A DNA stretch of 58,072 bases, taken from positions 1 through 58,072 of the forward strand of contig CALXLI010000041.1 of NCBI GenBank assembly GCA_944389155.1, given 5' to 3'. This stretch comes from an uncultured Spirochaetaceae bacterium (GTDB taxonomy: Bacteria; Spirochaetota; Spirochaetia; Sphaerochaetales; Sphaerochaetaceae). The position numbers and the translations under genes were made by a program. Of the stretch, positions 1 through 58,072 are shown piece by piece (the first letter of the stretch is position 1; every line of letters begins with the position of its first letter). A model generated the notes under the pieces. The model worked only from the letters and a program-made list of their open reading frames with translations, made no database searches and was not told the origin of the DNA.

Positions 1-120
1 AAGGCAACGGCGACAATAACGGGGCTTAACACCTACACGGTTCGGGACTACAGGCGCAAGTATGCTTCAGGGGACACGTCCTGGGCGTACAGGGGCAGCA
101 GCGAGAGCGCTGTCCGATAA
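1..120 (+). CDS. 3' end of an unidentified protein (partial)
   Basis: Frame 1 is open from the window edge to a TAA at 118-120 and gives 39 residues rich in Thr, Ser, Tyr and Arg. I do not recognise a family. The composition (small polar and aromatic residues, alternating pattern) would suit the end of a beta-rich surface or repeat protein, which is only a guess. It is visibly richer in G and C than the following intergenic DNA. A 10-bp inverted repeat follows at 182-213. Confidence 0.4.
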   Translation, partial: KATATITGLNTYTVRDYRRKYASGDTSWAYRGSSESAVR

Positions 121-181
121 TGAAATAAGGACATTTGATTTGGAATGCTAGTTCCGGATCTTTTGGATCAATTTTTGATGC

Positions 182-213
182 GAGCCGTTTCTTAGCCTGT
201 GCGGAAACGGCTC
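182..213 (+). terminator. Hairpin downstream of the partial gene
   Basis: Perfect 10-bp inverted repeat GAGCCGTTTC / GAAACGGCTC with a 12-nt loop, about 60 nt after the stop at 120. There is no T-tract after it, so it is either a weak intrinsic terminator or an mRNA 3'-end stabiliser. Confidence 0.4.
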
Positions 214-316
214 TTCAATGTCACTGTTTCGTTCAATCATTTTGTATAATCATCACATGATATGCCCTGTTTTATGAAGTTATGGACATATAAAGTCATT
301 TTCTAGTCATGAATTA

Positions 317-348
317 TTGTAAACTAATTTTTATTATATAGTTTACAA
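317..348. promoter_or_regulatory. BirA operator upstream of bioMNY
   Basis: Seen: TTGTAAACT, 14 nt, AGTTTACAA; the two 9-mers are perfect inverted complements. Known: BirA boxes follow TTGTAAAC-N14-16-GTTTACAA. The right arm contains TTTACA (342-347), which doubles as the -35 of the predicted bioM promoter, so bound BirA would block RNA polymerase. A BirA with an N-terminal helix-turn-helix is encoded at 54381-55334 in the same window. Confidence 0.85.
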
Positions 349-370
349 AGTTTACTGTTAATGTTAGTTT
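342..370 (+). promoter_or_regulatory. bioM promoter
   Basis: TTTACA (342-347), 17-nt spacer, extended -10 TG-T-TAGTTT (TG at 362-363, hexamer 365-370). The ATG at 378 lies only 7 nt after the -10 and no good Shine-Dalgarno precedes it, so the transcript may start at or next to the AUG. Confidence 0.5.
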
Positions 371-377
371 AGGCGTT

Positions 378-1118
378 ATGGAAAAGGCGCTTGAAGTTGA
401 GGATCTTTCATTGACCATCAATGGCAATACCATTCTCTGTGATGTTTCCTGCAGTTTGGAAAAGGGTTCGTTTGCTGCATTGTGTGGCCGTAATGGGGCA
501 GGAAAGAGCCAGCTGCTGCGCTGCATGAAAGGGCTGAGAAAGCCAAGTTCTGGAAATATCCTAATTGATGGTGCTGTTGCTGATGAAAAGACAAGGATGA
601 AACGAATTGCTCTTGTCTTTCAGAACGCAGAGATGCAGGTGGTAAGCCAAAGCGTTGAGAAGGATATAGCATTCGGTCCTGAGAATATGGGACTTGATGG
701 AAAAGAAGTTGAAAGGCGTGTCGATTATGCTATCACTCTGATGGGACTGCAGGATAAGGCAAAGCAGAGACCGCAGACACTTTCCGGTGGAGAGCTTCGT
801 AAATGCGCTATTGCAGGGATACTTGCAATGGAGCCGGATGTCATACTTCTGGATGAGCCTTTTGCCAACCTTGATTATCCTTCAACGCTTGCTGTGATAA
901 AAGCTCTCATTACTCTGCATGAAAAGGGCTATTCGATAATAGTTGTATCTCATGAGGCTGAGAAGTTCCTTTATCATACCGATACTCTTTTCATCATGGA
1001 TAAAGGCAGGATAGCGGAAGCAGGACATTCATCTTCCCTGTATTCGCTTTTGCCCGATTATGATATCTACATCCCTGATAACGCTTCATTCGAGGACCTT
1101 TCATGGCTGAAGCGATGA
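378..1118 (+). CDS. bioM: Biotin ECF transporter ATPase (BioM/EcfA-like)
   Basis: A 246-residue ABC ATPase that would energise biotin uptake as the EcfA component of an energy-coupling factor transporter on the inner face of the membrane. Visible motifs: Walker A GRNGAGKS (37-44), Q-loop with VFQN (80-83), signature LSGGE (135-139), Walker B VILLDE (155-160) and the H-switch in VVSHE near 195. Its 3' end overlaps the EcfT gene, and BioY follows, the classic bioMNY set. The gene carries the BirA operator just upstream, so expression should fall when biotin is plentiful. Assignment to biotin rests on the BioY neighbour and operator, because EcfA ATPases are alike across vitamins. Confidence 0.9.
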   Translation: MEKALEVEDLSLTINGNTILCDVSCSLEKGSFAALCGRNGAGKSQLLRCMKGLRKPSSGNILIDGAVADEKTRMKRIALVFQNAEMQVVSQSVEKDIAFGPENMGLDGKEVERRVDYAITLMGLQDKAKQRPQTLSGGELRKCAIAGILAMEPDVILLDEPFANLDYPSTLAVIKALITLHEKGYSIIVVSHEAEKFLYHTDTLFIMDKGRIAEAGHSSSLYSLLPDYDIYIPDNASFEDLSWLKR

Positions 1119-1822
1119 TCTTCCACTACAGGGACGCAGACAATGTGCTTGTACGTCTCAACCCGAATACAAAGCTTGTTGCGCTTCTTGCGTATTCTGC
1201 AATTGTTTCATCAGCTCCTGCTTCAGCTGTCTTTCCTCTGATCCTGATTCCATTGGGCGTGGCCTTTGCGATAAAGCTTCCATGGAGGACTTATCTTAAG
1301 GAAAGCATATTCTTCATAGTCATTGCCGTGCTTATGGCCATGACATCGTTTGTATCTCAGCGTGATGTGGTTGTTGCCTTATCGTCTACGCTTTCATTCC
1401 TTTCAATGGTGCTTGCCTCAATACTCCTTACAGATACGACAATGCCTGATGAGCTATCAAGATCGCTAGGATCTGCCTTGTCTCATATCATAGGGAAAAG
1501 CGGGTATGCACTCTCTGCGGTCTTTGAGATAACACTTTCGATGATTCCTTTGATAATAGACAGCACGATAGGGATATTCGAGGCAAGAAAGGCTAGGGGG
1601 GCATCATTTATAGCACATCCTATCAAAGCTGTATCAGAGCTCTCTGTAAGCATTCTCTCAGATCTTCTCGATAAAGCGGAAATATATATCGATGCACTAT
1701 ACAGCAGGGGCTATGACGCATCAAAGCGCCGCTCTGCAATGCCCTATAGAATATGTGACGCTGTGATCATCGCAGTATCTTTGATTGCAGTTGTCGTGAA
1801 TATAATCATGGAGGTTCTCTAA
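1103..1822 (+). CDS. bioN: ECF transporter transmembrane component (BioN/EcfT-like)
   Basis: A 239-residue membrane protein with about five hydrophobic segments. It carries the two Arg-containing coupling motifs typical of EcfT: ARKARGA near residue 166 and YSRGYDASKRR near 210; these couple to the ATPase grooves. Two starts are possible. The ATG at 1103 overlaps bioM by 16 nt, while the ATG at 1115 (protein start MIFHYRDAD) forms an ATGA overlap with the bioM stop and is my preferred start. It sits between bioM and bioY and would be translated by coupling. Confidence 0.85.
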   Translation: MAEAMIFHYRDADNVLVRLNPNTKLVALLAYSAIVSSAPASAVFPLILIPLGVAFAIKLPWRTYLKESIFFIVIAVLMAMTSFVSQRDVVVALSSTLSFLSMVLASILLTDTTMPDELSRSLGSALSHIIGKSGYALSAVFEITLSMIPLIIDSTIGIFEARKARGASFIAHPIKAVSELSVSILSDLLDKAEIYIDALYSRGYDASKRRSAMPYRICDAVIIAVSLIAVVVNIIMEVL

Positions 1823-2361
1823 TGGAAAGAAAGCAGATTACAAGGATTGTGCTTATAGCGCTCTTTGCGGCGTTGACCGCTGCAGGGGCTTTCATAAAGA
1901 TACCGATGGTTCCGGTACCTGTTACGCTTCAGACGCTGTTTGCGCTTCTGACGGCTGTTGCGCTTCCGCCATTGATGGCTCTCCTAAGCATGGCTGCTTA
2001 TCTCTTCATAGGTGCAATCGGCCTTCCTATATTCACGACAGGTGGAGGCCTTGCCGCAATGCTCGGGCCTACAGGAGGCTTCCTTATCGGAATGCTCCCT
2101 GCTGTGTTTGCTGCATCTCTTATAATGAAGGCTATCCCATCAAAGCTCAGGATAGCAGCGATTGCTGCATCGCTTGCTGCAACTGCAATCATATACTTTA
2201 TCGGTATGCCTTGGCTTTCTGTGAAGATGGACATTCCTTTATCCGCTGCACTGGCTTCTGGATTCCTGCCTTTCATTCCTGGCGATACACTGAAGATAAT
2301 CATAGCGGTTATAATCGCTCCTGTGATAAGGCCACGTGTGCAGCAGCTCCTTGAACAGTGA
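1822..2361 (+). CDS. bioY: Biotin substrate-binding protein BioY
   Basis: A 179-residue S-component with six hydrophobic stretches that binds biotin with high affinity and docks on the EcfAT module. Family signatures are clear: IPMVPVPVTLQTL after the first helix, GLPIFTTGGG and GPTGGFLIGML in the middle, and FIPGDTLKI near the C terminus. Its ATG overlaps the bioN stop by one base and has GGAGG (1810-1814) ahead of it. Length matches the family. It closes the bioMNY operon, and no biotin synthesis gene is nearby, so the cell may rely on scavenging; that is inference from this window only. Confidence 0.93.
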   Translation: MERKQITRIVLIALFAALTAAGAFIKIPMVPVPVTLQTLFALLTAVALPPLMALLSMAAYLFIGAIGLPIFTTGGGLAAMLGPTGGFLIGMLPAVFAASLIMKAIPSKLRIAAIAASLAATAIIYFIGMPWLSVKMDIPLSAALASGFLPFIPGDTLKIIIAVIIAPVIRPRVQQLLEQ

Positions 2362-2481
2362 TATCAGTTTGCGCTTTTCGGGGTTATCTGGCAAAAAATA
2401 CTTTGCGCTTTTTTCTTTTTTTTCACTCTCCATATCCGAGTTTCGAAAACCTTATATATACCAGTCAACGCAGCTGTCAGT

Positions 2482-2510
2482 TTGCTTGCATGATGATTCA
2501 TATGCATAAT
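2482..2510 (+). promoter_or_regulatory. Candidate promoter for the small toxin mRNA
   Basis: TTGCTT (2482-2487), 17 nt, CATAAT (2505-2510). It would give an untranslated leader of about 105 nt before the 30-codon ORF at 2623. A hairpin GTCAGG / CCTGAC lies inside this leader near 2570-2592. The rest of 2362-2481 shows no gene. Confidence 0.35.
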
Positions 2511-2622
2511 GGATATGGTACTGCCATGAAATAGTGGACGGCTTGGCCTCTGGTGTTCGGATTATCGGATGTCAGGGGCATTGCTTCCTGACTCTTCGGC
2601 ATCGTTGATGAAGCAGGCGCTT

Positions 2623-2715
2623 ATGACGGACTTTGAGTTGCTGTCTCTGGTGATATCAATCATCAGCTTAGTGATACTTGTTCGAAAAAGTAAGGCCGCC
2701 CAAAAACTCCACTAA
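2623..2715 (+). CDS. Holin-like type I toxin candidate (30 aa)
   Basis: A 30-codon ORF giving MTDFELLSLVISIIS then LVILVRKSKAAQKLH. It has a short acidic N terminus, one hydrophobic helix (about residues 6-20) and a basic tail. This is the layout of the Hol-Tox/'putative holin-like toxin' peptides common in Firmicutes (typical start M-x-x-[FY]-E-x-L-S-L), which belong to the type I toxin-antitoxin group and act at the membrane. An intrinsic terminator overlaps the stop codon, also typical. No clear Shine-Dalgarno is present, in line with the poor translation of many type I toxins. The antitoxin RNA is not identified. It lies next to a dead transposase, so transfer is plausible. Confidence is limited by its length. 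Confidence 0.55.
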   Translation: MTDFELLSLVISIISLVILVRKSKAAQKLH

Positions 2716-2735
2716 TTTGGACGGTCTTTTCGTTT
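2696..2735 (+). terminator. Terminator overlapping the toxin stop codon
   Basis: CCGCCCAAA (2696-2704) pairs with TTTGGACGG (2716-2724) with one mismatch; a T-rich run follows (2725-2735). The stop codon of the 30-aa ORF sits in the loop. Confidence 0.65.
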
Positions 2736-2794
2736 AGATCAGTGTGCATTAAGATAATCTGCATTCCATCCCTCATATATATCCCGGAGGCCTT

Positions 2795-3397
2795 TCAGAT
2801 CACCTTCGCATTCGCCGCCTCGCCGTCCTTCGGCATCTGATCCATGCCGAATGCGCGTATAGGCCTTTTTATGCCTGCAATATGGACAGTGTTCCTGTAT
2901 CTCCCATTCCTGTCACCCTCATCGCCATAGCATATCCGGTGCGTATTGCCATACTGGTTGAGGTCTATGGATCTGTACTGGCTGCAGAACTTGAGAGAGC
3001 CGTTTTTCCTGCCGGTCTTCTCCTTCTTCTTTGCCAAGGACTTCATATCATTCCTTACGTCCTTGTATACGGACTGCAGGAACTTGGCAGGCATCTCCAG
3101 TTGCCTTGGCACCTTATTCCCTTCCTTGTCGAGGGAATGGATATCACGGGTGGAGGTATCAAAGGCCCTGAACTCATCAGGAGGAAGGGCGAGAAGATAG
3201 TTCCTGAGCCACCTTGCCTCGACGAAATAGCCTTCGAGCTTCTGTCTCTCTGCATTGCTCAGGCACTTCATGTCCAGCTTAAGCTCAACAGGAACTGGAA
3301 TCATAAGAGCGTGACGGGCCTTCGTCGCCTTGATGGACGACTTTATCGTTGCATTTTTCTGTTCTCTTTTGAGTGCTTTGATCTCTTCTGATCCCAT
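2795..3397 (-). pseudogene. Truncated TnpB/IS605 OrfB-like transposase (N-terminal part)
   Basis: Reading from the ATG at 3397 gives about 200 residues. The stretch EGYFVEARWLRNYLLAL is characteristic of the N-terminal WED/REC region of TnpB (IS200/IS605 OrfB), the RNA-guided nuclease ancestor of Cas12. The frame ends at a TGA (2795-2797), after which it would continue as KASGIYM and then lose similarity near 2770. The RuvC active-site half, the zinc ribbon and the element end are absent. So this is a broken remnant, not an active nuclease. No TnpA partner is present. A TATAAT lies 7 nt before the ATG. Confidence 0.65.
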
Positions 3398-3404
3398 CAA
3401 TATT

Positions 3405-3410
3405 ATTATA
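3405..3410 (-). promoter_or_regulatory. -10 box of the TnpB-like remnant
   Basis: TATAAT (reverse strand), 7 nt before the ATG at 3397. The surrounding sequence, AAACGGGCTATAATAA on the reverse strand, recurs nearly unchanged in front of the dead ATPase at 39702. Confidence 0.5.
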
Positions 3411-3451
3411 GCCCGTTTTTAATCTTATTAAGCAGAACAGATAACAACTGA

Positions 3452-3508
3452 ACGCAATTCATCAGCCATCTTGAAAGGTGGCAGCTTTCTTGCCTGTCTT
3501 ATGTAAAA
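3452..3508 (-). repeat. Dispersed coding-like repeat, copy A
   Basis: Reverse-strand reading FYIRQARKLPPFKMADELR. It matches the segment at 48499-48555 at 12 of 19 residues, and several of the base differences are synonymous. It sits just downstream of rpiB. No ORF of useful length surrounds it; probably a remnant of a lost gene or element. Confidence 0.45.
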
Positions 3509-3567
3509 ACACCATCTGCTTTCGTTTTGGGATCAAAGATCTGAGAATTTGGAGTCTTATCTATAGC

Positions 3568-4008
3568 TCACTTTCCCTCAAGTGCCATCATCTTTGCTAT
3601 ACGACGTTCATGGCGGCCACCTTCAAATTCTGCATCTATGAAAGCATCAAGGATCTCCACTGGATCCTCGCTGTATTCAACACGGCCCCCGAAAGCTATG
3701 AAGTTCGCATTGTTGTGGCGCTTTGTCATTTCAGCAGAGTACCTTGTCTGGGGCAAGGCGCATCTTATTCCATTCATCTTGTTTGACGATATCGATATCC
3801 CGATACCTGTTCCGCAGAGAAGAACGCCGAAGTCATATCCGCCTTTCCTGTATTCATTCACGCATTCTTCGGCTTTGTCTGGGTAATCAACGCTCTCTTC
3901 TGTGGCTGTTCCAAGGTACTTTACCTCATAGCCTCTGTTCTCAAGATGTGATTTAAGACGTGCTGCAAGCTCTACAGCGCCATGATCATTGGCCATTACA
4001 ACTTTCAT
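3568..4008 (-). CDS. rpiB: Ribose-5-phosphate isomerase B
   Basis: A 146-residue RpiB/LacAB-family isomerase that interconverts ribulose 5-phosphate and ribose 5-phosphate in the pentose phosphate pathway. Key features: MANDHGAVELA at the N terminus (substrate loop), the LLCGTGIGISI stretch with the catalytic Cys near residue 66, and HNNANFIAFGGR with the conserved His and Asn. An in-frame ATG at 4026 exists, but GAGGAGA lies just before the ATG at 4008, so that start is chosen. It is transcribed divergently from the pyrophosphatase gene. RpiB sits within a broader family of sugar-phosphate isomerases, so another pentose or hexose phosphate cannot be excluded. Confidence 0.88.
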   Translation of the reverse strand: MKVVMANDHGAVELAARLKSHLENRGYEVKYLGTATEESVDYPDKAEECVNEYRKGGYDFGVLLCGTGIGISISSNKMNGIRCALPQTRYSAEMTKRHNNANFIAFGGRVEYSEDPVEILDAFIDAEFEGGRHERRIAKMMALEGK

Positions 4009-4033
4009 GCTTTTCTCCTCGCGCATTAGAGTT

Positions 4034-4045
4034 TAACATTTATCT
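4034..4045 (+). promoter_or_regulatory. -10 box 6 nt before the pyrophosphatase AUG
   Basis: TAACAT (4034-4039) is followed by 6 nt and the ATG at 4046. There is no Shine-Dalgarno, so the mRNA is predicted to start at the AUG. Confidence 0.4.
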
Positions 4046-5674
4046 ATGAAAATATACATAACCGGACACAGAAACCCTGATATGGACTCGGTTGCCGCTG
4101 CTTACTCATATTCAGTGCTTAAGAATCAGATAGACAGCGACAATGAATACATACCTGTGATGCTTGGTCCTGCGGGGAAAAGGGCGAAGAAGGTATTCGG
4201 AGAGCTTGGCATATCCCTTCCGCGCTTCCTGCATGATGTAAGGCCGCGGGTAGGGGAGGTTGCGAGGGAACCTCGCTATTCAGTTGCATCTTCAGATTCC
4301 CTGTATTCCCTTATGGACATATTCATGCGTTACCGTCCATCTGTTGTTCCCGTCATTGATGATGGTGAATACAAAGGGCTGCTGGCTTCGGATGATATCA
4401 ATGCATTCTTCCTTCGGGAGAACAGGAAAGGAGGAAGGCTTTCATATCTATTATCAGAGGAGAATATAGGGCATACCATAGAGGGAAAGTATATCAAGAC
4501 AGGTTCCATTTCACTGTTCCGTGCTCCCTGCATGGTCGGTGCTATGGAGTATGGAACGTATATAGAACGCCTGGATGCCCTCTCTGAGAAACCTGTTCTG
4601 GTTATCGGATACAGGAAGAACCATATAGAAGCTGCAATCGAACGGGGCCTTCCCGGAATCGTGCTTACAGGAATCAGCTCGGAAAATGATATAGATATAG
4701 ATTTTTCCGATTACCCTGGTTTTGTATATCTTTCCTCTGTCGATACTGCAGAGACGATCAGGAGGCTGAGGCTGTCAACACCTGTTCAGGATATAATCCC
4801 AGAAGAGGGTGAAGATAGGCATATTGATGCAGATATGCTGTTTGATGATGCGAAGAAGAAGCTTCAGGAGAGCGAATACAGGGGGCTTTCCGTGTTCAGG
4901 AACGGAAAGTGGATCGGCTTTGTCACCAGACGCTGCTTTCTCGACAAGCCACGGCAGAAGCTTATACTTGTTGATCACAACGAGCCAGAGCAGAGCGTCG
5001 TCGGCATCGAGGATGCTGATGTCATCGAGATAATCGACCACCATCGTCTATCTCCTCCCCGTATGACAACGCCTATATATATTGTATCGAATCCTCTAGG
5101 CTCGACCTGTTCGATAATCTATGAGCAGTTCAGGAAATGGGGTATTGATATAGACAGGACAACAGCACGCATCATGCTCTCTGGCCTTGTATCGGATACT
5201 GTGATGCTGAAAAGCCCCACAACCACGGCTTACGATGAGCATGTCGCACGCAGACTATGCGCCATAGGTGGAATCGAAAGCTTTGAAGAGTACTGCAGCG
5301 ATCTCTTTTCCGGTGAGGCGACGCTTGGGGAGCAGGATCCTATTGCAGCAATCGAAAGCGATCTCAAAGCTTATAATGAGTCAGGCGTCAAGTTTGCTAT
5401 CGGTCAGGTTGAGGTTGTCGATCTCAGCGATGCACTCTCTTCAAGCGCCCGATACATAAAGGCCTTGGAGGAGGTCAGGGCAGAGCGTTCACTGGATTGG
5501 GCAATGCTTATGGTATCGGATGTTGTCCGTGGAAATTCCCTGCTGTTTGCAACAGAGCATGAGAAAGAGACTTCTCTTCCATATGAGAGGATTGCAGAAG
5601 GTGTCTATGACCTTCCAGAGGTCCTTTCAAGGAAGAAACAGCTGCTTCCATCTGTACTGAGAGCACTTGGATGA
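4046..5674 (+). CDS. ppaC: CBS/DRTGG-containing family II inorganic pyrophosphatase
   Basis: A 542-residue Mn-dependent inorganic pyrophosphatase that hydrolyses PPi to phosphate and pulls biosynthetic reactions forward. DHH-type metal motifs are visible: GHRNPDMDSV (7-16), VDHNEPEQSV near 309 and IIDHHR near 330. The DHHA2 domain follows, ending in the family's SRKKQLLPSV substrate-binding motif near 529. Between the first and second metal motifs lie about 230 extra residues that fit a CBS-DRTGG-CBS regulatory insert, as in clostridial CBS-PPases controlled by AMP/ATP and diadenosine polyphosphates. Length agrees with this longer subtype. No Shine-Dalgarno precedes the ATG. Confidence 0.9.
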   Translation: MKIYITGHRNPDMDSVAAAYSYSVLKNQIDSDNEYIPVMLGPAGKRAKKVFGELGISLPRFLHDVRPRVGEVAREPRYSVASSDSLYSLMDIFMRYRPSVVPVIDDGEYKGLLASDDINAFFLRENRKGGRLSYLLSEENIGHTIEGKYIKTGSISLFRAPCMVGAMEYGTYIERLDALSEKPVLVIGYRKNHIEAAIERGLPGIVLTGISSENDIDIDFSDYPGFVYLSSVDTAETIRRLRLSTPVQDIIPEEGEDRHIDADMLFDDAKKKLQESEYRGLSVFRNGKWIGFVTRRCFLDKPRQKLILVDHNEPEQSVVGIEDADVIEIIDHHRLSPPRMTTPIYIVSNPLGSTCSIIYEQFRKWGIDIDRTTARIMLSGLVSDTVMLKSPTTTAYDEHVARRLCAIGGIESFEEYCSDLFSGEATLGEQDPIAAIESDLKAYNESGVKFAIGQVEVVDLSDALSSSARYIKALEEVRAERSLDWAMLMVSDVVRGNSLLFATEHEKETSLPYERIAEGVYDLPEVLSRKKQLLPSVLRALG

Positions 5675-7687
5675 TTACATTCCCTGTATTTTCCTGATTG
5701 ATGGAATCTGACGTATGGCCTGTGTCGTGAGCTTCATGGCGTTCTCATTATCTGCACTGATGGTGAATGTGCCAACGAGTCCTTCCGGGCCTGCATCCAA
5801 TGCGCCTTGGATCAGATGGGCTCCATGCTTTCTCACAGCATTGTCTATCTCGCTGAAAAGCTCTGTGTTTTCCTTTGCGACAACGGAGAACCGCCGTACA
5901 AGTTCCTGGCTGTCCCATTCAACAGGGACTATCCTTGCCTCTGCTTCCGGCATGTTCTTCAGGTTCGGACAGTCCTTTTTGTGTATGACATAACCCCTTC
6001 CTCTTGTTATATATGCGACAATCTCATCTCCGTGTACCGGGTTGCAGCATTTCGCGAAGTCGAAGATGATATTGCTGTTATCTCCTATTATGACAGCCTC
6101 TTTCTTGTCCCTTGATATGAACTTCAGCCCCTGCATCACAGGGAAGATAGGTTTCTTCTCCACAGGCTGTGGCTGTGCTTTCTTCTTCTCTTCCGGAGCA
6201 GCTATCGCGATGTTTGAAGATGCGTTCTTGTTAAGCCATGCCCTTATCTTCTTCCTTGCAGCATTTGTCTGTGCATATTCCAGCCACTGCTGATTAGGAT
6301 GTGCTGACGGACTTGTAAGGATCTCTACTATCTGTGTGTTTGCAAGAGGCTTGTTAAGAGGGATTATTGAACCATCCGCCCTTGCACCTGAGCAGTGGTT
6401 GCCGATCTCAGAGTGGACTTTATATGCAAAATCAAGGGCTGTTGATCCTACTGGCAGCTCTATTACATGGCCTTGCGGGGTAAAGACGACTATCGAATCC
6501 TTCAATAGCTCGTTCTTTATCTCATCCATGAAGTCTTCGCTCTGCTCGATTTCCTTTGACCAGGTCTTTATCTTCTTGATTATCTTCTGGTAGTTGATTG
6601 AGTCAACGGTCTTCCATGTTCCGGACTCAGAGCCGGATGCCGCCTTATAAGCCCAGTGAGCTGCAACACCTTCCTCTGCTGTCTTGTGCATCTCCTGAGT
6701 CCTTATCTGGATTTCAAGATGCTTGTTCTGAGGCCCCAGCACGGTTGTATGCAGCGACTGATAGTTATTCGCCTTCGGCATTGCTATATAATCCTTGAAT
6801 CTTCCCTCTATGGGAATCCACGTGGAGTGGATGATTCCGAGGATCGTATAGCACTCAACTGTTGTCTGGCAGATCACGCGCACGCCTAGGATGTCATAGA
6901 TCTCATCGATCTCCTTCTTCCTCTTCTTTATCTTCTGATAGATGGAGTAGGCATGCTTGACCCTTCCAGTTATCTCTATATCTGTGATGCCTGCTTTCCT
7001 GCAGGCTTCTGCTATTGCCCTTGATACCTGCTTTATATATGCAGTGTATTCACCTTTCTTTTCAAGAAGGTATCCATTGATGTAATCATAGGATTCAGGC
7101 TTGAGGGCTTTGAGAGACAGGTCCTCAAGCTCGCTCTTTATCGTTGACATGCCAAGGCTGTCGGCAATAGGTGCGAATATGTCGAGGCAATCCTGTGCAA
7201 AGGCGCGGCGGCGCTCAGGAGACAGTCCCGATATAGTCCTCATGTTATGGAGCTTATCCGCAAGCTTTATAAGTATGACACGAAGGTCCTTCGACATGGC
7301 GAAGAACATCTTCTTTATCGTTTCAGCTTCCTGTATGGATTTCTCGTCAGTGATCCTGCTTATCTTGGTTACAGCCTGGACCATCTCTCCGACTTCCTTT
7401 CCGAAGAGCGTGGAGATTTCCTCTTCGCTTGTATCCGTGTCTTCGAGGGTGTCATGCAGCAGGCCGGCTGCAACTGTATCGGCATCCATTCCGATCTGCA
7501 TCAGTATCTCGGCAACCGCTATAGGATGGGTGATATATGGCTGTCCTGTCTTTCTCTTCTGATCTCCGTGCCTTTTTGCAGCGAAAACCGCAGCCGATGA
7601 AATCTTGTCCTTGTCTTCATCGGAGTATTTGATGATCTTCTTTACGAATTTATCGACCAAATCCTTGTTAGGAAAGTCTTCTCCCAT
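5675..7687 (-). CDS. rel: Bifunctional (p)ppGpp synthetase/hydrolase
   Basis: A 670-residue RelA/SpoT homologue that makes and degrades (p)ppGpp in the stringent response. The N-terminal HD hydrolase is intact (HPIAVAEI, LLHDTLEDT, LADKLHNMRT). The synthetase follows, with YDILGVRVI and YQSLHTTVLGP. A TGS domain starts near VVFTPQGHVIELPVG (about residue 403), then a Cys-containing region (CCNPVHGDEI) and a C-terminal ACT domain. The domain set is complete, so both activities are expected. It overlaps prmC by 20 nt and is the last gene of sbcB-prfA-prmC-rel. It is the only long RSH gene in this window. Confidence 0.93.
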   Translation of the reverse strand: MGEDFPNKDLVDKFVKKIIKYSDEDKDKISSAAVFAAKRHGDQKRKTGQPYITHPIAVAEILMQIGMDADTVAAGLLHDTLEDTDTSEEEISTLFGKEVGEMVQAVTKISRITDEKSIQEAETIKKMFFAMSKDLRVILIKLADKLHNMRTISGLSPERRRAFAQDCLDIFAPIADSLGMSTIKSELEDLSLKALKPESYDYINGYLLEKKGEYTAYIKQVSRAIAEACRKAGITDIEITGRVKHAYSIYQKIKKRKKEIDEIYDILGVRVICQTTVECYTILGIIHSTWIPIEGRFKDYIAMPKANNYQSLHTTVLGPQNKHLEIQIRTQEMHKTAEEGVAAHWAYKAASGSESGTWKTVDSINYQKIIKKIKTWSKEIEQSEDFMDEIKNELLKDSIVVFTPQGHVIELPVGSTALDFAYKVHSEIGNHCSGARADGSIIPLNKPLANTQIVEILTSPSAHPNQQWLEYAQTNAARKKIRAWLNKNASSNIAIAAPEEKKKAQPQPVEKKPIFPVMQGLKFISRDKKEAVIIGDNSNIIFDFAKCCNPVHGDEIVAYITRGRGYVIHKKDCPNLKNMPEAEARIVPVEWDSQELVRRFSVVAKENTELFSEIDNAVRKHGAHLIQGALDAGPEGLVGTFTISADNENAMKLTTQAIRQIPSIRKIQGM

Positions 7688-8489
7688 ATATAACCCGTTC
7701 CTTTCCCGCTGCGTCTTTCTCTACAGATATAGATGAAAAACCTTCGCTTCTGAATATTCTAGCACAGCTTTCTATCTGCCGGAAGTCACACTCTATGGCC
7801 AATGAGCCATCTTCTGCAAGGTAATCGGGCGCTTCGTGTATGATCCTCCGTATCAGATCCAGGCCATCAGCTCCACCTCCTATGAGAGCAAGCGATGGCT
7901 CGGCCTTCACATCAAGCTCTGTCTCCTCATACCAAAGCTCTGTAAGATATGGCGGATTTGTCGCTATTATATCAAAGTGTTCACCGCTCCAAGGCTCAAA
8001 GAGCGAGCCAAGGCGTGCATCAGGCTTCCTTCCGATATTCCTTTCATAGTTCTCTGCAGCTATGCTGAGCGCTTTTTCCGATACATCTGAAAGACATACC
8101 GGAAGCGAGAGGGTATGCGCGATGGCCACAGCTACTGCTCCGCTTCCCGTGCATAGGTCAAGGATCCTTGGCCTTTGATAAAGCTCTGAAAGCCTAAGTG
8201 CGACATCTACAAGGGTCTCTGTGTCAGGACGTGGTATCAAAGTGTCCTCTGTTACCTTCAGCGGCAGTCCATAGAACTCCTTTTCTCCCATGATATAGGC
8301 CATGGGAATACCGCTCCTGCGCTCATCAGCCAATGCCAATGCCATGCTGACTGTGCCTTCATCGATTTCCCGCTCAGGATTCATCAGGACCTCTATGTCA
8401 CTCATCCCTGTTGCCATGCGGAGTATTATCCTTGCATCAAGAGCATCGAGAGAGTGCAGAAGCATGCGTTTCAGATCCTGGATCCTCAC
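7668..8489 (-). CDS. prmC: Release factor glutamine methyltransferase
   Basis: A 273-residue PrmC/HemK that methylates the Gln of the GGQ motif in release factors. The SAM-binding [13 protein letters not shown] lies near residue 112 and the catalytic NPPY near 178. The N-terminal helical domain is present. Its ATG overlaps the prfA stop by 4 nt, pairing the enzyme with its substrate gene as in many bacteria. It overlaps rel at the other end. Confidence 0.94.
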
Positions 8490-9550
8490 GCTTCCTTGAG
8501 CGCCTCTTCGCCAGCTGCTATCTTCAGTGCATCTATAAGCTCGTCAAGCTCTCCTTCCATGACAAGATCAAGCTTGTAGAGCGTCAGGTTGATCCTATGG
8601 TCGGTTACTCTGTTCTGCGGGAAGTTGTATGTCCTTATACGTTCAGAACGATCACCGCTTCCTACCATGCTCTTTCTTTGGTCGGCCCTCTCTTTCTGCT
8701 TCTTTGCCTCTTCTGCCTCATACAGCCTTGCTCTGAGGACCCTCATCGCCTTTGCCCTGTTCTTGATCTGGGATTTCTCATCCTGGCAGATGACGACTAT
8801 GCCTGTCGGGATATGCGTAATGCGTACAGCGCTGTCAGTTGTGTTGACGCATTGACCACCGGGGCCTCCAGCTCTCATTACATCTATCCTCAGGTCTTCC
8901 TGCCTTATCTCGATATCTGTCTCTTCAGCCTCAGGAAGCACGGCAACGGTGATTGCTGAGGTATGTATACGGCCACCTGATTCTGTCTCAGGTACACGCT
9001 GCACCCTATGCACTCCAGACTCAAAGCGAAGCGAACCATAAACATCCTTGCCTGAGATTGAGAGCACTATTTCCTTCAAGCCTCCGATTCCGGATTCGCT
9101 CTGGTTCATTATCTCGACCTTCCAGTGCTTCTTCTCCGCGTATCTGGAGTACATGCGGAATACATCCTGGGCAAAGAGCGACGCTTCATCTCCTCCCGTA
9201 CCAGCCCTTATTTCCATGATTATGTTCTTGCCTTCAAGGGGATCTGGCGGAATGAGGAGCATCTTCAGCTCCTTTTCGCATTTCTCGTAGCTCTTATCAA
9301 GCTGGTCAAGCTCTTCCTTTGCCATCTCGATAAGCTCTGCATCGCTCTCTTCCTTGAGCATTTCCCTGGAAGAATCAATATCGTTCTGTATCCTTTCCAT
9401 CTCCTCCATCTTCTCTATGACTGGTGAAAGATGTGAGCGCTCCATCATAAGCTCTTTGTATCGCTTCATATCAGAGAGCACCTCAGGAGAGGAAAGGCTT
9501 CTGTCTATATCCTCAAGCTGTTTTCTATATTCCGGAAGTTTTTCAAGCAT
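8486..9550 (-). CDS. prfA: Peptide chain release factor 1
   Basis: A 354-residue class I release factor that reads UAA and UAG on the ribosome. The GGQ motif is at about 229-233 in [11 protein letters not shown], followed by [26 protein letters not shown] and [19 protein letters not shown] favour RF1 over RF2. No programmed frameshift is seen, as expected for RF1. It has its own likely promoter: TGATATACT, then 7 nt, then ATG, without a Shine-Dalgarno. It lies 41 nt after sbcB and is coupled to prmC. Confidence 0.95.
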
Positions 9551-9557
9551 ACAGGCA

Positions 9558-9566
9558 AGTATATCA
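9558..9566 (-). promoter_or_regulatory. Extended -10 box of prfA
   Basis: Reverse strand TGATATACT, with TATACT ending 7 nt before the ATG. TGGAAA lies 17 nt upstream as a weak -35. No Shine-Dalgarno is present. Confidence 0.45.
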
Positions 9567-9591
9567 ATGGAAAGGAATTCTTTCCATTACC

Positions 9592-10986
9592 TCATCTGAG
9601 TATCCTGCTGTACAGCTCTTCACCGTATTCCTTCAGCTTGAGAAGCACCATCTTCTCCTGGGCATTTGTATCAAGGGAGTTGAGGTGTTCATCTATCGTT
9701 CTCATATACAGCTCATATGTCAGTGCCTTCTCCACAGGCGGGTTGAGAAGCCGAAGCGCACAGAAGTTCTTCCAGCTTTCCCTGTCCTTTTCCGAGAGTG
9801 CTTCAGGCCAGTTCCTTGCTACCTGCCTCCAGAGTATCTTGTGGTATTTGTCGTTATCAAAGAGGTGCTCGCCTTTCCTCAGCTTGTCTTCAGGCTTCAG
9901 TGCCCTGATATTAGCCATCACTCCCTTGTCATGATCTGAAGGGAAGCTCTGGTAGATGGATAGGTCTGGATCTGTCTCGGTATTAGGCATCTCTTCCTTT
10001 GCACCGAGTATCGCGCTCTTCTGAAGCGCGGGCGCTGCAATCGCCTTCCCGGCCTTGCTGTTTATCTCGCGCTTTGTGAAGCCAAGCCTCTTCTCGCTCT
10101 CTTCGTCCAGTACGCTGAGGGGCGCAATGAAAGGGGAGCGGTTTATCATGAGCCTTACGATTCCTGTCTCCTGATATGTACCATGAGGATCTTCCGGAAT
10201 CTCATGTGTCAGATCGAAGCAGTACAGGGCTGCGCTTTTTTCCGTTTCATAGAAAAGAGGCAGAAGCGGCTTTGTATTGCCCTTTTCTGATACGAACATT
10301 GGCTGTGTATTGAGAAATGGCTGATGACGCAGTACGCTTATCTCGTTTGATATATCCCTCCGCCCTCTATGTGAAAGTGCCCATTGGAAGAGTTTCGGCT
10401 GCTTTTCCTTTATAAGACGGGCAACAGCTATTGTCGCATATACATCAACAAGAGCGTCATGTGCTCCGACCTGTTCTATGTTATTCTCAGCTGTAAGATC
10501 TGTCAGGCGGAAGGATGGGGCGCCTGTTTCCTCGTTCTTTGTTGTGAATACTATTCCCTCAGGCCTGAGATCATGGGTAGCCCGTACAAGGTTGATTATA
10601 TCCCACCTTGAGCATCCATTCATGTATTCCCGCTCAAACGGATCATACAGATTCCGGTAGAGCGTTGAACGTATGACCTCATCATCGAAGCCTATGGTAT
10701 TGTAACCGACTGTTATCGTGTTCGGAACCATGAACTCTTCCCTCAGGCGCTTTATGAAATCAGCCTCGCAGATTCCCTTTTCATTGACCTGCTCCGGGGT
10801 GATTCCTGTCACAAGGCATGACTCAGGCGATGGCAGATAGTCAGGAGAGAGCCTGCAATATAGCAGAAGAGGTTCTCCTATTATGTTCAGGTCCATATCA
10901 GTTCGTATGGCAGCAGCCTGTGCTATCCTGTCATATCTTGGATTAAGTCCGAATGTTTCAAGGTCATACCAGAGAAAAGTCTTCAT
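9592..10986 (-). CDS. sbcB: Exodeoxyribonuclease I
   Basis: A 464-residue DEDDh 3'-5' single-strand DNA exonuclease used in recombination and mismatch repair. The N terminus shows the catalytic Asp and Glu in WYDLETFGLNP, then LVTGITPEQV, VGYNTIGFDDEVIR and, near residue 172, VGAHDALVDVYATI with the His and Asp of the active site. An ExoI C-terminal helical region follows, so the length is normal. An upstream in-frame ATG exists at 11010. I choose 10986 because TATTAT stands exactly 6 nt before it, the spacing seen at other genes here. It heads the run to prfA, prmC and rel. Confidence 0.9.
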   Translation of the reverse strand: MKTFLWYDLETFGLNPRYDRIAQAAAIRTDMDLNIIGEPLLLYCRLSPDYLPSPESCLVTGITPEQVNEKGICEADFIKRLREEFMVPNTITVGYNTIGFDDEVIRSTLYRNLYDPFEREYMNGCSRWDIINLVRATHDLRPEGIVFTTKNEETGAPSFRLTDLTAENNIEQVGAHDALVDVYATIAVARLIKEKQPKLFQWALSHRGRRDISNEISVLRHQPFLNTQPMFVSEKGNTKPLLPLFYETEKSAALYCFDLTHEIPEDPHGTYQETGIVRLMINRSPFIAPLSVLDEESEKRLGFTKREINSKAGKAIAAPALQKSAILGAKEEMPNTETDPDLSIYQSFPSDHDKGVMANIRALKPEDKLRKGEHLFDNDKYHKILWRQVARNWPEALSEKDRESWKNFCALRLLNPPVEKALTYELYMRTIDEHLNSLDTNAQEKMVLLKLKEYGEELYSRILR

Positions 10987-10992
10987 ATATAA

Positions 10993-10998
10993 ATAATA
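10993..10998 (-). promoter_or_regulatory. -10 box of sbcB
   Basis: Reverse strand TATTAT, 6 nt before the ATG at 10986. TTCAAT lies 17 nt further up as a weak -35. Confidence 0.35.
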
Positions 10999-11096
10999 CT
11001 CATTTTCCATGAATGATTGAATCCTGAAATGCTGAAGATTGATAATTGATATTATAATTCTTATTTCAGAATAATAATCTTCATAATTAGTTTAAC

Positions 11097-11124
11097 TTCA
11101 CTTTCTTCTTTCTTATGCTAGAAT
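11097..11124 (+). promoter_or_regulatory. Promoter of the secreted hypothetical
   Basis: TTCACT (11097-11102), 16 nt, extended -10 TGC-TAGAAT (11116-11124). A Shine-Dalgarno AGAGGTG lies at 11131-11137, ahead of the ATG at 11141. Confidence 0.55.
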
Positions 11125-11140
11125 CTTGTCAGAGGTGTTT

Positions 11141-11809
11141 ATGAAAAGATTGATTGCATTGGTTTTGGTTCTCATGATCTCATTCTCTGCATTCGCGGCT
11201 GTTTCGGAGTCTGGAAAGGATGCATATGAACTTGGAAGGGCTGTAGTCGGAATCCTGACATACAATGAGGCAGAAGGAAGGAATCGCAATACACAGGATG
11301 TACTGGCTTCTGCGGTTGAGAATCTGAGGGCGGATTGGGATAAGCCACATTATGACAGATACATCGGGATCCTTGATGGAGCTGGCCTTATCAACAGAGA
11401 GGATTATACAGGACCTTTGCCTAGGGGTGTTCTCAGCCGTCCAGATGTGGAAGAGGTTGCCCGAGATGGCTATATCCTTATGGCAGATATGAAGATAACG
11501 AATGCATCGTGGCTTCATGCAAAAGCTGTGGATTATGACATCATATATTCTTCCAACGGAGAGCTTGAGGAATATTCCATCGATGGTGATATCTATTTCT
11601 TCCTTTATATGGATAGCAGGAATGCCAATATAAGGGTTGAGGGCGAGGATCTGAGAATAGGGGAAAGAGATCTGAAGAATCCTCTTCTTGAGCTTGCTGT
11701 AGATCTCGTTACGCTTGAAAGCACTGTAAAATACAATGGCATGAAGCTTCAGGGGGATGATGTTGCTGCGTTGATGCCAGTTGTACAGGCAGCAGCTGAG
11801 TTCTTCTGA
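11141..11809 (+). CDS. Secreted hypothetical protein
   Basis: A 222-residue protein of unknown function. Residues 1-19 (MKRLIALVLVLMISFSAFA) form a clear signal peptide with an AFA|A cleavage site and no lipobox Cys, so export to the periplasm is likely. The mature part is acidic and mixed alpha/beta with no motif I recognise. The start at 11141 has its own Shine-Dalgarno; a TTG at 11126 in frame is less likely. It stands alone, divergent from sbcB and convergent with the dehydratase gene, with a terminator at 11827. Confidence 0.7.
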   Translation: MKRLIALVLVLMISFSAFAAVSESGKDAYELGRAVVGILTYNEAEGRNRNTQDVLASAVENLRADWDKPHYDRYIGILDGAGLINREDYTGPLPRGVLSRPDVEEVARDGYILMADMKITNASWLHAKAVDYDIIYSSNGELEEYSIDGDIYFFLYMDSRNANIRVEGEDLRIGERDLKNPLLELAVDLVTLESTVKYNGMKLQGDDVAALMPVVQAAAEFF

Positions 11810-11826
11810 TTTCATATCCATAATCC

Positions 11827-11855
11827 AGAGAGGGATGAAGAATCCCTCTCTCTTT
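11827..11855. terminator. Bidirectional terminator hairpin
   Basis: AGAGAGGGAT / ATCCCTCTCT, 10-bp perfect stem with a 5-nt loop, 17 nt after the stop of the secreted protein gene. It is also about 170 nt downstream of the convergent dehydratase gene. The DNA between (11856-12019) holds no convincing gene. Confidence 0.6.
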
Positions 11856-12019
11856 GGATTGCAATGTCCCTGATGATTGCGATAAGGAACTCCTTGGAAT
11901 CCATTGGATATATCGTAGCCTTCGGTATTCCCTTTCCATGATCACATGAAAATGCAGAAGTGCCGATTCCTTCCGGAAAACGACACAGGCTTGTGTTCTG
12001 ATAACCTGGATGGACAGCG

Positions 12020-13279
12020 TCAGCTGTTCTCCTGCTCAAGCTTCTCCCTAGCCACAGCCAGCATGAGCTTTATCCTGTTTTCCTGATTGACCTTAGTCGC
12101 TGATGGGTCGTAGTCAATCGGAACGATATTCGAATCAGGATATGCTTCTTTCAGAGGCCTTATCATGCCCTTGCCGCAGATATGGTTCGGCAGGCATCCA
12201 AATGGCTGTGTACATACGATGTTGTCATAGCCCTTCTCGATGAGCTCAACCATCTCAGCAGTCAGAAGCCAGCCTTCTCCCATCTTGCATCCACGGTCTA
12301 TGAATCTTTCACCGTACTTCTCAAGTTCCTTGAAAGTCGCTGCTGTATGGAACTCCTTGTGCCTCTTCACGGCTTCTTCTGACCATTTCTCGACTATTGA
12401 GAGTATAGGCATGCCGATATGCTTCATTATAAATGCATAGCGTCCTCTGCCTCCGTAATACTCTTCATCCTTTATGCCATTCGAGAATGCATATAGCACG
12501 AAGCCCATCATCGGAGGAAGCATGACCTCGCATCCTTCATCTTCCAGAAGTCCCTGAAGATTGCTGTTCCCGAGCCTTGAGTACTTCATGTATATCTCGC
12601 CGACAACACCGACCTTTACGCGAGGAATGCGCTTAACGGGAATTGCCGCGAAATCGTCGGAGATCGCAGCAAGCTTCCGTTTCATGTTTCCCCAGAAATA
12701 ACCTCTGTTCTTTTCATAGCAGTCACCGAGGATATCTGTCCACTTGTCGATTACCTTGTCTGTGTCACCTTTGTTTATCTCATAAGGCCTTGTCTGATTG
12801 GAAAGAAGCATTATGAGGTCGCCATAGACAAGTGCGGTGAATGCCTGCGCAAGCATGGAGAAGGTGATCTTGAAGCCTGGATTTGAGTTCATTCCCTGTA
12901 GGTTCGCTGATATCACAGGGATGTTTCCCAGTCCTGCTCTCTCAAGAGCCTTGAGAAGCAGGAAGTAATAGTTCGAAGCTCTGCAGCCTCCACCTGTCTG
13001 TGATATTATAAGAGCGCATCTGTCCTTATCCACAAGGCCTCTGTGTATGGCATCTATCATCTGTCCGATTACAAGAAGGGCAGGATAGCACATATCGTTA
13101 TGAACGTATTTAAGCCCTTCCTGTATTACAGATGGAGATGAATTCTCCAGAAGAAGTGGTTTGAAGCCATGGTTTATGAATATCCTCTTCATTATGTTGA
13201 AGTGAACCGGAGACATGTTCGGGATCACTATTGTCCAGCCATCCTTCTTCATCTCCTCTGTGAATACCTTATTTCCCAT
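12020..13279 (-). CDS. 2-hydroxyacyl-CoA dehydratase-like subunit (activase partner)
   Basis: A 419-residue protein related to the 2-hydroxyglutaryl-CoA dehydratase subunit family. Conserved Cys residues that could bind an iron-sulfur cluster occur in NDMCYPALLVIGQ, GGGCRASNYY and CTQPFGCLPNHICGKG. In many anaerobes the same sequence forms the C-terminal third of one activase protein of about 1,400 residues; here it is separate. The ATG at 13279 overlaps the end of the activase gene by 11 nt, and a GGAAGAGGAAGAG stretch precedes it, so translation is coupled. The substrate is unknown: these fused or paired proteins are widespread but not linked to a defined acyl-CoA. Confidence 0.75.
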   Translation of the reverse strand: MGNKVFTEEMKKDGWTIVIPNMSPVHFNIMKRIFINHGFKPLLLENSSPSVIQEGLKYVHNDMCYPALLVIGQMIDAIHRGLVDKDRCALIISQTGGGCRASNYYFLLLKALERAGLGNIPVISANLQGMNSNPGFKITFSMLAQAFTALVYGDLIMLLSNQTRPYEINKGDTDKVIDKWTDILGDCYEKNRGYFWGNMKRKLAAISDDFAAIPVKRIPRVKVGVVGEIYMKYSRLGNSNLQGLLEDEGCEVMLPPMMGFVLYAFSNGIKDEEYYGGRGRYAFIMKHIGMPILSIVEKWSEEAVKRHKEFHTAATFKELEKYGERFIDRGCKMGEGWLLTAEMVELIEKGYDNIVCTQPFGCLPNHICGKGMIRPLKEAYPDSNIVPIDYDPSATKVNQENRIKLMLAVAREKLEQENS

Positions 13280-16193
13280 TCTTCTCTTCCTCTTCCATCT
13301 CGATAGCTGCAAAAAGGCTTCTCATCCTTATCTTCACTGCACCCAGATTCGTGATCTCGTCGATCTTTATCTGCGTGTAGATCCTGTCATTCTGCCTCAG
13401 TATGTCCTTGACCTCATCAGTCGTGACAGCGTCAAGACCGCATCCGAATGACACAAGCTGCACAAGGTTCATATCCTTCTCTTTCGAGATATATCTTGCA
13501 GCATCGTACATCCTCGCATGATATGTCCATTGGTTGAGGACAGTGAAGTTCCCCTTGTCCGTAAGCGGTGCGATTGAGTCTTCTGTTATGACAGATGCTC
13601 CAAGGGATACTATCATGCGGTCAATGCCGTGGTTGATCTCCGGATCCGTATGATAAGGCCTGCCTGCAAGGACGATTATCTCTCTTCCTTCTGCTCTGCT
13701 CTTGCTTATGACTTCCTCTGCTTTCTCTGTTATCTTCTTTCTGTAGGAAGCAAGCTCCGCAAAAGCCTTGTCAACGGCTTTCCTTGCATCTCTCTTCCTT
13801 ACATCAAAGAGCTCTGAGATCCTCTTTGCGAGATGCTCAGGATGCTCCAGCGATAGATAGCCAAGCGTCAAAGGTATCCCATTGAGATCCTGATTGCCTT
13901 TTATGACCTCACCATAATATGCAACAACAGGGCAGTTGAAGTGGTTGTTTCCCTTTCCTTCATCTATGTTGTAGCTTGAGCATGGAATGAAGATCCTGTC
14001 AACTTTGCTATCTACGAGATACTGCACGTGCCCATGCATGAGCTTTGCTGGAAAGCATACTGTATCCGAAGGTATCGAGGCCTGTCCGTGTATGTAGATA
14101 TCCCTCGTTGAGAATGGAGAGACCACTGTATCATATCCGAGTGACTGGAACAGCGTCACATAGAAGGGTAGGAGCTCATATATGCCAAGTGCAAGAGGAA
14201 GTCCCAGCGTTCCTCTATTCCCGCCTTTTCTTTCCCTATAGCCCTGAAGCAGCTCCTGCTTATATGCATAGACGTTATATTCATCGTCTTTCTTAGGTGC
14301 CATTCCCGTAACAGGGCGCTCACATCTGTTTCCAGAGATAAGACGACGCTTTGTCCCGAATGAGTTTATTGTCAGCAGGCAGTGGTTCGTGCAGCCATTG
14401 CACCTTATGTTCTTTACCGTATGGGTCAAAGCCTCCAGCTCTTCCTTGCCTATGGTCGAGCTTAGCTTGAGGCCTTTCCTCTGTGCCATGAGCTGGGCGT
14501 AGAGAGCCGCTCCATAGGCACCCATGAGCCCTGCGATCGTCGGCCTGACAACCTCAAGCCCAAGTTCCTTCTCGAAAGCACGGAGCACAGCATCGTTGAG
14601 AAACGTTCCTCCCTGTGTGACGATCCTGTGTCCAAGCTCATCCGGGTTTGATGTCCTTATCACCTTATAAAGGGCATTCTTTACGACGCTTATCGCAAGG
14701 CCTGCGGAGATATCATTGATGGAAGCTCCATCCTTCTGGGCCTGCTTTACTGAGGAGTTCATGAAGACAGTGCACCTTGAGCCAAGATCCACAGGGCTCT
14801 TTGATGTCACTGCGAGCTTTGCAAAGTCCTGCGCGCTCTGTCCAAGCGCATTCGCGAATGTCTGCAGGAATGATCCGCAGCCAGAAGAGCATGCCTCATT
14901 GAGGAATATGTCATCAATGACCCCATCGCGTATCTTGAAGCATTTGATATCCTGCCCACCGATATCAATGATGAAATCAACATCATGCATGAAATGCTTT
15001 GCTCCGATGAAGTGAGCTTCTGTCTCTACAAGGGAGTAGTCGAGGTTGAATGCTGATTTCAGCAGATCCTCTCCATATCCCGTTGATGCAGATGCAGCTA
15101 TCGAGATATCTGGATAGTTGTCATACAGGAACAGCAGGAATGAGTGTATTGCCTGCACTGGATTTCCGTTGTTAGGGCTGTATCGTGAGAGAAGCAGATC
15201 CCCGTTCTCTGCAAGAAGGCATGTCTTTATGGTTGTAGAGCCGGCGTCTATTCCAAGATATGCACGCCCTGAATATGTTGCAGGATCGCGCAGTGGCACT
15301 GTCGCCTTCTGATGTCTTTCAACAAATGCGCTGTAATCATCCTCGCTGGAGAAAAGAGGCTCGAGCTTAGTGAAATTTCCCTTCCCTCTGTATCTTTCCA
15401 GAGCATCGATTATATCGGAGAGCCTCATCTTCCTGCCACCGGGAGAGAGTGCTGAGCCCATCGCAACGTAGTACAGTGAGTTTTCCGGGCAGATTCCCTC
15501 TGTACCGATTGCCTTATCGAAGAAATGGCGGAGCTGCTTTATGAATGTCAGAGGACCACCGAGGTAAACAACCTTTCCCTCGATTTTCCTTCCCTGTGCA
15601 AGGCCTGCGATTGTCTGGTTCACAACAGCTACAAGTATTGATGCGGCGATATCCTCAGTCTTCGCACCTTGGTTTATAAGCGGCTGGATATCAGACTTGG
15701 CGAATACACCGCAGCGGGATGCGATTGTGTAGATCTCTGTTGAATGCTCTGCAAGTGAATCTATGTCATCACGGCTGATTCCCAGAAGGGTTGCCATCTG
15801 ATCTATGAAGGCACCTGTTCCGCCAGCGCATGTCCCATTCATCCTCACTTCCAGCCCATTCTTCAGGAAAAGAATCTTAGCATCCTCTCCTCCAAGCTCG
15901 ATGATTGTATCTGTGTCTGGTATGAATGTCTTTGCAGCCACACGGGTTGCATATACTTCCTGGACAAATGGTATAGCTGCAGCATCGGCAAGGCCCATTC
16001 CTGCCGATCCCGAGAGAGATATGGTAACCTCCTCATCGCCTATGGCAGCAGCTGCTGCTGATAGCATCTGCTTGCCTTTTTCTATTATCTGTGAGTAGTG
16101 ACGCTGGTAGTCGCTGTAGACGAGGTTGTTGTTCTCGTCAAGCGCGACTGTTTTCATTGTCGTTGAACCAACATCTATTCCGATTTTCAACAT
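13269..16193 (-). CDS. Double-ASKHA CoA-enzyme activase with DUF2229
   Basis: A 974-residue protein with two BadF/BadG/BcrA/BcrD-type ATPase domains (about 1-260 and 310-565) and a DUF2229 region from about 600. Each ATPase domain starts with a glycine-rich phosphate loop (DVGSTTMKT; DAGSTTIKT). Each carries Cys residues at the positions used for the bridging 4Fe-4S cluster (GTCAGGTGAF and SRCGVFA; EACSSGCGSF and SRCTVFM). Known activases of this type use ATP to send one electron into a dehydratase or reductase. The partner is the downstream gene. Which reaction they drive is not known. Inference: a radical-type or low-potential reduction in anaerobic metabolism. Confidence 0.8.
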   Translation of the reverse strand: MLKIGIDVGSTTMKTVALDENNNLVYSDYQRHYSQIIEKGKQMLSAAAAAIGDEEVTISLSGSAGMGLADAAAIPFVQEVYATRVAAKTFIPDTDTIIELGGEDAKILFLKNGLEVRMNGTCAGGTGAFIDQMATLLGISRDDIDSLAEHSTEIYTIASRCGVFAKSDIQPLINQGAKTEDIAASILVAVVNQTIAGLAQGRKIEGKVVYLGGPLTFIKQLRHFFDKAIGTEGICPENSLYYVAMGSALSPGGRKMRLSDIIDALERYRGKGNFTKLEPLFSSEDDYSAFVERHQKATVPLRDPATYSGRAYLGIDAGSTTIKTCLLAENGDLLLSRYSPNNGNPVQAIHSFLLFLYDNYPDISIAASASTGYGEDLLKSAFNLDYSLVETEAHFIGAKHFMHDVDFIIDIGGQDIKCFKIRDGVIDDIFLNEACSSGCGSFLQTFANALGQSAQDFAKLAVTSKSPVDLGSRCTVFMNSSVKQAQKDGASINDISAGLAISVVKNALYKVIRTSNPDELGHRIVTQGGTFLNDAVLRAFEKELGLEVVRPTIAGLMGAYGAALYAQLMAQRKGLKLSSTIGKEELEALTHTVKNIRCNGCTNHCLLTINSFGTKRRLISGNRCERPVTGMAPKKDDEYNVYAYKQELLQGYRERKGGNRGTLGLPLALGIYELLPFYVTLFQSLGYDTVVSPFSTRDIYIHGQASIPSDTVCFPAKLMHGHVQYLVDSKVDRIFIPCSSYNIDEGKGNNHFNCPVVAYYGEVIKGNQDLNGIPLTLGYLSLEHPEHLAKRISELFDVRKRDARKAVDKAFAELASYRKKITEKAEEVISKSRAEGREIIVLAGRPYHTDPEINHGIDRMIVSLGASVITEDSIAPLTDKGNFTVLNQWTYHARMYDAARYISKEKDMNLVQLVSFGCGLDAVTTDEVKDILRQNDRIYTQIKIDEITNLGAVKIRMRSLFAAIEMEEEEKNGK

Positions 16194-16202
16194 ACACTCT
16201 GA

Positions 16203-16231
16203 AAGTTACCGTAATCAGGGGAAATGGGCAA
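16203..16231 (-). promoter_or_regulatory. Activase promoter
   Basis: Reverse strand TTGCCC, 17 nt, TAACTT, then 9 nt to the ATG. The predicted leader is only about 3 nt. Confidence 0.4.
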
Positions 16232-16234
16232 GTA

Positions 16235-17281
16235 TCATAATAGAACTGCAGCAAGCGAAAGTATTGCAATTATAGGAAGGGAATAGAGTAGATAGCAGAT
16301 AACGTATGTCTTTCCCTCCTTTCCGATTCTTGCGGCCACCCCGTATGCAGCCATACCTGTAATGAGTCCCAGCCCTCCTATATTGACAGCTCTCAGCGCA
16401 TCAGCAGCAATAGGGATTTCAGCCAGTAGCGCAGAGACTGTGCTGCCGAATATCTCAGATGCGAATCCCAATGCGAGAGGGGAGGATATGCTCCAATCTG
16501 CAGCGTTTATGAAAATGGAAAGGAATATGAACGAGAGCGGGATCGCCCAGTTTACACGCATCAGGATCTTTCTATCGAAGATGGCTATGACAACGATGAA
16601 TAGTATGAGTATATCGAAATAGAAGAAAGAGCCGAGAGCTGTAAGCGTTGCTATTATCATAAGGCAGATGTACAGCGTCCTCATTGAGGAAGAGCCTGAC
16701 TTATCTATTTCCTTGTGTATGAATATCTCATCTTTTATGTTCTTCCCGAGGATGAACAGCGGAAGGATGAAGAGGAGCAGGAAGCCCGTGATGGAAAGGG
16801 GCAGCATTGCCATGACAAATGAAGAATCAGCTCTATCTCTCAGATAAAGGTTTGCGATGCTTCCTGAAGGCAGTGCCATTGAGCCTAGGACGGCGGCAAT
16901 CGTCACAGCTGCGGCGCTCTTTGCAGCATATTCTCCTCTTTCTGCGTTCTTGAGGATCGAGAGCGTTATGGGAACCATCAGCAGAGCGGATGCATAGCCT
17001 CCGATCATAGCGCCAAGCACGTATGATGCAATCAATGAGAAAAGAAGCGTGAAGTATGTATAGCGAAGCATCGATATGAATGCGGCCACCGGTGAAAGCA
17101 CTTTCTCCTTCTCAATGCCGGCAGATGCTATCGACAGAAGAATCAGCGTGAAGAATGTGTCCCATCCAAGCGATACGATCTCCTCTCCTGTCGGCAGATG
17201 CGTCAGGAGAGAGAGCGCGGCAAGGATAAGCGTAAGTGGAAGATACCAATGCCTCTTGATATATGACAAAGCATTACTCAT
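16235..17281 (-). CDS. Ion-transporter-superfamily permease (SLC13/ArsB-NhaD-like)
   Basis: A 348-residue integral membrane protein with about ten hydrophobic segments and glycine- and proline-rich re-entrant stretches (LGSMALPSGSIANLYL; NIGGLGLITGMAAYG). This resembles the ArsB/NhaD and CitMHS members of the ion transporter superfamily. Substrate cannot be told from sequence: small anions or Na+/H+ exchange are both possible. The start at 17281 overlaps the end of thiI by 8 nt and has AGGGAG upstream; an in-frame ATG at 17305 is less likely. It is last in the rmlB-nifS-thiI run, whose other genes suggest no common function. Confidence 0.6.
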   Translation of the reverse strand: MSNALSYIKRHWYLPLTLILAALSLLTHLPTGEEIVSLGWDTFFTLILLSIASAGIEKEKVLSPVAAFISMLRYTYFTLLFSLIASYVLGAMIGGYASALLMVPITLSILKNAERGEYAAKSAAAVTIAAVLGSMALPSGSIANLYLRDRADSSFVMAMLPLSITGFLLLFILPLFILGKNIKDEIFIHKEIDKSGSSSMRTLYICLMIIATLTALGSFFYFDILILFIVVIAIFDRKILMRVNWAIPLSFIFLSIFINAADWSISSPLALGFASEIFGSTVSALLAEIPIAADALRAVNIGGLGLITGMAAYGVAARIGKEGKTYVICYLLYSLPIIAILSLAAVLL

Positions 17282-18464
17282 CTGCAATCTCCCTGCCGTT
17301 TGCATCGAATGAGTATACTGCGGTTTCCGTGATTGCCCTATCTATGAAGCTTTCCATCCCAAGTTCTTCGAAGTGCCGTCTCACGACTTCCTTTACAGGC
17401 CGTGTTATAGGGTGCTTGGGGGAAAAGACCACGCAGCAGTCCTCATATGGCAGGATGGAAGTCTCATATGTTCCGATTTCCTTTGCCCTTATGGTGATCT
17501 CCTCCTTATCCATCCCAAGAAGCGGCCGCATCACGAGAAGTTCGGTCATGCTGTCTGTGAATGACATAGCCTCAAGAGTCTGTGATGCAACCTGGGATAG
17601 CGCTTCGCCTGTTATGATCGAGGAAGCTCCATGGGCTTTTGCAATGCGCTCGGCACACTGCATCATCGATGCCCTGAACATCAGCGTTGCTTCTTCCTCA
17701 TAGCCATTGTCCCTTATGTGTATCTGGCCGTCGGTGAACGGTACGACAAACAATCTCAGTCCCTGCATGTATGGGGCTATTATCGAAGCAAGCTTCTTTA
17801 CCTTCTCAAGCGCCTCTTCTGATGTATAGGGATATGCATGGAAGTAGATGGCATCGGCTTTCACTCCGCGTTTTGCCATCATCTCTCCGGCAACGGGGCT
17901 GTCTATCCCTCCTGAGAGAAGAAGGACAGCTTTCCCTGCAGTCCCTACCGGAAGTCCTCCAACAGCCTTGCTCTCGCTGGTATAGAGATATACCTCACCC
18001 CTTACTTCGCATGTGAGGGTGCTGTCGGGATTGTCGAGATCAACTGTAAGGTCAGGATAGATGCCATGCACGACTTCAGCTAGCTTTATCGCAATATCCT
18101 TGGAGGAGAAAGGGAAGGACTTGTCCTCTCTTTTCACAGTTATCCTGAACGTGCCTTTGTCAGGGAAAGCCCCTGGAAGTATTTCCCTTGCTGTGGCTGC
18201 TATCGCTTCCATGTCCTTCTCTGCCTTATGTGCCTTGGCAAAGCCTGTTATGCCGCTTGTCGTGGATAGGGCTTTCTCTATCAGGCTATCTGGAGCTTCT
18301 TCTGCTATATATGCATAGAGCCTCCCTTTCTGCTTGTCTATCTCCGAGTGATAAGGCCTGAGCTTGTCCTTTATGTTGTGCCTGAGCCTTTTCTCGAAAA
18401 GGTTTCTGTTCCCGCCCTTGAGAGATATCTCTCCTTCTTTTATCAGATAGAGCTTATCGGCCAT
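17274..18464 (-). CDS. thiI: tRNA 4-thiouridine synthetase ThiI
   Basis: A 396-residue protein with the N-terminal ferredoxin-like plus THUMP region (KEGEISLKGGNR at the start) and a PP-loop ATP pyrophosphatase, LLLSGGIDSPVAGE, near residue 187. It adenylates U8 of tRNA and inserts sulfur to give s4U. The rhodanese domain of the enterobacterial form is absent, as in Bacillus-type ThiI that takes sulfur from a dedicated NifS. That partner is the gene directly upstream. GGAG stands before the ATG at 18464, which overlaps nifS by 11 nt; a TTG two codons earlier is unlikely. Confidence 0.92.
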   Translation of the reverse strand: MADKLYLIKEGEISLKGGNRNLFEKRLRHNIKDKLRPYHSEIDKQKGRLYAYIAEEAPDSLIEKALSTTSGITGFAKAHKAEKDMEAIAATAREILPGAFPDKGTFRITVKREDKSFPFSSKDIAIKLAEVVHGIYPDLTVDLDNPDSTLTCEVRGEVYLYTSESKAVGGLPVGTAGKAVLLLSGGIDSPVAGEMMAKRGVKADAIYFHAYPYTSEEALEKVKKLASIIAPYMQGLRLFVVPFTDGQIHIRDNGYEEEATLMFRASMMQCAERIAKAHGASSIITGEALSQVASQTLEAMSFTDSMTELLVMRPLLGMDKEEITIRAKEIGTYETSILPYEDCCVVFSPKHPITRPVKEVVRRHFEELGMESFIDRAITETAVYSFDANGREIADE

Positions 18465-19581
18465 GTCCAATCTCCTTGATTGCTTTTATCAGTTCATCGA
18501 CGCCATCGCTGTCGCTTCCGTTTGATAGCGAGATCCTGACAGCGTTCTTTGCCTCGCTGCTCCTTATGCCCATCGAGAGAAGTATTCTTTCTCCTTCTCC
18601 CTTCGTGTTGTTTGAGCATGCAGAGCCTGAGGATACGCTTATGCCTCTTTCTGAGAGCATCCTTGTATATACCTCAGAAGGCAGCGGTGATGCAAATGAT
18701 ATGATATAAGGAGAAGCGTCAGCAGGGGAGAGGATATGAAATCCGAGTCCGTTTATCGCATCCTTTATCCTGTTGCTGAGCATCTTTATGTGTTCTCTTC
18801 TTTCCTCTGCGCCATCCATCCATTCGCCAAGAGCTGCTCTGAAACCTGCGATTGCTGGGAGGTTTTCCGTCCCGCCTCTCTTTCCTTTCTCCTGTCCGCC
18901 AGCTGGTGCAATCGCTGTAAAGGCCTCTGGTCGTCTGAGATAGAGCGCTCCAATTCCCCTTGGGCCGTTTATCTTGTGCGCTGAGAAAGATGCTCCGTCT
19001 ATACCCAATGCGACAGGATCGAATGGAATCTTTCCAAGCGCCTGAACTGAGTCTGAGAAGAAGAATATCCTATGTTTCAGACCTTTCTCGTAGCTGCGTA
19101 CTGTTTCAACAAGCTCTTTTATGTTCTCAACAGCTCCTGTGACGTTGTTGACGCTCATGATGGCAACGAGACGTGTATCGCTGGTAAGCTCAGCTTCCAG
19201 ATCCTCCTTCCTTACAATGCCTCCCTTTGCTTTCAGCATTGCAGTCTTCCAGCCGCTTCTTTCCAGCGGTCTCAGCCAGGATGAGACCGCATCATGCTCT
19301 ATCGATGAGATGATGACCTTCCCTGGAGTGGATAGAAGAAATGATGAGAAGACAGCCGCAATGGATTCAGTTGCGCCTGATGTGAAGAAGAGGGATGCTG
19401 GAGGGACTGAGATAAGATCGGCGATTTCTGCCCTGTTCCTCTCAAGCTCCTTATGCGCCTTGACTCCTTCCTTGTGCAGTGATGAAGGATTCGCGAAGAA
19501 CTCACGTTCTGTCTTTATATATGCTTCGAGTGCCTTCTCTGAAAGCGGTGTTGTTGCTGCTGCGTCAAAATAAAGGTTCAT
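18454..19581 (-). CDS. nifS: Cysteine desulfurase (NifS-like, ThiI partner)
   Basis: A 375-residue PLP enzyme that takes sulfur from Cys as a persulfide. The PLP Lys lies in SFSAHKINGPRG near residue 203 and the active Cys in SSGSACSNN near 321. The short loop around this Cys resembles the group of desulfurases that feed IscU- or ThiI-type acceptors. There is no iscU next door, and thiI overlaps the 3' end, so the main job is probably tRNA thiolation. It starts 7 nt after rmlB, in the same operon. Confidence 0.9.
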   Translation of the reverse strand: MNLYFDAAATTPLSEKALEAYIKTEREFFANPSSLHKEGVKAHKELERNRAEIADLISVPPASLFFTSGATESIAAVFSSFLLSTPGKVIISSIEHDAVSSWLRPLERSGWKTAMLKAKGGIVRKEDLEAELTSDTRLVAIMSVNNVTGAVENIKELVETVRSYEKGLKHRIFFFSDSVQALGKIPFDPVALGIDGASFSAHKINGPRGIGALYLRRPEAFTAIAPAGGQEKGKRGGTENLPAIAGFRAALGEWMDGAEERREHIKMLSNRIKDAINGLGFHILSPADASPYIISFASPLPSEVYTRMLSERGISVSSGSACSNNTKGEGERILLSMGIRSSEAKNAVRISLSNGSDSDGVDELIKAIKEIGHGR

Positions 19582-19588
19582 ATGAAGA

Positions 19589-20557
19589 TTAGAGCGAAGT
19601 AGAGGATGTTTTGCAAGATAGCAGCTCTATTGTCCTCTCAAGGCTCTTCATAGTTTCCTCTGCTGTTAATGATAATCCTGAGAGTCTGGTGAACTTGCTT
19701 GAGTCGAGCGCATAGCGTCTATCATGGCCTTTCCTGTCTTCCGTGTGTTCGATAAGGCTTTCGCTTCCTCCTGTCATACGGAGTATCATACGGACAAGCG
19801 CGATGTTCGAAAGCTCAAGGCCTGTCCCTATATTGTATATCTCTCCGCTTTCTCCGTTATTGATTATCCACTCGATAGCACGCGAATGATCCTCTGCGTC
19901 TATCCATTCCCTTATGTTCTCTCCGCTTCCGTATATCGGTATTCTTTCCTTCCTGAGCGATCGTTCTATGGTCTTCGGGATAAGCTTTTCAGCATGCTGC
20001 CCCCATCCGAAGTTGTTGGTGCAGCGTGAGATAGTGACGAAGAGCCCGTATGTACGTCTATATGAAAGACACAGCAGGTCAGCTGCGGCCTTCGATGCGC
20101 TGTAAGGTGAGCTTGGCAGAAGCGGATCCTCTTCCCTGAACCTTCTCCTGCTTTCAATTTCCGTATCCCCATAGACTTCATCTGTTGATACCTGATGAAA
20201 GCGCTTTATGCCGTGCTTGAGTGCCTCATCGAGCAGGACTCCTGTGCCTTTCACATTCGTATCGATGAAAAGAGAAGGGTAGGAGATAGACCTATCAACA
20301 TGGCTCTCTGCTGCAAAGTTCACGATGACATCCGGCCTATAGCGTGACAGCATATCGCTTACGTCACTAGGTATCCTTATGTCCCCCCTTACGAATGCAA
20401 AGCGCCTGTCATCTGATATGCTTTCAAGATTTTCCAGCCTTGCTGCGTATGTCAGGGCATCAAGGACAACAAGGTATTCTATATCATCCCGTTTCATTAT
20501 ATGGCGGCAGAATGCAGATCCTATGAATCCAGCCCCGCCTGTTACAGCTATGCGCAT
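19589..20557 (-). CDS. rmlB: dTDP-glucose 4,6-dehydratase
   Basis: A 322-residue extended SDR enzyme making dTDP-4-keto-6-deoxyglucose for surface sugars. The NAD motif GGAGFIG is at 7-13. STDEVYGDTE holds the active-site Thr, Asp and Glu, and YSASK the catalytic Tyr and Lys. RCTNNFGWGQHAEKLIP matches the family's substrate loop with small changes. The longer frame reaching 20659 runs through the tRNA and is wrong; AAGGA sits before the ATG at 20557. No rmlA, rmlC or rmlD is nearby, so a related NDP-sugar 4,6-dehydratase or epimerase role is possible. Confidence 0.85.
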   Translation of the reverse strand: MRIAVTGGAGFIGSAFCRHIMKRDDIEYLVVLDALTYAARLENLESISDDRRFAFVRGDIRIPSDVSDMLSRYRPDVIVNFAAESHVDRSISYPSLFIDTNVKGTGVLLDEALKHGIKRFHQVSTDEVYGDTEIESRRRFREEDPLLPSSPYSASKAAADLLCLSYRRTYGLFVTISRCTNNFGWGQHAEKLIPKTIERSLRKERIPIYGSGENIREWIDAEDHSRAIEWIINNGESGEIYNIGTGLELSNIALVRMILRMTGGSESLIEHTEDRKGHDRRYALDSSKFTRLSGLSLTAEETMKSLERTIELLSCKTSSTSL

Positions 20558-20567
20558 GTTGTTCCTT

Positions 20568-20598
20568 AAAAAGAAAACCTTGCACCAGCGGTACAAGG
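20568..20598 (-). terminator. Terminator between tRNA-Thr and rmlB
   Basis: Reverse strand CCTTGTACC / GGTGCAAGG, 9-bp stem with one wobble pair and a 3-nt loop, followed by TTTTCTTTTT. It ends the tRNA transcript. Confidence 0.8.
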
Positions 20599-20613
20599 CT
20601 TCATCTCGTTTAG

Positions 20614-20687
20614 AGCCCCCTGTCGGATTCGAACCAACGACCCCGAGATTACAAGTCACGTGCTCTGGCCAGCTGAGCTAAGGAGGC
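20614..20687 (-). tRNA. tRNA-Thr (UGU)
   Basis: Reverse strand cloverleaf of 74 nt. Acceptor GCCTCCT pairs with AGGGGGC; D-arm GCTC/GAGC; anticodon loop CTTGTAA with anticodon TGT; T-arm GTTGG/CCGAC with loop TTCGAAT. The anticodon stem has one T-T mismatch. No CCA is encoded. It has its own promoter and terminator. Confidence 0.93.
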
Positions 20688-20701
20688 AATCAACAGGGGA
20701 G

Positions 20702-20730
20702 AAGATAACGGATTTCGACGACAATTTCAA
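20702..20730 (-). promoter_or_regulatory. tRNA-Thr promoter
   Basis: Reverse strand TTGAAA, 17 nt, TATCTT, ending 14 nt before the tRNA 5' end. Confidence 0.6.
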
Positions 20731-20751
20731 TACATTTATCAAAAAAAGTCG

Positions 20752-20788
20752 AAAAAAACTGAGAAAATGAATTCATTCCTCTGCAGTT
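20752..20788 (-). terminator. Terminator of the Hc1-like gene
   Basis: Reverse strand hairpin with outer stem AAACTG / CAGTTT and inner GAATG / CATT(C) arms, followed by seven Ts. It includes the stop codon of the histone-like gene. Confidence 0.6.
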
Positions 20789-20952
20789 TTCTTATCTTGG
20801 ATTTCCTTTCTTCTTTCTTTGCAAAGCTTTGCTATTTCCGCTAGTGCTTTTCTTGCTCTCGCTGCAGAAGCTTTCGTTCCCTTTGATTCAAAGCGGTTGC
20901 TTTCTGCAACGTATGCTTCAAATTGTTCAACAAGATTTTCGTGAATTGTCAT
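20773..20952 (-). CDS. Histone H1-like protein (Hc1 family), 59 aa
   Basis: A 59-residue lysine-, arginine- and alanine-rich helical protein. Its middle part, SKGTKASAARARKALAEI, follows the pattern of bacterial H1-like proteins (chlamydial Hc1, Bacteroidota H1-like: GNKAA-x-RARK-x-x-x-x-L-x-K). The end is KERRKEIQDKK. Such proteins bind DNA without sequence preference and help compact the nucleoid. A strong AAAGGAGG lies 6 nt before the ATG, and the terminator overlaps the stop, so it is a monocistronic gene. Length is short even for the family, with no C-terminal KKA-repeat tail. Function is inferred from composition and motif only. Confidence 0.7.
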   Translation of the reverse strand: MTIHENLVEQFEAYVAESNRFESKGTKASAARARKALAEIAKLCKERRKEIQDKKTAEE

Positions 20953-21054
20953 TAAAATCCTCCTTTTTCAATGTAATCCAACAATTCGATGCTACCATAT
21001 TACATTAAATTTGCAAGAAGAATACCAAAAATAGAAAGAATGTACAATTTTGAG

Positions 21055-22197
21055 TCAGTCAATCTTCCTGCCCTTCCACACAAATCCCTTTCCCGTGAAT
21101 CGATTGTATAGGCCATGGATGTACATGTTGCATATCTGGACAAGCGTAAGAGGCGCGGCTATGGATATAAGCTTTCGCCAGCCAGCTTTCCTGCAGGCGA
21201 TATACCATGAGATGAAGAACAGCAGGACTCCTGTCAGCATGATATGGAAAAGGCATGAGAAGCCTTGGAAGGCGAACAGCAGCACAGCTGCGATAGGCGA
21301 AAGCGCTATGTGGATCAGTATGGCGACAAGTGCGAATATCGGGATAAATGATATTGCCTTCGGAGGGAAAACCCCAGCTATCGATCTTTCTATGCCACGG
21401 AATGCATCTGATGCATTTGTGTACATATAGCATGCTACATATCTGGATATGGATATGAATGCAAAGCTTTTCCGGTTCCTTACGAAGAGCCTTGCGATGC
21501 CAACATCATCCATATGACCCTTTATCTTCGTGTATCCACCTGTCTCGTCATATGCTTTCTTCCGCATCATTATGAATTGCCCGATTGCGAATGTTGCGCT
21601 TGGGAGAGGGAAGTGATAGACGAAGAAATGCGGGATGAGCGTGTTTGTAAGCATCATCGCCGATATATTCACGGTGCCTGCAAACGATGGGCACAGCTCA
21701 GTCGGGAACCCTGATATTATATCAAGATCATGCGCTTTCATGATGGAGTAGGCGTGTGCAATGCACTCAGAGGCATGGTATGTGTCTGCATCTGTCGCAA
21801 GTATATATTCACCATTGACGCGCGGCATGAGCTGCAGGAGCGCGTTTATCTTTCCATTCGCATGAAGCTTCCTGGTGCAATCTGTCTCGAAATACTTTAT
21901 CCGTGGATCTGCCTTTATATGCTCCTTTATGATCTCTTCCGTTCTGTCTGAGCTTTGGTCATTGATGACAAGTATCTCGATATTCCTGTATGTCTGGCGT
22001 TCCAATGATTCAAGAACCCTTCCAATCGACTCCTCTTCATCGCGTGCAGGGATGATAACCGAGATAAGCGGGCCTTCAACACTGTCCTTTACGCGTCCAA
22101 GCTTGTTGAAATGCCTTATGTTCAGCAGTGTTGTCAGCATTGCATATATTCCGATTATCAGAATGAGAGCTGCATATATTGAAAGGTATACGCCCAT
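21055..22197 (-). CDS. Membrane glycosyltransferase family 2
   Basis: A 380-residue GT-A glycosyltransferase anchored by one N-terminal helix and about three C-terminal helices. Catalytic features: SVIIPARDEEESIG near residue 45, the DXD-like ATDADT near 135, and GHMDDVGIARLF carrying the general-base acidic residues. This build resembles HpnB/CrtQ-type enzymes that glycosylate lipid-like acceptors at the membrane. The acceptor and sugar are unknown. It overlaps the TPR-protein gene by one base and ends the lon operon. Confidence 0.75.
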   Translation of the reverse strand: MGVYLSIYAALILIIGIYAMLTTLLNIRHFNKLGRVKDSVEGPLISVIIPARDEEESIGRVLESLERQTYRNIEILVINDQSSDRTEEIIKEHIKADPRIKYFETDCTRKLHANGKINALLQLMPRVNGEYILATDADTYHASECIAHAYSIMKAHDLDIISGFPTELCPSFAGTVNISAMMLTNTLIPHFFVYHFPLPSATFAIGQFIMMRKKAYDETGGYTKIKGHMDDVGIARLFVRNRKSFAFISISRYVACYMYTNASDAFRGIERSIAGVFPPKAISFIPIFALVAILIHIALSPIAAVLLFAFQGFSCLFHIMLTGVLLFFISWYIACRKAGWRKLISIAAPLTLVQICNMYIHGLYNRFTGKGFVWKGRKID

Positions 22198-22931
22198 TAC
22201 CTGCTGTTCCTTCTTCCTCTTCTGTTGTCTTTTCTTATGTCCTCGATAGCTGGATCCCCTGTGTAGATGGATTCAGCTTTATCAAGGTAGCTGTCGCTTT
22301 CATCATACTCATCTCTCTGTGAAAGTGCCATGCCTTTGGCTGAATAGAATGAGAATAAGTCAAGCTTTGAAAGTCCATCCATCTCCTTCTCTATGTCATT
22401 GAGTATTGAGAGTGCCTTCCTTGAGGATCCCCCGGCTATAGCAGGGGTATAGAGAAGGCGGAATGCTTCCTGCAGTGCTATATAGTATTCATCTGGATAA
22501 TCTTTATAAAGCTCTTTCATGAGGTCTGAGCTTTCCATGCCCTTGCTGATTCCGCCGTTCACGTAATAGTCTGCTGATACGATATCAGCCTGTGCTGTGC
22601 GGTAGAAAAGCTCGCCTTCGCTTTCTTCGATTGCTGCAAGATATTCCTTTCCAAGCTCAACATGGCGTTTTGCCTCTTCTGTGTTGCCCTTGTCTTTATA
22701 ATATCTTGCCATATGATACTCAATCCTTGCCTTCTCGCACATCGTCAGCTCCTGAGCCATGTATGTCCTATAAAGCTCATCTGCAGCATTCTCTTCTTCA
22801 TTGTTCTTCACAGCATCTATCAATTCAATGTATCCAGGACGCTCTGAGAACGATGAAAAAGAATCTGTATATGCGGAGAGCATTGATAACGTCAGCAGAA
22901 GTGCGAGCAGCAAAGCGGAAATTTTCCTCAT
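22197..22931 (-). CDS. Secreted TPR-like protein
   Basis: A 244-residue protein with a signal peptide (MRKISALLLALLLTLSMLSAY) and no lipobox. The rest is helical, with tetratricopeptide-like pairs (KARIEYHMARYYKDKGNTEEA; FSFYSAKGMALSQRDEYDES) around residues 65-100 and 190-225. TPR proteins in the periplasm usually scaffold protein complexes; no partner can be named. It overlaps the U32 gene by 4 nt and the glycosyltransferase by 1 nt, so it is co-translated with them. Confidence 0.6.
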   Translation of the reverse strand: MRKISALLLALLLTLSMLSAYTDSFSSFSERPGYIELIDAVKNNEEENAADELYRTYMAQELTMCEKARIEYHMARYYKDKGNTEEAKRHVELGKEYLAAIEESEGELFYRTAQADIVSADYYVNGGISKGMESSDLMKELYKDYPDEYYIALQEAFRLLYTPAIAGGSSRKALSILNDIEKEMDGLSKLDLFSFYSAKGMALSQRDEYDESDSYLDKAESIYTGDPAIEDIRKDNRRGRRNSR

Positions 22932-24157
22932 CTGATATATTTCTCCTCTGATTCAGAGAGCGCACGCATTATATATCCTGGTTTCAGAGGAAGCGATGTC
23001 TCTATGAATCCTGGTTTCCCATGGTCTAGCTTATCCACAGGATTGCCCTCTGCGTCAAGCAGGCGGAAGCTGTCAGCATGCAGCAGGGGGACATCTGGAC
23101 CTATGAACTGGAGCGGGGAAGCGGAACGTATCTGGTTCCGTACATCGAGGGAATAGATGCCATTCCCCTTATCCTCAAGCACGGTTCCCAGGAACATATA
23201 ATTGCGCTCATATCCATAGCTTGTAGGACGCGATACATCTTCACCTTCGATAGGACCGGAGGAAAAGAAGAAACCTGTCGTGAACTCCCTGTGCGATACA
23301 TCGAATATGTCTCGTCTGTATTTATCGAGGTCGGGGTCATTGTCAATTGCCTTCCTGTATGCCCTTGTTGTCACCGCAACGTAGTATACAGATTTCATCC
23401 TTCCCTCGATCTTCAGCGAAGACAGACCGGCATCCTCAAGTTCCTTTACATGGTCTATCATGCAAAGGTCCTTTGATGAGAGTATCGTTGTATAGTCCTC
23501 ACCTTCTTCGATAGGGTAATAGATTCCGGGCCTTTCTTCCTCTTCAAGTGCCAGGCGGTACTTCCATCTGCATGTATGGGCACAGTCTCCCTGGTTCCCG
23601 CTTCTTCCAGCAAGGTGTGCAGAGAGCAGGCATCTGCCGGAATATGCCATGCACATAGCGCCATGGACAAAGGCTTCAAGCTCAAGCTCCGGTACCTTAT
23701 CCTTTATCTTCTTTATATCGCTGAGGGATGCTTCACGTCCGAGGATTATCCTATTGAATCCCATATCCTTATACATCTTCGCAGCTTCGGAATTTATGCA
23801 GGAGGCCTGCGTTGAAAGGTGAAGCTCCTTTTCCGGAAAATTCCTCTTGAAGAATGGGACAGTGCCGAGATCCGAGACTATGAATGCATCAAACGGCCAT
23901 GATGCAATCTCATCCTTCATGCTCTCAAGCTTCTCTATCTGGCTTTCCCTGAAGACGATGTTCATGGTGCAATACAGGCGCTTGCCGGTCTTTTCCTTCA
24001 GCGCCTTTACCTTCCCGATCTCTTCCTCTGTGAAGTTGCCTGCATTCTTTCTCAGCGAGAAATCCGTAAGTCCCATATAGGCAGCATCAGCGCCATAGCT
24101 GAATGCTGTCACAAGCTTCTCATAATTACCTGCCGGAGACAAAAGCTCTATTGCCAT
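22928..24157 (-). CDS. Peptidase U32-family protein (TrhP/RlhA type)
   Basis: A 409-residue U32 protein. Despite the name, studied members (TrhP, RlhA) hydroxylate RNA bases using prephenate. The core shows AFVHGAMCMAYSGRCLLS and GNQGDCAHTCRWKY, four Cys that would hold the iron-sulfur cluster. The C-terminal extension (about 320-409) matches the TrhP-type small domain. Likely role: 5-hydroxyuridine formation at tRNA U34. It overlaps the end of lon by 10 nt. RlhA-type action on 23S rRNA is the alternative. Confidence 0.8.
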   Translation of the reverse strand: MAIELLSPAGNYEKLVTAFSYGADAAYMGLTDFSLRKNAGNFTEEEIGKVKALKEKTGKRLYCTMNIVFRESQIEKLESMKDEIASWPFDAFIVSDLGTVPFFKRNFPEKELHLSTQASCINSEAAKMYKDMGFNRIILGREASLSDIKKIKDKVPELELEAFVHGAMCMAYSGRCLLSAHLAGRSGNQGDCAHTCRWKYRLALEEEERPGIYYPIEEGEDYTTILSSKDLCMIDHVKELEDAGLSSLKIEGRMKSVYYVAVTTRAYRKAIDNDPDLDKYRRDIFDVSHREFTTGFFFSSGPIEGEDVSRPTSYGYERNYMFLGTVLEDKGNGIYSLDVRNQIRSASPLQFIGPDVPLLHADSFRLLDAEGNPVDKLDHGKPGFIETSLPLKPGYIMRALSESEEKYIR

Positions 24158-26619
24158 AGCATCTCCTTGTTCGTGTTTGCTTGTTCGGTTCTTTCCTTCC
24201 CGTCCTTTCTCCGTCTTTCCTTCTCTTCTTCCAGCGTGCGCAGGATAGAGCGTTCAAGACGCTTTGATCCCTCTTCTGGAAATGCGATGCTTATGACCTG
24301 TGAGATATCAGAGACTGGGTGGAAGACAACATTGCCCTTGACCTCATCGTCAAGCCTTTCAAGATCCTTGACATTGCGTTCAGGGATTATGATTTCCTGT
24401 ATCATATTGCGCCTTGCTGCAAGTATCTTCTCCTTCAGGCCCCCTATAGGCATTACCTTTCCTGTAAGCGTGAGCTCTCCTGTCATTGCAAGTGATGGCT
24501 TGATCACCTCTTCCCGATACATCGACCAGAGCGCTGTGAATAGCGTTATGCCCGCACTTGGCCCATCTTTGGGAACGGCACCTTCTGGGATGTGGAGGTG
24601 TACTGTCGTATCCTCGAAGAATGAAAGATCCAGCCCTCTTAGATAGGCTTCCTTCTTCAGCGAGGACCATGCTATCGATACAGATTCCTGCATGACAGAT
24701 CCAAGCTGTCCCGTAACCTTCAGATCCCCCTTCATCGGAAGCGATTCAGCTTCTATCAGAAGCACATCGCCGCCCATGCTTGTCCATGCAAGGCCGATAG
24801 CTGTGCCGATCTTGTCTGCCTTGACGATATCATCAAGAGGGAACAGTGGCTTTCCAAGATACTTCTCGACTGTATTGCCTTTTATCGCAATCGGCAGTTT
24901 CGTATCTTTTTCAGAGAGTATCTGGAGGGCTGCTTTCCTCATTATCTTGTCAATGCTCTTCTCATAGTGCCTGACTCCGGCTTCCCTTGCATATTCTGTA
25001 GCAATGAGCGAAAGGGCCTTGTTGTCAAACCTTATTTCCTTTCTCGTCAGTCCATTCTTCTCCAGAAGACGCGGAACAAGGTAATCCTTTCCTATATGGA
25101 GCTTTTCCTCCGGTGTATAGCCAGATAGCTCGATAACCTCCATCCTGTCATACAGAGGCTCTGGAATACGGGATGTGTCGTTGGCTGTGACAATGAACAG
25201 CACTCGCGATAGGTCGTATGGGATGTCTATATAAAGATCCTGGAATCCTGTGTTCTGTTCTGGATCAAGCACCTCAAGAAGCGCTGAAGCTGGGTCTCCC
25301 TGGAATGATTCTCCCATTTTGTCTATCTCGTCGATCAAGATAACCGGATCAGGAACACCGACGCTTTTCATAGCCTGTATGATCTTGCCAGGCATGGCGC
25401 CTACATATGTCCTTCTGTGTCCTTTTATCTCCGCTTCATCTCTCATTCCGCCTACGCTGAACCTGTAGAACTTCTTGCCAAGAGCTCTTGCTATTGAGTA
25501 TCCGACAGATGTCTTTCCAACCCCTGGAGGGCCCGCAAGGCATATGATAGCTCCTTTTCCATTCCTTGCCTTAAGCCTGGATGCAAGGAATTCGAGGATC
25601 CTTTCCTTCACTTCCTTCATCCCATAATGATCCTTTTCCAGGATATGGCGGACCTTTGTTATTGAATAATCCGGGGCTTTATCCTCAAACGCAAACGGAA
25701 GCGATATAAGAGTCTCTATATAAAGCTTTGTCATTGCATACTCGGGATTCATGGTCTCAAGGCCTGAGAGCTTGTCAAGCTCTTTGTCAACGACAGCTCG
25801 GAATGAATCCGGAAGCTTTGCATCTGCAGCTTTCGTGTACAGGTCATCGTCCTTGCCTTTTGCTCCACGAGGGCCAGGCTTGCCTGTTATCTCAGACAGC
25901 TCAGAGTTAAGGGCTTTTATCTGCTCGCGAAGAATCTGCTCACGATTGCGGTCCTTTATCCTCTGATATATGTCCTGCTTGATTGCGTTTTCCTTGTCGA
26001 TGATCTCCTTTTCCGTTGCGATGAAGGAAAGAAGCTTCTCTATCCTCTGCTTTGCAGACCGCGTCTCAAGCACATCCTGCAGGAAAGCTCCCGGAGCGTT
26101 TATCGCAGATGCTGCGTAGTATGAAAGCAGGGCAGGGTCATCTATATTGGATATATTGACTTCTGTTGCGAACGAGAACATGTTCGTAGTCTGCGTAAGC
26201 CCTGTTATGGTATCACGGAGGATCCGTACATATGACGCTGTGGACTTCTCCCTTGTGCTCTCATCCGGAAGAGATGAGAAATCAGCATATACAAACGGGC
26301 CATCGGTGGAGAATCTTTCAACCTTTACCCTTTCGATCGTGGATATGAAAACATGCAGACAGTTGTTTGGCAGCCTGATGAACCTGGAAGCTTTTGCAAG
26401 GGTTCCTATGCTCTTGTATCCAGCGGTCTCTTCCTGCATAAGCGCAACAAAGTATCCATCACTATCTATTGCCTTTGATATGATCTGGACATCTGAAGGG
26501 CGTCCGATCATCAGAGTCGTGAATGTCTCAGGAAACAAAGGACGTTCAAGCAGCGGAAGCACTATCGCTCTTCTCGGCAATACCTCTTCTGTATTCCTTG
26601 TATTTGTGTTTTCGTTCAT
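24148..26619 (-). CDS. lon: ATP-dependent protease Lon
   Basis: An 823-residue Lon protease that unfolds and degrades damaged and regulatory cytosolic proteins. The N-terminal LON domain spans about 1-210, then a coiled-coil and the AAA module with Walker A GPPGVGKTS near 362 and Walker B VILIDEIDKMG. The protease domain has the catalytic Ser in PKDGPSAGIT near 688 and Lys in PIGGLKEKIL near 730. All catalytic parts are intact. The predicted -10 ends 11 nt before the AUG, so the 5' leader would be about 5 nt and there is no Shine-Dalgarno. It heads an operon with U32, TPR and glycosyltransferase genes. Confidence 0.96.
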   Translation of the reverse strand: MNENTNTRNTEEVLPRRAIVLPLLERPLFPETFTTLMIGRPSDVQIISKAIDSDGYFVALMQEETAGYKSIGTLAKASRFIRLPNNCLHVFISTIERVKVERFSTDGPFVYADFSSLPDESTREKSTASYVRILRDTITGLTQTTNMFSFATEVNISNIDDPALLSYYAASAINAPGAFLQDVLETRSAKQRIEKLLSFIATEKEIIDKENAIKQDIYQRIKDRNREQILREQIKALNSELSEITGKPGPRGAKGKDDDLYTKAADAKLPDSFRAVVDKELDKLSGLETMNPEYAMTKLYIETLISLPFAFEDKAPDYSITKVRHILEKDHYGMKEVKERILEFLASRLKARNGKGAIICLAGPPGVGKTSVGYSIARALGKKFYRFSVGGMRDEAEIKGHRRTYVGAMPGKIIQAMKSVGVPDPVILIDEIDKMGESFQGDPASALLEVLDPEQNTGFQDLYIDIPYDLSRVLFIVTANDTSRIPEPLYDRMEVIELSGYTPEEKLHIGKDYLVPRLLEKNGLTRKEIRFDNKALSLIATEYAREAGVRHYEKSIDKIMRKAALQILSEKDTKLPIAIKGNTVEKYLGKPLFPLDDIVKADKIGTAIGLAWTSMGGDVLLIEAESLPMKGDLKVTGQLGSVMQESVSIAWSSLKKEAYLRGLDLSFFEDTTVHLHIPEGAVPKDGPSAGITLFTALWSMYREEVIKPSLAMTGELTLTGKVMPIGGLKEKILAARRNMIQEIIIPERNVKDLERLDDEVKGNVVFHPVSDISQVISIAFPEEGSKRLERSILRTLEEEKERRRKDGKERTEQANTNKEMLWQ

Positions 26620-26630
26620 AGCTTAAACAA

Positions 26631-26658
26631 AGATAACAATTGATTTGATATCAGACAA
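26631..26658 (-). promoter_or_regulatory. lon promoter
   Basis: Reverse strand TTGTCT, 16 nt, TTATCT. No heat-shock operator (CIRCE) is visible. Confidence 0.45.
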
Positions 26659-26705
26659 TCAGTAATTTTACCAAAATCCTCATCATCTTCTTCTATAGAA
26701 ATGCA

Positions 26706-26978
26706 ATGGTGAGAATGCTGTCGGTTGGCCATCATATGCCAACATTGGCCATGTCTGGATATATTCCGAGATTGATTGATGATAAGCTGGATATCTGGAT
26801 GGAGACTTTTGGCGCCGTAGTGCTTGCTGTCCCTAAGTGGATAGGGAAGACAATGACATGTGAGAAGAGGGCCAGAAGTGCATTTTATTTCACGCCTCGT
26901 TTCGGTCAGCCCGATTCCTTGGAGATTGCAAGGCTTGTTTCTTCTGGGTATTTACGAACTGCATGGGCTATGACATGA
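26706..26978 (+). pseudogene. 5' remnant of a DUF4143-type AAA ATPase
   Basis: The frame encodes YIPRLIDDKLDIWMETFG followed by AVVLAVPKWIGKTMT and ARSAF. This is the N-terminal signature of AAA/DUF4143 ATPases (usual form IEGPKWCGKT as Walker A), but the P-loop is altered and the frame degenerates after about 45 matching residues. The remaining 350 residues are missing. It is a dead fragment between lon and the nitroreductase. Confidence 0.6.
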
Positions 26979-27067
26979 AAGGCGGCCTGAAGACACTTTC
27001 GCTGGCAAACCCATTCATGGCTCTAGGCGGACTTTTCGGTACGTTCCTGGCAAGCCTCATACTGTAA
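26945..27067 (+). pseudogene. 3' remnant of a membrane protein gene
   Basis: A different frame from the preceding remnant stays open to a TAA at 27065-27067 and ends with LANPFMALGGLFGTFLASLIL, a single hydrophobic helix. It reads like the C terminus of a polytopic transporter whose 5' part is lost. Family unknown. A short ATG-initiated ORF at 26975 (30 aa) cannot be excluded. Confidence 0.35.
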
Positions 27068-27118
27068 TCATTTTGCTTTTTCCATCTCTGCCGCTATTAT
27101 TATCCTAGGAGGACAGAG

Positions 27119-27625
27119 ATGGATTTTCTCAATCTGGTCAGAAACCGCTATTCATGCAAATCATACAGCAATGAAACGATAACCAAGGAAGAGCTTGATG
27201 CAATTCTCGAGGCAGGACGCCTTGCCCCAACTGCGAAGAACCTTCAGGAACAGCATATATATGCAGTGCAGTCAGAGGAAGGTCTTGCGAAGATCGATAA
27301 GCTCACACCTTGCCGCTGTGGAGCAAGGACCGTGCTTGTCGTTGCATACAACAAGGACAATGTCTTTGTCTATCCAGGCGAGGAAAGGGATTCAGGGGCA
27401 GAGGATGCTTCGATCGTTGCAACGCATATGATGCTCGCGGCTGCCTCTCTTGGTGTCGACAGCTGCTGGATCAATTTCTTCAATCCCGTAGAAGCCAGGA
27501 AGGAACTGGGACTTCCTGAAAACGAAGAGGTCCTGATGTTCCTGGATCTTGGACACGCAAAGGAAAGGAAGAGCGCAGTGAGCAAGAACAGGAAAGCTAT
27601 AGGTGAGACTGTAAGCTATATCTGA
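27119..27625 (+). CDS. Nitroreductase-family flavoprotein
   Basis: A 168-residue FMN-dependent nitroreductase-fold protein. NRYSCKSYSNETITKEELDAI at the N terminus and GRLAPTAKNLQ provide the FMN phosphate contacts; ASLGVDSCWINFF is the usual core helix. It is of the short type (about 170 residues), which act as NAD(P)H oxidoreductases on quinones or nitro compounds. AGGAGG lies 6 nt before the ATG. Monocistronic and convergent with the small gene that follows. Confidence 0.85.
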   Translation: MDFLNLVRNRYSCKSYSNETITKEELDAILEAGRLAPTAKNLQEQHIYAVQSEEGLAKIDKLTPCRCGARTVLVVAYNKDNVFVYPGEERDSGAEDASIVATHMMLAAASLGVDSCWINFFNPVEARKELGLPENEEVLMFLDLGHAKERKSAVSKNRKAIGETVSYI

Positions 27626-27856
27626 TCATCTGAGATGTGGAGGGACTTCGCTGCCATCGTTTTCATGGCCGTTGTACAGCTCCACATCTTCCATGCTGAT
27701 GATGAAGCCATGCTCTGCTGCAAAAGGAATCAGCACTTTTTCAGTTATCTCTTCCTTTGCGCCAGGATAGCTGATTATCCTCTCATCCAAAGCCTGCCGC
27801 GCATCATCGTTCTCATCAATCCAAAGCAGAAAAGCATCCATTATGTTGTCAGCCAT
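27626..27856 (-). CDS. Nif11-like small protein (76 aa)
   Basis: A 76-residue acidic protein: helix FLLWIDENDDARQALDER, a spacer, then VLIPFAAEHGFIISMEDVELY. The pattern F-x-x-x-[IV]-D-x-[DN]-x-x-x-R-x-x-L ... FA-x-x-x-GF-x-[IF]-[ST]-x-[ED]-[DE] resembles Nif11-type leader domains of ribosomal peptide precursors. There is no GG cleavage site, no Cys-rich core and no maturase nearby, so it may be a free-standing regulator rather than a RiPP precursor. GGGGGA precedes the ATG. Convergent with the nitroreductase gene. Confidence 0.4.
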   Translation of the reverse strand: MADNIMDAFLLWIDENDDARQALDERIISYPGAKEEITEKVLIPFAAEHGFIISMEDVELYNGHENDGSEVPPHLR

Positions 27857-28195
27857 ATTTCCCCCATAGCAAGTTCTTGCAGTAGATTATAATGCATCTA
27901 TGCATTCTTTGCTTATATTTTGTGTTCTTTGCTTTTCCTTGTCTTTCAATCGATTCTGGATATATGCCTGATGCCGGAGCCTGTAGATACTTTGCGTTTT
28001 GACTCGATAAAGCTGGCGAGAAAAGAGCGATGGGGGCTATTGTCCGTACTGATGGTCCATTGGCTGGAAAGGACTTTGCCTATGCAGAGGATTACTTTTT
28101 CGATTGATGATTACATTGTTTCTTGTTATCGATGCGCTATGCATCGATAATGGTGCTTTACATGACGCATGGAGCATTGCTTCAGAACGCATTGG
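27857..28195. other. Intergenic region without a supported gene
   Basis: Holds two palindromes: AATGCAT-CT-ATGCATT (27891-27906) and TTATCGATGC / GCATCGATAA with a 5-nt loop (28126-28150). A reading MGAIVRTDGPLAGKDFAYAE near 28032 looks coding but is short and unanchored; it may be another gene scrap. Confidence 0.3.
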
Positions 28196-29071
28196 CTAAA
28201 CCTGCAGGATCGAATGAAGCGCAATAAGAAGAGTACCGAGGACAATCATAAAGAGTCCTGCTGCGGCTTTCTTTGATAAGTGTTCCTTGAATATTATGCG
28301 CGAGAATAAGATGGTAACGATAATGCTCATCTTGTCTATGGGGACTACGACGCTCGCCTCTCCATCCTGCAGCGCCTTATAGTAGCAGAGCCATGATGCA
28401 CCTGTTGCGAATCCTGACAATATGATGAAGATAAGTTCCTTTTTGGGTATCCTCCTCACATCCATGGCCTTGCCTTCAACGGCGACAAGAAGCCAGGAAG
28501 CGATAAGCACAACAGCTGTCCGGATTGTCGTTCCGAGGTTTGAATCGACCCCTTCGATTCCGATCTTGCCCAGGATTGATGTAAGAGCAGCAAACAAAGC
28601 AGATAGAAGCGCGTATGCAAGCCATGACCTGCTGTTGCTGTTTCCGCTTCCTTTCTTCTGCTCTATCATCAGAAGCGTGCCGATTCCGATCAGGACAATC
28701 GCGGCAATCCCAAGCGCGCTTATGCTTTCCCTGAGGATGATGAATGCAAGTATCATCGTGAGCACTGTGCTTGATTTGTCTATCGGTACGACTTTATTCA
28801 CATCGCCTTTCTGCAGCGCCCTGAAATAACATAGCCAGGATGCTCCTGTCGCAATCCCTGAAAGAATAAGGAATAGCCAGGTGCTGGCACTGATTTCATA
28901 CAGTGCTTGGAAAGATGATGTGATGGATGCCATCAGAGCGGAGAAGAGTAGGACTACTATAGTCCTGATTGCTGTCGCTACAGTTGAATCAGTTTCCTTT
29001 ATACCGCATTTGGCAAGGATTGAAGTTATGCCTGCAAAGAATGCAGAGCCTACAGCGAACAATAGCCACAT
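28196..29071 (-). CDS. EamA/DMT-family transporter
   Basis: A 291-residue membrane protein with ten predicted helices made of two EamA repeats of about 140 residues. The repeats are strikingly alike here: GIATGASWLCYFRALQKGD near residue 75 and GFATGASWLCYYKALQDGE near 222, each followed by VVPIDK-x-S. It is of the short EamA class with the GASWL-x-[FY]-x-AL motif. Substrates of this group (amino acids, purines or other metabolites) cannot be predicted. GGAG precedes the ATG. Single-gene unit. Confidence 0.85.
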   Translation of the reverse strand: MWLLFAVGSAFFAGITSILAKCGIKETDSTVATAIRTIVVLLFSALMASITSSFQALYEISASTWLFLILSGIATGASWLCYFRALQKGDVNKVVPIDKSSTVLTMILAFIILRESISALGIAAIVLIGIGTLLMIEQKKGSGNSNSRSWLAYALLSALFAALTSILGKIGIEGVDSNLGTTIRTAVVLIASWLLVAVEGKAMDVRRIPKKELIFIILSGFATGASWLCYYKALQDGEASVVVPIDKMSIIVTILFSRIIFKEHLSKKAAAGLFMIVLGTLLIALHSILQV

Positions 29072-29103
29072 ATTATCTCCAAGAAGAGAATAATACCAAT
29101 ATA

Positions 29104-29135
29104 GGAAAAAGGAAACGCTGTCATTGCGACAGCGT
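29104..29135 (-). terminator. Terminator of the 78-aa gene
   Basis: Reverse strand ACGCTGTC / GACAGCGT, 8-bp perfect stem, 5-nt loop, then TTCCTTTTTCC. It lies between the 78-aa gene and the EamA gene. Confidence 0.75.
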
Positions 29136-29140
29136 CTGAA

Positions 29141-29377
29141 TCAGATATAGAATCCTGTGGGAGCTGTTCCGTATTGTTTCTTCACTTCAATTACGGCGGC
29201 TCCATCTGCATCTGTCTTTCGCGATACTACAGTGTACTTGATTCTGCTTTCATCGAGCTTCCGGATGTATTCATCAGCTTCCTTTGCAGAAAATTCCACT
29301 GCTTCTGAATGACTGAGCTTGTCGCTCAGGACGAATTTCAGAGTCTGCTGAAGCATTGCGCTCTGAATTCTTTTCAT
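29141..29377 (-). CDS. Small hypothetical protein (78 aa)
   Basis: A 78-residue cytosolic protein of unknown function with a basic N-terminal helix (MKRIQSAMLQQTLKFVL), an acidic middle (EAVEFSAKEADEYIRKLDE) and a short beta-rich end. No known motif. GAGGTGG precedes the ATG at 29377; the GTG three codons earlier is unlikely. It is a complete transcription unit: promoter at 29433-29461, a small hairpin in the leader, and a strong terminator. Confidence 0.65.
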   Translation of the reverse strand: MKRIQSAMLQQTLKFVLSDKLSHSEAVEFSAKEADEYIRKLDESRIKYTVVSRKTDADGAAVIEVKKQYGTAPTGFYI

Positions 29378-29404
29378 AATATCCACCTCACTGAAGATTC
29401 AAAA

Positions 29405-29461
29405 GGGGAGATAGCTCCCGCCTTCTATGCAGATTGTATCAAAAATAAGATGAATCTACAA
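29405..29461 (-). promoter_or_regulatory. Promoter and leader hairpin of the 78-aa gene
   Basis: Reverse strand TTGTAG (29461-29456), 17 nt, extended -10 TGA-TACAAT (29441-29433). Just inside the transcript lies GGGAG-CTAT-CTCCC (29419-29406) followed by CTTTT, a possible weak attenuator. From 29462 to 29689 I see only an A+T-rich run and no gene. Confidence 0.5.
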
Positions 29462-29689
29462 ATTAAATCTTACATATCTATATATAATATATGTATATAT
29501 AAGAATAGATGCAGTGTGATTTGTGTTATGCTGGAATCCAATTATGACTGAAAATGAGACACTTTCATGCTGCGATGAAAATGCAGAGCACTATGCGTGA
29601 TGGTTAAGGAAATGCAGAGAGTAAGCATATATTCCTTCGCTGGCAATAAGATCCGCTGATATATTCAAGGTCAATATTTGTATTGCATG

Positions 29690-29720
29690 AATGAAGAAGC
29701 GGACCCGCTTGAGTCCGCTT
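29690..29720 (-). terminator. Terminator of trpB
   Basis: Reverse strand AAGCGGAC / GTCCGCTT, 8-bp perfect stem with 8-nt loop, followed by CTTCATT. It lies 9 nt after the trpB stop. Confidence 0.6.
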
Positions 29721-29728
29721 ACTGCTGT

Positions 29729-31021
29729 TCAGTTCTTCTCTCCCCCGATATGCTTCAGGAATTCATCATAGCCATCTTTGAGGTTTTCCTCTGGTTCGTA
29801 CTCTTCAAGCGGGTAGTGCTCCATCACAAAGTCTATATCCTTGTCTCCGCGTCCTGAGAGGTTGACGAGTATCTTCTTTCCCTTGCCAAGCTTTTTTGCA
29901 AGCTTTACAGCATAAGCGACAGCATGTGAAGATTCGAGAGCTGGGATTATACCTTCCATCCTGGAAAGTGCATAGAATGCTTCCACCGCTTCCCTGTCTG
30001 TTGCTGTCTCGTAGTGTACTCTTCCGATTGAATGCAGGTAGCTGTGCTGTGGGCCAACGCCAGGATAGTCAAGACCCGATGCGATTGAATAGACCGGCAG
30101 CGGTTCTCCATCCTTGTCCTGAAGCACAAGGGACTTGAAGCCATGGAGTATGCCTACAGTCCCCTTTGCGATTGTTGCAGCGTGCTTTCCTGTCTCAAGG
30201 CCTTTACCAGCTGGCTCTACGCCATAAAGCTCTACATCCTTGTCATCAAGGAATGCTGAGAATATCCCCATTGCGTTTGAGCCGCCACCAACACATGCAA
30301 CTACTGCATCAGGAAGAGATCCGGCATAGCTCTGCATCTGCTCCCTTGCCTCCATGCCGATAATAGCCTGGAAATCACGGACCATCATTGGGAATGGGTG
30401 TGGCCCTACAACGGATCCAATGCAGTAAATCTGCGTAACTGGATCTTTCAGATATGCTTCGAATGCTGCGTCAACTGCATCCTTCAGGGATTTCGTTCCC
30501 TGCGTTACTGAGATCACCTTTGCACCAAGGACCTTCATCCTGGATACGTTGGGGGCTTCTTTCCTTACATCTATCTCACCCATGTAGATATCGCACTCAA
30601 GACCAAGGAGGGCAGCTGCCGTAGCAAGGGCAACTCCATGCTGACCTGCACCTGTCTCTGCTATAACCTTCTTCTTGCCCATGTGCTTTGCAAGAAGCAC
30701 TTCGCCAAGGCAGTGGTTTATCTTATGGGCACCTGTATGATTCAGATCCTCTCTTTTCAGGTATATCTCCGCCCCGCCTGCTGCGATTGAAAGCCTCTTT
30801 GCATGATAGACAGGGCTTGGTCTCCCGGTATAGTGTTCATTGAGCTCCTTAAGTTCCGCAATGAACGATGGATCTTTCGAGATCTCCTCATATGCAGCCT
30901 CAACTTCCTTCATCACTTTCTCAAGTTCTTCCGGAAGATATGCGCCGCCGAATTCCCCGAAATAACCTGCTGCATTAGGCAGGTTCTCTGTATTGATTCC
31001 ATTATTGACAAGGTTCTTCAT
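29729..31021 (-). CDS. trpB: Tryptophan synthase beta subunit (orphan)
   Basis: A 430-residue PLP enzyme joining indole and serine to make tryptophan. The PLP Lys is in HTGAHKINH near residue 97, GAGQHGVA and the PLP-phosphate loop [10 protein letters not shown] are intact, and the SGRGDKD motif closes the C terminus. It is of the TrpB1 type. A C-terminal extension of about 25 acidic residues is present. No trpA or other trp gene is adjacent and a terminator follows directly, so it may serve indole salvage or pair with a distant trpA. AAGGAG precedes the ATG. Confidence 0.93.
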
Positions 31022-31092
31022 CTAGTGCTCCTTTTGTTTTTCTTTGTACAGTAACGCTACTATAAGAAGAAACATGTGTCAATAGCCCTGCA

Positions 31093-31710
31093 TTATTTTG
31101 TCCTTCTTGAGTCCCTTACTTTCTGCCAGGCCCTTTTTCTTGTCTCTTCAGATACTCTTTCAAAATAGGGGAGAGCGGTATCATTGTCATCTATATAGAA
31201 GAAAGAAAGCGCCCAGGCCACGGCCATTGAGATGTAATACTCCTGGTTGTCTGCCTCTGTGATAGCCTCAAGCAGCTCTTCCTTGTTTCCGTAATCCTTC
31301 CTGTGTGACATCAGGTATACAATGCCAAGGCGACGAGGGAATGTACGCTTGTCTTCCAGTAGCTTCAGGAAATATGCTAGAGCTTCTTCCCTTTCTGCTT
31401 TCCTTGGTTTAAGCGATGATGCTATGACATCTGCATGATCCCATGCTGAAAGGGCATCCAGCATGGAACCAAGCTTGGAAAGCTTCTCCTTCAACGGTGC
31501 TTTCATTGCAGCTATCGCAAGTCCTTTGAGGATTACGTCCTCATGATACCTTATCGTTATCTCATCAGGATTGCTTATGGTCTTGGCAAGACTGCGCAGG
31601 ACAGGGATGCGTACACCTGCCTGCGGATAAACCTCATCCTTTGTTATCTTCTCATTGAAGGCCTTTGTTTTCTCATTCCTATAAGGTGCATACAGAGCAT
31701 CAGTATCCAT
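31093..31710 (-). CDS. AlkD-like DNA alkylation repair protein
   Basis: A 205-residue all-helical HEAT-like protein of the AlkD family, DNA glycosylases that remove alkylated purines without base flipping. Family hallmarks: SAWDHADVIASSL near residue 92, RRLGIVYLMSHR near 126 and EYYISMAVAWALSFFYI near 156. This is slightly shorter than the usual AlkD, and the catalytic Asp cannot be set with certainty, so activity on damaged DNA is inferred. It overlaps the LUD gene by 11 nt. Confidence 0.8.
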   Translation of the reverse strand: MDTDALYAPYRNEKTKAFNEKITKDEVYPQAGVRIPVLRSLAKTISNPDEITIRYHEDVILKGLAIAAMKAPLKEKLSKLGSMLDALSAWDHADVIASSLKPRKAEREEALAYFLKLLEDKRTFPRRLGIVYLMSHRKDYGNKEELLEAITEADNQEYYISMAVAWALSFFYIDDNDTALPYFERVSEETRKRAWQKVRDSRRTK

Positions 31711-32335
31711 AGTCCTCTCCGATGAGAATGACGGTTATCCTGTCTTTCTCCCTTTGCGGGCCAAAGACAGTATAGCTGCAGCATATCCTGCTCTCTGAAT
31801 TACAGCCAAGAGCGCATAGATGCTCTTCATTGAATGATGGGGATGCACAGTGCCCAAGCTTGGTGCAGGGGTTATCAAGTCCTAAGCGCACTGAGTTTGC
31901 AGGCGCGGCTGTTTCCTTTACCCTTTCTACGGCTCTCCTTACGTTCGGAACGATCTTGTTTATTCCTGCGACGACTATTACCTTCTTCGGCCCGAACAAC
32001 ATTGCTGAGATTCTGTTGGACCTTCCATCGACCTCATAGAGTTCCCCATGTTCTGTAACAGCGTTTGCCGATACCAGATAGAAGTCTGCATTATATGCAT
32101 CCTTATATTCCTTATGGTAATCAGTATGCTCCTTCAGATAATCCATGATTCCGCACTCGGCAAGTGTCATTGAACCACCTGTTGCTGTGTAGGCGCCCTC
32201 TGGTATCAATGTGGTTATGAGTTTATATGCCTCATCCTTTGTATTTACATAAACAGCGCTGAATCTGTTCTTCTCAAGATTCTCAAGCGTTCTTTTCACT
32301 GTAGCCTGAACGATCTTCCTTTTATTTGCATCCAT
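31700..32335 (-). CDS. LUD-domain protein (LutC-like)
   Basis: A 211-residue LUD (DUF162) protein. TATGGSMTLAECGIMDYL and VVAGINKIVPNVRRAVERVK are typical, as is the Cys-bearing tail SESRICCSYTVFG. LUD proteins include LutC of lactate oxidation, but this stand-alone form, without LutA or LutB, is a separate conserved group of unknown role. GGAGAGG precedes the ATG, and an extended -10 TGATATAAT lies 18 nt upstream of it. It is co-transcribed with the AlkD-like gene. Confidence 0.75.
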   Translation of the reverse strand: MDANKRKIVQATVKRTLENLEKNRFSAVYVNTKDEAYKLITTLIPEGAYTATGGSMTLAECGIMDYLKEHTDYHKEYKDAYNADFYLVSANAVTEHGELYEVDGRSNRISAMLFGPKKVIVVAGINKIVPNVRRAVERVKETAAPANSVRLGLDNPCTKLGHCASPSFNEEHLCALGCNSESRICCSYTVFGPQREKDRITVILIGEDYGY

Positions 32336-32353
32336 AGCTTTACCTCTCCAGCT

Positions 32354-32362
32354 ATTATATCA
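32354..32362 (-). promoter_or_regulatory. Extended -10 of the LUD/AlkD operon
   Basis: Reverse strand TGATATAAT. The same nine bases serve phosphoglucomutase at 44547. No strong -35. Confidence 0.5.
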
Positions 32363-32458
32363 TTGAGAGAAGATATTCACAGGCTGGAAAACTCTTTTGG
32401 GGAGCTGTTGCATTTGAGATTTTGATAGATAATTTCACTGAAAGATTGATAAATGCTA

Positions 32459-32487
32459 TTGACACTATCATTGATAATCATTAAATT
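32459..32487 (+). promoter_or_regulatory. tRNA-fMet promoter
   Basis: Consensus TTGACA (32459-32464), 17 nt, TAAATT (32482-32487). It ends 15 nt before the tRNA. Confidence 0.7.
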
Positions 32488-32502
32488 GGTATAGAAATTC
32501 GA

Positions 32503-32575
32503 CGTAGGGTAGAGCAGTTGGCAGCTCGTCGGGCTCATAACCCGGAGGTCGCAGGTTCGAGTCCTGCCCCTGCTA
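32503..32575 (+). tRNA. Initiator tRNA-fMet (CAU)
   Basis: A 73-nt cloverleaf with anticodon loop CTCATAA. The anticodon stem ends in three G-C pairs (TCGGG ... CCCGG), the hallmark of initiators. Acceptor CGTAGGG opposes CCCTGCT: position 1-72 is an unpaired C-U, also expected for an initiator, although C-A is the common form. T-arm GCAGG/CCTGC. No CCA encoded. Confidence 0.92.
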
Positions 32576-32651
32576 AAGAGATGTAATCCGGACCATTGAG
32601 TGGCAAAAGCCAACAGTGGATGTGGGTTCCGGACCATCGATGAAAAATAAT

Positions 32652-32700
32652 GGCAATCCGTCTAAGAGCAATGGTTCAAGGTGGGTTGCCTTTATTTTTA
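32652..32700 (+). terminator. Terminator of tRNA-fMet
   Basis: GGCAATCC / GGGTTGCC with a long loop, followed by TTTATTTTTA. Before it, TCCGGACCAT occurs twice (near 32588 and 32629). Nothing else is evident in 32576-32860. Confidence 0.6.
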
Positions 32701-32860
32701 TCCATTTTGCCTCAGTTTGCTCGCCTTTGCTTCGTCTCTGAATCAAAATGACACATTTTTCCCTGTTTTTTTGCTGCTATGATTCGTTTTGTCCTGCCAT
32801 TGTGTTCCGATAAATTTAAATAGTTTTAATAATTCATTGTATTATAAAAATTTGTTGATT

Positions 32861-32877
32861 TTGGCATGTATTCTGCA
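32861..32877 (+). promoter_or_regulatory. Sigma-54-like promoter of hsp20
   Basis: TTGGCATG, 4 nt, CTGCA: GG at 32863-32864 and GC at 32875-32876 are exactly 12 nt apart, as in -24/-12 promoters (consensus TGGCACG-N4-TTGCA, two mismatches). Predicted start near 32888, giving a 22-nt leader that carries AGGAGG. Confidence 0.5.
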
Positions 32878-32909
32878 TATTTGTTTGTGCAAAGATAGGA
32901 GGCAGACAA

Positions 32910-33341
32910 ATGGCTAATGAGATTTCTAGATATAACGACAGAAGGAATGTATCGGTATTTGATGATTTCTTTGATTCGATGCTCAACGCATGGGGTTCGT
33001 ATTCAGCAAAGGTTCCAGCTGTTGACGTAGAGGAAACGCAGGATGAGTTCATCATCAAGGCAGAACTTCCAGGTTTTGATGAGAATAATGTGAAGATCTA
33101 TGTTGAGAAGCATGTTCTTCATATCTCTGGTGAAACAGATGATAAAAACGATGAGAAAGAGGGAAGGAAGTATCTTGTCAAGGAAAGAAGGCATACATCA
33201 TTCTCCAGATCGTTCAGCCTGCCTGATGGGCTTGATGAGAGTGCTATAAGCGCAGCATTTGAGAATGGAATCCTTACAGTAACGCTTCCAAAGATGCCTG
33301 AAGAGAAGCCAAGGCACATTGAAGTCAAGATCAATAAGTAA
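32910..33341 (+). CDS. Small heat shock protein Hsp20
   Basis: A 143-residue alpha-crystallin-type chaperone that holds unfolding proteins. The crystallin domain spans about 37-130: VPAVDVEETQDEFIIKAELPG opens it, and FENGILTVTLPK, holding the A-x-x-x-G-[IV]-L consensus, closes it. A short tail, KPRHIEVKINK, supplies the oligomer-forming I-x-[IV]-like motif. Strong AGGAGG Shine-Dalgarno. No CIRCE element; instead a sigma-54-like promoter. Monocistronic with a strong terminator. Confidence 0.94.
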   Translation: MANEISRYNDRRNVSVFDDFFDSMLNAWGSYSAKVPAVDVEETQDEFIIKAELPGFDENNVKIYVEKHVLHISGETDDKNDEKEGRKYLVKERRHTSFSRSFSLPDGLDESAISAAFENGILTVTLPKMPEEKPRHIEVKINK

Positions 33342-33345
33342 TGAT

Positions 33346-33376
33346 AGAGGGGACTGCACAGAGCAGTCCTCTTTTT
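33346..33376 (+). terminator. Terminator of hsp20
   Basis: GAGGGGACTGC / GCAGTCCTC with a 5-nt loop and one bulge, followed by TTTTTT. The GGACTGC stem is the same as in the pta terminator. Confidence 0.9.
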
Positions 33377-33377
33377 T

Positions 33378-33407
33378 GTAGACATGATTGTTAAATTTCT
33401 GTTATTC
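33378..33407 (+). promoter_or_regulatory. pyr operon promoter
   Basis: TAGACA (33378-33383), 18 nt, TATTCT (33402-33407). Transcription would start near 33414, just before the leader Shine-Dalgarno GAAGGAGG (33413-33420). Confidence 0.5.
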
Positions 33408-33426
33408 TCTTTCGAAGGAGGCTCAG

Positions 33427-33549
33427 ATGACCTTGAAAATGGCTTTGATCAAAGCGAAAAGGTTTCTAGGGCCTGATTGTTTCATTTTGTGTTTGTTATT
33501 GCCGGGTATGTATCCGGCTTTTTTATTGACTATAGGAGATTGCAGATGA
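33427..33549 (+). CDS. pyrL: pyr leader peptide (PyrL-like), 40 aa
   Basis: A 40-codon ORF with a strong Shine-Dalgarno (AAGGAGG, 6 nt before the ATG). Its middle is encoded by a U-rich tract (33478-33500, reading as Cys, Phe, Ile and Leu codons). The tract runs directly into the terminator hairpin at 33501-33524, which lies inside the ORF. The TGA overlaps the pyrB ATG (ATGA at 33546-33549). This is the architecture of E. coli pyrL-pyrBI. There, low UTP makes polymerase pause in the U-tract, the ribosome catches up and blocks the terminator, and pyrB is expressed. The peptide itself need not be conserved. Confidence 0.75.
   Translation: MTLKMALIKAKRFLGPDCFILCLLLPGMYPAFLLTIGDCR
33501..33524 (+). 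terminator. pyr attenuator
   Basis: GCCGG / CCGGC stem, extendable through GTA/TAT, followed by six Ts at 33519-33524. It is placed between the promoter and pyrB, inside the leader ORF, 22 nt before the pyrB ATG. Confidence 0.8.
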
Positions 33550-35132
33550 ACGTTTTCGCTTCAAGATCGTTATGTGTTATTGAGGATTTCTCAATCAACG
33601 AGCGTCGCTACTTCTTTCAGAAGGTCCATGAACTGAAGAGCGCAATACTGGCAAACGATGAAGAGACGATGGATAAGTTCAGGATCAATGACCCTGACTT
33701 TGGAATCTATGAAGTATTTCTTGAAGATAGCACGAGAACCAAGGAATCATTCAGGAATGCTGCTAAGTTCCATCACGCAAAGGTATCAGAGCTTCTTTGC
33801 TCATCCTCATCCATAAACAAGGGTGAAAGCTATGCAGATACGTTCAACATGCTCTCCGGTTACAGCAACCGCATCTTCATAGTGAGAAGCAAGGTTGAAG
33901 GGCTTACAAAGTGGCTTTCCGAGGAGTGCTCGGAATATGCTGAGAGAAATGGGCTGCCTTATCGTCCTGCTTTCATAAATGCAGGGGATGGCAAGCACGA
34001 GCATCCTACCCAGGAGCTGCTGGATGAGTTCTCGTTCCTTGAGGATCTGGACATGTCGTTTGACAGCATTCATGTAGCTCTTGTCGGCGATCTATATCAT
34101 GGACGCACTGTGCATTCAAAGGCAGATGGCCTCAAGATCTTCAATCATGTCAAGGTTGACCTCATAGCTCCGTCTGAGCTCATGATGCCTGAAAGCTATA
34201 TAGAGAAGATGAACGAGAACGGCTTTGACGTTACGCTTTATTCCTCGATTGAGGAGTATCTCAGGAGTGGAGATATCGCAAAACTATGGTATTTCACAAG
34301 GCCACAGCTTGAGAGGATGGGTGAGAGGATCCTTCAGAAACAGGATATATTGAGAGAAGCCATCACATTCAGAAAGGACTTCCTTCCATATCTTAAGGAA
34401 GGAACCAAGTTCTACCATCCGCTTCCTCGTCATAAAGAGCATCCAACCATTCCTACATGGCTTGACAAGACAGAGCTCAACGGATGGGAGAGGCAGGCGA
34501 TAAACGGAATGTACTGCAGGATGGTGCTTCTATCGCTGATTGCTGGACGCATAGGCGATGATTATGTCCCGATTCCCGGTGAGCATGATGCGGACCTGAA
34601 GACAGAGGAGTATATCATCAAGGTTGAGCCAAGCGACAGGAAGAAGGATAAGAACTACTCTGAAGGCGTCAGGCCTATATCTGATGGCATAGTGATAGAT
34701 CATATCTGCAAGGGAGACGAGCCAAGCGTTATCCGCTCGCATATGCGCCTTATATCCTCGGTTCTGGGACTGGATGATGGCAGAGGTGGAGAGTGGATCT
34801 CAACAGGTTCTGATGGCAAATATAAAGGCATAATATTCCGTCCAGGATGCAGGACGCTTGAGAGAAAGGACCTGAAGAGGCTGGCGGCCGTTGCCCCTCA
34901 CTGCACGCTCAATATAATCAGGGATGGCCGTGTTGTCGAGAAATACAGGACCCATATGCCTCCTCGCATATACAACTTCGACGATCTCTGCTGTCAGAAT
35001 GAAGCCTGCATATCGAATCCGGTGAATGGAGAGGGCGTTGCTTCCTCATTCATCCGTACTCCAGATGGGCATTTTGCCTGTGCATACTGCGGTCGTTTCC
35101 ACAGTTTCAAGGAAATTTGGAAAAAACATTAA
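33546..35132 (+). CDS. pyrBI: Aspartate carbamoyltransferase, catalytic-regulatory fusion (PyrB-PyrI)
   Basis: A 528-residue fusion catalysing carbamoyl phosphate plus aspartate to carbamoyl aspartate. The catalytic part (about 1-325) shows the phosphate-binding DSTRT near 61, KHEHPTQELLD near 150 and PLPRHKEHP near 300. The regulatory part (about 355-528) ends with the PyrI zinc site: Cys pairs in CQNEAC and CAYC. So nucleotide control is probably retained within one chain. The start at 33546 has AGGAGA upstream; the frame is open to 33477 but without a good start. First gene of pyrBI-E-F-DK-C. Confidence 0.94.
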   Translation: MNVFASRSLCVIEDFSINERRYFFQKVHELKSAILANDEETMDKFRINDPDFGIYEVFLEDSTRTKESFRNAAKFHHAKVSELLCSSSSINKGESYADTFNMLSGYSNRIFIVRSKVEGLTKWLSEECSEYAERNGLPYRPAFINAGDGKHEHPTQELLDEFSFLEDLDMSFDSIHVALVGDLYHGRTVHSKADGLKIFNHVKVDLIAPSELMMPESYIEKMNENGFDVTLYSSIEEYLRSGDIAKLWYFTRPQLERMGERILQKQDILREAITFRKDFLPYLKEGTKFYHPLPRHKEHPTIPTWLDKTELNGWERQAINGMYCRMVLLSLIAGRIGDDYVPIPGEHDADLKTEEYIIKVEPSDRKKDKNYSEGVRPISDGIVIDHICKGDEPSVIRSHMRLISSVLGLDDGRGGEWISTGSDGKYKGIIFRPGCRTLERKDLKRLAAVAPHCTLNIIRDGRVVEKYRTHMPPRIYNFDDLCCQNEACISNPVNGEGVASSFIRTPDGHFACAYCGRFHSFKEIWKKH

Positions 35133-35152
35133 GGAGATGGTAAGATAAAGCT

Positions 35153-35857
35153 ATGAGCAATATGAAGAAACTAGAAGAAATAACAGAATATTACGGACCG
35201 ATTCTCGCAAAAGGCGCATTTGAGCTAGGCGCAATCAGGCTTTCAACAGATAACCCATTCACATGGGTTTCAGGCTATCGCATGCCAATCTACAACGATA
35301 ACAGGCAGTTCCTGGCAAAGCCTAAGTACAGGGCACTGATAAGGGATGCCTTTGCAGATATCCTGGACTCGATGGAGGTTCAGGTTGATAACGTTGCAGG
35401 CACGGCTACAGCTGGCATCCCTCATGCGACAAGCCTCGCTGATATGATCTACAAGCCCCTGAGCTATGTGCGTTCGTCCTCTAAGGACCATGGGCTTGGC
35501 CATCAGATAGAGGGCCTTGGGCAGAGCGGCTCATATGAAGGCAGGAACGTGCTTCTCATTGAGGACCTTATCTCAACAGGATCTTCATCGCTTAAAGCTG
35601 TCGAGGCTATCAGAAGCGCGGGCGGTGTATGCAACCTCTGCCTTGCCATCTTCACGTATGGATTCAAGACAGCAGAGGATGCTTTTGCTGCCCAGAACTG
35701 TGAATTCCATACAATCCTTTCATATGATGTGATGGTTCGTACAGCCGAGAAGACAGGATATATTACAGGAGAGGCGGCAGAAGCGCTCCGTGAATGGAGG
35801 CAGGATCCATTTGGCTGGGGCGAGAAGAGGGGATTCCCAAGGGAGATGAAGGCATGA
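35153..35857 (+). CDS. pyrE: Orotate phosphoribosyltransferase
   Basis: A 234-residue type I phosphoribosyltransferase converting orotate and PRPP to OMP. The PRPP loop VLLIEDLISTGSSS lies near residue 131, and the TATAGIPHA flexible region near 83. It sits 20 nt after pyrBI; AAGGAG lies about 15 nt before the ATG, a long spacing. The next ATG, three codons in, is also possible. It overlaps pyrF by 4 nt. Confidence 0.94.
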   Translation: MSNMKKLEEITEYYGPILAKGAFELGAIRLSTDNPFTWVSGYRMPIYNDNRQFLAKPKYRALIRDAFADILDSMEVQVDNVAGTATAGIPHATSLADMIYKPLSYVRSSSKDHGLGHQIEGLGQSGSYEGRNVLLIEDLISTGSSSLKAVEAIRSAGGVCNLCLAIFTYGFKTAEDAFAAQNCEFHTILSYDVMVRTAEKTGYITGEAAEALREWRQDPFGWGEKRGFPREMKA

Positions 35858-36735
35858 GCTACATAGATCTTCTAAGAGAGAGCGCAAAGGAAAGCGGGAA
35901 TATCGTATGCATGGGATTGGACCCTGTCCTTTCAGTGCTTCCTGCATCAGAGGAGCCTGTACGTGACCGTATTGGTTCGTACTTTTCGGAGCTTTTCAGG
36001 AGAATGAGGCTTGAAGGGGTTGCCCCTGCGGCCTTCAAACCTAATATCGGATACTATCAGAGGCTGGACAATCCTAGAGCAGAGGACTTTTCGGGTTCTC
36101 TTGCGCTGGTTGATGTCCTTGAGCTTCTGGAGACATATTTCCCAGGAATTCCGGTGATTCTCGACAGCAAGCGTGGAGATATTGCAAAATCCAGCGAAAA
36201 CTATGCATCGGAAGCATTTGATGCGTGGGGTGCTGACGCTGTCACGGTCTCTCCTTATATGGGGCATGATTCAGTGCTTCCGTTCGCCTATGAGGATAAA
36301 GGCGTGTATGTACTGAATCGTACATCGAATCCAGGGGCAGCGGAATTCCAGGATCAGAACGTCCTGGACAAGGTTGATGAGAAGGAGCTTTATCCGCTAT
36401 ACAGGGCCGTTGCCCATCATATTGCGGCATGGAGTTCAGAGCACCCTGGCATCGGTGCTGTTGTCGGTGCTACCAATCCTAAGGAGCTTGGTGATATTGC
36501 CTCAATCTATGCTGGACGTGATATCCCGATGCTCATCCCTGGCGTTGGCAGCCAAGGGGGAAGCGCATCGGATGTTATGGCTATGATGAAGAGCGCTGGT
36601 TATGAGCTTGATCTTTCGCGTATCAATTCATCATCCGGCCTTACCCATCCATGGAAGAAGGGAAATGCTCCTGAAGACTGGCTTGAGAAGTGCATGGCTG
36701 CGATACATAGCCTGATAGAAGAGGCTTCGCTCTGA
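35854..36735 (+). CDS. pyrF: Orotidine 5'-phosphate decarboxylase (type 2)
   Basis: A 293-residue TIM-barrel decarboxylase forming UMP. The catalytic Lys-Asp pair is in ILDSKRGDIAKS near residue 105. The order AFKPNIGYY, then SKRGDI, then IPGVGSQGG marks the longer type 2 (mycobacterial-like) subfamily. The start is the ATG inside the pyrE stop (ATGA), not the earlier in-frame ATG at 35794 within pyrE. It ends by sharing one base with the next gene. Confidence 0.93.
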   Translation: MSYIDLLRESAKESGNIVCMGLDPVLSVLPASEEPVRDRIGSYFSELFRRMRLEGVAPAAFKPNIGYYQRLDNPRAEDFSGSLALVDVLELLETYFPGIPVILDSKRGDIAKSSENYASEAFDAWGADAVTVSPYMGHDSVLPFAYEDKGVYVLNRTSNPGAAEFQDQNVLDKVDEKELYPLYRAVAHHIAAWSSEHPGIGAVVGATNPKELGDIASIYAGRDIPMLIPGVGSQGGSASDVMAMMKSAGYELDLSRINSSSGLTHPWKKGNAPEDWLEKCMAAIHSLIEEASL

Positions 36736-38405
36736 TGGATGCATTATCTTTTCTCAGAGGAAGCCATAAGCGGGGTGAACTGCACCTTGCAACTGTTTCA
36801 GGTGTCGCATCTACAAAGAAGGAGCTGATTGAGCTTTTCGATCGCTCCATTCCCAGTGTGGATATAATAACGACAAAAAGCTTCCAGGTAGTGCCTACGC
36901 CTGGCAATAGGGAGCCTGTTGTCTGCTCTCCAGCCCCTGGCAACTTCGGTAATTCCGTAGGGCTTAGGAATCCTGGGATGGAAAGCGCTCTTGAAGAACT
37001 GAAGGAGATAAGGGAAAACGGTATGCGGGCGCTTCTTTGCGTTTCGCTTGCAGCATCCAATCCTGATGATTTCATAACGCTTGTCAAGGCTTTCGATCCT
37101 GTTGCGGATATCCTTGAGCTGAACTTCTCCTGTCCTCATGCGCAGGCTGGATTCGGAGCATCTATCGGCACAGATAAGGAAATTGCTTCGGATTATGTCA
37201 GAAGGATAGTGTCTGCGTATCCTGAGAGGCGTTCTCCCCTCGTTGTCAAGCTGACCCCGAATGTCCCTGATATCGCGGATATAGCGGAAAGCGTGATAAA
37301 TGCAGGCGCTGATGGAATTGCCGCAATCAACACAGTCGGCCCTAAGCTTTATATAGAACCACATTCAGGTTCCCCGATCCTCAACAATAATCTTGGCGGG
37401 AAAGGCGGTGCCAGCGGAGAATGGGTGAAAGAAGAGGCTGTAAAGGCTGTCAAGGCCATCAGGGAGAGAATAGGGGATGAGCCTATAATACTTGGCATGG
37501 GCGGTGTATCTTCTGCCGAGGATGCAAGACGTCTTGTCAGTGCTGGTGCTGATAGCGTTGGCATCGGGTCTGCAATCTCCCGTGTGCATCCAAGGGATTG
37601 GGAATCTTTCTTCTCAGCGATCAAGAACGGCAGAGACGCATCGCAGTATCTTTCAAAGGAGAACGCGCTGGAGTACACGCCTCATAAGATCGTCAGGAAG
37701 GAAACCTTCGGTGATGATGTCGTTGTCTTCACACTCGATGGCAAAAGCAATGCGGAGCCTGGTGAATTCATGTTCATCTGGGTACCGGGAAAAGGTGAGA
37801 AACCATTTTCCGTTGCTGTGAATGATCCGCTTACGTTCCTTATAAAGAAGAGAGGCATGTTCACTTCGTCGCTCTTTGATATGAGAGAGGGAGACACTCT
37901 CTATACAAGAGGCCTCTATGGAAGTCCGATGGTCTATGAGAAGACCAGGAGAGCCCTTCTGATAGGAGGGGGAACCGGAGCGGCTGTGCTTCCATTGATA
38001 GCAGAGCGTCTTTCGAAAGACGGTACGGAGATGGATATAAGAGTTGGCGTTGTTCATCTGAATAATGGCAAGGAGCCCTTGGAGGATGTCCTCTCATCGT
38101 ATGGCACATTCAGGGCTGTTGCCGATGACGGTAAGCCTGGACGTGTCCTTGACACAATCACTGAAGCGGATCTTGCTGGTGATACTGCACTGTACGCTGT
38201 AGGACCTGGCAAGATGATGGAAGGAGCTGCGAAGAGAGCTGAGAGCCTGGGACTTTCCGATGAAAGGATATATCTATCGATGGAGAAGAATACGATGTGC
38301 GGAATCGGCATGTGCGGTGAGTGCGTATGCGGTTCACATCTGCCATGCAAGGAAGGTACGTTCTTTACCTGGAAGACCCTGAAGGAGAACAATGTAGCGT
38401 TATGA
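36735..38405 (+). CDS. pyrDK: Dihydroorotate dehydrogenase-electron transfer subunit fusion (PyrD-PyrK)
   Basis: A 556-residue fusion. The N-terminal barrel (about 1-310) is a class 1B dihydroorotate dehydrogenase: the catalytic base is Cys in NFSCPHAQAGFG near 132, and INTVGPKLYIEP and GMGGVSSAEDA bind FMN. The C-terminal part (about 315-556) is PyrK: an FAD domain, GGGTGAAVLPL for NAD, and a 2Fe-2S site CGIGMCGECVCGSHLPC. Class 1B enzymes normally use two separate chains to pass electrons to NAD+; here they are one. It sits between pyrF and pyrC with overlapping starts and stops. Confidence 0.9.
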   Translation: MDALSFLRGSHKRGELHLATVSGVASTKKELIELFDRSIPSVDIITTKSFQVVPTPGNREPVVCSPAPGNFGNSVGLRNPGMESALEELKEIRENGMRALLCVSLAASNPDDFITLVKAFDPVADILELNFSCPHAQAGFGASIGTDKEIASDYVRRIVSAYPERRSPLVVKLTPNVPDIADIAESVINAGADGIAAINTVGPKLYIEPHSGSPILNNNLGGKGGASGEWVKEEAVKAVKAIRERIGDEPIILGMGGVSSAEDARRLVSAGADSVGIGSAISRVHPRDWESFFSAIKNGRDASQYLSKENALEYTPHKIVRKETFGDDVVVFTLDGKSNAEPGEFMFIWVPGKGEKPFSVAVNDPLTFLIKKRGMFTSSLFDMREGDTLYTRGLYGSPMVYEKTRRALLIGGGTGAAVLPLIAERLSKDGTEMDIRVGVVHLNNGKEPLEDVLSSYGTFRAVADDGKPGRVLDTITEADLAGDTALYAVGPGKMMEGAAKRAESLGLSDERIYLSMEKNTMCGIGMCGECVCGSHLPCKEGTFFTWKTLKENNVAL

Positions 38406-39439
38406 TAGATCCCCATGTGCACCTGAGAGACTGGAAGCAAAGCGACAAGGAGACCGTGCTGCACGGTATGAGCGTGGCCTCCCGCCTTGGCTTTACCCAT
38501 CTTTTCGATATGCCAAATACCAACCCTCCTTTGACTTCAAGAAGCACGATCCTTGAGCGTCTTGCCCTTGGTGGTGAGAGTGCTGAGAAAACAGGAGTTT
38601 CATATCATATATGGGCTGGGATAACGAATGATGAGAGCGAGATCGAGGAAGCTGTATCAATGCATTCAGAGCTTTTCCCTCTCATCATCGGGCTTAAGAT
38701 GTTTGCAGGCCACAGTACAGGGAACATGGGGATAATCGGAGTTGAAAACCAAAGAAAGGTATTCCAGACGCTGAAGCGGGCAGGTTATGAAGGTGTTCTT
38801 GCGGTGCATGCTGAGAAGGAGGAGCTTCTATCTCCTGAGCTCTACATTCCTGGCCGCTATGAAACACATAGCGATGCACGTCCAGGCATCGCGGAGACAG
38901 AGAGCGTCAAGGACTTGGTATCACTTGCATTGGAAACAGGCTTTGAAGGTACTCTTCATATCTGCCATGTATCTGCAAAGAGTACGATAGAATACATTGT
39001 TTCCCAGCGTCAGAATCTGAAGATCACGATGGGAGCCACTCCCCATCATGCACTTCTTACGAGGGAAGATGCGAAGAATCAGGCATTGATGCTTAAGATG
39101 AATCCACCGTTGCGTTCCGAAGAAGACAGAAAGGCTGTTTTTGATGCGCTTTTGGATGGCACGATAGACTGGGCAGAGTCAGACCATGCTCCCCATACAG
39201 AAGAGGATAAGGAAAAAGGCGCTTCTGGCATTCCTGGTCTTCCTGGAATGGATCTCCTTCTATATAGGCTCAGAGAGGCTGGGTGCTCAGAAGAGAGGTT
39301 GAAGGCTGCATTTGGTGGCAATGTGATAAGAACATTCGGCCTTGATGCTGAGGATATTGTCCTGTCGCAAGACCCTTATGAACTTTATAAGGCTGAAAGT
39401 TCTCAGTATTCCTGGAATCCTTATTCCGATTGCAATTGA
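38402..39439 (+). CDS. pyrC: Dihydroorotase
   Basis: A 345-residue amidohydrolase closing carbamoyl aspartate to dihydroorotate. Metal ligands are visible: DPHVHLRD at 3-10, His in VHAEKEE and LHICHVSAKS, and the catalytic Asp in WAESDHAPHT. The start at 38402 overlaps the pyrDK stop (ATGA); the frame is open further upstream inside pyrDK but this start matches the family. Last gene of the pyr operon, followed by a hairpin at 39441. Confidence 0.93.
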   Translation: MIDPHVHLRDWKQSDKETVLHGMSVASRLGFTHLFDMPNTNPPLTSRSTILERLALGGESAEKTGVSYHIWAGITNDESEIEEAVSMHSELFPLIIGLKMFAGHSTGNMGIIGVENQRKVFQTLKRAGYEGVLAVHAEKEELLSPELYIPGRYETHSDARPGIAETESVKDLVSLALETGFEGTLHICHVSAKSTIEYIVSQRQNLKITMGATPHHALLTREDAKNQALMLKMNPPLRSEEDRKAVFDALLDGTIDWAESDHAPHTEEDKEKGASGIPGLPGMDLLLYRLREAGCSEERLKAAFGGNVIRTFGLDAEDIVLSQDPYELYKAESSQYSWNPYSDCN

Positions 39440-39440
39440 T

Positions 39441-39459
39441 GAGCCTGCTATCCAGGCTC
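39441..39459 (+). terminator. Hairpin at the end of the pyr operon
   Basis: GAGCCTG / CAGGCTC with a 5-nt loop, right after the pyrC stop. No T-tract, so a weak terminator or 3' stabiliser. Confidence 0.45.
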
Positions 39460-39463
39460 GCTG

Positions 39464-39702
39464 TCATCTGCTGATTATCTCTTCCCTGTAGCTCTCTATC
39501 TTCCTCTCTTTGGAAGAGAAGTGACCATATATCCCTTCTTGATGCTTGGCATGAACTTGCCGTAGCGCCTTGGACGGGCTGCAAAGCAGTAGCTCTGGCC
39601 CATCCTCAGAAGCAGATGAATGTACATCGATTTATCGACATATAGGCTATCGCTCTTTATGAGGCTCTCGAATTCGGATTCACCGGTCTTGATCGTTTTC
39701 AT
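39464..39702 (-). pseudogene. Collapsed AAA-ATPase-like gene (PF09820/PF08011 type)
   Basis: From the ATG at 39702 the frame reads MKTIKTGESEFESLIKSDS, then YVDKS and ARPRRYGK. This is the standard N terminus of AAA-ATPase-like proteins with a PD-(D/E)XK tail; the normal RPRRFGKS continues the Walker A, which is lost here. In another frame, FSSKERKIESYREEIISR and a stop at 39464 resemble the C terminus of the same family. So a gene of about 1.6 kb seems to have shrunk by internal deletion to 240 bp. Its -10 region resembles that of the TnpB remnant. Confidence 0.6.
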
Positions 39703-39910
39703 CTCATCAATATTATAGCCTGTTTCCGCTTCCCTTATATAAGGTTGTGAAATACGGGCCAGATGTCCTTGGCGTATTAAAAGTGCTCATACTATCCATA
39801 CGCCCTGACTTGCAGTTTTGTCCAGCTTGTGAGGGGGATTTTATGGAAATCCTGAAATTGCCGGAAAATGAACTGTTTGCTTTTGGGGTGGTTTTCCTTT
39901 ATAGGCAGTT

Positions 39911-39920
39911 GTGCTAACAT
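39911..39920 (+). promoter_or_regulatory. corA promoter (extended -10)
   Basis: TG-C-TAACAT (TG at 39912-39913, hexamer 39915-39920). The -35 is poor. Predicted start near 39927 gives a leader of about 110 nt containing the small ORF at 39942. I see no gene from 39703 to 39910. Confidence 0.45.
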
Positions 39921-39941
39921 CGCTTTGATAAGGAGACGGAA

Positions 39942-39986
39942 ATGGACGAAGGCGGAAGTACTAACCCTTTACCTAGATGTACTTAA
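39942..39986 (+). CDS. corA leader ORF (14 codons)
   Basis: AAGGAG (39930-39935), 6 nt, then an ORF reading MDEGGSTNPLPRCT and TAA. It begins with acidic residues and has prolines around PLPR, like E. coli MgtL (MEPDPTPLPRRR...). In MgtL, acidic and proline codons destabilise ribosomes when Mg2+ is low and so switch on the Mg2+ transporter gene. Here the next gene is also a Mg2+ transporter. The stop overlaps another ATG (TAATG, 39984-39988) that is in frame with corA, so reinitiation is also possible. Translation and sensing are inferred. Confidence 0.55.
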   Translation: MDEGGSTNPLPRCT

Positions 39987-40036
39987 TGAAGCCTTCTGTC
40001 ATTCTTTTATGTGATCAGAGGGCTGTGGAGGGCCAG

Positions 40037-41065
40037 ATGATTACAAAGAGAACGGATTTATCCCCGAACCAGAATTATACATGGATTGATGCTAGAGAGC
40101 TTGATAAGGATGATATCTCAATCCTTACTGATGAGTATCTGATCTCATCAGAGCTTCTTGCAGATATAATGGATGCTGACGAACAGAGCCGAATTGAGAA
40201 AGAGGATGAGTATACAGTCATAATCTGCCGTCTTCCTTCAAGCGAGGAAGATGATGAGAAGCCTCTTGAGCGTACGACAATACCTCTTGGTATCGTTATG
40301 TTTCCGGATAAGCTCATAACCATATGCCGAGGTGACAGCGTTGTTATCGACGATTTTGCCCGTCATCGTTTCAGGCAGTGTCCTGTTGAGACAAAGGAAG
40401 GATTTGTCATTTCAATACTTGGCCGTGCTGCACTTGTTTATATCAGATTCCTGAAATACATCAACAGGCAGAAGGATATCGTAGAGGAACAGCTTCAGAA
40501 GTCAATAATGAACTATGAGCTTATACAGCTGCTGCAGATACAGAAGTCCCTTGTTTACCTTACGACTGGGCTTACGGATAATGAGCTGCTATTGGAGAAG
40601 CTTCAGAAAACACCTTATTTCAAGGTGAATAATGATGCTGAGGAAGAATTCCTGGAAGATAGCATAACCGATAATAAACAGGCTATCGCTATGGCTAATA
40701 TCTATTCGGATATCCTCACTGGTACCATGGATGCATTCGCATCTGTCATAGGAAACAACATGAACGTGATCATGAAACGCCTGACTGTGATCTCGCTTTC
40801 CCTTATGTTCCCTACATTCATCACTGGTTTCTTTGGAATGAACGTGCATCTTCCCGGTACCGATAGTCCATTTGCCTGGATTTTCCTTCTTGTGCTTTGC
40901 GCGCTTGTGGCTGTTGTCGGCAATATCATAATATCGGACAGGCGGAACAAATCTATCCTGAAAGCATCGCTTGGGGAGAAGCGCAAGCTCGTAAAAGGTG
41001 AGCGTACTCCTTCAGAGATAAAATACCTCAGACGCAAGAAGGAGACGCTTGAAGGGGAGGACTAA
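40037..41065 (+). CDS. corA: CorA-family magnesium/cobalt transporter
   Basis: A 342-residue CorA channel protein. The large cytosolic domain precedes a long helix and two C-terminal transmembrane helices. The selectivity motif GMN is near 266 in GFFGMNVHLPG, and a basic tail follows the second helix. The start at 40037 has GGAGGG upstream and fits the family's usual N terminus; ATGs at 39977 and 39986 in the same frame would add 20 or 17 residues. It is preceded by the PLPR leader ORF. The 3' end overlaps convergent rlmI by 4 nt. Confidence 0.92.
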   Translation: MITKRTDLSPNQNYTWIDARELDKDDISILTDEYLISSELLADIMDADEQSRIEKEDEYTVIICRLPSSEEDDEKPLERTTIPLGIVMFPDKLITICRGDSVVIDDFARHRFRQCPVETKEGFVISILGRAALVYIRFLKYINRQKDIVEEQLQKSIMNYELIQLLQIQKSLVYLTTGLTDNELLLEKLQKTPYFKVNNDAEEEFLEDSITDNKQAIAMANIYSDILTGTMDAFASVIGNNMNVIMKRLTVISLSLMFPTFITGFFGMNVHLPGTDSPFAWIFLLVLCALVAVVGNIIISDRRNKSILKASLGEKRKLVKGERTPSEIKYLRRKKETLEGED

Positions 41066-42282
41066 TCCTTGATTACCCGTATAAGATAGCCTTTCAGATA
41101 TTCGCTTTCAGGAAAGGAGATGCGTACAGGATGATCTTCTCCTGCACTGAGAGTACGGAGTATCTGTATCTCCACACCCGCATCAGCGGCAGCCCATGAA
41201 AGCATCATCCTGAAGTCTTCCCGGCTTACAGCCCCAGAGCATGAGAATGTCGCTATGATCCCATTGTTCCTTATCTTCAGCATTGCGACTCTGTTCAGGT
41301 CCTTGTATGCTTTCATCGCATTGTCCAGTGCAGCCTTTGTCTTGGCAAGCTTCGGCGGATCGAGGATCATCATGTCGTATTTGCTGCTTTCGATGGATCG
41401 GATGTAATCAAAGCAGTCTGCGCTTTTGATTGTCACTTTATCACGGGAGGCTTGCGGCAGGATCTTCTCATCCTCGTTTATATGCACTTGATAAAGCAAA
41501 TGCCTCAGAGCGCTTTCCGAGGAATCAACAGCATCTACAGAGAGAGCACCGCCTCTGAGCGCATGGAGCGTAAATGCCCCTGTATAGGAGAAGAGATCAA
41601 GCACTGTTCTTCCGTTTGCCGATTCTTCGACAATATTCCTGTTGTCCCTCTGATCGCAGTAGAATCCGGATTTCTGTCCCTTTCCTGGAGCTGCTTCGTA
41701 CATTATCCCGCTTTCGATGAAGCGAACATTGCCGCGATTGTCGCTCTCCTTTGTCTCGATTCCATTGCGGAATATACGTATCTGTTCCTTCAGGCTTTCA
41801 GCGGCTGCATATTGCCTGTCGACAGTAGCTTCTATCACAGAAGGATGGAGAACAGCATCAAGTTCAGCTGCAATCACTCCAAGGAAAGATGATGCGAAGC
41901 GTGATGAGACCAGTATGCGTATTTCCCTTCCGTAGCAATCTGCAGCCACTCCTGGAAGGAAGTCTGCCTCACCATGTATAATGCGCAGGCATGTTGTATC
42001 TTTCTTGCCGAAAAGGGCTTTCCTTCTCAGGATCGATGCCTTGACCAGAGACCGTATGAAATCATCGTCCATCTTATCATCTATATTCCATGAAAGAAGA
42101 TGGAGGATGATATGGCTTTTCTCATCGTAGTATCCATATGCGATGAATTCACCGCTATGCGTAACAACCTCTGCAAAACCGCAGCCATCGCCTTCCTTGC
42201 TTTCAATCGCTCCTGAAAACACCCATGGATGGTGCTTCAGAAGAAGCTTTTCCTTTCCTTCTCTGATTCTCACTGTAAGCAT
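41062..42282 (-). CDS. rlmI: 23S rRNA m5C methyltransferase RlmI-like
   Basis: A 406-residue class I SAM methyltransferase with an N-terminal PUA domain (about 1-75; HHPWVFSGAIES). The central EEHVD-like domain is followed by GQKSGFYCDQRDNR, VLDLFSYTGAFTLHA (SAM loop), DPPKLAKTK and the catalytic Cys in TFSCSGAVS near 356. E. coli RlmI methylates C1962 of 23S rRNA; relatives modify other positions. A textbook promoter ends 6 nt before the ATG, without a Shine-Dalgarno. Confidence 0.88.
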   Translation of the reverse strand: MLTVRIREGKEKLLLKHHPWVFSGAIESKEGDGCGFAEVVTHSGEFIAYGYYDEKSHIILHLLSWNIDDKMDDDFIRSLVKASILRRKALFGKKDTTCLRIIHGEADFLPGVAADCYGREIRILVSSRFASSFLGVIAAELDAVLHPSVIEATVDRQYAAAESLKEQIRIFRNGIETKESDNRGNVRFIESGIMYEAAPGKGQKSGFYCDQRDNRNIVEESANGRTVLDLFSYTGAFTLHALRGGALSVDAVDSSESALRHLLYQVHINEDEKILPQASRDKVTIKSADCFDYIRSIESSKYDMMILDPPKLAKTKAALDNAMKAYKDLNRVAMLKIRNNGIIATFSCSGAVSREDFRMMLSWAAADAGVEIQILRTLSAGEDHPVRISFPESEYLKGYLIRVIKD

Positions 42283-42288
42283 GGCTTA

Positions 42289-42317
42289 ATCGTAATGTAT
42301 GGCATATAGTCTGTCAA
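42289..42317 (-). promoter_or_regulatory. rlmI promoter
   Basis: Reverse strand TTGACA (42317-42312), 17 nt, TACGAT (42294-42289), 6 nt, ATG. The -35 lies inside the left 26-bp repeat. Confidence 0.65.
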
Positions 42318-42321
42318 AAGG
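42296..42321. repeat. 26-bp direct repeat, left copy
   Basis: Starts TGTATGGCATATAGTC and ends TGTCAAAAGG; identical at all 26 positions to 43847-43872. The two copies bracket the ATPase gene. It belongs to the promoter region between rlmI and the HAD phosphatase gene. Confidence 0.95.
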
Positions 42322-42385
42322 TCTGTAATTGCAAATCAAAACGTCGACGAAATATAATTTTCAGCTGTTCGCCGATGGTTTATGA

Positions 42386-42394
42386 TGCTATCAT
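42386..42394 (+). promoter_or_regulatory. Extended -10 of the ATPase gene
   Basis: TG-C-TATCAT, 6 nt before the ATG at 42401; no Shine-Dalgarno. Confidence 0.45.
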
Positions 42395-42400
42395 CATTGT

Positions 42401-43840
42401 ATGATAGGAAGACAGAAAGAAGCATCTGAGCTTATTGAGCTGTATGAAAGCGGGCAGGCGGAATTCGTTGCAATATATGGACGCAGAAGAGTAGGCAAGA
42501 CATATCTTGTAGATAATGTATTCAAGGATAAGTTTGCTTTCAGGCACGCAGGACTATCCCCGTTGGAAGCAGATGAAACAGAAGGTGCAGGACCTCTCAG
42601 AAAACAGCTTCAGGCCTTTTTCAGCACTCTTGTGAGATATGGGCTTCGGAATGCAGATTGCCCTGAAAGCTGGATTGATGCTTTCTCTCTTCTGGAGGAC
42701 CTTCTTGAAGAGAAGGATGATGGAACACGGCAGCTTGTCTTTCTTGATGAGCTTCCTTGGATGGACACTGCACGCTCTGGATTTATGACAGCTTTTGAAT
42801 TCTTCTGGAACAATTGGGGATGCCATCGTGATAATCTCATGCTTATTGTCTGCGGCAGTGCCAGCTCATGGATGCAGAACAGGCTTGTAAATAATCATGG
42901 AGGGCTTTATGGTCGGCTGACTCATGAAATCAGGCTATCTCCATTTACACTAGGTGAATGTGAAGAATTATTCAAATCCAAGCATATTGCTCTGTCCCGT
43001 TATGATATCGCTCAAAGCTATATGATCTTTGGAGGCATTCCATATTATCTTGCCGCATTCAGAAAGGGGCTGAGTCTTGCGCAGAATATCGATGCTTTGC
43101 TATTCGAATGTGCATCTCCGCTGAGAAATGAGTTTTCGCGGCTTTTCTCATCAATCTTCGACAATCCTGAACGCTGTGAGGCTATAGTAAGAGTCCTAAA
43201 TGGACGAAGTGCTGGCTATACCGTAAAGGAGATATCTGAAAGGACTGGAATCGGTAACGGTGGTGCTTTATCTGCACTTATCAGTTCTTTGGTTGCCAGT
43301 GACTTTGTAATCAAGTATGTTCCATTTGGGATATCCAGAAGGGAAGTGCATTATAAGCTGGTAGATCCTTTCTGTCTCTTTTATCTAAGATTCGTTGAGA
43401 ACCAGGATAGCCTCAATGAGGACTTCTGGCAGCAGAATCTGGTTTCCTCTTCCGTGAATGCCTGGAGGGGCATTGCTTTCGAGAACGTATGCCTGCTTCA
43501 TGTAGACCAGATCAAAAGAGCTCTTGGAATAAGCGGTGTAATCACTACCCAGTCGGCCTGGTCAAAAAGAGCTGATGATACAGAAGGAATGCAGATAGAT
43601 CTTCTTATAGAAAGGCGTGACAATGTTGTCAATATGTGTGAAATCAAATTCTACAGCGATGATTTTGCTGTTGACGGAGTATATTATCGTACGCTTTTGA
43701 GACGTCAGGCGCTTTTGGAGAAGCATCTGACAAGAAAGAATGTCATACACAATACACTGATAACGACATTTGGGCTTGTATACAATGAATACAGCGGGAT
43801 ATTCACCAGCGTTATCACGCTTGATGACCTTTTTCTGTAA
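42401..43840 (+). CDS. AAA ATPase with DUF234-type C-terminal domain
   Basis: A 479-residue ATPase_2 (archaeal-type STAND-like) protein. It starts with MIGRQKEASELIELY and Walker A IYGRRRVGKTYL near 27, and has Walker B LVFLDELPWM near 113. The sensor region is IVCGSASSWM, and the family motif YMIFGGIPYYL lies near 209. A winged-helix part and a DUF234 nuclease-like end follow, with IDLLIERRDNVVNMCEIKF (D ... E-x-K pattern) near 407. Members are common, patchy and of unknown function; some are suspected of defence or toxin roles. Intact here, and enclosed by 26-bp direct repeats. Confidence 0.8.
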   Translation: MIGRQKEASELIELYESGQAEFVAIYGRRRVGKTYLVDNVFKDKFAFRHAGLSPLEADETEGAGPLRKQLQAFFSTLVRYGLRNADCPESWIDAFSLLEDLLEEKDDGTRQLVFLDELPWMDTARSGFMTAFEFFWNNWGCHRDNLMLIVCGSASSWMQNRLVNNHGGLYGRLTHEIRLSPFTLGECEELFKSKHIALSRYDIAQSYMIFGGIPYYLAAFRKGLSLAQNIDALLFECASPLRNEFSRLFSSIFDNPERCEAIVRVLNGRSAGYTVKEISERTGIGNGGALSALISSLVASDFVIKYVPFGISRREVHYKLVDPFCLFYLRFVENQDSLNEDFWQQNLVSSSVNAWRGIAFENVCLLHVDQIKRALGISGVITTQSAWSKRADDTEGMQIDLLIERRDNVVNMCEIKFYSDDFAVDGVYYRTLLRRQALLEKHLTRKNVIHNTLITTFGLVYNEYSGIFTSVITLDDLFL

Positions 43841-43846
43841 TCATTC

Positions 43847-43872
43847 TGTATGGCATATAGTCTGTCAAAAGG
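43847..43872. repeat. 26-bp direct repeat, right copy
   Basis: Identical to 42296-42321. It begins 7 nt after the ATPase stop and ends 14 nt before the HAD phosphatase ATG. It includes TATAGT (43856-43861), a possible -10 for that gene. Confidence 0.95.
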
Positions 43873-43886
43873 CTATTCTTGAGGAT

Positions 43887-44549
43887 ATGAAAGCAGTATT
43901 TTTCGATCTTGACGGTACACTTTTCAATACCCTTGAAGATATAAAGAATGCAATAGATTATGCTGTAAGGGCATACGATGGGGAGCTTGTGCCGATAGAG
44001 GACGTAAGGCGTTATGTCGGACGGGGGCTAAGACGCGCTCTGGCCTCTGCTATTGTCGAGCACTGTCCCCCGATAGAAGAGGAGGGAGAGCAGGAGCTGA
44101 TGTATCAGCTGATGATATCCTACTATAAAAAGCATCCTGCTGATCATACAGCGCTTTATCCAGGAATGTCCGAGCTTCTTCTCTTCCTGAAGGAGAAAGG
44201 CATCATAATCGGTGTGATATCAAACAAGGCCGATGCTATTGTCCATGAAATCCTGGACAGGCTTTCACCTGTTGACTTTGATTTCGTGCAAGGTGCAATC
44301 AGTTCTGTGCCTTTGAAGCCAGATCCGGCTTCGCTTCTCTCCGCTATCCAGCATTTTTCGCTGGAAAAGGATGATGTGATATTCGTCGGGGACAGCCCGG
44401 TAGACGCAGAGACGGCAGAGAGGGCCGGGATACGTTCTGTCATTGTCTCGTATGGTTTCTCGACAAAGGATGAACTTCAGGAAAAAGGCATCAGGTCAGA
44501 TGTTGAAAATGTTTCTTCTTTGAGAAGAGTTTTATCGCAGTCCTTATGA
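43887..44549 (+). CDS. gph: HAD-family phosphatase (phosphoglycolate phosphatase-like)
   Basis: A 221-residue HAD hydrolase with the nucleophile motif FFDLDGTLFNT at the N terminus, a helical cap, VISNKADAI (motif II) near 110, the motif III Lys in LKPDPASLL near 146 and GDSPVDAETA (motif IV) near 169. Phosphoglycolate phosphatase is the usual label; sugar or nucleotide phosphates are equally possible. The start at 43887 has GAGG upstream; the frame is open from 43770 through the ATPase end but without support. Phosphoglucomutase follows after 34 nt with its own promoter. Confidence 0.82.
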   Translation: MKAVFFDLDGTLFNTLEDIKNAIDYAVRAYDGELVPIEDVRRYVGRGLRRALASAIVEHCPPIEEEGEQELMYQLMISYYKKHPADHTALYPGMSELLLFLKEKGIIIGVISNKADAIVHEILDRLSPVDFDFVQGAISSVPLKPDPASLLSAIQHFSLEKDDVIFVGDSPVDAETAERAGIRSVIVSYGFSTKDELQEKGIRSDVENVSSLRRVLSQSL

Positions 44550-44555
44550 TATAAT
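44547..44555 (+). promoter_or_regulatory. Extended -10 of phosphoglucomutase
   Basis: TG-A-TATAAT. Start predicted near 44562. TTAGGAGGG lies at 44571-44579, before the ATG at 44584. Confidence 0.55.
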
Positions 44556-44583
44556 GCTAAAATAAGCGCATTAGGAGGGTGAA

Positions 44584-46305
44584 ATGGATTTTACCGAGAA
44601 AATGAAGGACGATATCCTTGTCCAGGCACGTCAATATATTGAGGCGGAAACGAACAATGTATTCCGCGATGAGGTTGAAGCAGCTATAGAGATGGAAGAT
44701 TGGGATGGACTGTATGACCGCTTCTACACATCCCTTGCTTTCGGAACTGCTGGCATGCGCGGTGTGATAGGCGGCGGAACGAACAGGATCAATACATTCA
44801 TGGTACGTAAGGTCACACAGGGACTTGCTGAGTATCTTCTTCAATCAAGCAAGCAGCCATCGACGGTCATTGCATATGATTCCCGTCTGTTCTCGAAGGA
44901 GTTTGCACACTCGGCGGCTCTTGTCCTTGCTGCCAATGGGGTGCAGGTATATCTATATGACACGCTCCATCCGGTTCCGATGCTGAGCTTTGCTGTCAGG
45001 TATCTCAAAGCACAGTCAGGAATCGTCATCACAGCATCCCATAATCCATCCAAGTACAATGGCTACAAGGTATATTGGTCAGATGGCGGACAGGTGACGC
45101 CTCCACATGATATCGGGATTGCGAAGCTTGCAAATGAAGTAACCCCTGACCGCATCAAGGATATGACAGAAGGTGAGGCGAGAAACAGCGGCAAGCTGAA
45201 GGATGTTCCCGAAGATGTTGATGCAGCTTATTACCAGATGGTCCTTTCATCCCTCAGACGCCCTGAGCTCATAAAGGCTTCTGATATCCAGGTTGCATAT
45301 ACTCCTCTCCATGGCACTGGGAATATCCCCGTACGCCATATGCTCTCAGAGCTTGGAATCAAGTGCTCTGTCGTAAAGGAGCAGGAACTGCCTGATGGTA
45401 ACTTCCCTACGGTGAAGCTTCCAAACCCTGAAAGCGCAGAGGCGATGAGCCGTGTCATTGAGCTGGGAAAGAGTGTCAAGGCAGATATCGTTCTCGGTAC
45501 GGATCCTGATGCAGACAGGCTTGGCATTGCTATTCCAAAAGACAGCAGCAAGAGCGACTATCTACTGCTTACAGGCAATCAGATAGCAACGCTCCTTGTC
45601 GATTATCTTCTCACTACAGCTAAGGAGCTCAAGAACAAGGAAGGAATCCCGTTTGTTGCAAAGAGCCTTGTGACTACGGATATCGTAAGACGCATCGCAG
45701 AGAAGAACGGGGGAGAATGCAAGGATGTCCTCACTGGTTTCAAATACATCGCTGAGGAGATCGAAAGAATCGAGAGCGGAAAGAATCCTGGCCGTTATTT
45801 CCTCTTCGGATGCGAGGAAAGCTATGGCTTCCTGACAGTACCATCCGTACACGACAAGGATGCTGTCTCATCTTCAGTCGCAGCGGTTGAGATGATGTGC
45901 TATTACGCATCGATCGGAAAGACGCTGCAGGAGAGGCTTGACGAGATCTACAGCGAATACGGCTATTCAACAGAGGTTGTATTCTCCAATGAGTATGATG
46001 GTGCTGAAGGCAAGGAGAAGATGAAGGGCATAATGGCTTCCCTGAGAGGTCTGAAGCCTGGTGACAAGCTCGCTGGCCGCACTATAGAGACTGCAGAAGA
46101 CCTCCTTGGGGAGAATACAGGATTCCCGAAGGCTGATGTTGTCATATTCCGTTTCAAGAGCGGAGAGAAGCTTGTTGTACGCCCTTCAGGCACTGAACCT
46201 AAGATCAAATACTATCTTTTCCTCACAGAAGGAAAGGATGGACGCAGGGCTTTGGAGGAAAAGGTCGGCAGGATAAAGGATGAATTCGTAAAAGCATTGG
46301 CATAA
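44584..46305 (+). CDS. pgcA: Phosphoglucomutase/phosphomannomutase (alpha-D-phosphohexomutase)
   Basis: A 573-residue hexose phosphate mutase interconverting glucose 1- and 6-phosphate (or the mannose forms). Four family loops are visible: phosphoserine ITASHNPSKYNG near 152, metal site GTDPDADRLG near 306, sugar specificity FGCEESYGFL near 408, and phosphate binding RPSGTEPKIKYY near 535. Length and the AGMRGVIGGGTNRIN start match the PgcA/Pgm2 type. Strong Shine-Dalgarno. comEC follows after 26 nt. Confidence 0.92.
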   Translation: MDFTEKMKDDILVQARQYIEAETNNVFRDEVEAAIEMEDWDGLYDRFYTSLAFGTAGMRGVIGGGTNRINTFMVRKVTQGLAEYLLQSSKQPSTVIAYDSRLFSKEFAHSAALVLAANGVQVYLYDTLHPVPMLSFAVRYLKAQSGIVITASHNPSKYNGYKVYWSDGGQVTPPHDIGIAKLANEVTPDRIKDMTEGEARNSGKLKDVPEDVDAAYYQMVLSSLRRPELIKASDIQVAYTPLHGTGNIPVRHMLSELGIKCSVVKEQELPDGNFPTVKLPNPESAEAMSRVIELGKSVKADIVLGTDPDADRLGIAIPKDSSKSDYLLLTGNQIATLLVDYLLTTAKELKNKEGIPFVAKSLVTTDIVRRIAEKNGGECKDVLTGFKYIAEEIERIESGKNPGRYFLFGCEESYGFLTVPSVHDKDAVSSSVAAVEMMCYYASIGKTLQERLDEIYSEYGYSTEVVFSNEYDGAEGKEKMKGIMASLRGLKPGDKLAGRTIETAEDLLGENTGFPKADVVIFRFKSGEKLVVRPSGTEPKIKYYLFLTEGKDGRRALEEKVGRIKDEFVKALA

Positions 46306-46331
46306 AACACGGATCAGAGCGTATAAATAGT

Positions 46332-47684
46332 ATGTACGCTCTGATTCTCACTGCTTTCATTTATCTCTCGCATTTTGCGCCGTGGGTTGTCTCACGGCCT
46401 TTGCTTTTCGTTCCTGTCCTCTTCCTTTACGTTCTTCTTTTCCAGAGGGATATAGAACGTTCTCTTCAATTCATGATTACCGCGCTTCTTTTCCTTGTGC
46501 TGTCATCCTCCATTACATGCTCGTCAGTCACATTTGGGTTCGATGAGACTGAAATAGCCGCTCTGTATGGCACTGTGATACAGGATAGCTCACAGAAGAA
46601 GGGCCGGATGTCTGGATACAGGCTGTCTATCAGAGCCGCAGAGGATAAAAACGGATCTGTTGCAACATCCCGTGGTTCTATATATGTGCTTTCTGATCAG
46701 GCGGAATGCTTCTATGGTGACTATATCCGTGTTGCAGGGTATCTTTCAGATGGGATTTTCATAGGTTCCACAGCAATTGTCAGCAGGTCTTTCGGAGGGA
46801 GTATCCGATCAGAGGTTATTTCCTGGATAAAGGACAGAATCCGCGGAGGCGGCGCTGGAGAGCTTGCAATGCGGCTTCTTCTTGGATTTGGCGAGTATGG
46901 TGTGTATGCGCTTTCGGATGATGCGCGCCTTTCCGGCCTTTCCCACATATTGGCTCTCTCTGGAATGCATCTTTCGCTTTTGGCCTCGCTCTTATCGATT
47001 CCCTTGTCGCTTTTCCCTTCAAAGAAGCTTAGGAAAATCGTCATATCGCTGTTCCTGCTGTTCTTTTCCTTCCTTTCAGGTTGGCGGCCATCGCTTGTCC
47101 GCGCCTTCATATTCCGAACTCTCCTGGATATGAGGATAGAGCTTGATGAAGCTTTCATGCTCTCTGCCATAATCCTCTTCCTGCTGTTCCCTGAGGCCAT
47201 TGCTGATCTAGGGGCAGTGTATTCATTTGTCTCACTTGCTGCCATCTTTCTCTTCTCATCTTCAATTGATAGGGGAATTAGGACGCTCTTGCCGCTTTGC
47301 CCTTCCATTTCGCTTTCAGTCTCAGCATCTGCTGCAGCGATTGTCTTCTCTGTGCCGATTACACTCAGCGTATTCGGCTCATACCAGATCGGTGCGATAA
47401 TCACAACCTTTCCGATGACTTTCATCATTTCATTCTATATGGGGCTGGCAATACTGGTGCTTGTCCTGCCTGCATTCCAACCTTTGCTTGGAGTTTCATA
47501 TGCCATCATAGAGCATCTCTTTTCGCTTTCTGCGCTATTCCCGGAGTTCTCGGATATCCGGCCGTATCTCCTTATTGCTGCAGCCTCCATTGTCCTTATT
47601 GTGCTTGGTCTGCTATCCTCAAGCCATGTGGAGTCTCAATTACAGCAGCATAAGCGAAATAGCGAAGGTCCTTTCATCACATGA
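46332..47684 (+). CDS. comEC: ComEC/Rec2-family DNA uptake channel
   Basis: A 450-residue polytopic membrane protein. The N-terminal soluble insert (about 70-150) fits the OB-like DUF4131, and the competence domain carries the signature LSHILALSGMHLSLL near 210 and GWRPSLVRAF near 252. The C-terminal metallo-beta-lactamase part of Bacillus ComEC is absent, giving the short form. In competent bacteria ComEC passes single-stranded DNA through the inner membrane; whether this cell is competent cannot be told. No Shine-Dalgarno; the ksgA start lies inside its 3' end. Confidence 0.85.
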   Translation: MYALILTAFIYLSHFAPWVVSRPLLFVPVLFLYVLLFQRDIERSLQFMITALLFLVLSSSITCSSVTFGFDETEIAALYGTVIQDSSQKKGRMSGYRLSIRAAEDKNGSVATSRGSIYVLSDQAECFYGDYIRVAGYLSDGIFIGSTAIVSRSFGGSIRSEVISWIKDRIRGGGAGELAMRLLLGFGEYGVYALSDDARLSGLSHILALSGMHLSLLASLLSIPLSLFPSKKLRKIVISLFLLFFSFLSGWRPSLVRAFIFRTLLDMRIELDEAFMLSAIILFLLFPEAIADLGAVYSFVSLAAIFLFSSSIDRGIRTLLPLCPSISLSVSASAAAIVFSVPITLSVFGSYQIGAIITTFPMTFIISFYMGLAILVLVLPAFQPLLGVSYAIIEHLFSLSALFPEFSDIRPYLLIAAASIVLIVLGLLSSSHVESQLQQHKRNSEGPFIT

Positions 47685-48492
47685 GCTTGCAATGACGAAG
47701 AAGTTCGGACAGAACTTCCTTATCTCTCCGGAGGCCAGGGATGGAATCGTCAGGCTGATAGCTCCTATGCCTGGCATGAGCGTATGGGAGATAGGCCCGG
47801 GGCTAGGTGCGATTACGCATCTTCTTGTCCGTTCAGGTGCTGATGTCACTGCCTTCGAGATTGACCACGGATTTGCGTCCATTCTGCGCGATGAGGCTTT
47901 CAGGGATGATGCTAACTTCACTTTGGTCGAGGGGGATGCATTGAAGACAATCTTCTCCATGCATGGCTGCCCTGACAGGGTTGTCGGAAATCTTCCTTAC
48001 AATGTCGGTTCCCAGATAATCGCGCGCATGATCGAGCGTTCCATCCTTCCATCTGTCATGGTATTCACACTGCAGAAAGAGGTAGGGGAGAGGATGACAA
48101 GCGGACCGGGGGATGCAGAATACTCATCATTCTCAGTCCTTACACAGCTTGATTACGACAATGAGATTGCATTCATCATAAAGCCAGGTTCGTTCTATCC
48201 GGTTCCAAAGGTGGAAAGCGCTGTTGTGGTCATGAGGAGGAAAGATAGGAGCCTTGTTGAAGGGGAAGAAAGGAGCCGCTTCCTTTTGCTTGTGAGGGCG
48301 CTCTTCTCGCAACGCAGGAAGACAATCAGGAACAACCTGCTGTCATCGCCTGTATTCTCATCTATTGGAAAAGACAGGATTGAGAAAGCATTTGATTCAG
48401 CCTCGCTGAGCGGAAGCGAAAGAGCTGAAACCCTCTCTTTCGATACATTGATAAAGCTTTCGGATGGGCTTTTGTCAACTACCGCACCTTAA
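47626..48492 (+). CDS. ksgA: 16S rRNA dimethyladenosine transferase
   Basis: A 288-residue RsmA/KsgA enzyme dimethylating two adjacent adenosines near the 3' end of 16S rRNA. KKFGQNFLISPEA precedes the SAM loop EIGPGLGAIT near 60, and the catalytic NLPYNVGSQ is near 122; SFYPVPKVESAVV is also typical. The start at 47626 lies inside comEC (59-nt overlap). The frame is open to 47575, but 47626 gives the usual N-terminal length. Confidence 0.93.
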   Translation: MWSLNYSSISEIAKVLSSHELAMTKKFGQNFLISPEARDGIVRLIAPMPGMSVWEIGPGLGAITHLLVRSGADVTAFEIDHGFASILRDEAFRDDANFTLVEGDALKTIFSMHGCPDRVVGNLPYNVGSQIIARMIERSILPSVMVFTLQKEVGERMTSGPGDAEYSSFSVLTQLDYDNEIAFIIKPGSFYPVPKVESAVVVMRRKDRSLVEGEERSRFLLLVRALFSQRRKTIRNNLLSSPVFSSIGKDRIEKAFDSASLSGSERAETLSFDTLIKLSDGLLSTTAP

Positions 48493-48498
48493 ATATAA

Positions 48499-48555
48499 CT
48501 GCAATTCCTCTGCTTCCTTGAAGGACAGCAGCTTCCTTGCGGATCTTATGTGAAA
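48499..48555 (-). repeat. Dispersed coding-like repeat, copy B
   Basis: Reverse strand reading FHIRSARKLLSFKEAEELQ, matching copy A (3452-3508) at 12 of 19 residues. It directly abuts the pta terminator, downstream of a minus-strand gene just as copy A does. Confidence 0.45.
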
Positions 48556-48578
48556 AAAGAGGACTGCAGGCGCAGTCC
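48553..48578 (-). terminator. Terminator of pta
   Basis: Reverse strand GGACTGC / GCAGTCC, 4-nt loop, then TCTTTTTT. It may also act weakly for ksgA on the plus strand. Confidence 0.88.
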
Positions 48579-48598
48579 CCTTTATCGTTTATGCTCCC

Positions 48599-49600
48599 TT
48601 AGAGAGATGCAGCCTGTGCAAGCGTTATTGCTGCAGTTACCACAATATCCTCATCTGAGCATCCTCTTGAAAGATCGGATACTGGCTTAGCGAAGCCCTG
48701 GAGGATTGGCCCATATGCCTCAGCTCCCGCAAAGCGCTGTACAAGTTTATAGCCGATGTTGCCAGCCTGGAGATCTGGGAATACAAGGGTATTTGCATGT
48801 CCTGCAACCTCTGAGCCCGGTGCCTTGAGGGCTGCGACGCTCCCGACAATCGAAGCATCAAGCTGAAGCTCTCCATCAACCTTGAGCTCTGGGTTCTTCT
48901 CCTTCAGAATGGCAAGCGCTGCTGTCACCTTGTCGATAAGCTCGCCCTTTGCAGATCCCTTTGTTGAATATGAGAGCAGTGATACGACCGGCTCTGCGCC
49001 AAGGAATACACGGCAGCTGTTTGCGGCTTCTGTTGCGATATCTGCAAGCTGCTCTGATGTTGGGTTAGGGATGGTAGCGCAGTCTGCGAATATAAGAGAT
49101 CCGTTGACTCCATACTGTGTCTTGTCAGTTGCCATGACAAAGCATGATGATGCATTCTTTATGCCAGGCTTTGTCTTGATGATGGTGAGTGCTGCGCGAA
49201 GCACGCTTGCTGTTGTGGACTCTGCTCCTGCAACCATTGCATCTGCATATCCAAGATGAACAAGCATTGCACCCCATCTGAGTGGGTCGAGTATATCCTG
49301 GGCAGCCTGTTCCTCAGTCATGCCCTTGTGCTTTCTCAGTTCATAGTACTCTTTTGCGAACTCAGCCTTCTTCTCGCTTGTCTGAGGATCGCTGATTTCG
49401 ATTCCAGCAAGGTCAACGCCAAGCTTTGCTGCATTCTCCTTGACATCCTCTGTCTTTCCGACAAGGGTTACAGATGCTGCAATACCCTGATCAGCAATCA
49501 TCCTTGCTGCTCTTACTGTTCTTGGCTCAAGGCCTTCTGCAAGCACAAGATGCTTATGTGCTTCCTTTGCAAGTCCCTTCATTTTCTCTGCAAATGTCAT
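48599..49600 (-). CDS. pta: Phosphate acetyltransferase
   Basis: A 333-residue Pta that converts acetyl-CoA and phosphate to acetyl phosphate, the first step of ATP-yielding acetate formation. It shows the family core: LAEGLEPRTVRAA near the N terminus, VAGAESTTASVLRAAL, and FPDLQAGNIGYKLVQRF near the end with GPILQGFAKPVSDLSRG. It is the short, single-domain form. AGGAGTG precedes the ATG at 49600, so the earlier in-frame ATG at 49627 is not used. No ackA is adjacent. Confidence 0.94.
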   Translation of the reverse strand: MTFAEKMKGLAKEAHKHLVLAEGLEPRTVRAARMIADQGIAASVTLVGKTEDVKENAAKLGVDLAGIEISDPQTSEKKAEFAKEYYELRKHKGMTEEQAAQDILDPLRWGAMLVHLGYADAMVAGAESTTASVLRAALTIIKTKPGIKNASSCFVMATDKTQYGVNGSLIFADCATIPNPTSEQLADIATEAANSCRVFLGAEPVVSLLSYSTKGSAKGELIDKVTAALAILKEKNPELKVDGELQLDASIVGSVAALKAPGSEVAGHANTLVFPDLQAGNIGYKLVQRFAGAEAYGPILQGFAKPVSDLSRGCSDEDIVVTAAITLAQAASL

Positions 49601-49654
49601 AATCACTCCTAGTTGGATCACATCCAAAGATAATATACTTCTATTTTGGTTGAC

Positions 49655-50275
49655 ATGAAAGGGAAAGATAGACGATTTTCACGGTGTTATGCACTTCAGG
49701 CATCGTATCCAAAGGGAAGAATGGGAAGAGCTGTGCTTGCTGCAATGGATATTCTCCATCGTCCATTCATTACGTGGATAATGAGGCGCGTTCCTCCAGC
49801 AAAGGCATATCTGGATATCGGAGCGGGTTCGGGCTATGCGTCTCTTGCCATCCTTCGCAGGAGAAGGCATTCTTCTGTTACCCTGCTCGATAGGTCATCT
49901 GCAGCGCTTTCATTTGCAGAGAAGAGACTTTTCCGCTATAGGGACAGAGCTGCGTTTGTCCTTGGCTCTGCGGAGGCACTGCCTTTTCATGAGTCTTCTT
50001 TCTCTGCAGCCATCATGCTTGACTCATTATATTACTTTGATGCGGACAAGGCTTTTGCTGAGGCCTTCAGGGTGCTTGCTGCAGGGGGGACTCTTGTAAT
50101 CGGCGATGAGGCTTTTGATAGCTCTGCCGTACCTGCCGGCATCAGGGACATAGTCACTGCAAGAGGTATCGATGAGATGATCTCAGCTCTTTCCAGATGT
50201 GGCTTCCTTGTTCTCTCATCAGAGCATGGAAAAGCTTCATGGTCCTGTATTGTTGCAGTAAAGCCTATGTGCTAG
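49655..50275 (+). CDS. SAM-dependent methyltransferase
   Basis: A 206-residue class I methyltransferase of the ubiE/Methyltransf_11 kind. The SAM loop LDIGAGSGYASLAIL lies near residue 53, an acidic end of strand two in VTLLDRSS near 76, and the motif IV-like AAIMLDSLYYFDADKAFAEA near 117. The substrate is unknown. The ATG at 49655 is preferred over a TTG three codons before it; TATACT (49634-49639) lies 15 nt upstream, leaving a very short leader. It is followed 11 nt later by the TpLRR gene. Confidence 0.75.
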   Translation: MKGKDRRFSRCYALQASYPKGRMGRAVLAAMDILHRPFITWIMRRVPPAKAYLDIGAGSGYASLAILRRRRHSSVTLLDRSSAALSFAEKRLFRYRDRAAFVLGSAEALPFHESSFSAAIMLDSLYYFDADKAFAEAFRVLAAGGTLVIGDEAFDSSAVPAGIRDIVTARGIDEMISALSRCGFLVLSSEHGKASWSCIVAVKPMC

Positions 50276-50286
50276 GATGCCTGAGT

Positions 50287-51384
50287 ATGAGAGAAGGTGA
50301 TTGGGAAATAAAGAAGAGCGGCAAGGGAACATGCTCGGTTGAGAAGTACCTTGGAAGCAGCGCAGAACTTGTGATTCCTGGGAAAATAGGGGAGTATATC
50401 CCCGTTGAGATAGGGGCTAAGCTGCTGAAGAAGACAAGCAAGGTCCGCACTATAACGATTCCTAAGACGATAGAGTATATAGATCCGGAGGCTTTTGCCA
50501 CATGGAGGTCAGTTGAAAGCGTCAGTGCAGATGGAAAGAGGATAAAGAGCAGGGATGGTGTTCTTTACGATGGCACGTTCAGGACGCTTCTTTTCTATCC
50601 TCCTCAGAAGGATGGTGATGACTATGAGGCACCAGAGACACTTAGGAGAGTGCAGAGCGGCGCTTTCTCTGCAACCGTGCGCTTTCGCACATTCTCCTTC
50701 TACGGTGCTTTCGATGAGTTTGCCGCAAAGCCTTCAGAGTGCCCACGCCTTGAATGCTTTGTTGCCCTTTCCAGCGGTGCTATGAAGTGCAGCGAGGGAG
50801 TGCTCTTCAAGAACAGGACGCTTGTTTTCTATCCTCCTATGAAGAAGAGCTGCGAGTACTCCATACCGGAAGGTACAGAGAGCATCGGGTACTGTTCTGA
50901 GCCTATGTTCCCCCAGCAGCTTGATGTCCTCAATGTTCCCATGAGCCTTAAGGCGGGCCTTGCTGAGAATGCGGGGAAGACGGGGGCTGTGAATGTTGAT
51001 TATATGAATTCTGTCTATGCGAGCATCGATGGTGTTCTCTTTCTCAGAAAGGGAAACAAGCTTGTGCTCTATCCGGAGGGGAAGAAGGATTCATTTTATG
51101 TCGCACCTTATGGCACTCTTTCCGTGGGGGAGGAAGCTTTTGCACGTTCTCATGTGAAGTCCGTGGTGCTTCCAGCATCTCTTGTGCATATTGAAGGCAA
51201 TGCATTCTATTCGTCGGACATAGAGAATATTGTCATACCTCTTTCTGTTTCCGATATTGATATAAGGGCACTATCAGGTGCTGAGCATATTGAGAAGGTC
51301 TATGTCGAGCCAAGGAGCGTCGGGGATGTCTTTATATCCGGAAGTTCCCTTTCCTCAAAGAAGCGCTATGCAGGTGCAATATAG
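50287..51384 (+). CDS. BspA/TpLRR-type leucine-rich repeat protein
   Basis: A 365-residue protein with LRR_5-like repeats (IPGKIGEYIPVEIGAKLL; VVLPASLVHIEGNAF; IVIPLSVSDIDIRAL). Interleaved are three copies of a module reading GVLYDGTFRTLLFYPP, GVLFKNRTLVFYPP and GVLFLRKGNKLVLYPE. BspA-type proteins often bind host or bacterial surfaces, but this one has no signal peptide or anchor, so it is predicted cytosolic. AGGAT precedes the ATG at 50287. It is flanked by a methyltransferase and tyrA, with no evident functional link. Confidence 0.72.
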   Translation: MREGDWEIKKSGKGTCSVEKYLGSSAELVIPGKIGEYIPVEIGAKLLKKTSKVRTITIPKTIEYIDPEAFATWRSVESVSADGKRIKSRDGVLYDGTFRTLLFYPPQKDGDDYEAPETLRRVQSGAFSATVRFRTFSFYGAFDEFAAKPSECPRLECFVALSSGAMKCSEGVLFKNRTLVFYPPMKKSCEYSIPEGTESIGYCSEPMFPQQLDVLNVPMSLKAGLAENAGKTGAVNVDYMNSVYASIDGVLFLRKGNKLVLYPEGKKDSFYVAPYGTLSVGEEAFARSHVKSVVLPASLVHIEGNAFYSSDIENIVIPLSVSDIDIRALSGAEHIEKVYVEPRSVGDVFISGSSLSSKKRYAGAI

Positions 51385-51401
51385 CAAGGCTGTGCCATTT
51401 G

Positions 51402-51410
51402 TGGTATTCT
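51402..51410 (+). promoter_or_regulatory. Extended -10 of tyrA
   Basis: TG-G-TATTCT, 7 nt before the ATG; no Shine-Dalgarno. Confidence 0.45.
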
Positions 51411-51417
51411 CACTCTC

Positions 51418-52152
51418 ATGTTAGCCGGGGTATATGGACTTGGACGATTTGGTACATTCTGGGCGACATGCCTGAGAGATGCAGGATGCCGCGTAATAGC
51501 TTATTCAAGAAGTGAGCATGAACTGCCTGAAGGAGTTGAGCGGGCAACGGAAGATGAGGTGCTCTCTTCTGATCTTCTTTTCTTCACGGTCTCTATCTCA
51601 GCATTCGAAGGCGTTCTTGAGAAGGTCGGGAATAGGATTGGGGAGAATACGATCGTCATGGATACATGCTCTGTGAAGATCTATCCTGCAGAGTGGATGA
51701 AGAAGCATATTCCTGCTAGCCGCTTCATGATTGCAACGCACCCTATGTTCGGACCGGACTCAGGTTCCCATGGGCTTTCTGGGCTTCCTGTTGTCATGTG
51801 CCCTATATCCCCCAAAAGCGATGAGCGCTATGGTATTGTCAAGAAGCTCTTCGAAAGCATGAAGCTTGATGTGCTTGAGATGAGTGCGGAGGAGCATGAT
51901 GAGGAAGCTGCCTATTCACAGGGGGTCACTCACTTCGTCGGCCGCACGCTGAGTGCTATGGGAATGAAGCCAACGCCTATAGCGACACAGGGCTATAAAT
52001 CGCTTATGACAATCGTAGAGCAGACCTGCAACGACCCTATGCAGCTCTTTTATGATCTGCAGCGTTATAATCCATATGCAAAGGAGATGAGGCTATCGCT
52101 TCAGGTCGCGATCGAGAAGGTCCTCAATGCCTTGAGACGGGAGGAGAGTTGA
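51418..52152 (+). CDS. tyrA: Prephenate/arogenate dehydrogenase-like protein
   Basis: A 244-residue TyrA-family protein. The NAD(P) loop GVYGLGRFGTFW lies at 4-15, VMDTCSVKIYP near 80 and the substrate-site His in ATHPMFGPDSG near 103, with HDEEAAYSQGVTHFVGR near 161. It lacks the ACT domain and is shorter than typical TyrA (about 280), so the dimerisation region is small. Tyrosine synthesis is the likely role. The start is inferred to be leaderless. The last codon region overlaps mtaB. Confidence 0.82.
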   Translation: MLAGVYGLGRFGTFWATCLRDAGCRVIAYSRSEHELPEGVERATEDEVLSSDLLFFTVSISAFEGVLEKVGNRIGENTIVMDTCSVKIYPAEWMKKHIPASRFMIATHPMFGPDSGSHGLSGLPVVMCPISPKSDERYGIVKKLFESMKLDVLEMSAEEHDEEAAYSQGVTHFVGRTLSAMGMKPTPIATQGYKSLMTIVEQTCNDPMQLFYDLQRYNPYAKEMRLSLQVAIEKVLNALRREES

Positions 52153-53435
52153 ACGTATCTGTATATACATTGGGCTGTCGTCTCAATCAGGCTGAGAGTG
52201 AGTCGATAGCTGAGCATTTCAAGCATTCGGGGTTTGCTGTGACAGCTCCGGATAAGGCAGAGCTTGTCATAGTCAATACATGTACAGTCACATCGAAGGC
52301 AGAGCAAAAGGCTCGCCGCATGATACGTCTTTTCGCAAGGAAAAGCGAGGTGATTGTGACAGGGTGCTATGCTGAGATGGCATCCGATGAGATAAAGGCG
52401 CTTTCTGACCATGTGACTGTGTTCTCACTCAGGGAGAAAGCGTCTCTTCTTTCTCTTCCGCTGCATCTGAAGAGCGCTCTTCTTTCGGGGCTTGCGCTTC
52501 ATGATGCGATTGCGTCATTTACAGAGCGCAGTACAGATCTCTTTGCATTCGACGCTTCATCATTCCAGTATCATTCGAGAGCGTATCTGAAGGTGCAGGA
52601 TGGCTGTGACAACCACTGCGGATACTGCCGTACCACTATCGCACGAGGGCCTTCTGTATCATTGGATGCCGATTCTGTCGTTGAGCGTGCGCTCAGGATC
52701 GAGGACTCCGGATTCCATGAGATAATGCTCACAGGTGTCAACCTTACGATGTATGACCATGAGGGTGATGGGCTTGGAGGGCTTGTCGAGAAGCTTCTTG
52801 CGCGTCTTGGAAAGGATATGAGGATAAGGCTTTCATCCATGGAGCCTGACCACGTTGATGACCGTCTTCTTGATACTCTCCATGACCACCGTATGCAGCC
52901 TCATTTCCATATCCCGATACAGTCTGCGTCCCCTGCAGTGCTCCGCCGGGTCGGAAGGGTATATCCAATGGAGCATGTTGCCTACATCATCGAGAGGATG
53001 AGAGCGATAAAGGACGATCCATTCATAGCATGCGATGTGATTGCAGGGCTTCCAGGAGAAGGGGAGAAAGAGTGGGAAGAGAGCTATGATTTCCTTGCGC
53101 GTACCCGCTTTTCATTCATGCATGTATTTCCGTTCTCACCACGCCCGGATACCGCGCTCTTCAAAGCGAAGGACAGAGCAGAGGAAAGGGTGAGGGATGA
53201 GAGGGCTGAGAAGCTCAGAGCGCTTTCTTCTGAGATGAACAGGGAGTACATAGAGAGGCAGAAAGGCAAGGAGGTTGAAGTGCTTGCCGAGAAGAATGGC
53301 GAGGGTACTACAGGAAACTACCTCAAGGCAAGGATAGTCCTCCCTAAAGGAAGGACTGCGATAAACGGCCTTATCTATAAAGGGATCATAACAAAGACAG
53401 ATCCAATTACTGTGGAAGTCTCTTCTTTGCCCTGA
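52149..53435 (+). CDS. mtaB: tRNA t6A37 methylthiotransferase MtaB-like
   Basis: A 428-residue radical SAM methylthiotransferase adding a methylthio group to t6A37 of tRNA. The N-terminal cluster Cys are in LGCRLNQAES, NTCTVTSKAE and TGCYAEM; the radical SAM triad is CDNHCGYC at about 153-160. A TRAM-like C-terminal domain follows. LGCRLN rather than LGCPKN favours MtaB over RimO. It starts with TTG at 52149 inside the tyrA stop (TTGA), with a strong GGGAGGAGAG before it. The 3' end overlaps convergent cysE by 29 nt. Confidence 0.9.
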   Translation: MNVSVYTLGCRLNQAESESIAEHFKHSGFAVTAPDKAELVIVNTCTVTSKAEQKARRMIRLFARKSEVIVTGCYAEMASDEIKALSDHVTVFSLREKASLLSLPLHLKSALLSGLALHDAIASFTERSTDLFAFDASSFQYHSRAYLKVQDGCDNHCGYCRTTIARGPSVSLDADSVVERALRIEDSGFHEIMLTGVNLTMYDHEGDGLGGLVEKLLARLGKDMRIRLSSMEPDHVDDRLLDTLHDHRMQPHFHIPIQSASPAVLRRVGRVYPMEHVAYIIERMRAIKDDPFIACDVIAGLPGEGEKEWEESYDFLARTRFSFMHVFPFSPRPDTALFKAKDRAEERVRDERAEKLRALSSEMNREYIERQKGKEVEVLAEKNGEGTTGNYLKARIVLPKGRTAINGLIYKGIITKTDPITVEVSSLP

Positions 53436-54303
53436 CCTTTATCTCCGGTGTCTGTGTGAGTACAAGGGACTCAGGTGGGATAGAATCCTTGATCCATGCG
53501 TTTGAGGCGATTGTGCTGTCGTGTCCGATTGTTATATCGCCAAGGATTGTCGCATTCGCATATATCGTGACATTGTCCTCTATTGTCGGGTGTCTCTTTG
53601 CTCCGATAAGAAGCTGGCCGCAGCCCTGCTTTGGAATCGAGAGCGCTCCAAGCGTTACGCCCTGATAGAGCTTCACATGGTTTCCGATCACGGTTGTCTC
53701 TCCGATGACAACACCTGTTCCATGGTCGATGAAGAAGCTTTCACCTATCCTTGCGCCAGGATGTATGTCTATGCCTGTCTTTGAGTGGATTATCTCACTC
53801 ATCATGCGGGGGACAAGAGGCACACCACGCTGGTAGAGAAAGGAGGCCACCCTATGGACTGTAAGCGCCCTCATCGATGGATAGCAGAGAATGACGCCAT
53901 GGACGCTTTTTGCTGCGGGATCTCCCTCGAATCCTGCTTCCGCGTCCTTTTTCAGCATTCCTCTTATCCTTCCAAGATTCTCCAGAAGAGATGCCACATG
54001 CTCATCCGTAATGGCCTGGGCATCCTTCTCGCTCATTTCAGGTGCTTCATACTTGATTGACAGCTTTATCGAATCAGACAGGAGCCTTGTTGCCTTCTCA
54101 AGGTTGTATTTTACTGATTTCCTTAGGCTTTCGATGCTGACAGTCCCTTGGTGTCCAGGGAAGAAGAGCATCATGAACTGCTCCTCAAGCGTCTCGATAT
54201 CCCTCATCCGTGGAAGCGTTGATTCGCTTCTCGGTGCTTCCTTTCTATGTGTTCTCGAAAAGGATGATATGAAATCATCCAGATAATCATCAGCGTTGAT
54301 CAT
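53407..54303 (-). CDS. cysE: Serine O-acetyltransferase
   Basis: A 298-residue SAT forming O-acetylserine for cysteine synthesis. The N-terminal helical half is followed by a left-handed beta-helix of hexapeptide repeats (about 185-275). GIDIHPGARIG and FIDHGTGVVIGET hold the catalytic Asp/His pair, and GAKRHPTIEDNV is the usual insert. The longer N-terminal region matches the EpsC-like group seen in anaerobes. No cysK is nearby. A promoter TTGGCG-N17-TAACAT ends 6 nt before the ATG. Confidence 0.92.
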   Translation of the reverse strand: MINADDYLDDFISSFSRTHRKEAPRSESTLPRMRDIETLEEQFMMLFFPGHQGTVSIESLRKSVKYNLEKATRLLSDSIKLSIKYEAPEMSEKDAQAITDEHVASLLENLGRIRGMLKKDAEAGFEGDPAAKSVHGVILCYPSMRALTVHRVASFLYQRGVPLVPRMMSEIIHSKTGIDIHPGARIGESFFIDHGTGVVIGETTVIGNHVKLYQGVTLGALSIPKQGCGQLLIGAKRHPTIEDNVTIYANATILGDITIGHDSTIASNAWIKDSIPPESLVLTQTPEIKVRAKKRLPQ

Positions 54304-54309
54304 AGTGCG

Positions 54310-54338
54310 ATGTTACTCCCTCTCCTTGATTTCGCCAA
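54310..54338 (-). promoter_or_regulatory. cysE promoter
   Basis: Reverse strand TTGGCG (54338-54333), 17 nt, TAACAT (54315-54310), 6 nt, ATG at 54303. Purine-rich AAGGAGAGGGAG lies in the spacer, upstream of the predicted start site, so it cannot act as Shine-Dalgarno on this transcript. Confidence 0.5.
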
Positions 54339-54368
54339 TAATGTATGTAATAGTTTCCTCTCTTCAGC

Positions 54369-54374
54369 TAGAAT
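54369..54374 (+). promoter_or_regulatory. -10 box of birA
   Basis: TAGAAT, 6 nt before the birA ATG; GC-TAGAAT resembles the -10 at 11119. The -35 is weak. Confidence 0.4.
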
Positions 54375-54380
54375 AGGGCT

Positions 54381-55334
54381 ATGCTTGTCAAAGATGAAGT
54401 GCTTAGGGTTCTTTATGCGAGAAAAGGGGAATGCGTGTCGGGACAGGAGATTGCAGATGCCCTTTCATGCTCGCGCATGGCTGTCTCAAAATCTGTTTCG
54501 CTGCTTCAGGATGAAGGGTGCGTGATATCAACACAGAAAGGCTCAGGGTATGTGCTTGAGAGGGCTGATGTCCTTTCTCCTGTTGTCCTGGACAGCCTTT
54601 TCACGATTCCTGTCTATGCTGAGAAGAACTCCTCGTCGACGATGACTGATGCCAAGAAGCTTCTTGGCCGCGGCGTGGATGTGCCGTTTGCCGTGATTGC
54701 TGAAAGCCAGGGAGCTGGCCGCGGAAGGCTTGGACGCTCATTCTTCTCACCCTCAGGCGGGGTCTATATCTCAATAGTGCTTCCAGGCTCTGATATCCCG
54801 TCACCTGAGCTCCTGACGATCTCTGCCTCCATTGCTGTCTCCCGTGCTCTTGAACGGCTTACAGGAAAGACAGCTGCAATAAAGTGGGTCAATGATATCT
54901 ACATAGATGGAAAGAAGGTTGTCGGAATACTTACAGAAGGCATTGTCGATATGGAGCTTGGCGGGCTTGATAAGGCAATTGTCGGCATTGGGATAAACCT
55001 TTCAGGCAACGCTTCTGATATCCCTGCAGAGCTAAGGGACAAGATGGCTTTCATCTATCGTAAGGGAGAGGCTCCGATTACACGTGCAGAGCTTGCTTCT
55101 GCCTTGACTCGTGAGCTGATAGCGCTCCAGGGAACAAGATTCATCGATGAATACAGGGCAAAGTGCTTTGTGATCGGGCTTGATGTGACTGTGATAAAAG
55201 CCGGAAGGGAGCGCAATGGTCATGCTTATGGGCTTGATGATGATGGGCATCTTCTTGTTGAGTATCCAGGAGGAGAGAGGGAGGCTTTATCATCAGGCGA
55301 AGTTTCGATAAGATTCCCTCATAAAGAAGTCTGA
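54381..55334 (+). CDS. birA: Biotin-protein ligase and biotin repressor BirA
   Basis: A 317-residue group II BirA. Residues 1-60 form a winged helix (SGQEIADALSCSRMAVSKSV), then the ligase: GAGRGRLGRSFFSP near 109-122 (biotinyl-AMP loop), AIKWVNDIYIDGKKVVGIL near 166-184 and a C-terminal SH3-like part. It attaches biotin to carboxylase carrier domains and, with biotinyl-AMP bound, should repress genes with BirA boxes. One such box lies before bioMNY at 317-348. No box is seen at birA itself. argS follows after 18 nt. Confidence 0.94.
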   Translation: MLVKDEVLRVLYARKGECVSGQEIADALSCSRMAVSKSVSLLQDEGCVISTQKGSGYVLERADVLSPVVLDSLFTIPVYAEKNSSSTMTDAKKLLGRGVDVPFAVIAESQGAGRGRLGRSFFSPSGGVYISIVLPGSDIPSPELLTISASIAVSRALERLTGKTAAIKWVNDIYIDGKKVVGILTEGIVDMELGGLDKAIVGIGINLSGNASDIPAELRDKMAFIYRKGEAPITRAELASALTRELIALQGTRFIDEYRAKCFVIGLDVTVIKAGRERNGHAYGLDDDGHLLVEYPGGEREALSSGEVSIRFPHKEV

Positions 55335-55352
55335 ATAACGGTGAGGTAATAT

Positions 55353-57137
55353 ATGCTTAATGAGCTGAAGAATGCGTGGAAGAGTGCGATAGAGAATGAG
55401 CTGCGCTCTTATCTTGGGGCTGATGATATCCCATCCCTTGCTATCGGACAGCCTCCCAAGGCTGATATGGGAGATGTCGCTTTCCCTATGTTCCCTTATG
55501 CAAAGCTTGCACGTAAATCCCCTGCAGCTGTCGCTTCTGATATATCCGAGCGCCTTGCTGGACAGCATCCTGAGGGGGAGATGGTCCCGACCGGGCCTTA
55601 TCTCAACGTTCGTTTTGATATCCCATCGCTTTCCGATGCTATCATAGACAAAGCCCTGGCAGAGGGCGATGAGTACGGCAGGAATGATAGCGGCAAGGGA
55701 CGCAAGGTGATGATTGAGTTCTCCTGCCCTAACACAAACAAGCCACTGCACCTTGGGCACATGAGGAATGACTCGCTTGGAGAGGCTGTTTCAGAGCTTA
55801 TCAAGGCAACTGGCGCTGATGTCATGAAGGTAAACCTCATCAACAACCGCGGTGTGCATATCTGCAAGTCGATGCTTGCGTATAAGATTTTCGGAAACGG
55901 AGAGACTCCTGAATCCACAGGAGAGAAAGGTGATCATTTCGTCGGCCGCTACTACGTCCGCTTTGCACAGTGGGAGAAGGAAGTGGAAGAGGCTGTAAAG
56001 GCCAATCCCGATATCGTAAACGACCCGTCCTTCATGAATCCGGACAGCGCTGCCCAGGATATGCTCAGAGCCTGGGAAGCTGGTGATGAGGAAGTTAGGA
56101 AGCTTTGGGAGAAGATGAATAAGTGGACACTGGATGGTCTCTTTGAGAGCTACAGCAGCATGGGCATCTCCTTTGATAAGCTTTACTATGAGAGCGATAC
56201 ATACAAGCTTGGACGTGGCGAGGTGATGAGGGGTCTTGATCTTGGGGTCTTCAAGAGAGAGGACGATGGATCTGTACAGGTGGATCTTGCCCCGATAGGC
56301 CTTGACAAGAAGGTCCTTCTTCGACGCGATGGCACTACGCTCTACATAACGCAGGATATAGGAACAGCTGTAAAGAGGCATGAGGACTGGCCTTTTGATA
56401 GCCTGATATATGTAGTTGCGACAGAGCAGAACTACCATTTCAAGGTTCTTTTCTACATTCTCTCGCTCCTTGGATACAAGTGGGCGGATGAGCTTCATCA
56501 TCTTGCATATGGCATGGTCAATCTTCCTGAGGGCAAGATGAAGAGCAGGGAAGGGACAGTTGTCGATGCAGATGATCTTCTCGCGGAGCTTTCGAAGCTT
56601 GCAAGGAATGAGATAATCGAGAAGGGCCGTGAGAATGAGGTCGGGGATGTTGATGAGACTGGCCGCAAGATAGCCCTTGGTGCTCTCAACTACTATCTTC
56701 TGCAGGTGCAGCCTCAGCGTGATATGATCTTCAATCCGAAGGAATCAATATCATTCAGCGGCAATACAGGTCCTTATCTTCAGTACACTGCAGCACGTAT
56801 CTCTTCGATACTCAGAAAGGCAGATGAGGAAAGCTTTGAAGGCATAGAGAGCAGCGGCAAGCTCCTTGTGAACGATGACGAGAAAGCTCTTGTGAAGGCT
56901 ATAGAGGCGTTCCCGGATGCTGTGAGCCGTGTAGCGGACAGCTATGATCCGTCGATAATAGCAACAGCGCTGTACGATGCGGCGAAGACGTTCAGCCATT
57001 ATTATCATGACAACCAGATACTGAAAGCTGAGACAAAGGAGCTGTCGCTATCACGCATAAGGCTTGTAAAGGCACTTCTATGCGTCATGAAGAACGGCTT
57101 CAGGCTCCTCGGCATTCCATATCTTGAATCAATGTAG
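55353..57137 (+). CDS. argS: Arginyl-tRNA synthetase
   Basis: A 594-residue class I synthetase. The N-terminal Add-1 domain (about 1-110) is followed by the HIGH-type motif in NKPLHLGHMRND near 134. The KMSKS loop is replaced by GKMKSREGT near 394, as in many ArgRS. A C-terminal anticodon-binding DALR domain ends the protein (ARLSS-like AARISSILRK near 475). GAGGT precedes the ATG. It is likely co-transcribed with birA. Confidence 0.95.
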   Translation: MLNELKNAWKSAIENELRSYLGADDIPSLAIGQPPKADMGDVAFPMFPYAKLARKSPAAVASDISERLAGQHPEGEMVPTGPYLNVRFDIPSLSDAIIDKALAEGDEYGRNDSGKGRKVMIEFSCPNTNKPLHLGHMRNDSLGEAVSELIKATGADVMKVNLINNRGVHICKSMLAYKIFGNGETPESTGEKGDHFVGRYYVRFAQWEKEVEEAVKANPDIVNDPSFMNPDSAAQDMLRAWEAGDEEVRKLWEKMNKWTLDGLFESYSSMGISFDKLYYESDTYKLGRGEVMRGLDLGVFKREDDGSVQVDLAPIGLDKKVLLRRDGTTLYITQDIGTAVKRHEDWPFDSLIYVVATEQNYHFKVLFYILSLLGYKWADELHHLAYGMVNLPEGKMKSREGTVVDADDLLAELSKLARNEIIEKGRENEVGDVDETGRKIALGALNYYLLQVQPQRDMIFNPKESISFSGNTGPYLQYTAARISSILRKADEESFEGIESSGKLLVNDDEKALVKAIEAFPDAVSRVADSYDPSIIATALYDAAKTFSHYYHDNQILKAETKELSLSRIRLVKALLCVMKNGFRLLGIPYLESM

Positions 57138-57470
57138 GCGATTGCTCTGGTTTTTGCTGGAGCAGCCAGAATCAGATTGCAGTTATTATCAAGATTGCCC
57201 TAACGACCAGAAGATTATTTTGGGTTGAGGGCATCTTGTGTGATAATAAGCAATGCTAAATCTATATTTACTAAATCATGATTTAGCAATGTCCTGACTA
57301 TGGAGGGCTTGCAATGTTCAGACACAGGGGAGATGGAACATCTTAGCGGTAACATTACTATAGGATTCCTAGGCTCATATATAAATATAATGGAAAAGAG
57401 GGTAAAGGAGGTCAGTCCTCTTTATAGAAGTTTGATCTTGTCATTAAGCTTAGGCCTTTTACTTACCTTG
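57138..57470. other. Intergenic region with nested palindromes
   Basis: Holds CTAAATCA-TGATTTAG (57271-57286), a perfect 16-bp palindrome, inside a wider repeat TGCTAAAT (57254-57261) / ATTTAGCA (57281-57288). A bulged hairpin, TAAAGGAGG / CCTCTTTA, lies at about 57401-57422. No gene is supported here; a 68-codon frame from 57300 shows no family and probably belongs to the decayed region that follows. Confidence 0.35.
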
Positions 57471-58072
57471 AGCCTCATCATTTTATACAGACCTTACTGT
57501 TTATGAAAAGCTGGCATCCTATGCCATATTTGGAGGAATTCCGTTTGCACTGAAGGAGAATATAAAGAATCTGTTGCTCAACACAAAGGAGTACGTCTTC
57601 ATTGTACTTAGCAATGTGCTTCTTGAAGAAATACGGAAAGTCAGCACCGCAGAGACTATTCTCAAAGCAATCGGGAACGGGAAACCTCGGAATAGCGAAC
57701 TTGAAAGTTCTCTTAATATGTCAACATCCCTTGTCGCTGCAAATATAGCTAGACTTATGGGGCGATACATTGCTTCTGGAATGGATTCATAGCAAGGCAG
57801 TTTGAAGGGACTGTGAGAGAATATTTCATAGAAAGAATCAGGAAGGGACCTGATCTGGATACAGAAGAAGTGGAAACTTGCTGATATGATCTTCCTGAAG
57901 AGCGTAGGAATGGTGAGTTTGGCTGTGTCCTGAAGCAGCACGATGGCTATGCATTGGCAGAATGCAGGTTCCTCAGGTCTCCAATGCAGGAAGAACTGGC
58001 AGAAAAAGAAGCGGAGAGAATACGCTCGATTCCTGGAATGAAGATAAATGGAATAGCTGCCGGTTTTGATTT
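57471..58072 (+). pseudogene. Decayed AAA ATPase of the DUF234 type (runs off the window)
   Basis: The first readable frame gives YEKLASYAIFGGIPFAL, then ETILKAIGNGKPRNSELESS: the central part of an ATPase_2/DUF234 protein, with its GGIP motif and winged helix. After 57770 the frame shifts to FEGTVREYFIERIRKGPDL, meets an in-frame TGA near 57880, and continues as GEFGCVLKQHDGYALAECRF, the C-terminal E-C-[KR]-F nuclease-like part. The P-loop half is missing. So it is a pseudogene with at least one frameshift and one stop, and a different subfamily from the intact copy at 42401. Confidence 0.65.

Follow-up and report, generated by a model that had tools for sequence, protein, structure and literature searches.

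A probable pyrBI-type attenuator in front of the pyrimidine operon of a Sphaerochaetaceae bacterium and its relatives

The 58,072-nt contig of an uncultured Spirochaetaceae bacterium analysed here in its entirety (the window) carries a pyrimidine biosynthesis operon preceded by a short leader; all features described below lie on the forward strand. Downstream of the leader there are five ORFs in the order pyrBI-E-F-DK-C. The first, pyrBI (33546..35132), encodes fused catalytic and regulatory chains of aspartate carbamoyltransferase (Pfam matches; NF009916 above its cut-off). It is followed by pyrE for orotate phosphoribosyltransferase (35153..35857, TIGR00336), pyrF for OMP decarboxylase (35794..36735, TIGR02127), a pyrD-pyrK fusion (36735..38405), and pyrC for dihydroorotase (38321..39439, TIGR00857, below its cut-off). 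The apparent pyrD-pyrK fusion is a single ORF of 556 amino acids, in which residues 18–297 resemble the dihydroorotate dehydrogenase PyrD (NF005574) and residues 326–552 resemble the electron-transfer subunit (NF000796), both matches being below the equivalog cut-offs. The source genome belongs to the Sphaerochaetaceae and is Ornithospirochaeta-like. The closest PyrBI proteins (95–86% identity) come from Spirochaetales/Spirochaetaceae metagenome-assembled genomes (MAGs), including Candidatus Ornithospirochaeta stercoripullorum; the PyrBI proteins of Bullifex porci and Sphaerochaeta are more distant than this group.

The gene upstream, hsp20, has a separate terminator (33345..33376) that lies outside the attenuator, so the pyr leader forms a unit of its own. 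A promoter-like site, weak compared to the consensus, occupies positions 33379..33408 and consists of TAGACA (33379–33384), an 18-nt spacer, and TATTCT with an extended −10 TG (TGTTATTCT, last base at 33408). Transcription would start near 33414–33416, giving a 5′ untranslated region of ~12 nt that opens at the Shine-Dalgarno (SD) sequence. In the family, an extended −10 element (TGNTANNNT) is found no more than 40 nt from the leader ATG in 54 of 65 leaders. The leader SD of the window is strong (GAAGGAGG, 33414..33421) and precedes an ORF of 40 codons plus stop (33427..33549, ATG at 33427), whose predicted product is MTLKMALIKAKRFLGPDCFILCLLLPGMYPAFLLTIGDCR. This ORF spans an intrinsic terminator and extends into the start of PyrBI: its TGA (33547–33549) shares bases with the ATG at 33546 (ATGA), an arrangement that may couple translation of the leader and pyrBI in this species. 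The terminator (33501..33526) has a 7-bp stem, with the stem-loop GCCGGGTATGTATCCGGC at 33501–33518 followed by TTTTTT. Directly 5′ of it lies a tract with 60% T (33471..33500), a candidate region for UTP-sensitive polymerase pausing. The initial annotation had proposed a complete pyrL-type attenuator here, and each of its parts was located in the order it gave: promoter-like site, SD, 40-codon ORF, U-rich tract, terminator, and stop/start overlap.

Taken alone, the window leader is statistically unremarkable. One promoter-like and one terminator-like site are no more than shuffled versions of region 33378–33549 yield, and the leader as a whole is not unusually structured (z = −0.79), unlike the short terminator segment (−11.2 kcal/mol, z = −3.07). 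The question is therefore decided by relatives, and the evidence that exceeds chance is comparative. We collected regions upstream of pyrBI from 80 contigs and from further genomes of the class and located the terminator in each; intrinsic terminators were detected in 137 upstream regions of relatives. Terminators were picked by search, and all structures considered in this work are predictions. The leader start was defined as the ATG with the best SD, irrespective of ORF length, and d was taken as the distance separating the last base of the stop codon from the hairpin. Leaders with less than 75% mutual identity were counted as distinct, yielding 46 leaders; this filter lessens but does not remove the effect of shared ancestry, and the leader counts below are thus not counts of independent events.

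In the real frame, 45 of 46 ORFs either end with d ≤ 9 nt or continue past the terminator, compared to 15 of 46 in frame +1 and 12 of 46 in frame +2. In an earlier set, 43 of 44 leaders reached the hairpin, while 500 dinucleotide shuffles gave 15.1 ± 3.1 (maximum 24). The only leader that misses, L092, does so due to the automatic choice of the start; a GTG-started ORF at this locus enters the hairpin region. The point at which the ORF ends is variable, with the stop located 0–9 nt before the hairpin in 21 of 46 leaders and inside or beyond it in 24 of 46. Since the ORF end is not conserved, and in most relatives the stop lies within the hairpin or 0–9 nt upstream of it, the stop/start overlap, judged from these sequences, is a local version of a rule that the ribosome must reach the hairpin. 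As a feature of the window species the overlap stands, but it is not a conserved trait: within the genus it is matched only in the nearest relative (L031), and it can also be read by eye in L120, from another family. In E. coli, a ribosome at a stop codon a few nucleotides from the terminator suppresses termination (PMC4824070). A limit of ~9 nt is what direct occlusion of the hairpin by a ribosome would need.

The leader peptides themselves are dissimilar across the family, and their codons are not conserved. In the same pairs, pN/pS was 0.70 for the leader and 0.18 for pyrBI codons. Because the peptide drifts in this way, selection seems to act on the act of leader translation, that is, on its reach, and not on the product. 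Lack of conservation of the leader ORF among relatives had been named as grounds for abandoning the attenuator reading; instead, the position, SD, and reach of the ORF are all kept despite peptide drift. Some local regularities can be seen in the peptides. In Sphaerochaeta and relatives (L090, L093, L096, L098, L113, and L121), they open with a recurrent R/K-x-R-Y-R, which could be a residual constraint on the peptide, on codon rate, or on the helix described below. Leaders L187, L188, and L128 (family f22) and L189 and L190 (family f26) have a common K-K-P-D/E stretch and no clear SD. L187 and L188 also contain a GGGG...CCCC hairpin just 5′ of the U run, perhaps a separate pause hairpin.

Enrichment in T immediately before the hairpin is likewise a family property. 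The T content of the last 30 nt before the terminator is 0.60 in the window pyr leader, compared to a mean of 0.28 and a maximum of 50% at five other strong terminators of the window. For the 46 distinct leaders, mean U content over the 30 nt preceding the terminator is 44%. Mean T content in the family climbs toward the hairpin: it is 0.21 at a distance of 70 nt and 0.50 at 20–11 nt, with a range of 0.42–0.50 close to the hairpin. The corresponding values for E. coli pyrL are 0.40 in the last 30 nt and 0.13 in the preceding 30 nt. A terminator-like site at 46377 in the window (50% T upstream) sits within a coding ORF and was therefore rejected as an attenuator.

The comparison of leaders revealed one more element, absent from the initial annotation: the leader SD/AUG is complementary to a stretch that ends ~13–22 nt before the terminator. 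In the window, the 5′ arm of this helix (helix I, 33418..33432) holds the leader SD and AUG, and the 3′, anti-SD arm is located at 33460..33475; the predicted duplex (−15.6 kcal/mol) is present in the minimum-energy fold. For the window species alone, helix I is not significant (duplex P = 0.075; z = −0.98 for the upstream fold), while the family statistic is strong. RNA preceding the terminator is more folded than shuffled sequences (mean z = −1.26, n = 46), and in most minimum-energy folds of the family, the leader's own SD/AUG supplies the 5′ strand of the outer helix. When the segment from −13 to +6 around the ATG was tested for duplex formation with the downstream leader, the mean z was −1.25 over 46 leaders, L055 included. 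This leader was left out of the tests that follow, since its automatically chosen start made the segment too short. The duplex 3′ end falls at −22 to −13 from the terminator in 80% of the remaining 45 leaders, compared to 25 ± 6% (maximum 42%) in shuffles. Pairing of an SD with its own leader (mean −13.2 kcal/mol) was stronger than in any of 10,000 random re-pairings (−10.47 ± 0.38 kcal/mol, best −11.96; 0 of 10,000 in the permutation test). SD-core pairing was 0.67, compared to 0.43 ± 0.05 in shuffles. The pyrBI SD, used as a control, gave no complementarity signal (P = 0.76).

A similar helix is predicted in well-known leaders. In the predicted fold of E. coli pyrL, the SD forms an outer helix with UCUUCCCG, whose 3′ end is at −16 (z = −2.55), and predicted helices in the leaders of Klebsiella, Proteus, and Aeromonas, taken from plasmid-collection records, end at −14, −15, and −24, respectively. 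By eye, like complementarity can be seen in Photobacterium and in Ilyobacter (Fusobacteria), where it is located farther from the terminator. In Ilyobacter polytropus (L237), an annotated “hypothetical protein” just 5′ of pyrB resembles a leader ORF; its SD region AGGTAGAAAA is complementary to the downstream TTTTTTCTACCT, and the ORF ends within a terminator-like hairpin.

Overall, the reach of the ORF, peptide drift, U enrichment before the terminator, SD/anti-SD complementarity, the layout in common with E. coli pyrL, and the lack of a detectable antiterminator and of detectable PyrR considered below support the pyrL-type reading, and we consider it likely that the pyrBI-E-F-DK-C operon is controlled by a pyrBI-type attenuator that couples transcription to translation. 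That UTP is the signal, that polymerase pauses and the leader is translated, and that events follow the order given here is what we infer. Polymerase would start near 33415, making the leader SD the first RNA to emerge. At low UTP, polymerase would be slowed in the U-rich tract and a loaded ribosome would keep pace with it; running up to or into the hairpin, this ribosome would block terminator folding, and the operon would be transcribed. At high UTP, polymerase would move fast, the SD/AUG would be recaptured by the anti-SD at 33460–33475, and no ribosome would follow; the terminator would then fold and transcription would end. Under this model, we infer that helix I may be a gate that closes the leader SD to late ribosomes, a pause hairpin, or both. 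A more general proposal, which we offer tentatively and give somewhat less than an even chance, is that pyrBI-type attenuators share this second, unrecognized gate: an anti-SD positioned a set number of nucleotides ahead of the terminator would recapture the SD/AUG, and only a ribosome loading within a brief interval governed by polymerase speed could open the operon. UTP would then be read twice, during ribosome loading and during catch-up, and Spirochaetia and Gammaproteobacteria would either have this design in common or have evolved it independently. Several points count against the attenuator reading: the promoter-like site is weak, helix I is not significant in the window species on its own, and in most relatives the ORF stops before or inside the hairpin, unlike in E. 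coli.

The hairpin could instead be controlled by PyrR or another RNA-binding protein, as pyr operons of many bacteria are under PyrR. A PyrR site had been named as the finding that would explain the hairpin away; neither the protein nor its RNA element was detected. The PyrR RNA element (RF00515) was not found in the window, where Rfam matches only tRNAs, or in any of 60 genomes of relatives. No PyrR protein scored above the curated cut-off in the genome to which the window belongs, which is a draft 89% complete, so that the conclusion of absence rests partly on relatives: of the 36 genus genomes searched, 32 likewise gave no protein above it. The other four encode PyrR. They point to a small subclade of the same genus (pyrR loci L111 and L218–L220; contigs L100, L104, and L108), in which the terminator before pyrBI is kept while the SD-ATG leader ORF has been lost or was never present; no PyrR RNA element was found in this subclade either, nor at the clostridial loci described below. 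Since the PyrR contigs have the terminator without the leader ORF, this looks like a swap of one control for another, and it argues against PyrR acting on the window leader; we regard control by PyrR or another RNA-binding protein as very unlikely. Hardly more probable is an attenuator of the amino acid (trp/his-like) type, in which a ribosome stalled at control codons switches between antiterminator and terminator. The leader peptide, upstream hairpin, and terminator it calls for are all present, and the Arg/Lys-rich starts of Sphaerochaeta leader peptides would fit. However, the left arm of the terminator does not pair with the leader beyond the level of shuffles (mean z = +0.59, 0 of 46 below −2), leader codons vary across the family with no conserved run of control codons, and the distance from stop to hairpin is ≤9 nt, while more than 20 nt separate the leader stop from the terminator in amino acid attenuators (PMC4824070).

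Selection for ORF reach would also be expected if the leader were insensitive to UTP, a constitutive upstream ORF keeping the region covered with ribosomes and the internal terminator serving as a check of translation capacity. This is unlikely, given that U is enriched immediately before the hairpin, that the context is strictly a pyrimidine operon, that the ORF is missing in PyrR-bearing relatives, and that the layout is the same as in the UTP-responsive E. coli leader. A further possibility refines the attenuator reading rather than replaces it: helix I may act only as a polymerase pause hairpin, with the hiding of the SD being incidental. Its 3′ end, 13–22 nt before the terminator, would put a hairpin-stabilized pause in the U-rich spacer, and a “hairpin pause” has been described on E. 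coli pyrL (PMC10135430). On the other hand, the 5′ arm is centered on the SD/AUG, as the excess of SD-core pairing indicates, and a pause on E. coli pyrL did not respond to NusA, nor did compensatory mutants restore it (PMC9291695); it was classed in that work as not hairpin-stabilized, though the authors place it ~24 nt from the earlier one. We consider the pause-only role possible, though on balance doubtful.

The initial annotation had suggested convergent or wider use of a mechanism known mainly from enterobacteria, and wider use is borne out in at least nine Spirochaetia families, several of them read by eye, and in Clostridia MAGs with a related operon. Beyond Sphaerochaetaceae, a leader ORF that reaches the terminator was found in families f3, f4, f5, f17, f22, f24, and f25 and in one genus of f26, again in several cases by eye; Spirochaetia families in which pyrBI apparently follows another gene directly have no leader. 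Five Clostridia MAG contigs (L080–L084) encode PyrBI 71–73% identical to that of the window and carry the leader, and their genomes also encode PyrR; a ZTP riboswitch near the operon on one of them is consistent with a genuine clostridial contig. The occurrence of a spirochaete-type PyrBI together with its leader in PyrR-encoding Clostridia suggests joint horizontal transfer of the operon and its switch. Regions upstream of carAB in the genus showed no such leader where the carA start was readable. In L222, L223, L226, L229, and L232, carA is preceded by repeated TTGTTGCAT- or GGTTGCAAC-like motifs, which hint at control by a DNA-binding regulator and not by attenuation.

Our literature search, which covered the primary literature in part, returned no report of ribosome-gated pyr attenuation in spirochaetes. 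If the proposed reading is correct, this type of pyrimidine attenuation occurs not only in proteobacteria but also in many families of a mostly PyrR-less spirochaete class, and selection in the leader targets where the ribosome can reach and not the peptide. The SD/anti-SD element, predicted in E. coli as well, could explain the timing of ribosome loading on pyr leaders.

An intrinsic terminator ahead of pyr genes is common to the spirochaete leaders and to PyrR-dependent attenuation (Bacillus, RF00515), but the latter requires PyrR and its binding loop, neither of which was found in the window species. With trp/his-type attenuators, the spirochaete leaders share a translated leader that would control an intrinsic terminator; those attenuators use an antiterminator, which was not found here, and place the terminator more than 20 nt from the stop, in contrast to ≤9 nt in spirochaetes. 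The pyrBI leaders of Klebsiella, Proteus, and Aeromonas belong to another phylum and precede separate pyrB and pyrI genes, but have the same SD/anti-SD helix, ending 14–24 nt before the terminator, and an ORF that runs into or through the hairpin. E. coli pyrL/pyrBI differs in that PyrB and PyrI are separate there and fused in the window species, in that many spirochaete ORFs end within the hairpin or shortly upstream of it, and in that the leaders cannot be aligned by eye. The two systems nevertheless have in common an SD, a leader ORF (44 codons in E. coli), a U-rich tract, no antiterminator, a GC-rich terminator within the ORF 30–50 nt before pyrB, and a predicted SD/anti-SD outer helix, whose 3′ end in E. 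coli is at −16.
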